Shown here in pieces: positions 1 through 22,908 of a stretch of 22,908 nucleotides of DNA. Source of the DNA: a virus; the IMG/VR virus record IMGVR_UViG_3300033144_002007, positions 1 through 22,908 of that record; one strand, written 5' to 3'. Made by a program: the position numbers and the translations under genes. Position 1 is the stretch's first letter; every line of letters begins with the position of its first letter. The notes under the pieces were generated by a model. It had not been told where the DNA came from. It made no database searches and saw nothing but the letters and a program-made list of their open reading frames with translations.

Positions 1-1434
1 ATGCAGGAGCAGAACCCGATTGCCCCGCAGACCCGTAAATCCAATGCTCAGGAGCTTGTATTCGATACAGCCAAGGGGACAGGGCTTAAGAGTCAGTACA
101 GGCTGGCTACAGCCCGTAACGTGGACGCTGGTAAGTCTCAGGGTATTCACTACCTCCATCTTAGCGAGGAAGCCATGTACCAGGGCGGGGGTCACGATCT
201 GCTGTCTGGTCTGCTACAGTGTGTCCCGCCCGTGACAGCCCCGATTGACACGGAGATATTCAGGGAGTCCACGGCCAAGGGATACGGCAACTCGTTCCAG
301 GAGGACGTGTTTAAGGCATACGCCGAGGGAGCCTATCCGTACTATGTTCAGGATGACATCACATACGCTTGGTACTCTCCAACGTCTGATTGGGTATTAG
401 TATTCATCCCCTGGTTTGTACACCCGTGGTATTCCATGCCGTTTGAGGGTGAGGCCCAAAAAGAAGCTATCTTATTGAAAATCAAGAAGAAAGTCTTCAA
501 TAAAGACGCTATGAAATGGGGGGACAGCGAAGAAAAGAAGCTACGGGACAAGCTCAACCTAACCTTAGAGCAACTCAACTGGCGGGCCTGGTGTATCGAG
601 AACCAGTGCAGGGGATCAATAGATATATTCAGGCAGGAGTATCCGGCAACGGTTGAGGAAGCGTTTTTATCAGGCGGCCTGAACGTGTTTGACAAGGAGT
701 TCTGCGACGAGATCGAGGCCGAGTGCGTCGGTCCTGTCCTGGTGGGTGACGTAGTGGACAGGATGGGCAAGCCGAAGATCAGGCGAAACAAGCACGGTCA
801 TTTCAGGCTGTGGGAAAAGCCGGACGAGAACAAAGACTATGTGATGCTGATTGATAGTGCTGGTGGCATAAAGCAGTCACACAGGGACGAGAACAGAGAG
901 CCGGACCCTTCCTGTATTGACGTATTTGAGCATGTTTCCGGCAAGCAGGTTGCTCAATGGCACGGGCATATAGATTACGACATGATAGCCGATACTGCCG
1001 AAATGATCGGGCTTATTTACGGCAAGGCCATAGCGTGCGTCGAGCTTAACAACCATGGCTATACGGTGGTTGCTGATCTGGCACGCAAAAAATATCCCAT
1101 GTATGAGGCAAGGCCAAACGAGCCCGGCTGGCTGACCACTAAGAAGACCAAGCCGCAAATGGTGGATGACCTGATTCGTATGGCAAGAGATGGGCAGTTG
1201 CAGATTATGTGCAAGGAGACGGTATCGGAGATGCGGACATTCGTGGAGGAGTCCGGCAAATACGGCGCTGCTTCGGGATGCCATGACGAGAGGGTTGATA
1301 CGGCGGGCATGGCGGCCTGTATGATGACCATGCTGCCGAGGCGATTCCGAGAGCCACAAAAGGAGGCGGGAATAATTAACTGGTTAAACAAGGGCCAGAA
1401 AAAGCAGGAATATCAAGAGGTGTATGTACCATGA
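1..1434 (+). CDS. terL: Terminase large subunit, 5'-truncated by the window edge
   Basis: This is the DNA-packaging motor: an N-terminal ATPase that drives DNA into the procapsid through the portal, and a C-terminal RNase H-like nuclease that cuts the concatemer. Visible motifs are a Walker B/catalytic-Glu region (LHLSEEAMY, residues 52-60), a coupling-type motif ESTAKG (89-94), and nuclease acidic positions: D285 in MLIDSAGG, E348 in VELNNHG, and HDER at 428-431 with D433. Walker A normally lies about 80-100 residues before Walker B, and only 54 residues are present here. The ATG at position 1 is therefore probably an internal Met and the true start is upstream. The stop overlaps the next gene by ATGA. 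The family call is firm; the exact terminase subfamily is not. Confidence 0.93.
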   Translation: MQEQNPIAPQTRKSNAQELVFDTAKGTGLKSQYRLATARNVDAGKSQGIHYLHLSEEAMYQGGGHDLLSGLLQCVPPVTAPIDTEIFRESTAKGYGNSFQEDVFKAYAEGAYPYYVQDDITYAWYSPTSDWVLVFIPWFVHPWYSMPFEGEAQKEAILLKIKKKVFNKDAMKWGDSEEKKLRDKLNLTLEQLNWRAWCIENQCRGSIDIFRQEYPATVEEAFLSGGLNVFDKEFCDEIEAECVGPVLVGDVVDRMGKPKIRRNKHGHFRLWEKPDENKDYVMLIDSAGGIKQSHRDENREPDPSCIDVFEHVSGKQVAQWHGHIDYDMIADTAEMIGLIYGKAIACVELNNHGYTVVADLARKKYPMYEARPNEPGWLTTKKTKPQMVDDLIRMARDGQLQIMCKETVSEMRTFVEESGKYGAASGCHDERVDTAGMAACMMTMLPRRFREPQKEAGIINWLNKGQKKQEYQEVYVP

Positions 1435-1658
1435 TTACTCTAACCCCGCCTGACAAATGCCCCGCTTGTGGCTTGGAGCACGAAAAGGCCAAGGATGAGG
1501 GATTTGAGGACGGTTTCCTAATGTTCTCCATCCCCACGGCTGGCGTTTGTCATTACACATGCCCTCGTTGTTTCTGCGTAATGATGAACCGTGAGTGCTT
1601 TGAGAACCAGGCAGCGATTAAGGAAGCAAGCGAGTCCAGAATAGTAGGGGTGAGATAA
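1431..1658 (+). CDS. Small zinc-ribbon-like protein
   Basis: A 75-residue protein of unknown role. It has two CxxC pairs: CPAC at residues 10-13 and CPRC at 44-47, with extra cysteines at 40 and 49. This arrangement fits one structural zinc site. The start is supported by the ATGA overlap with the terminase stop and by AGAGG about 10 bases upstream, so it is probably translationally coupled. Its stop overlaps an ATG (TAATG) at 1658. Its position just after the terminase could suggest a packaging or DNA-binding accessory, but nothing in the sequence proves that. Confidence 0.75.
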   Translation: MITLTPPDKCPACGLEHEKAKDEGFEDGFLMFSIPTAGVCHYTCPRCFCVMMNRECFENQAAIKEASESRIVGVR

Positions 1659-1695
1659 TGCCATTTCTATATCACAAAGGAGCCACCGTGCGCCC

Positions 1696-1863
1696 GTGTA
1701 TTCGGACACGGAGTCCGGTGCGGCTCAAAAAGAACTGGAACGAATGCTAAGAGAGCAAATCCGCAGAAAGACCGGCTATGCGCCTAAGAGACGCAAGCGA
1801 TTTCCGGAGAAATGGCTGAGATGGATTGCAAAGAACACGGGGAAGTTGAATGCCAAAAGTTAA
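1696..1863 (+). CDS. Small basic hypothetical protein, possibly frameshifted at its 5' end
   Basis: A 55-residue, Lys/Arg-rich, probably helical protein (for example GYAPKRRKRFPEKWLRWIA) if started at GTG 1696. GGAG at 1679-1682 lies 13 bases upstream, which is longer than usual. A better-placed ATG at 1658 overlaps the previous stop as TAATG, but its frame closes at 1750 after 30 residues. Joining the two frames near the CCC at 1693-1695 would give one 68-residue protein. So this may be a GTG-started gene, or one gene broken by a missing base. The function is not recognised. Its 3' end overlaps the next gene by 14 bases. Confidence 0.5.
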   Translation: MYSDTESGAAQKELERMLREQIRRKTGYAPKRRKRFPEKWLRWIAKNTGKLNAKS

Positions 1864-2005
1864 GAAGAATGAGTCCGGAAAAGATTATATAGCACGCTGT
1901 ATTCCTGTCAGGCGCAGGGAGCATCCCGACGAGTCCCGTGAGCGATCCATCAGGGTGTGCTTTGAGCTATGGCGTGAACACAAAAACACGAAAGGGGCAA
2001 AATGA
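1850..2005 (+). CDS. Short basic hypothetical protein
   Basis: A 51-residue ORF. It starts with ATG preceded by GGGGA at 1839-1843, a good ribosome-binding site with about six bases of spacing. It overlaps the previous gene by 14 bases, and its TGA overlaps the GroES-like ATG as ATGA. The product is highly charged: RRREHP and ESRERS in the middle, and the C-terminal half (about residues 33-46) could be a helix. It has no recognised domain. The tight overlaps on both sides and the good SD site make it more likely real than chance despite its length. Confidence 0.6.
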   Translation: MPKVKKNESGKDYIARCIPVRRREHPDESRERSIRVCFELWREHKNTKGAK

Positions 2006-2265
2006 ATCTCATGCCATTAGGCCAGAGAGTTCTTGTTAAGCGCAAGCCGGAATTGACACAAACAAAGGGTGGGATATTCATACCCGACTCATGCACAGAA
2101 AAACCAATGGAGGGTGAAATTGTTAGTATTGGTGATGAGGTCGAGAAGGTTAAGGCTGGCGACAAGGTGCTGTTTGCGAAGTTTGCAGGCGTTGAAATTG
2201 TCTCAAACGATGATGGTCAGTTCCTAATCATGGCCGAACAGGAAATATTGGGGAAAATTGAATGA
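2002..2265 (+). CDS. groES: GroES-type co-chaperonin (Cpn10 family)
   Basis: This is the lid of the GroEL folding cage; a phage copy would act in the host cytoplasm, probably on virion proteins. The 87-residue product keeps the family signature: PLGQRVLVK (5-13); a mobile loop with GGIFI (23-27), where the hydrophobic IFI would contact GroEL like IVL of E. coli GroES; GDKVLF (53-58); and a C-terminal FLIMAEQEIL (74-83). It is shorter than the usual ~95-97 residues. The missing part is the roof hairpin, leaving only about five residues between the IGD turn and KAGD. AAAGGGG ends four bases before the ATG, and both ends overlap neighbours by ATGA. No GroEL gene is in the window, so a host GroEL partner is inferred. 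Confidence 0.93.
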   Translation: MNLMPLGQRVLVKRKPELTQTKGGIFIPDSCTEKPMEGEIVSIGDEVEKVKAGDKVLFAKFAGVEIVSNDDGQFLIMAEQEILGKIE

Positions 2266-2759
2266 CTGAATCAAACGTAATCAAATTAGACTGGTACGGG
2301 GATTACGACATCCAAGTAATCCCAAGCACAAAAAGCGGGGAGGCTTATTCTACTGTTGGTGGTTTTAAAATAGACCAGGATTGGGGCGGAATGAGAGAGC
2401 TAAAAAATGGTTATCAGGCAATCTACCACAAGACATTTATGTTCCGTGTTGCGCCATGGTTAAACAACGAGATCATAACAAAATTTCTTGTTAATGTAGA
2501 AAAGATATATTTATTAAAGCAACTCGGCGTAAACGGCCTTCCACCCGTTGAAAGATTAATTAAAGCAGGGGGCGAAAAGGTCTCGGCCGCAACCGAAGAA
2601 CTTGTTGAAGATGTGGCAGACATGTTTCTAAATGAGTTGTTGAAAGAGAAAACAAAAGATAAAGAGATATATTATTTTCAAAGAGCAAAGTGGAGAATCC
2701 ACAACGAACACAACGAGATTATTAGAGCAAGGTTTAATTTCTTAATACTGGACAAATAA
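2262..2759 (+). CDS. Hypothetical protein
   Basis: A 165-residue soluble-looking protein that I do not recognise. The first half has mixed beta/aromatic character (LDWYGDYDIQVIP). The second half is helical and charged, with KVSAATEELVEDVADMF around residues 106-122. It starts at an ATGA overlap with the co-chaperonin gene and ends one base before the next ATG, so it belongs to the same transcription unit. Its wording is more A/T-rich than the terminase and portal genes (many AAA, TTA and ATA codons), which could indicate a later acquisition. No membrane segment or signal peptide is visible. Confidence 0.75.
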   Translation: MTESNVIKLDWYGDYDIQVIPSTKSGEAYSTVGGFKIDQDWGGMRELKNGYQAIYHKTFMFRVAPWLNNEIITKFLVNVEKIYLLKQLGVNGLPPVERLIKAGGEKVSAATEELVEDVADMFLNELLKEKTKDKEIYYFQRAKWRIHNEHNEIIRARFNFLILDK

Positions 2760-2760
2760 A

Positions 2761-2952
2761 ATGATTGAATATGGAAAAGAATTAGATCGAATGGAAAGGA
2801 CAATATCGAAAGAATATAGACATGTCTCCCCGTGTGTAGCAGCAATGGGTAGAATGGCAGCGCTGAAAAAAGAAGCAGAGGCGATTAAGGTCTTTGCCAA
2901 GAAAGTGGAAGAAGACTACACGGTTTACGACATGGAGTTCAATAAAAAATGA
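2761..2952 (+). CDS. Small helical hypothetical protein
   Basis: A 63-residue protein, rich in Lys and Glu, that reads as one or two helices (GRMAALKKEAEAIKVFAKKV, about residues 30-49). The ATG follows the previous stop by one base, and its own stop overlaps the portal start as ATGA. I do not recognise it. Its position directly before the portal and its helical character would fit a small accessory of packaging or capsid assembly, but this is context only. Confidence 0.65.
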   Translation: MIEYGKELDRMERTISKEYRHVSPCVAAMGRMAALKKEAEAIKVFAKKVEEDYTVYDMEFNKK

Positions 2953-4751
2953 CAATTGAAACACCCGACAACGAAAAATATCAAGCCCTGGTTGATAAGT
3001 GTGTCGAGCTATACAAAGAGTTCGGCAAGTCCGAGTATCGAGACAAGAAGATACAGGAGATCAAGGACGGTATTGAGCGGTATGAGCAGAGGGCTCCAAA
3101 AGCCACGTTTCCATGGGACGATGCGTACAACGTGTATCTCCCCTTGGTAACTATCACTATCGACAACCTGGAGCCTCGTCTGGTTGCCGGTCTCATAGGC
3201 AGAGACCCCATTGTTTCATTCGGCGACAACCTGAGTGATGCTGATGAGCTGATCGAGAACTGGTATAACGAGGAGCTAAAAACCGTTGTTAAGGTTGGCG
3301 GCATTGCCACAACATGCGTGCATGCTATCCTGAAAGAAGGCACATGGTTTGCCTATCCTGAGTACGATTTTAACGAGAGGGAGTTGACAGACTACGAATA
3401 TGACGAGGACGGCCGTATCGTCATGGACGGCGACACACCGGTTAAGCGCACCAGCATGGAGACCATTTTTGAGGGCGGCACGGTCAACACTATCCCATTC
3501 AATGATGTTTACTGTGCCGATGATTTAGGCACGATAAAAGAGTGGGAGAATGCTGATAAGATCATAAAAGTGAGGCCCACCTACAGTGAACTGATGCAGA
3601 ACAAGAAAAGCTATATGAATATCGGTCCGTGGCTGCTCTCTGCCAAATCCCAAAGAAAGCTCAAGGACAAGACTCCTGACCAGATAATAGCGGGGGTTGA
3701 TGTAACGGGCAAAGAAGTTATCGACTGCATAGAGTGTCATTTGTCTTTCCCGATAGCTAATCTGAGGAAAGAGGAGGTTGACGAGGAGAAGCAAACCGAC
3801 TTTACGGAGCAAAGAATTATTGCCACAGTTGCCTTAAAAACCAAGTCTATTATTAAGTTTGTTATTCAAAGCGATGTCAGCATGAATAACGAGTCCCTGA
3901 TAAAGAGGGTGCGGCTGTACCCAGAAGAAGGCCGAAGTTTTGGGACCGGCATTTACGGCAAGATGAAGGCTATCCAGGATGGTGCATCAACTATGTTCAG
4001 CCAGTTAATGAACGTGGTCGTAATATGTATGCTGCCGTGGTATTTTTACGAGGACGGGTCTGGCGTGCAGGGCAAGCAGGAGATATATCCAGGAGCGGGA
4101 GTGAAAGTCCAGGATATAGGCAAGATTTTGTTCCCCAAGTATAATATAAACCCGGCTCAATACGCAGGCTTTCTTGATATATGGCTTTCGTTGTGGGAGA
4201 AGTTGGGCGGGATTTCCGATCCACAGATAGGCAAGCCCACGGAGAAACAGAAAACCGCCACAGAGATAATGACGGTAGTTGAGGAAGGCAACATCAAGCA
4301 CAACTACCAGTCTAAAGGATTTAAAGACGAGTTTCTCCAAGTGCTCAGGATGCTCTATGACTTATATTATCAATACATGCCGTATGATAAAACCATAGAG
4401 ATTGAGGGCGAGGACGGCAAAGAAGAGGCCCCGTTTCCAAGGGCGTTGATGAGACGGCCCGATAACTTCAGGTTGACAGGAAGCACTGAAAGAGCTAATA
4501 AGCTGATTGAGCGCAAAGAAAATGAGGACATGTTTAATATGCTGCGGGGAGACCCCTTGGCGAATCCTATTAAACTTATAGAGAATCTTTTACAGTCCTA
4601 TGGGCGTGAGGATGTTAAAGAATACATTTCACCGGAACTTGGGCAGATAGCTCAAATAATCGAGCAAGACCCACGCATAGTCCAGGTACTAATGCAGACC
4701 GTGCAAGAATATACACAGCAAGCGGACGGTGAACAACAAGGTGCAGGTTAA
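2949..4751 (+). CDS. Portal protein (podovirus/P22-type)
   Basis: The dodecameric portal at one capsid vertex, through which DNA enters and leaves; it binds terminase, scaffold and adaptor. At 600 residues it is in the usual size range. The N-terminal FPWDDAYN followed by VYLPL (residues 54-66) matches the common 'WP...A.N...P' motif of this portal type. Residues ~337-360 contain YGKMKAIQDGASTMFSQLMN, the conserved helical segment of the stem/wing region. Residues ~432-448 (EKQKTATEIMTVVEEGN) match the typical 'ATE' helix before the long C-terminal helices. The C-terminus is Gln-rich (EYTQQADGEQQG). It starts at an ATGA overlap. The call is strong from motifs, size and position between terminase and scaffold. 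Confidence 0.9.
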   Translation: MTIETPDNEKYQALVDKCVELYKEFGKSEYRDKKIQEIKDGIERYEQRAPKATFPWDDAYNVYLPLVTITIDNLEPRLVAGLIGRDPIVSFGDNLSDADELIENWYNEELKTVVKVGGIATTCVHAILKEGTWFAYPEYDFNERELTDYEYDEDGRIVMDGDTPVKRTSMETIFEGGTVNTIPFNDVYCADDLGTIKEWENADKIIKVRPTYSELMQNKKSYMNIGPWLLSAKSQRKLKDKTPDQIIAGVDVTGKEVIDCIECHLSFPIANLRKEEVDEEKQTDFTEQRIIATVALKTKSIIKFVIQSDVSMNNESLIKRVRLYPEEGRSFGTGIYGKMKAIQDGASTMFSQLMNVVVICMLPWYFYEDGSGVQGKQEIYPGAGVKVQDIGKILFPKYNINPAQYAGFLDIWLSLWEKLGGISDPQIGKPTEKQKTATEIMTVVEEGNIKHNYQSKGFKDEFLQVLRMLYDLYYQYMPYDKTIEIEGEDGKEEAPFPRALMRRPDNFRLTGSTERANKLIERKENEDMFNMLRGDPLANPIKLIENLLQSYGREDVKEYISPELGQIAQIIEQDPRIVQVLMQTVQEYTQQADGEQQGAG

Positions 4752-4757
4752 GATTTG

Positions 4758-5015
4758 ATGACCGAATTTAACTGGCAGGAGATTAGAGACTACAGGGAAA
4801 AGGAGATTGAGCAGACCGTTCTTCTGATTCAGGACATTTGGAAGGACAACAGAAGCCCTGACTACTTTAAAGGCGTGATGGATTTATTCTCAAGGATTAT
4901 TTTGTTGCCTAAGAAATTATGCAAAAAAGATGAACTGGAATATATTGAGGATATGGTCAACCAAGAATTTAAACGTGTAGAGATAGACTTATTAAGAAAG
5001 GCTATCCGTGATTAA
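4758..5015 (+). CDS. Small helical hypothetical protein
   Basis: An 85-residue, mostly alpha-helical protein with DYREKEIEQTVLLIQDIW near the N-terminus and many charged residues. I chose ATG 4758 over the in-frame TTG at 4755. The SD is weak (AAGGTG about 14 bases upstream), so expression may depend on coupling to the portal gene, whose stop lies six bases before. Its TAA overlaps the next ATG as TAATG. The function is not recognised. Confidence 0.7.
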   Translation: MTEFNWQEIRDYREKEIEQTVLLIQDIWKDNRSPDYFKGVMDLFSRIILLPKKLCKKDELEYIEDMVNQEFKRVEIDLLRKAIRD

Positions 5016-5170
5016 TGGAAAAACTACTGAATAAACTTTGGTTTTGGTTGAACTATTTAAAATACAAAAAGTTTTGCCAAAAGGTTGAGGCGGCGAACTA
5101 TAACAAAGAAAATATTTGGTGGCATTATAGAATAGGGTTTATATGTATGCCACCAATGGATAATTTTTAA
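5015..5170 (+). CDS. Short aromatic-rich hypothetical protein
   Basis: A 51-residue ORF whose ATG overlaps the previous stop (TAATG). It is rich in Trp, Tyr, Phe and Lys: LWFWLNYLKYKKF near the N-terminus and WWHYRIGFICMPPM near the end. It could bind membranes or nucleic acid, but I do not recognise it. Support for translation is only the overlapping start and its place in a run of tightly packed small genes; no independent strong SD is visible. Confidence 0.45.
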   Translation: MEKLLNKLWFWLNYLKYKKFCQKVEAANYNKENIWWHYRIGFICMPPMDNF

Positions 5171-5171
5171 T

Positions 5172-5270
5172 ATGACTTATGAGACAAAAGAAATTTTGAA
5201 GGCTCTTATTCGCTCCTTAAAATTTGCTGCCAAGATGTTTGAGAAGGTGCTTAAGGGAGAGAAAACATAA
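5172..5270 (+). CDS. Very small amphipathic-helix protein
   Basis: A 32-residue ORF starting one base after the previous stop. The product looks like a single amphipathic helix: ILKALIRSLKFAAKMFEKVL alternates hydrophobic and basic residues, ending in a KGEK tail. It could bind membranes or be a peptide partner of a larger protein. Translation is not certain. No good SD precedes the ATG, so coupling to the upstream gene would be needed. It is the last ORF before the non-coding gap and terminator. Confidence 0.4.
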   Translation: MTYETKEILKALIRSLKFAAKMFEKVLKGEKT

Positions 5271-5435
5271 TAAGACATAAGTAATCCAAAATAATATTCT
5301 CGCATTGCCTCCTTACGCTCGCAATGTGAAGGCTAACTTCGATTCGACCCTCGTTAGAGAAATCCAACGGGGGTTTTTTATTATCCAGCTTTTAAGCTGA
5401 GAAACCGGCCACGAGCCGAGGAAGGGAGAAAGACT
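5271..5435. other. Non-coding gap with several inverted repeats before the capsid block
   Basis: 165 bases without a convincing gene. From left to right it contains: a hairpin with arms CGCATTGC (5301-5308) and GCAATGTG (5321-5328); the terminator described separately; a short palindrome CAGCT/AGCTG (5386-5399); and CGGC/GCCG (5406-5418) just before the scaffold SD (GGGAG near 5424). A possible -10-like TAATAT is present near 5292 without a good -35, so I do not call a promoter. The gap separates the portal cluster from the capsid block. Confidence 0.6.
5348..5379 (+). terminator. Probable intrinsic terminator between portal and scaffold operons
   Basis: Arms CCCTCGTT (5348-5355) and AACGGGGG (5366-5373) form an 8-bp stem with one G-U pair and a ten-base loop, followed at once by six T residues (5374-5379). 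A competing pairing CTAAC (5333-5337) with GTTAG (5353-5357) would sequester part of the left arm, so read-through could be partial or regulated. Confidence 0.6.
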
Positions 5436-6308
5436 ATGCCAGAAGAAAAAAAAGAAGAACTGGACGTCGAAGAAAAGGAAGACGAGACCAAGGACGATTC
5501 TTTGGAAGACGTACTTCTTGAAGGTCTTGAAAAAGAAGAACAAGAAGAAGTTGATCTTGGCGAAGAATCAGAGAAAGAGGAAGACGAACCTTCTAAAAAG
5601 AAGAAGACCAGCGACAAAGACGATGCTGAGAAGACCGAGCTTGAATCTTTAAAAGAGCAGCTCAGCGAATTGCGAAACGACAAGATAGACCTGAACAAGG
5701 CCCTTCACCAGGCACGACAAAAAGCCAAGGCGACTAAAAAGGAAGTTGAAGCGCCTCTTACGGATGCACAGTTGCTTAAGATTCTTGACGAGGCCGATAA
5801 TGACCCGCAGACAGTATTGAACGTGGTTCGCTACCAGGCCGAGCAAGCGGCAAGGAAGATTTCAGGAGAGGCGATTTCCGGTGCTGAACTAAAGCGAAAA
5901 CAGAGAGAGTCGGACAAGGTTCTGTATGAAATGTACCCGTCTCTATCTGATGAATCTTCGGATATAAGGAAGGCTGTTGATGAAACCAAGTCATATTACG
6001 GCTTGGACGGTAATCCGCTTGGAGATTTTTTCGCAACCGGAGTCCAAGTGTTGAGTGCACTACCGGGGCTTCTTTCCGCTGCTGAAAAGCGTGGGGAGGA
6101 AAAGGCCCTGAAAGGCAAGGCCGATGACAGAAGAAAGAAAAGCATTAAGGATAATCTCTCTCATGCAAAGGGCGGTAAAAAGTCTTTTGTAACGGGATTA
6201 TCAGAGTCACAGGCCGAAACTGCGAAACAACTTGGACTCAGCGAACCGCAAATGAAAACCTTTAAGAAAATTGTCGGCAAAGCAACATCCGTGTCGGTGG
6301 GGGAGTAG
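5436..6308 (+). CDS. Capsid scaffolding protein
   Basis: Scaffold that directs procapsid assembly and leaves before or during packaging. The evidence is composition and position. Residues 1-65 are extremely Glu/Asp/Lys-rich. Residues ~65-100 read as a coiled coil (LESLKEQLSELRNDKIDLNK). A helical middle follows, and a basic C-terminal helix-turn-helix-like end (LSESQAETAKQLGLSEPQMK, ~253-272) is of the kind that contacts capsid protein in phage scaffolds. The 290-residue length is typical. It sits between the portal and major capsid protein with a strong SD (GGGAG). No protease motif is seen in it. Confidence 0.85.
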   Translation: MPEEKKEELDVEEKEDETKDDSLEDVLLEGLEKEEQEEVDLGEESEKEEDEPSKKKKTSDKDDAEKTELESLKEQLSELRNDKIDLNKALHQARQKAKATKKEVEAPLTDAQLLKILDEADNDPQTVLNVVRYQAEQAARKISGEAISGAELKRKQRESDKVLYEMYPSLSDESSDIRKAVDETKSYYGLDGNPLGDFFATGVQVLSALPGLLSAAEKRGEEKALKGKADDRRKKSIKDNLSHAKGGKKSFVTGLSESQAETAKQLGLSEPQMKTFKKIVGKATSVSVGE

Positions 6309-6311
6309 ACT

Positions 6312-6938
6312 ATGAAAACAAAAAAGACCGTAGAAAAAAAGAAACCAGGAAGACCAAAAACAAAACCACAGGCTTTAACTCCTGAGGAAATGGCAATCTT
6401 TCAGAGAGTCCGGTCCGAGGCCGATGACTGGAAGACCATCACAGAGGAGTCCGTTGATGATTATTCATTAATGCAAGACCCATTCAAGCTGCCTGATGAA
6501 ATAAAGGAGTTTGAAAAGAGACGAGAGTTCAAGTTCAGGTGGATAGAGAGAACGTCGAGTCGGCTTGATGAGATCAGAAGCGCAAGCGTTCCTCACAAGT
6601 GGTGGATTGTTAACATAGGCTCTTTTCCTACCCTGACACATTTATGCGACCCGATACTGGGTTGTATAAGTCGCCTTGACCAGATGCTTGTATTTAAGCC
6701 CTGGTGGATGTGGGAAAAGCGTATGCAACTTCTTGACGAACTTAATGCGGCTCAGGACAGATCGGGGACTCTGGAAGGAAAGGGCAAAGAAGCAAGAGAT
6801 GGTGTCGTGCTTGTCGGGGGCAAGAAACCTGCCGACAGCATCGAGCCGTTACCGGGGGAGATTAAAGCGGGTGATAAAATCGAATACGAGGAAGTCGGTC
6901 AGGAGGACCATGGCTTTGGTGATCTTGTGACCGAGTAA
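6312..6938 (+). CDS. Hypothetical capsid-block protein with AT-hook-like N-terminus
   Basis: A 208-residue protein of unknown role. The N-terminus is basic and Pro-rich with KKPGRPKTKP (residues 10-19), resembling an AT-hook core (GRPK) or a DNA/RNA-binding tail. The middle is compact and aromatic: FKFRWIERTSSRLDEIRS, then PHKWWIVNIGSF and FKPWWMWEKRMQLLDEL. The C-terminus is acidic and flexible. It starts three bases after the scaffold stop with a GGGGGAG SD. The position between scaffold and decoration genes suggests a virion or assembly protein. The fold is not recognised. Confidence 0.75.
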   Translation: MKTKKTVEKKKPGRPKTKPQALTPEEMAIFQRVRSEADDWKTITEESVDDYSLMQDPFKLPDEIKEFEKRREFKFRWIERTSSRLDEIRSASVPHKWWIVNIGSFPTLTHLCDPILGCISRLDQMLVFKPWWMWEKRMQLLDELNAAQDRSGTLEGKGKEARDGVVLVGGKKPADSIEPLPGEIKAGDKIEYEEVGQEDHGFGDLVTE

Positions 6939-6949
6939 GGAGGTACAAA

Positions 6950-7534
6950 GTGTCCAATACCGATGCGGCCTTCGGACTTAGAGTCTGGGGCGAATTGTTA
7001 GGCGCTCATTTATACGGCGTGGCCACAGCATACGGCACGGCCATATATCTTGGCACTATGATGGAGCACAACGGGACTTCCTATGCCACCAAGTACGGTG
7101 GCGGGATACCTGGATGTGCAGTGGAAGAAACTGGTGCGGCAGGCAGTATTTTGGGTGCCGCCATAGCGATATTCGATTCTGACATGGATCCTGTTAATTA
7201 TCTGGCCGCCAGCACGACCGGCGACGGGGTAGTGGCGGGGTATGTGCTGATTGCAGATCATCCGATGCAGAAGTTTCTGGCGCAGGAAGATGGCGACACA
7301 ACGCCTGTTGCAGCAGCCTCAATCGGCTTAAATGCCGACATGATCGGAACGGGTGGAAGCACTACGACCGGAGTATCAACAATGGAGATAGACTCTGACA
7401 CCGTTAACACGACCAGCACGTTAGCAGTTAAGATTCTCTCATCCCATCCTGATGATACCATTGCTTCGGCGTATTGCAGGTTTATCGTAATGATTAACTC
7501 ACATCACAATGCACCCAACATAGATGGTGTATAG
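6950..7534 (+). CDS. Capsid decoration/stabilisation protein
   Basis: A 194-residue beta-rich, Gly/Ala/Thr-rich protein. It matches my memory of small structural proteins encoded just before the major capsid gene in many environmental podoviruses: an N-terminal AFGLRVWGEL-type opening, a central AVGLNAD-like segment here read as ASIGLNADMIG, then GVSTMEIDSDTVNTTSTL and a terminal IVMINSHHN. It starts with GTG, supported by a near-perfect TAAGGAGGT (6936-6944) five bases upstream. This implies strong translation, as for other capsid-block genes. The role on the capsid surface is inferred from family context. Confidence 0.75.
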   Translation: MSNTDAAFGLRVWGELLGAHLYGVATAYGTAIYLGTMMEHNGTSYATKYGGGIPGCAVEETGAAGSILGAAIAIFDSDMDPVNYLAASTTGDGVVAGYVLIADHPMQKFLAQEDGDTTPVAAASIGLNADMIGTGGSTTTGVSTMEIDSDTVNTTSTLAVKILSSHPDDTIASAYCRFIVMINSHHNAPNIDGV

Positions 7535-7543
7535 GAGGGTATT

Positions 7544-8470
7544 ATGTGGACAAGAGCGAGATTCGTAGATGAGTACGTACCAGGATTATTCGCTGTTGCT
7601 ATTGATACCTACACCACGAACCGTGCCGAAGCGATGTGGGATAAGTTAGTAACAGTGAAGACCTCGAAGAAAAAGAAAGAGGAGAATACCGAAAGATCGG
7701 GCTTGGATGTTCCTATCCTGAAGCCGGAGGGGCAGCCGATTAGTTATGATACTCAGCTTAAAGGAGCAAAACAAAGCTGGATTCATGACGTCTATGCCCT
7801 TGGTGTTCGTATAACGGAAGAGGCCGTTGATGATAACCTTTATGAGTTAAAGGGCGGCAGCGAAGGCGACCTGAAAGAAATCTTCCATGATCTTGGAGAG
7901 GCAATGGGCAACAACCTCGAAGTGCTCATGGCAAGGTTTCTGAATAGCGCAACCGCTACGACCTATCACACGGAAAGAGATGGTTCCACGGCTCTTATCT
8001 CTGATTCTCATACCCTGTTGGGCGGGACTACGTTTGATAACAAATCCACAAACGCAGACCTTACCTATTCGGCCTTTTGGTCGGTCCTGGTTGCTGCTGA
8101 AAACCAGTACAACCACAGGGGCCATAGGGTAAAGAAAAGAGTCGAGAAGCTTTGGTTCCCCCCACAGCTTGAGAGGAAGGCTTTGGAGATCCTGAAGTCA
8201 ACCGACAGGCCGGACACGGCAAACAGGGCTGTATCAGCCTATGCGCAGAGTGGCCGGAAGATTCAAGCCATGAACTGGAACCAACTGACCGACACCGATG
8301 CGTGGCACATGCAGTTGGAAGGGGACGGGATTATCTTTTTCTGGAGACGTAAGACTCGATTCGCAAGAGAAGGGGACTTCCAGACCGGAGATTTAATGGT
8401 GAAGGCAGACCAGAGATTCTCCGCTGAGATCAATGATTACAGATCCTTCTATTCAAATGTCCCTGCATAA
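7544..8470 (+). CDS. Major capsid protein (HK97 fold)
   Basis: The building block of the icosahedral head. At 308 residues it is within the HK97-fold range. Recognisable parts are: a charged Lys/Glu-rich stretch at 41-51, which could lie in the E-loop; a long acidic spine-helix region (KEIFHDLGEAMGNNLEVLMA, 111-130); a P-domain segment LWFPPQLERKALEIL (203-217); LTDTDAWHM (248-256); and the C-terminal signature REGDFQTGDLMVKADQRFSA (275-294) followed by NDYRSFYSN, common to capsid proteins of this class. AGGAGGGT sits four bases before the ATG. No cleavage site or fused protease is evident. The gap after it is rich in RNA structure. Confidence 0.9.
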   Translation: MWTRARFVDEYVPGLFAVAIDTYTTNRAEAMWDKLVTVKTSKKKKEENTERSGLDVPILKPEGQPISYDTQLKGAKQSWIHDVYALGVRITEEAVDDNLYELKGGSEGDLKEIFHDLGEAMGNNLEVLMARFLNSATATTYHTERDGSTALISDSHTLLGGTTFDNKSTNADLTYSAFWSVLVAAENQYNHRGHRVKKRVEKLWFPPQLERKALEILKSTDRPDTANRAVSAYAQSGRKIQAMNWNQLTDTDAWHMQLEGDGIIFFWRRKTRFAREGDFQTGDLMVKADQRFSAEINDYRSFYSNVPA

Positions 8471-8510
8471 TCAGGTACTTACGTCAATCATGGTTTTACA
8501 GTATTATGCT

Positions 8511-8555
8511 TAATTTCCAATTTTATACCAAATCTTACACGGTATAAGGAAATTA
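8511..8555 (+). promoter_or_regulatory. Long bulged hairpin after the capsid gene
   Basis: TAATTTCC (8511-8518) pairs with GGAAATTA (8548-8555), and TTATACC (8523-8529) pairs with GGTATAA (8541-8547). This gives a 15-bp perfectly paired stem with a four-base bulge (8519-8522) and an 11-base loop. Without a downstream T-run it is more likely an RNA stability or processing element than a terminator. The role is inferred. Confidence 0.55.
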
Positions 8556-8580
8556 ATGGAATAGAATTATCAACAACTAC

Positions 8581-8669
8581 TCAGGGGGTTGGGTGATGAG
8601 CCCGCCCCCTGATACAAACGGGTAAGCAGGGATGCAAATTCCCTGAGCAGCCTGTTGAGAGAGACAGGG
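8581..8669 (+). promoter_or_regulatory. Cluster of three stem-loops in the leader of the beta-helix gene
   Basis: Stem 1: TCAGGGGG (8581-8588) with CCCCCTGA (8605-8612), continued inside by GGGT (8591-8594) with GCCC (8600-8603). Stem 2: CAGGGA (8627-8632) with TCCCTG (8640-8645). Stem 3: CCTGT (8651-8655) with ACAGG (8664-8668). The repeated CAGGG/CCCTG words allow alternative pairings between stems. The cluster ends about ten bases before the SD of the gene at 8692, so it would be its 5' leader. It matches no riboswitch class that I can identify. Confidence 0.5.
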
Positions 8670-8691
8670 TGTTCCAAGAAAGGAGTTTATT

Positions 8692-9666
8692 ATGGGTTTG
8701 ACGAATTTTCCGAATGGCGTGACGAGTTTTGGTATTCCTGTTTTTGGTGGACTTCCTCCGACTTTTGGGGATGTGTATTTTGTAGATTATCGCAATGGCA
8801 GCGATGACGATGACGGCAAAACACCCGAGTCGGCAGTTAAGCTACTCAGTACTGCGTATGGTCTTTGCACTACAAACAACAACGACATTATCTTGATTGA
8901 TGGGGACTCGGCCATAGTTGAAACAGAAATGATTACCTGGTCGAAAAACCGCATTCATGTTTACGGATGTGACGGTGCGGGACATCTTGGGGTTGGTCAT
9001 GGTGCACGCATTACCATGGGCGTAACTACGGCCGCTACCGATCTCGCCCCTGTTAAGGTAACTGGGGTTAGAAACACTTTTACCAACTGTAAGTTTGAAT
9101 CCACAAACACTAAGGCCGAGAGCCTTTATGGTCATATCGAGGCTGGTGAGTTCACAACGTACAACAGGTGTTCGTTTATCAAGATTACCGATCTTGACCA
9201 AACATCTGCTGCGGATATTGTAGCGGAGGGTGATGGCACTACTTGGTGTGACTGTGAGTTTGGAGCGGCCACAATACTAACATCTGTTGCACGCCATACA
9301 ATGCTTGTTGATAAGATTGTCGGCTCGACCGGGATGTACGACAATAACTTTAAAGACTGTAATTTTATTGCCTACACAAGCGATGCTGACAAGAATTTTG
9401 TCAAGGTCGTTGCTGCTGGTGATGGTCAACGATATGCAATGTTTAGAGGCTGTGCTTTTATAAATTGGGATTTAGCTGCTGGTGGGACAACAATGACAAA
9501 TGCTGTTGCGGCTCCTGCCGGTTCTGAATTGCAAATGGTTTTTGATTCTAACACTATTGTGGTTGGCTGTACAAACTTTGCTGCTGCGGCAAATAACGTG
9601 GGTGTCCATATTTGTGCCGCTGTGCCAACCGCCGCTACATCAGGTATTGCTGTAAACGCAGCTTAA
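8692..9666 (+). CDS. Right-handed beta-helix (pectin-lyase-like) structural protein
   Basis: A 324-residue protein. The N-terminal LTNFPNGVTSFGIPV (3-17) is an opening I associate with phage structural proteins encoded after the capsid gene. YFVDYRNGSDDDDGKTP (29-45) is the usual entry into parallel beta-helix proteins. The body has repeated rungs with Cys-x-Phe at residues 133, 160, 188, 223 and 254, plus a related Cys at 293, spaced 27-39 residues. This is consistent with stacked helix turns. No enzymatic residues stand out, so I favour a capsid- or tail-attached decoration or receptor-interacting protein over an active polysaccharide lyase. AAAGGAG precedes the ATG at a good distance. The next gene follows by one base. 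Confidence 0.7.
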   Translation: MGLTNFPNGVTSFGIPVFGGLPPTFGDVYFVDYRNGSDDDDGKTPESAVKLLSTAYGLCTTNNNDIILIDGDSAIVETEMITWSKNRIHVYGCDGAGHLGVGHGARITMGVTTAATDLAPVKVTGVRNTFTNCKFESTNTKAESLYGHIEAGEFTTYNRCSFIKITDLDQTSAADIVAEGDGTTWCDCEFGAATILTSVARHTMLVDKIVGSTGMYDNNFKDCNFIAYTSDADKNFVKVVAAGDGQRYAMFRGCAFINWDLAAGGTTMTNAVAAPAGSELQMVFDSNTIVVGCTNFAAAANNVGVHICAAVPTAATSGIAVNAA

Positions 9667-9667
9667 C

Positions 9668-10102
9668 ATGAGAGCGGCTAAAGTCTCACACACGGATTCT
9701 GACTACCTCGCCAGAGGAACTCATGATGGAGCCAACGGCGGGGTAGTTCTCCGTAATGATGGGGCGGATTTCAAGTCGTGTGGGGTTACGGTCGGGGTAG
9801 CTGTCTATAATGACACGGACGGCTCCAGTGGGCTTACCACGGCTGTAACAGAGAACGAAGTAACTTGTACGCTTTCAGGCGGGTCGAACAATACCTGGAG
9901 CAGGGGAGATCAATACTCAATATTCAAAACGAGCGCCAAGGATAGCTCTATCTCAAGCATCAGTGTAGATCGCAGGTTTGGCAGAAAGGTGGTTCGGGGA
10001 GATGTCCTGACAAGAAAGGGATTCTTTCCAGATGATGTTGATTTGGACGAAACTGTTGATGAGGTCTTCGGGCCAGGGCAACCATTGGGAAGTCACGATT
10101 AG
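9668..10102 (+). CDS. Small beta-rich structural protein sharing a domain with the adaptor
   Basis: A 144-residue protein. Residues ~24-90 form a beta-rich module with LTTAVTENEVTCTL and GGSNNTWSRGDQYSIF. A similar module lies in the protein encoded next to it (GGTDNEWDTSDAFII). The C-terminal part (SVDRRFGRKVVRGDVLTRKG, then FPDDVDLDE and FGPGQP) looks like a separate attachment tail. It starts one base after the beta-helix stop with no strong SD, so coupling is likely. Its location between the beta-helix protein and adaptor suggests a head-completion or neck component. No enzyme motif is seen. Confidence 0.65.
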   Translation: MRAAKVSHTDSDYLARGTHDGANGGVVLRNDGADFKSCGVTVGVAVYNDTDGSSGLTTAVTENEVTCTLSGGSNNTWSRGDQYSIFKTSAKDSSISSISVDRRFGRKVVRGDVLTRKGFFPDDVDLDETVDEVFGPGQPLGSHD

Positions 10103-10110
10103 GGGGCGAG

Positions 10111-11016
10111 ATGGACGGGAAAAGCATGGCAAGGAGAGTACGAAACCTCTTAAATGAGCCGTCAACTTCTTCGTTTCTCGACTCACGTACTACCTTCGAT
10201 TTTTTGTTTGAGGCTGCAAAAACCTGGACAATTATTTCAAAGTGTCTTCGTAAAACACAGAGCATTACCACAGTGGCCGAACAGCAAGGGTATTCTTTAG
10301 ATGGTGACTTCCTGGGGCATTTCCTGCGTGACGATGACAGGGACTTTTTTTTGAAGTATAATGATGGAAGCGATGATCACTTCCTCGACTTCAAGCCATA
10401 CCAAGAGATTGTCCGTGATAACAACACTGATTCACAAAGCGTTCCGAGCTACTGGGGCATAACCACTGACCCGACACTCGATGACCAGATCACGGGCACG
10501 GCCAGTGCGGATGGAGATGCAACCGGAGGCAAGTCACGGCTTACGGTTGCAAGTGCAGCATTCGCTGATGTAACCCCTGGTGATACGATTCATAACACGA
10601 GAGATGCTTCAGACGGCGTAGTGGTCAAGGTTGTATCTACCGTAGCCCTGGATACGTGCCTATTCGGTGGCACGGATAATGAGTGGGACACTTCAGACGC
10701 TTTTATTATCCAGCCAAGGGGCAGGTTGCAGCTTGTTTTTGACCCGCCGCCGTCAACCGACAGTCATACAGCAACGATATACGCACTCCAGACCCCGCCT
10801 CCGGTTTATTCAGACTATGACGTGTATCCGTTTGCCTTTGACTATGCGGAGGCTTTGGCGAAGTATGCTGCATGGCTTTACAAGTACAGAGACAAAGAGC
10901 CTGAGTTCGGAAATGCGTGGTATCAGTTCTTTCTTGCACAGGCTAATAAATACGGCGAGCTTTTCAAGGAAGCGGCCGGTAGAGACACCTCAAGAATTGT
11001 GCCGAGGTTTAGGTAA
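10111..11016 (+). CDS. Head-tail adaptor (connector) protein with inserted beta domain
   Basis: The adaptor ring that binds beneath the portal and receives the nozzle. The order of parts fits podovirus adaptors: N-terminal helices (~5-48), a YSLDGDFLGHF strand region, VPSYWGI (111-117), then RLQLVFDPPP (205-214), a beta strand run, and C-terminal helices EALAKYAAWLYKYRD (247-261) and FFLAQANKYGELF. Residues ~122-203 between YWGI and LQLVF look like an inserted beta domain related to the previous gene product. The SD is GGGGGCGAG before ATG. The stop overlaps the next start as TAATG. At 301 residues it is longer than the ~170-200 of adaptors without the insert. Confidence 0.75.
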   Translation: MDGKSMARRVRNLLNEPSTSSFLDSRTTFDFLFEAAKTWTIISKCLRKTQSITTVAEQQGYSLDGDFLGHFLRDDDRDFFLKYNDGSDDHFLDFKPYQEIVRDNNTDSQSVPSYWGITTDPTLDDQITGTASADGDATGGKSRLTVASAAFADVTPGDTIHNTRDASDGVVVKVVSTVALDTCLFGGTDNEWDTSDAFIIQPRGRLQLVFDPPPSTDSHTATIYALQTPPPVYSDYDVYPFAFDYAEALAKYAAWLYKYRDKEPEFGNAWYQFFLAQANKYGELFKEAAGRDTSRIVPRFR

Positions 11017-13286
11017 TGTCAAAAGACCGGAAATCAGGCGTAATTCAGCTATTAAAACCAGACACGGTTCCGTTCCAAGGAGGTTGCAATACTGTCCTTG
11101 AGACACAGCAGATTCCAATGGGCGGGTACTCCATGGTTCAGAATATGCGAGGCACCCATCCAGGATTCATACAGCGCAAGGGCCAGAGAGCACAGCACTC
11201 AACGGCGGACGGAACAAATACCGTTCTTTCCATGTATCAGTTTACTAAGAACAGGGTGGCTGAAAAGCACTTTTTTGCTCAAATGTCTGATAATGACGTC
11301 TTAAAAGCAACTACCGACCCTCCAGGATTGACCACGGGAGTTTTTGGCACAGAGAGTTTTTCGGGGTCTGCAAGCTCAATCCCCGCTTCGTGGAGCAATA
11401 TAAAGGACACGCTTTTATTCTCAAACGGAGTTGACCAACACCAGATTTATCACGGCACGCTCACCTATATAGACAGGATTATTCATTACAACGGTGCGGC
11501 GGCCCCGCCTACTGTTCCGACCCTTGGCTATGATTATTCAGACGAAGCCACGGACGGGCTTACAACAACCGTGGTGGTTTTAGACTCATGGGACACATAC
11601 GCTAATAACGAGTGCGTGTTTATTAAGACTCCGGTTCCGGTGTCATCTATTACCTTTACGGTTTCGGCGGCGAACGGCACAACTTCGACACTATCGGCTT
11701 ATTACTGGAACGGGTCATGGACGCAAGTAACGGGCCTAAATGATGGTACGGATTCGGGTGGAGCAACATTAGCTCAAAGCGGTGCGGTGACATGGACGCT
11801 CCCGACAGACTCATATCCTAATTACATGTACGGCGAGTGCGGCTACTGGTATCAGTTCAGGGTTTCAGCGGCCCTTGATACCGAAGTCGAGGTCACGGCG
11901 ATCCAGTTCACAAGCACATGGCAGAGCATTGAGAACGTGTGGGACGGGAATCCAGTTAATGTAATCGAAACACAATTCTATGATGCCTCGGCTGATATTT
12001 ATAAAACCTTTGGTTATACTTCAATAGAGATAGACTCGGCCACGTCTTCAGATAAAATTTATTTTGCCTCAAGCGATCCCATCTGCGGGATATATGTCGA
12101 TGTGGGGACCAAGCCTAACTCAACAGCAAGCACAACGATTAATGCGGTATATTACTGGAATGGCACGGCGTGGGTTTCCGTTGGGACTATTACAGACGGT
12201 ACAGCAGGACTTTCCAATTCCGGCTGGATTACGTTTCCACGAACTACGGCCCATAAGTTACAGTTTAACAAGAACCAATATTATGCGTATTGGTACTATT
12301 TCACGGTTGACCAGATACTAAACGATGATGTGATTATTTCTCTTTATACACAGCCGTATTTTGACATTAATGATTTTGGGAAAGGATATTGCAACACGGT
12401 CTGGAAGGAAAGGGCCGTGTATGGATTCGACAGAGATCAGTATATCGTGGTGTCGGCCAAGGGCAACCCACAAACCTTGAATGGTGATGATTATGCCATC
12501 TTAGAACCAGGAGACGGACGCTCCAACAAGCCAGTAGCAATGCGATGTTTTCATAATGAAATGATGGTGTGGCAGGAAGAAAAAGGCCGTGAGGGTGGTT
12601 GCCTGACGCTGTTTGAGGGGTATTCTCCGGCTACTTTTGGAAAGTTGGTGCTCTCTACTAAGATAGGAACCCTGAACGCTAAGTGTGTTGTAATAGTTGA
12701 TGGGGTTTATACTTCCACAAAGACAGATGAAGTTGTGGGTAAGATCGGGTTCTTTCTTTCGCATTATGGTGTGTTCATGACAGATGGCAGATTTGTTACG
12801 GGCATATCAGACGATATTCAGAACTACTTTGATCCGCTTAAAAACGAATGTATCAGGCGTGGTTATGAAGATCAGATGTGGCTCGAGCATGACACGGCGT
12901 ATAATGTACTTAGAGCAGGTCTTGTATCGGGAAGCGCAGCCACTACTTGTAATATATTTCCGGTCTATGATCTTGCTGATAAAACATGGTCATTCGATTC
13001 TTTTGAACAAAAACCTTCTTGCATGACAGAAGTTGAGGCTGGAAGCGGGGACATTGATATAATCCAGATGGTCGGCGGGACAGGAGACGGCTTGGTATAT
13101 CAATCCAATTACGGGAACAATGATGTGTCAACAGCAATAGATGCTTATGCCATTATCGAGCTAAACGCCAAGGGGCGTGAGATGTGGCTTAGAGAAATGA
13201 TCCTGCGGCTTAGAAAGAACGAGGGTGGCTGTACCGTCACGCCTTACGTGGACGGGGTAGCTCAAAATGCAATAACGGTTGATTAG
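11016..13286 (+). CDS. Tail nozzle / tail tubular-type protein
   Basis: A 756-residue, almost all-beta protein, probably the nozzle that extends the portal-adaptor channel. The N-terminal FQGGCNTVLETQQI (20-33), the Asn-Met-Arg pair (VQNMRGTHPGFIQRKG, 41-56) and many short beta repeats (DTLLFSNGVDQ, RCFHNEMMVWQ, LSHYGVFMTDGRF) are typical of propeller-like nozzle proteins. The middle carries two copies of a ~100-residue domain with YYWNG at 229-233 and 379-383. It follows the adaptor with a TAATG overlap, the expected neighbour. The length is closer to T7-type tail tubular B than to P22 gp10. Confidence 0.8.
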   Translation: MSKDRKSGVIQLLKPDTVPFQGGCNTVLETQQIPMGGYSMVQNMRGTHPGFIQRKGQRAQHSTADGTNTVLSMYQFTKNRVAEKHFFAQMSDNDVLKATTDPPGLTTGVFGTESFSGSASSIPASWSNIKDTLLFSNGVDQHQIYHGTLTYIDRIIHYNGAAAPPTVPTLGYDYSDEATDGLTTTVVVLDSWDTYANNECVFIKTPVPVSSITFTVSAANGTTSTLSAYYWNGSWTQVTGLNDGTDSGGATLAQSGAVTWTLPTDSYPNYMYGECGYWYQFRVSAALDTEVEVTAIQFTSTWQSIENVWDGNPVNVIETQFYDASADIYKTFGYTSIEIDSATSSDKIYFASSDPICGIYVDVGTKPNSTASTTINAVYYWNGTAWVSVGTITDGTAGLSNSGWITFPRTTAHKLQFNKNQYYAYWYYFTVDQILNDDVIISLYTQPYFDINDFGKGYCNTVWKERAVYGFDRDQYIVVSAKGNPQTLNGDDYAILEPGDGRSNKPVAMRCFHNEMMVWQEEKGREGGCLTLFEGYSPATFGKLVLSTKIGTLNAKCVVIVDGVYTSTKTDEVVGKIGFFLSHYGVFMTDGRFVTGISDDIQNYFDPLKNECIRRGYEDQMWLEHDTAYNVLRAGLVSGSAATTCNIFPVYDLADKTWSFDSFEQKPSCMTEVEAGSGDIDIIQMVGGTGDGLVYQSNYGNNDVSTAIDAYAIIELNAKGREMWLREMILRLRKNEGGCTVTPYVDGVAQNAITVD
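11613..12356 (+). repeat. Tandem domain duplication inside the nozzle gene
   Basis: Residues ~200-300 and ~350-447 of the nozzle protein can be aligned on shared landmarks: YYWNG followed by W and a V run, DGT, a Ser-Gly then Trp-Thr/Ile and a proline, and WYQF versus WYYF near the end. The DNA copies are diverged, so the duplication is old and visible only at protein level. Confidence 0.7.
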
Positions 13287-13295
13287 GGGGGTACA

Positions 13296-13859
13296 ATGAA
13301 ATTTAGCATTGGCGACAAAACAGATGCTCAGATGGTGCGAAACTCAAAGAACCTTCATGGCTTCACCATAGGTTCTGTGTGGGAGTGGGAGCATTATCGA
13401 GATGGAAAGCTGATTGATACGTGGAAACAGGGGAATACATGCACGGCAGAAGGGCTTAATGCACTCCTGGACATCATGTTCCACGCCTCAACTCAAATTA
13501 CCACCTGGTATGTTGAGATATTTGAATCAGACACGACTCCGGCTGATGGAACAACTTATGCTGTTCCTGTGTACACTCCGAGTACCGCATATGATGAGGG
13601 AACAAGGCCGGAGTATGTGGAAGCGGCAGCATCAAGCAAGTCTATCACCAATAGCGCAAACAAGGCCGTCTTTACCATAAACGCAACCAAGACCATCTAT
13701 GGGGCTGCTTTAGTAGGTGGCGGATCGGCAGCTACTACAAAAGGAGATACTGCGGGTGGTGGCACGCTTTTTTGTGCAAGCAAGTTTGCGGCCAGCAAGA
13801 GTGTAGTCGATGACGATGTACTTAATGTCACGATTACTATAACTGTCGCAGATACTTAA
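13296..13859 (+). CDS. Hypothetical virion structural protein
   Basis: A 187-residue beta-rich protein of a type I remember from phage tail regions: an opening WEWEHYRDGKLIDTWKQGN (residues 29-47), then an aromatic TWYVEIFES strand, and a final part with IYGAALVGG and AGGGTLFCASKFAA followed by a V/T/I strand. The ATG is preceded by a run of six G residues that can act as an SD. The position right after the nozzle suggests a tail appendage or attachment protein. No catalytic motif is seen, and the exact role is unknown. Confidence 0.65.
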   Translation: MKFSIGDKTDAQMVRNSKNLHGFTIGSVWEWEHYRDGKLIDTWKQGNTCTAEGLNALLDIMFHASTQITTWYVEIFESDTTPADGTTYAVPVYTPSTAYDEGTRPEYVEAAASSKSITNSANKAVFTINATKTIYGAALVGGGSAATTKGDTAGGGTLFCASKFAASKSVVDDDVLNVTITITVADT

Positions 13860-13875
13860 AAAATAGAGGTTATTA

Positions 13876-14442
13876 GTGGCCGAATACGACGTTGCTTTAT
13901 CGGAATCTTTATCTGCCGATGATGCGTTGGCAGTCGGGTGGACTGCTGAATGTATTTTGGCCGAGTCGCTTTCTTCTGATGACGCCTTAGCGGTTGCAAC
14001 TGGCGTTACGCTAAACGAGTCCTTATCGTCTAATGATGTATTAGCAATAAACTGGACCGCATATCCATCAATAGCCGAATCGCTATCGTCTGACGACACA
14101 AATGCGGTTAACTGGACGGCCTATTGTGCCATTGCAGAGGGTCTGTCTGCTGATTACACGGACGTTGTTGACCATTCAAACGTGTATGGCAGGTTCAGGG
14201 AGTCGCTTAATTACAACGGGAACACATTACAGCTTAAGATTCAAAACAACATAGTCGGACAAACCATCTTGTTGGAAGATATAGGATTGCTTCTTTATGC
14301 TAATGAGGTCCAGCGACAAAACACTTATGGCATGAATCTTAAGAATCAAAGTATTCGATTAAAGGTTCAGAACAACACGGTTGATGAAATTGTTCACCTG
14401 TTTTCGATTGGTGTAAAAATTTACAGCAACGAGGCCCGATGA
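13876..14442 (+). CDS. Repeat-containing tail appendage-like protein
   Basis: A 188-residue protein that starts with GTG, supported by AGAGGT ending five bases upstream. The N-terminal half consists of about five 18-20-residue repeats of the type ESLSSDDALAVNWTAY, with the ESL/EGL word at residues 10, 30, 48, 68 and 88. The C-terminal half has two ~36-residue copies: residues 110-145 with LKIQNN and LLLYANE, and residues 152-187 with LKVQNN and VKIYSNE. This looks like a modular fibre or linker protein. The stop overlaps the next ATG as ATGA. Function is inferred only from repeats and position. Confidence 0.7.
   Translation: MAEYDVALSESLSADDALAVGWTAECILAESLSSDDALAVATGVTLNESLSSNDVLAINWTAYPSIAESLSSDDTNAVNWTAYCAIAEGLSADYTDVVDHSNVYGRFRESLNYNGNTLQLKIQNNIVGQTILLEDIGLLLYANEVQRQNTYGMNLKNQSIRLKVQNNTVDEIVHLFSIGVKIYSNEAR
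13894..14175 (+). repeat. Five degenerate ~60-bp in-frame repeats
   Basis: These encode the ESLSSDDALAVNWTAY-type units of the protein at 13876. Spacings are 60, 54, 60 and 60 bases, so one unit is shorter by two codons. The DNA words have diverged (TCG/TCC/TCT swaps), while the protein pattern is kept. Confidence 0.75.
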
Positions 14443-15584
14443 AGGAGTACGGAAAAAAACCATACTTGGCTAAATCATATTGGGAGATGATAAACAAAAC
14501 TTCCAATAGCGCCATGTGGAACCAGATCAAGGCTAAGCACAGCGAGATGGAAAAACCGTACCGCCACAAAGCTGGTGAGTATCCTGAAATGCAACACTAC
14601 TATCCCAACTTGCCAGGGATGGATGATCTAAGATTCGATCACCCCTGGATGGGGAGGCCGGTTGATGACGCCAAGAAAATGAACTTGGTGTTTTTTGGGG
14701 GATGTGGACTTAGTTTCCCGGGTTTGTGGTCAACCGTAGCTAAGTGTGAGATACGATGCGTTTACTTAGATAAATGGTACACACACAAAAACAAACCCGG
14801 TGGAGCCCCAATACCAGACGATCCTATTGTTAGTTGGAGCGTAACAGGCAATGCGGTTATAGTAGCCTCAAGTATTTGGGGGGCTTGTGTTAAAGTAAAC
14901 GAGGACGCCACAGAAGGCGATATAGTCAGGATAACCGCTACAACAAAGTCGGGCGATACGTGTAATAGTAGCGGATGGATTAGTGACGATGATTGTTGGA
15001 ATTGTTCGATGAGTACAATATCCTACACAACTCTGGGGATGGCGGTGGACGAGACGCAGGATCTTTCTGTTGCTGGAGCCGGGCCGAAATTCACGTATGG
15101 CTGGTCGCTTGCCTCGGGTGGCGGAAGCCTGTCAGATGCAACGGGCCAGACGACTACATATACAGCACCTTCAACAAATGCGAATTGTGTAAATAATCCG
15201 ACAATCACTCTTTCCTGTGATGGGGATATCGTTGACTCGATTACGATTGCGGTTAATGCAAGCGCAATATTATACAAAGCCTACGAAAACACTTGGATTA
15301 CCGGAACAGCCGGATATGATTGCTCGTATTCACCATATTCATGTCCTGGTCAATATTGTGGCCCGTTGACGTATTTTACCTGTGCTATATATCGTTGTGA
15401 TAATACATTACACAGCGATTGTGACAAATATGTGTGCGAGTATGCTGATCCAGGGGGAGTTTGGGAAGATAAAGGACACTGTAACACACCCACGTATTGC
15501 GGTGCCGGTAAACCTTTGGGAATAACCGATATTAGAACAGAAGAAATGAAAACGGCGGGTTGTTGTCCAGAGGCACTTATATGA
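14439..15584 (+). CDS. Cysteine-rich Ig-like-domain virion protein
   Basis: A 381-residue protein. Residues 1-95 are Tyr/Trp/His-rich and basic. Residues ~105-180 and ~193-275 read as two Ig-like (bacterial BIg/PKD-type) domains; the second has DLSVAGAGPKFTYGWSL, SGGGSLSDATGQTTTYTAP and a closing ITLSCDGD strand. The C-terminal ~90 residues hold 11 cysteines (294, 302, 307, 315, 320, 328, 333, 348, 354, 375, 376), out of 20 in the protein. Ig-like domains are common on phage surfaces as weak adhesins. No signal peptide is visible. It overlaps the previous gene by ATGA and ends at an ATGA overlap with the zinc-ribbon gene. Confidence 0.7.
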   Translation: MKEYGKKPYLAKSYWEMINKTSNSAMWNQIKAKHSEMEKPYRHKAGEYPEMQHYYPNLPGMDDLRFDHPWMGRPVDDAKKMNLVFFGGCGLSFPGLWSTVAKCEIRCVYLDKWYTHKNKPGGAPIPDDPIVSWSVTGNAVIVASSIWGACVKVNEDATEGDIVRITATTKSGDTCNSSGWISDDDCWNCSMSTISYTTLGMAVDETQDLSVAGAGPKFTYGWSLASGGGSLSDATGQTTTYTAPSTNANCVNNPTITLSCDGDIVDSITIAVNASAILYKAYENTWITGTAGYDCSYSPYSCPGQYCGPLTYFTCAIYRCDNTLHSDCDKYVCEYADPGGVWEDKGHCNTPTYCGAGKPLGITDIRTEEMKTAGCCPEALI

Positions 15585-16012
15585 AAAAACTACGCCTTGA
15601 AGAGTTCCAAGACAGAATAAATGCAGTTGTGAAGGCAAGAAAAATATTTATCCCCCACATAACCAAGAACATTTCTATTGCATTTGGGCTTTATCAGGAG
15701 ATTCTTGCTGAACAAAAAAGAGATATTTTTCTTAACACCATAAGCGGGGGGCAACGATCAAAAACCTTTATTGACAGATACAAAAGGCCCAAATGCCCCA
15801 AATGCGGGAAAGAATTAGGGCTTCGTATCCTTGATGAATTAACAGAAAAAGAGAACCCAAAAGGCTGGAGAACCTGTTGGGTTTGTCCAGACTCATTTAT
15901 CGAAGATGCAGAGTGCTTCTATGAAGAATACAGCAGAAAGTCGGTCAACGACTGGATGCAGGAATTGGCCTTGAAGAACACCGAGAAGGAGAATTGTGAT
16001 GGCTCTCTTTAA
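15581..16012 (+). CDS. Zinc-ribbon hypothetical protein
   Basis: A 143-residue protein with a helical N-terminal half (residues 1-60) and a zinc ribbon in which CPKC (72-75) and CWVC (99-102) would bind one metal. I chose the ATG at 15581, which overlaps the previous stop as ATGA, over an in-frame TTG at 15560. The C-terminal part is acidic and helical. Its gene overlaps the next one by 14 bases. It does not look like a typical virion protein, so it may be an assembly helper or a nucleic-acid binder. The function is not recognised. Confidence 0.7.
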   Translation: MKKLRLEEFQDRINAVVKARKIFIPHITKNISIAFGLYQEILAEQKRDIFLNTISGGQRSKTFIDRYKRPKCPKCGKELGLRILDELTEKENPKGWRTCWVCPDSFIEDAECFYEEYSRKSVNDWMQELALKNTEKENCDGSL

Positions 16013-16808
16013 CCCAAAAATACCGGAACTTAAGTTTGATCCAAGCATGTATAATCTTTCACCCTATGGTTTTGGAACGCCTGGGCTTGATACGCCGAGC
16101 TTGCCGGATTATTCAATCCCGTCCCTGCCGTCGGCTATGCCTGAACCGTCAGGCGGTGATTCCATGTTTAACATACCCGAGGGTGGTAGTTTCTATATGG
16201 AAGCCATGCCTACACCTACGCCCGGTTCATTGGATTTTAGCGGGATAGAGCCGTACACAACGCCGACCTCGACTTCGGCCAAGGCCACAGCCAAAGCTCC
16301 TGCTTATCCGACAACAACTACGACATCTGCATATTCTCCAAGAAAGCCATATTCAACAAAGACACCATACGGCAGCAAAACTTTTTGGAAACCACAGACA
16401 GGGGCCACCGTGCCTACAATGGGTGATCTACCCGAATATATGACGCCTACAATGGACAGAGCAAGAATATCGGAGCTTACAGAGCTTGGCATGGGCGCAC
16501 CCATGGGCCGCTTAAAAGAGGGACTGAACAGGGCCTTGCTTGAGGCGAGATACTCAACTAACCCTATGGTACGGGCTATGGCAAGAAAACGGGCGTTAAG
16601 CGGATATGGGACTGGAATATCAGACGTAAGGACCGGAGCGCACAGAGAGGCCATGGGCGAGTATATGCCGGAGTTTCAAGCGAAGCTTAGTAAATCACAG
16701 GCTGAATATCAAGCCAAGATTCAGAAAATAAGAGATCAGTTTCAGAGCGATATACAGGATTATATCAGGAAAGGAACAAAAATCACATCCCCATTAGGAT
16801 GGAGGTAG
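15999..16808 (+). CDS. Probable internal virion (ejection) protein, Pro/Thr-rich
   Basis: A 269-residue protein. I chose ATG 15999 (AGAAGGAGA, seven bases from its core) over the in-frame GTG three bases earlier. Residues 1-145 are disordered, rich in Pro, Ser, Thr and Tyr (for example PTTTTTSAYSPRKPYSTKTP). The rest is helical: GRLKEGLNRALLEARYSTNP, MVRAMARKRALSGYGTG, then a coiled coil with QAKLSKSQAEYQAKIQKIR. This fits small ejection proteins that line the portal channel and precede larger ones in podovirus genomes. The two following genes are also helical, supporting an ejection module. Confidence 0.6.
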   Translation: MALFNPKIPELKFDPSMYNLSPYGFGTPGLDTPSLPDYSIPSLPSAMPEPSGGDSMFNIPEGGSFYMEAMPTPTPGSLDFSGIEPYTTPTSTSAKATAKAPAYPTTTTTSAYSPRKPYSTKTPYGSKTFWKPQTGATVPTMGDLPEYMTPTMDRARISELTELGMGAPMGRLKEGLNRALLEARYSTNPMVRAMARKRALSGYGTGISDVRTGAHREAMGEYMPEFQAKLSKSQAEYQAKIQKIRDQFQSDIQDYIRKGTKITSPLGWR

Positions 16809-16809
16809 T

Positions 16810-17571
16810 ATGCCAAACGGACGCATATTAAGGCCAGGGGAATTAGAGCCAGCAGGATACGGGCAGGTCGGTAGTGCCGCAGTAGAAGGCGGGGAACCGC
16901 TTAGAATGTTTGAGCCACAAGCAACTTCTATGGAGCTACCTGAACAGCTTAAAAATAGACAGAAATATGAAACATTCCTGACTGAGAAATACGGCAACCC
17001 CTACGAGGATGAGCGCAATCTGATAAACAGAATAAACGAGACAACAAGAACCAGCGAGAGGGCCTTGTTCGAGCATGTCTTTGGAGATAACTTCAGATAT
17101 GAGGACAGAAAGCACTTAGACAGCAAGGCACAGTCGCACTGGAAGAACGCACTTCTTAAGCACCGAAAGCGCATCGAGACTTCGCTAAAACAGGACATTA
17201 AGTCACGGAAAGAAATGTTCCAAGAACAGATGAAGGCGTTTGATAGTTATACCAAGGCACTCAAGCCAGCCAAGCCGAAATACACTCTTAAAAACATTAC
17301 TGATTACTTTGAAAAAAAGGCTTACGACAAAGACGGTAATTACACGGGGCTCACCCAAAGCCAAACTATGACAATAAATGATATGATAACCAAGTCAGAT
17401 TCAGGGTTAGAACTCATAACAGAAACAGTACCAGCACAAAAAAGTTGGTTTGGTGACATAGGAGAGCCGAACATTCCAGCAATGGATATGTTTATGTTAC
17501 AAAAAACAGATTCAGCCAAGAGAAGGCCAGGCGAGTCAATCGAGCAATATCTTAAAAGAACAGGACGATAG
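16810..17571 (+). CDS. Probable internal virion protein, helical
   Basis: A 253-residue, Lys/Glu/Gln-rich protein. The N-terminal ~45 residues are Gly/Pro-rich and probably flexible. The rest is mostly helical (SHWKNALLKHRKRIETSLKQ and EMFQEQMKAFDSYTKAL). Its C-terminus RRPGESIEQYLKRTGR is a small amphipathic helix. GGAGGT precedes the ATG, and the next gene starts directly after the stop with no gap. It has no recognised domain. The second-of-three position in the helical gene run suggests an ejection or internal protein, but this is inference. Confidence 0.6.
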   Translation: MPNGRILRPGELEPAGYGQVGSAAVEGGEPLRMFEPQATSMELPEQLKNRQKYETFLTEKYGNPYEDERNLINRINETTRTSERALFEHVFGDNFRYEDRKHLDSKAQSHWKNALLKHRKRIETSLKQDIKSRKEMFQEQMKAFDSYTKALKPAKPKYTLKNITDYFEKKAYDKDGNYTGLTQSQTMTINDMITKSDSGLELITETVPAQKSWFGDIGEPNIPAMDMFMLQKTDSAKRRPGESIEQYLKRTGR

Positions 17572-20500
17572 ATGCCCTTAATAGAAGAACTACAATCAGC
17601 CGGATTCCCCGAAGACGAGATAGGCTCGTATATGTCTCAGAAGCGGACAGCCTTACGGGAAGCTGGTTTTCCTGATGATGAAATAAACAGCTATTTTGGT
17701 GAGCAGCCTTTTGATCTGGAAGAGTCTGTCACGGGTGAGCCACCGGAAAAGAAAGAAAAGCCCCCATCTACTATTTTTGAGCCAGCCGCTAAAACAGCCA
17801 AGGGCATGTTATATGGCGAGGGATTGCCGGAGGGTTTGGGCTATTTACAAAAACCGGCAGAGGCCGTTGTTGATTATTTAGGTCAGTTTTTTATGTCTCC
17901 TGAAGAAGAACAGGAGATGATGGCAAAGCACCCTAATTTAATGGCTACGAGGTATGCTACCGCAAGCCTACTATTGCCTGGTGTTAGTGAGAAGTTTGCG
18001 TCGCCTACGGAACTGTCCGAGTTTGTGAAGAAGTCTCCTGAAGAACAGCGTGTTGAAATAACAGGATTGGCAGCGGGGTATACGGCCTTTGGTGCGGCCA
18101 CAAAAGGGGCCTCTGTCTTAGCATCTCATGCTGTAAAGAAATATCCCTGGTTGGCCGAGTCTATCGGAAAGCTCCTTAAGGATACTGCTTGGTACAGAAA
18201 AGCAACTATTAAAGAACGAGGCTTGGCCGTTCAGTCTGTTGACGACATGGTGAACGCCGGATTAGGTGAAGCTCAAATACTAAAGTCTTTGAAAAAGAGT
18301 GGTAGCACAAAAGAATTTAAACAATTCAAAGAGCAAGCTATTAAAAAGCGAGTAGTAAAGAGACCGCCAGAAAAGCCTGCCGAACCACCCGTTGCGGAAT
18401 TAAAGAAAGTAGAGCCCACGCCCGAACAGTTTTTACAGGCAAGGCTAAGAAAGGCCGAAAAGCCTGTTCCACCAGTGGCGGAAGGCATAGAGACGTTTAT
18501 GCCTGACAAAACCAAGCTGCCAGAAGACACAAACTGGCCTGCCATAAAGTTGGAAGACGATACCATTCTTTATGATAAATCTTTGACAACTCATGCCAAG
18601 GTTATAGATAAGTCAGGGATTAAGCTACGAGATGTAAAAGAAGGTGGTTGGATAACAACAGAGGGATATAAAGAACTTGTAACAAAACGAGCAAGGGCCA
18701 AGGAGCTTACTCCCGAATCAATCGCTAAAAACCTTGATCTTATTTATAATGGCCCACAAAAAAGCGTAGAGGGAAAAACAGCAGGATATTTATTCACCGA
18801 CCCCAAGACCAAGAACACCTTCATAGTTGAGACGCCGGACAAGGCAGCCATAAAAGCGGGGCTGGTAAGAACCAGGAAGAGGTACGAGCCGGAACCCGCT
18901 CAAACGGTAGCGGCTAAACGCAAATTACTTGAAAAAGAAAAGATCGCCAAAGTGAAAACAAGGTACGAAGCTAAAATTGCAAAGATAAAAACTGCCAAAG
19001 AAATCCTCCAAAGACGACGCAGTAAAATAAGGGCTGTTAGAGATTATTTTAAATTAACCGATGCAGAGCTACGGCAAATATCTCGCAAAGACATTCGGCT
19101 AATGAGCAACTACGAGTTTAAGCAACATATTGACAGGATAAGACTAAAAGCCGAGAAGCTTGACGTGAAGCGACAGGCAAAGAATGAGCTTGTTGCTCAT
19201 ATTAGAGAGAAAGAGGTAAACGTTGAAAACCTGCGCAAAGCAATGAAGCTGCCCACCATGAAAAACATGACGGTTGAGCAGATCCGAAAGCTTGACACAA
19301 CATTAGAGCCCTTCCAAAAAGGTGATGAATTTCTTTCAGTCAGGAAATTAGAAGTGGTTGACCGGACAGAATTAAAGGGAATTAAAACATGGAGAGAGGC
19401 AAGAGAGAGATTGTCTAAAAAGCTTGATGTGCCTGTCAAAGAATTGCAAAATATTAGAGTATCTGAATTTGATAGATTCAGATATGAGACGGGATTAGCT
19501 GAAAAGAACCCTTTTTATAAAATGATGGTTGAGGAAACAGCCAAGAAAATGCTTGCCTCGGAATCTGAATATTTAAGCATAGAGAAGGACGTTTTTGCCC
19601 TGGCTAAGAAAATAAAGGGCAAGGGCTTTTTTATTCCGCAACAGAAAAACATTAGAAGGTTTATGGAATCTCCGCCGGATAAAAAAGCGGAGATCAAATT
19701 AACAAAAGACGAATTGGCCCTGGTCGATTATATGACTGAACATTTTTCTAATGCCAGGGACTATTTGATACAAATAGAAGCAATGAACACGGGAAGGCAA
19801 AACTATTTCACTCATGTTCGCAGGGGGATTTTAGAGGCTGTCAAGGAAGATGGAATAATCAAAGCTGTTAAAGAGCAATTCGAGGCTTATAAACTTGATG
19901 AACAAACCTTTAATATATTAGACAGAGATACTGGCGAAATACTGGCAATGGACAAGTTCTTTAAGTTCGCCATGCACAGAGCGGGGAAGCTAAAACCGAC
20001 CGAGAACGTTGTGAAAGCGTTTTTAACATACATGCGGATTTTTAAAAGGAAACAGGCATTAGACGAAATGGTTCCCTTGATTGATATTTATGCCCATGCT
20101 CTTACGCCAAGGGGTTTAACAAGAAAGGGTTTATTGCTGCACGGGAACCTGATTAGATTTGTCAGGGAATGGATTAATACCCAAAAGGGCCGTCATATAA
20201 CCTTGGTTGCCAAGCAAAACGGAAAAATAGATGCAGCGCTACGAACCATTAAAATGTTCACATCTCTAAGGGATTTGGGTTTTAATATTCCTGTTAGTGT
20301 TGCTACGGAGATCGGGGAGCAGATAACCACTTATCAACTACTTGGAAAGGTGAGGTTCACTCTTGGCAAGGTGCGACAAAACACAAAGCGAGGCAAGGCG
20401 ATCATAGAAAAATACCGCAATCTTATTGGGAAAAATCCGTGGAAAGAATTAGTTGAGCCGTCAAAGGCAATTGGTAACAGGCTAATGGAAGGAATATTTG

Positions 20501-21177
20501 TTTTATTTAGAGACGCATCCGCAAGGGCGAATAAAACCTTTTTGTTGGGGTCTCTAAGCAAGGCAGAATTTAAGGCAGGAACAATCTCTCCCGAAAGGCT
20601 GGCTGCTTTAAGAACAGAGCTTGGCAGGTACAGGATGGTTCAGGGGATGAAGTCTGTTATTGGGGCAACTCCAGAGGGAAGGGCATATACTCAATATAAA
20701 AGGTGGGCTATCCCGATTTTAAGAACAACCATTAAGAATCTTGGCAATATCGGCAAGAAAATAGCTTTTCAAAAACCAAGCTCAAAAGAGTTTAAGCGGT
20801 CCGCATTGGAACTGTACAGGTTGGTCGAAGTCACGGCTTTTATCATGCTGACATTTGGAATGGTACGGGATGCAGACGACAATAGCTTTGCTGGCAAAAT
20901 GATAAATAAAGCGTACAGAGAAGCCACAACTTTAATTCAAGCGTTACAGCCACGGATGTTTTTAGCTGCGGGTAGAACGGCTGCGTTTATTGAGGAACTG
21001 GGCGTTAATCTGACCCTGCTTTTATTGGGCGAGAAATATAAGACCACGGATGAGTATAAAGGAGTTAGAAAACTAAAAAGACAGATCACACCAGTTGCCA
21101 TAAGCCAGTTCCGAGGAGAAAAGAAGAAAAAGAAATCACGACAACAAAGAATGTTAGAGCAAACAAAAGGGAGGTAG
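17572..21177 (+). CDS. Large internal virion / polyvalent-type protein
   Basis: At 1201 residues it is the longest gene here and resembles large internal proteins injected with podoviral DNA. The N-terminus has two copies of an AGFPxDEIxSY motif (residues 5-20 and 26-41). A Lys/Pro linker follows at ~259-280. A small alpha/beta domain lies around 335-445 (TAGYLFTDPKTKNTFIVETP, 402-421), of the kind seen in phage polyvalent proteins. A long basic coiled coil spans ~450-560. A helical region follows from ~685 with YFTHVRRG (744-751). Two C-terminal hydrophobic stretches (~1085-1097 and ~1129-1153) may enter membranes. No peptidoglycan hydrolase or polymerase motif was identified. The end is very basic (EKKKKKSRQQR). 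Confidence 0.7.
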   Translation: MPLIEELQSAGFPEDEIGSYMSQKRTALREAGFPDDEINSYFGEQPFDLEESVTGEPPEKKEKPPSTIFEPAAKTAKGMLYGEGLPEGLGYLQKPAEAVVDYLGQFFMSPEEEQEMMAKHPNLMATRYATASLLLPGVSEKFASPTELSEFVKKSPEEQRVEITGLAAGYTAFGAATKGASVLASHAVKKYPWLAESIGKLLKDTAWYRKATIKERGLAVQSVDDMVNAGLGEAQILKSLKKSGSTKEFKQFKEQAIKKRVVKRPPEKPAEPPVAELKKVEPTPEQFLQARLRKAEKPVPPVAEGIETFMPDKTKLPEDTNWPAIKLEDDTILYDKSLTTHAKVIDKSGIKLRDVKEGGWITTEGYKELVTKRARAKELTPESIAKNLDLIYNGPQKSVEGKTAGYLFTDPKTKNTFIVETPDKAAIKAGLVRTRKRYEPEPAQTVAAKRKLLEKEKIAKVKTRYEAKIAKIKTAKEILQRRRSKIRAVRDYFKLTDAELRQISRKDIRLMSNYEFKQHIDRIRLKAEKLDVKRQAKNELVAHIREKEVNVENLRKAMKLPTMKNMTVEQIRKLDTTLEPFQKGDEFLSVRKLEVVDRTELKGIKTWREARERLSKKLDVPVKELQNIRVSEFDRFRYETGLAEKNPFYKMMVEETAKKMLASESEYLSIEKDVFALAKKIKGKGFFIPQQKNIRRFMESPPDKKAEIKLTKDELALVDYMTEHFSNARDYLIQIEAMNTGRQNYFTHVRRGILEAVKEDGIIKAVKEQFEAYKLDEQTFNILDRDTGEILAMDKFFKFAMHRAGKLKPTENVVKAFLTYMRIFKRKQALDEMVPLIDIYAHALTPRGLTRKGLLLHGNLIRFVREWINTQKGRHITLVAKQNGKIDAALRTIKMFTSLRDLGFNIPVSVATEIGEQITTYQLLGKVRFTLGKVRQNTKRGKAIIEKYRNLIGKNPWKELVEPSKAIGNRLMEGIFVLFRDASARANKTFLLGSLSKAEFKAGTISPERLAALRTELGRYRMVQGMKSVIGATPEGRAYTQYKRWAIPILRTTIKNLGNIGKKIAFQKPSSKEFKRSALELYRLVEVTAFIMLTFGMVRDADDNSFAGKMINKAYREATTLIQALQPRMFLAAGRTAAFIEELGVNLTLLLLGEKYKTTDEYKGVRKLKRQITPVAISQFRGEKKKKKSRQQRMLEQTKGR

Positions 21178-21180
21178 ATC

Positions 21181-21540
21181 ATGACCACTGTTATGGATTA
21201 TGACATAATGAGAAACTTAGAAAAAACCGATGAGAACTCACAAACCTTTGCGGCTACGGGAACAACTAAATCATGGACGTTTGTTGCGCAGGCCCTTACG
21301 CATACGATTGTGGTAGTGGTTCCTGCCTTTACAAATGCGATAACGACAGTTCTGTCAATCACGAACTCCGACGGCAACGAAATATACGCCTCCAGTGCGT
21401 TGGCAAAAAGCACTACGCATGTTATAGCCGCTGAAAAGCCATTGGTAGGCTCACATACAGTAACGCATACGCTTAGTGGTGACGCTGGTGGATCTGGCGG
21501 TATTGTAAAAACCACATTTTATTTGCAAGCGATAGGATAA
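21181..21540 (+). CDS. Small beta-rich structural protein
   Basis: A 119-residue protein made mostly of Thr/Val/Ala-rich beta strands (THTIVVVVPAFTNAITTVLS). It starts three bases after the stop of the large internal protein, with GGGAGGT as SD. It ends 11 bases before the next ATG, which has its own AAGGAGG. The composition resembles small decoration or fibre-accessory proteins. I cannot name the family. No signal peptide is seen. Confidence 0.65.
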   Translation: MTTVMDYDIMRNLEKTDENSQTFAATGTTKSWTFVAQALTHTIVVVVPAFTNAITTVLSITNSDGNEIYASSALAKSTTHVIAAEKPLVGSHTVTHTLSGDAGGSGGIVKTTFYLQAIG

Positions 21541-21551
21541 AGGAGGATATT

Positions 21552-22127
21552 ATGCCAACTGAACATCATGACGGCAAACAAGGGGTAACTGCCTCGGTTG
21601 AACCGGCTACGTTAATAAATGTTAAGATCGTAGAGATAGAAAAAACCGTAGAGGTTCCTAAGTTCAAATCCGTAAGCGTGGATAAGCCCGTCTTTGTTGA
21701 CAAGGAATATGAGCGACCCGTCCCCGTTGACAAGGAATATGAGCGACCCGTCCCCGTTGACAAGGAATACGAAAGACCGATTGTTAAGAATAAGGAAGTC
21801 GTTGTCGAAGTGCCCGTGCCGCTCGAGAAGCCATACGATATGCCAGTGCCAAAAGAGGTCCCATACGAGCTTCCCGTTGTGACCATGAAAGAAGTTTCCA
21901 GTGCGGCGCTTGAGGCTACTTCGATTCTAAAAGATGCAAAAGCCATGCTGAAGGAAGTTGAGGGGTTTGTGAAAATTCTTGGAGACACCGTGGCTGATAT
22001 TAAAAACAAGCTCCCAGAAGAAATCAAGATGCCAAAGCTAAAGCACGAGGAAATCGTTGTGAAGGACGTGAGGGTTGTGGAAGAAACCATACATGTTATC
22101 GGCAAAGTTATAACAAAAGAAAGATAA
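21552..22127 (+). CDS. Alveolin-like Val/Pro/Lys/Glu repeat protein
   Basis: A 191-residue protein. Residues ~25-110 form a chain of short V-x-K-x-V-x-P units; the clearest is the ten-residue PVPVDKEYER repeated in tandem. A helix follows at ~113-150 (EATSILKDAKAMLKEVEGFV), then another Val/Glu-rich segment. The repeat style resembles the EKxVPV repeats of alveolins, the membrane-skeleton proteins of alveolate protists, and similar motifs occur in other phage structural proteins as far as I recall. A homotypic filament or linker on the particle is possible. AAGGAGG precedes the ATG. Confidence 0.7.
   Translation: MPTEHHDGKQGVTASVEPATLINVKIVEIEKTVEVPKFKSVSVDKPVFVDKEYERPVPVDKEYERPVPVDKEYERPIVKNKEVVVEVPVPLEKPYDMPVPKEVPYELPVVTMKEVSSAALEATSILKDAKAMLKEVEGFVKILGDTVADIKNKLPEEIKMPKLKHEEIVVKDVRVVEETIHVIGKVITKER
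21696..21785 (+). repeat. Tandem 30-bp repeat, two perfect and one degenerate copy
   Basis: Units start at 21696, 21726 and 21756. Units 1 and 2 are identical over 30 bases; unit 3 begins alike (GTTGACAAGGAATA) and then diverges. The unit equals ten codons, so copy-number changes keep the frame. The identity suggests a recent duplication. Confidence 0.9.
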
Positions 22128-22129
22128 CT

Positions 22130-22435
22130 ATGGCTCAATACCACGAACTGAAGCATCCAAGAAAAATATCCGACATTACAGACGGAGAAATTGCCATTTA
22201 CGGCTCGTCTGACGGCGGAACCACGTGGTATCCAGTTAAGGTTGATGATGCTGGCAGGATAAACTTTCTTGGTGGGCTAATTCCCCATGCTTATGATTAT
22301 ATCGCCCTCTCATACACGGGGAGCAACTTAACGGGCGTGGTTTATAAAACAGGAGGCTCAGGAGGCACAACAGTTGCAACCCTGGCGCTTACCTATGATG
22401 GGTCTGATAACTTGGAAACAATTACAAAGACCTAA
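22130..22435 (+). CDS. Small tail-region structural protein
   Basis: A 101-residue protein. The first half (YHELKHPRKISDITDGEIAI, then DGGTTWYPVKVDDAGRI) fits a small beta domain. The second half (YDYIALSYTGSNLTGVVYKT, GGTTVATLALTYDGSDNL) matches a motif I recall from small phage structural proteins encoded near tail fibres. It starts two bases after the previous stop with only a weak A/G-rich SD, so translational coupling is likely. AAGGAG overlaps its stop and serves the next gene. Confidence 0.65.
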   Translation: MAQYHELKHPRKISDITDGEIAIYGSSDGGTTWYPVKVDDAGRINFLGGLIPHAYDYIALSYTGSNLTGVVYKTGGSGGTTVATLALTYDGSDNLETITKT

Positions 22436-22452
22436 GGAGTTAATATCGTGCC

Positions 22453-22908
22453 GTGGATTCTGAACCCATTTTCAATACTACAGATAGTTCATTGTCCTTT
22501 GTTTCAGGAACAAGAACTCTTACTATAACTCCGGCAGTTTCTACTTTTGATATATGGCAACAAGGTGTTAAATACACCATATCCTCCGCTGAAAGCATAG
22601 TTGTTCCAGACACCTCGGGCGTTCATGTTGTTTATTATGACGCAGACACCCTATCACAATCTGCCAATCCGGCACACGCTACGATGGATGATCTAATAAT
22701 AAATAAGGTTTTAGTCGCTATCGTATATTGGAATGCTACAGATAATGCTGCCTATATTCTTAGTGACGAGCGGCACGGTGTAATTATGGACGGTAAAACC
22801 CACGAATGGATACATGACTCTGTTGGGGCAGTATATAAAACAGGTTTTACCGTAAGTGGGTACACGTTGGACACCGACTCTGACGCTGGAATAAGTTTTG
22901 AAGTGACC
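22453..22908 (+). CDS. Fibre/appendage-like protein, 3'-truncated by the window edge, uncertain start
   Basis: 152 codons are open to the right edge with no stop. The product is beta-rich and contains YILSDERHGVIMDGKTHEWI followed by HDSVGAVYKTGF. I recognise this RHG...MD...TH...H pattern from phage tail-fibre and baseplate-associated proteins. The frame starts at GTG 22453, but the SD AAGGAG (22434-22439) is better placed for GTG 22448 in another frame. That frame reads PWILNPF before stopping after about 26 residues. A one-base loss in the TTTT near 22469 would explain this. The gene continues beyond the window. Confidence 0.65.
   Translation, partial: MDSEPIFNTTDSSLSFVSGTRTLTITPAVSTFDIWQQGVKYTISSAESIVVPDTSGVHVVYYDADTLSQSANPAHATMDDLIINKVLVAIVYWNATDNAAYILSDERHGVIMDGKTHEWIHDSVGAVYKTGFTVSGYTLDTDSDAGISFEVT

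Follow-up and report, generated by a model that had tools for sequence, protein, structure and literature searches.

We found that a phage genome fragment encodes a GroES-type co-chaperonin from which exactly the roof hairpin is missing, whereas its GroEL-binding mobile loop has the same length and motif as that of bacterial GroES. The gene lies between terminase and portal genes in the window, i.e., the whole stretch of 22,908 nucleotides that was analyzed (IMG/VR record IMGVR_UViG_3300033144_002007, positions 1 to 22,908), and the same loss recurs in unrelated phages. The protein is probably a GroES-derived roofless cap for host GroEL that would aid the folding of late phage proteins.

The cpn10 (groES) open reading frame starts with ATG, and its 87 codons translate to MNLMPLGQRVLVKRKPELTQTKGGIFIPDSCTEKPMEGEIVSIGDEVEKVKAGDKVLFAKFAGVEIVSNDDGQFLIMAEQEILGKIE (cf. 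Table 1). The protein matched Pfam PF00166 (Cpn10) with E=1.9e-22 and 79.5 bits, compared with a cut-off of 21.1, covering profile positions 2–93 of 93, and its match in PHROGs was phrog_3188, annotated as 'co-chaperonin GroES' (1.1e-21). A preliminary description of this DNA had proposed a phage GroES between terminase and portal and a capsid protein of only 308 residues. These assignments were borne out by the two cpn10 matches, by the flanking proteins, which match phrog_24361 and phrog_38407 on one side and phrog_332 and phrog_156 on the other, and by a match of the ORF at 7544 to PF25209.

At both its start and its stop codon, cpn10 overlaps the neighboring gene in an ATGA, and a Shine-Dalgarno-like GGGG run is found upstream of the start; the gene hence belongs to a tightly packed operon that runs from terminase to portal. 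Among the cpn10 genes of the window and of two related contigs, L114 and L099, synonymous sites are saturated (pS 0.75–0.86, compared with pN 0.22–0.30), so for dN/dS the contrast of pS with pN alone is quotable; from this contrast we conclude that cpn10 is under purifying selection and is no chance ORF. The 165-aa ORF that follows it gave no match in Pfam or PHROGs. The terminase ORF comprises 477 aa, compared with 557–604 aa in intact relatives. It is thus truncated by the window start, and the record is a fragment; a phage GroEL may be encoded elsewhere in the genome, beyond this record. Two proteins farther downstream, both without a Pfam match, contain repeats: in the one encoded at 13876–14442, a unit of the ESLSSDDALAVxWTA type occurs in at least four imperfect tandem copies, and the one at 21552–22127 has three consecutive VPVDKEYERP-like repeats.

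Table 1. Position of cpn10, its structural elements and the surrounding genes in the window
Feature	Position	Strand	Basis
Terminase large subunit, N-terminus cut by window start	1..1434	+	phrog_24361 1.1e-22, phrog_38407 1.1e-28
Small ORF with two CxxC pairs	1431..1658	+	Conserved 5' neighbor of cpn10; homologues in L082, L098, L099, L114
Small ORF, stop overlaps cpn10 start (ATGA)	1850..2005	+	Sequence; homologues in L082, L101, L112
cpn10 (groES) gene, 87 aa, roofless	2002..2265	+	PF00166 1.9e-22; phrog_3188 1.1e-21; AlphaFold model
GroEL-binding mobile loop, GGIFIPDS motif, residues about 21–34	2062..2103	+	Alignment of 18 sequences
Missing-roof site, Gly44–Gly53, spacing 9 compared with 18	2131..2160	+	Spacing counts, AlphaFold model, full-roof control
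165-aa ORF, start overlaps cpn10 stop (ATGA)	2262..2759	+	Also 3' of full-roof cpn10 in L082
Portal protein, 600 aa	2949..4751	+	phrog_332 5.6e-7, phrog_156 2.2e-4
Major capsid protein, 308 aa	7544..8470	+	PF25209 Phage_capsid_4 2.4e-6; 307–309 aa in relatives

To describe the roof we counted the residues between two conserved glycines, i.e., Gly44 and the glycine of the xGD motif. This spacing is 9 in the window protein compared with 18 in enterobacterial GroES, so that exactly nine residues are absent, where the preliminary description had placed a gap of about nine. HMMER alignments to solved GroES chains opened the gap at the same place. In T4 Gp31, the equivalent glycines are separated by 11 residues, as counted by eye in the translated gene, and the window protein is slightly shorter here. 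Structures were predicted with AlphaFold as single chains from the same 18 sequences (window protein and fetched loci), with either the window protein or the full-roof protein of the relative L082 as target. The window model had a mean pLDDT of 80.8, with block means of 93 and 91 for residues 41–60, and showed, between strands 36–43 and 55–58, a turn predicted with confidence in place of a hairpin; a complete roof was hence not seen in this single-chain model. The L082 control formed a small hairpin (47–48/54–55) between strands 36–43 and 64–67. An alignment artefact as the cause of the gap was ruled out by the repeated alignments and the paired predictions. The mobile loop had earlier been judged normal in length, and indeed the span from R14 to G38 comprises 25 residues as in GroES; G23, G24, I25 and I27 of its motif were invariant in the 18-sequence alignment.

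Foldseek and VIA-align comparison of the window model gave Z-scores of 9.7–12.6 with GroES/Cpn10 structures and of 10.2–10.8 with Gp31. The superposition on Thermus thermophilus Cpn10 (1wnr; Z 12.6, rmsd 1.7 over 77 residues) identified the GroES β-barrel fold. Family and fold are hence shared with bacterial GroES, including E. coli GroES (1aon; Z 10.1–12.6 for both). In contrast to the bacterial proteins, the window protein is devoid of the nine roof-hairpin residues, and its gene sits in a phage head-gene operon with no groEL adjacent to it.

T4 Gp31 (phrog_931; 1g31, 2cgt) is likewise a roofless phage co-chaperonin of the same fold (Z 10.2 and 10.8), but it is only 15% identical to the window protein in the structural alignment and belongs to a different PHROG family. 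Gp31 has no roof loops and substitutes for GroES in vitro and in vivo; its mobile loop is lengthened to 22 residues compared with 16, and its client is the capsid protein Gp23 of about 56 kDa (PMC6318259). The mobile loop of the window protein, in contrast, has GroES length. Gp31 itself matched phrog_931 at 3.7e-50 and did not match phrog_3188, whereas the window protein matched phrog_931 weakly (1.4e-4, residues 5–59), and hhalign of the window profile against Gp31 returned a probability of 4.6%. The suggestion that the design is intermediate between those of GroES and Gp31 was therefore not upheld, as the protein belongs with GroES. Judged by sequence, it is placed as a Cpn10/GroES outside the Gp31 sequence family that has one of the two Gp31 modifications in common.

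The roof is typical of cellular GroES but is no requirement for the Cpn10/GroES family, as Gp31 and chloroplast Cpn10 are roofless too. The combination of a normal loop with a missing roof has precedents, because the roof loop was reported to be absent from Arabidopsis chloroplast Cpn10(1) and Cpn10(2), of which the roofless Cpn10(2) forms functional homo-oligomers (PMC4242682). These proteins are GroES-like and roofless as is the window protein, judged by their description, but they are organellar and have no phage link. The best PDB match by sequence was Chlamydomonas Cpn20 (7ekq_R; E=2.2e-22, whole chain). Its first Cpn10 domain aligns with the short segment of the window protein and is one residue shorter still; Cpn20, however, acts in mixed rings and consists of two domains, the window-like one being one half of the protein. 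Among phages, the Cpn10 gene of Podoviridae ct2G2228 (MW202785; phrog_3188) is surrounded, as in the window, by genes for terminase, portal and capsid, but the protein has a full roof (spacing 19), and its mobile-loop region is extended by four residues. A full roof combined with a mobile-loop region of 29 compared with 25 residues, the opposite of what the window protein shows, characterizes a large group of phage GroES that includes L006, L139 and related loci.

Kin of the window phage were collected by scans with its capsid, terminase and portal proteins. Their slot between terminase and portal was found in three states, with a roofless cpn10, a full-roof cpn10 or no cpn10. L114 carries a roofless Cpn10 with 66% identity to the window protein, on a contig from which the capsid gene is absent; the roofless Cpn10 of L099 is about 56% identical, and the L099 capsid protein 65% identical to that of the window. 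Full-roof cpn10 genes were found in L082 and L083, whose 308-aa capsid proteins share 83% and 82% identity with the window capsid protein. As the L082 gene is flanked by homologues of the ORFs at 1850 and 2262, it occupies the same slot as that of the window. The gene was absent from at least eight contigs showing both terminase and portal (L087, L094, L095, L100, L101, L104, L107 and L112), and no cpn10 was found in kin records of 36–61 kb that were searched whole, all of which are possibly fragments. With many close relatives lacking it in their sequenced part, we conclude that cpn10 is not essential to the lineage. In L105, a third, ct2G2228-like type of cpn10 lies near the terminase.

In a tree calculated without the roof columns, the window protein clustered with those of L114, L082 and L083 (89/92), and the addition of L099 to this group as one clade was accepted with a slightly better fit (p-AU 0.52). 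Outside the roof, the window protein is up to 59% identical to some cellular GroES, compared with 50–52% to L082 and L083. Since it is nearer to these cellular proteins, the gene in the slot may have been replaced, rather than having lost its hairpin in place.

To see how widespread the short roof is, we evaluated 70 distinct Cpn10 sequences from the first scans, three of them cellular (L074, L197, L198) and 67 from phage records. The spacing in the phage sequences was two-peaked, with 9 in 11 sequences, 11–13 in five and 17–19 in 51. Cellular Cpn10, in contrast, had a spacing of 17 or 18 in 33/33 distinct sequences, and 9 in 0/33. A model that was trained on roofless sequences only was run against two sets of 297 and 120 bacterial genomes, i.e., 417 genomes of two phyla. 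No roofless GroES was found among the matches listed; the full-length ones retained the extra residues, as read from the listed match lengths. Bacteroidota, in which the GroES roof may be partly shortened, lie outside this sample. A scan of a bacterial collection with the roofless alignment found two GroES, both with full roof.

Roofless cpn10 genes of phages unrelated to that of the window were also found close to terminase and portal genes: the order is terminase, cpn10, two small ORFs and portal in L126, terminase, other ORFs, cpn10 and portal in L076, and cpn10, terminase and portal in L119. L130 is an exception, with cpn10 beside DNA polymerase and queE-like genes. Apart from the roof, the roofless Cpn10 of L119 shares 79% identity with a bacterial GroES, and because of this closeness its gene looks recently captured, with the hairpin trimmed afterward. 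L119 was left out of the tree in which a single origin of the roofless phage Cpn10s was evaluated, being close to cellular GroES. A single origin was rejected (p-AU 0.007), but the tree is a weak one, with just 80 columns, low resolution and long branches.

The scans also brought up other arrangements of phage co-chaperonins. In L123 (7617–8366, plus strand), a 250-aa protein contains two Cpn10-like domains according to a profile built here, a divergent first domain and a GroES domain second, in a layout like that of chloroplast Cpn20; PHROGs sees the second domain alone. In L125, a 236-aa protein and a roofless Cpn10 are encoded adjacently on opposite strands (7281–7988, minus strand, and 7989–8240, plus strand). 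The 236-aa protein matches phrog_13932, a GroES family of 200 positions, and the two genes are thus both co-chaperonin-like. In Vibrio phage D69 (L077, 4010–4249, plus strand), an 80-aa protein annotated as 'hypothetical' is a roofless Cpn10, with a mobile-loop region that is also short (22 compared with 25).

The short roof might result from neutral trimming, i.e., the roof would be dispensable for a co-chaperonin with few clients, small genes would be favored, and the open top would have no special role. Consistent with this explanation, close relatives whose capsid proteins are nearly identical have either a roofed or a roofless cpn10 in one and the same slot, and chloroplast Cpn10s have lost the roof as well (PMC4242682). 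Less drift-like, however, is that several phage groups, which are not one clade, show an equally large and clean loss; a spacing of 9 occurs in 11 sequences but 10–16 in only five, and the short roof was unseen in the bacteria sampled, among the matches listed. We hence regard neutral trimming as doubtful. Because roof loss recurs in phages and was absent from the bacteria sampled, we lean towards an open top being useful rather than merely tolerated. A tentative idea is that host GroES was captured repeatedly and its roof deleted exactly as an adaptation, which would let virion clients protrude from or exit through the top of the chamber, whatever the capsid.

As in T4, the roof might be missing in order that the major capsid protein can fold in the chamber of host GroEL. 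The window cpn10 does lie within the head module, and Gp31 is the best-studied precedent (PMC6318259; PMC3012670). The window capsid protein, however, has 308 aa, compared with about 56 kDa for Gp23 (PMC6318259), and full-roof GroES stand beside capsid proteins 82–83% identical to it. The preliminary description had raised a link of the roofless GroES with particular capsid types. When this co-occurrence was analyzed, capsid proteins of 307–309 aa were found together with roofless GroES, with full-roof GroES or with none, which argues against such a link. These mixed states also refuted a general rule that ties roof loss to capsid size. The roofed L082 and L083 show that an open top is not required by the capsid type of the window. 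Roof state is hence uncoupled from capsid type and size, whether this came about by loss or by replacement, and a large capsid client is accordingly unlikely. With a 308-aa capsid protein and relatives that are roofed or, in their sequenced part, without cpn10, the oversized-capsid explanation from T4 does not fit, and we consider it unlikely for the window phage. Another virion protein may be the client, as the preliminary description had allowed. Lengths of other virion proteins, compared between roofed, roofless and cpn10-less kin, pointed to no obvious client, in few samples with many fragments.

It is also rather improbable that the phage subunit mixes or competes with host GroES and thereby alters the work of host GroEL, in the manner of chloroplast Cpn10/Cpn20. 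Barrel and mobile loop are kept in the window protein, the mixed-ring subunit Cpn20 is its best PDB match by sequence, and mixed rings have been described for chloroplast co-chaperonins (PMC5780408), but expression alongside late head genes better suits a folding client. That the protein no longer acts with chaperonins but serves as a small virion or regulatory part, as its slot among packaging genes and the frequent repurposing of phage genes might suggest, is very improbable given the GroEL-binding motif invariant in 18 sequences, the purifying selection on the gene and relatives with the same head genes in which cpn10 can be missing.

We therefore favor a roofless GroES-derived cap that works on host GroEL. 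A bacterial GroES would have been copied into a phage and its roof hairpin cleanly deleted, with the β-barrel that forms the subunit interface and the GroEL-binding mobile loop retained. Seven copies would most likely assemble into a ring and dock on host GroEL via their mobile loops as GroES does, so that the folding chamber would be closed by a dome whose apical opening is wider. Produced along with the packaging and head proteins, this cap would assist the folding of at least one late phage protein, and the capsid protein need not be a client.

Roofless Cpn10s as such have been described already, in T4 Gp31 and in the Arabidopsis chloroplast. What appears to be new within the searchable literature is a recurrent, GroES-derived class of roofless phage Cpn10s and a lineage with natural pairs of roofed and roofless forms. 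In Gp31, two changes of the cap, i.e., the longer mobile loop and the missing roof, are confounded, whereas the window lineage separates them. In this lineage, co-chaperonins with and without the roof, all with normal loops, occupy one slot beside very similar capsid proteins, so that natural pairs make the role of the roof testable. That unrelated phages, L119 among them, show the same loss suggests that it is a recurrent change in phages and not a peculiarity of T4.
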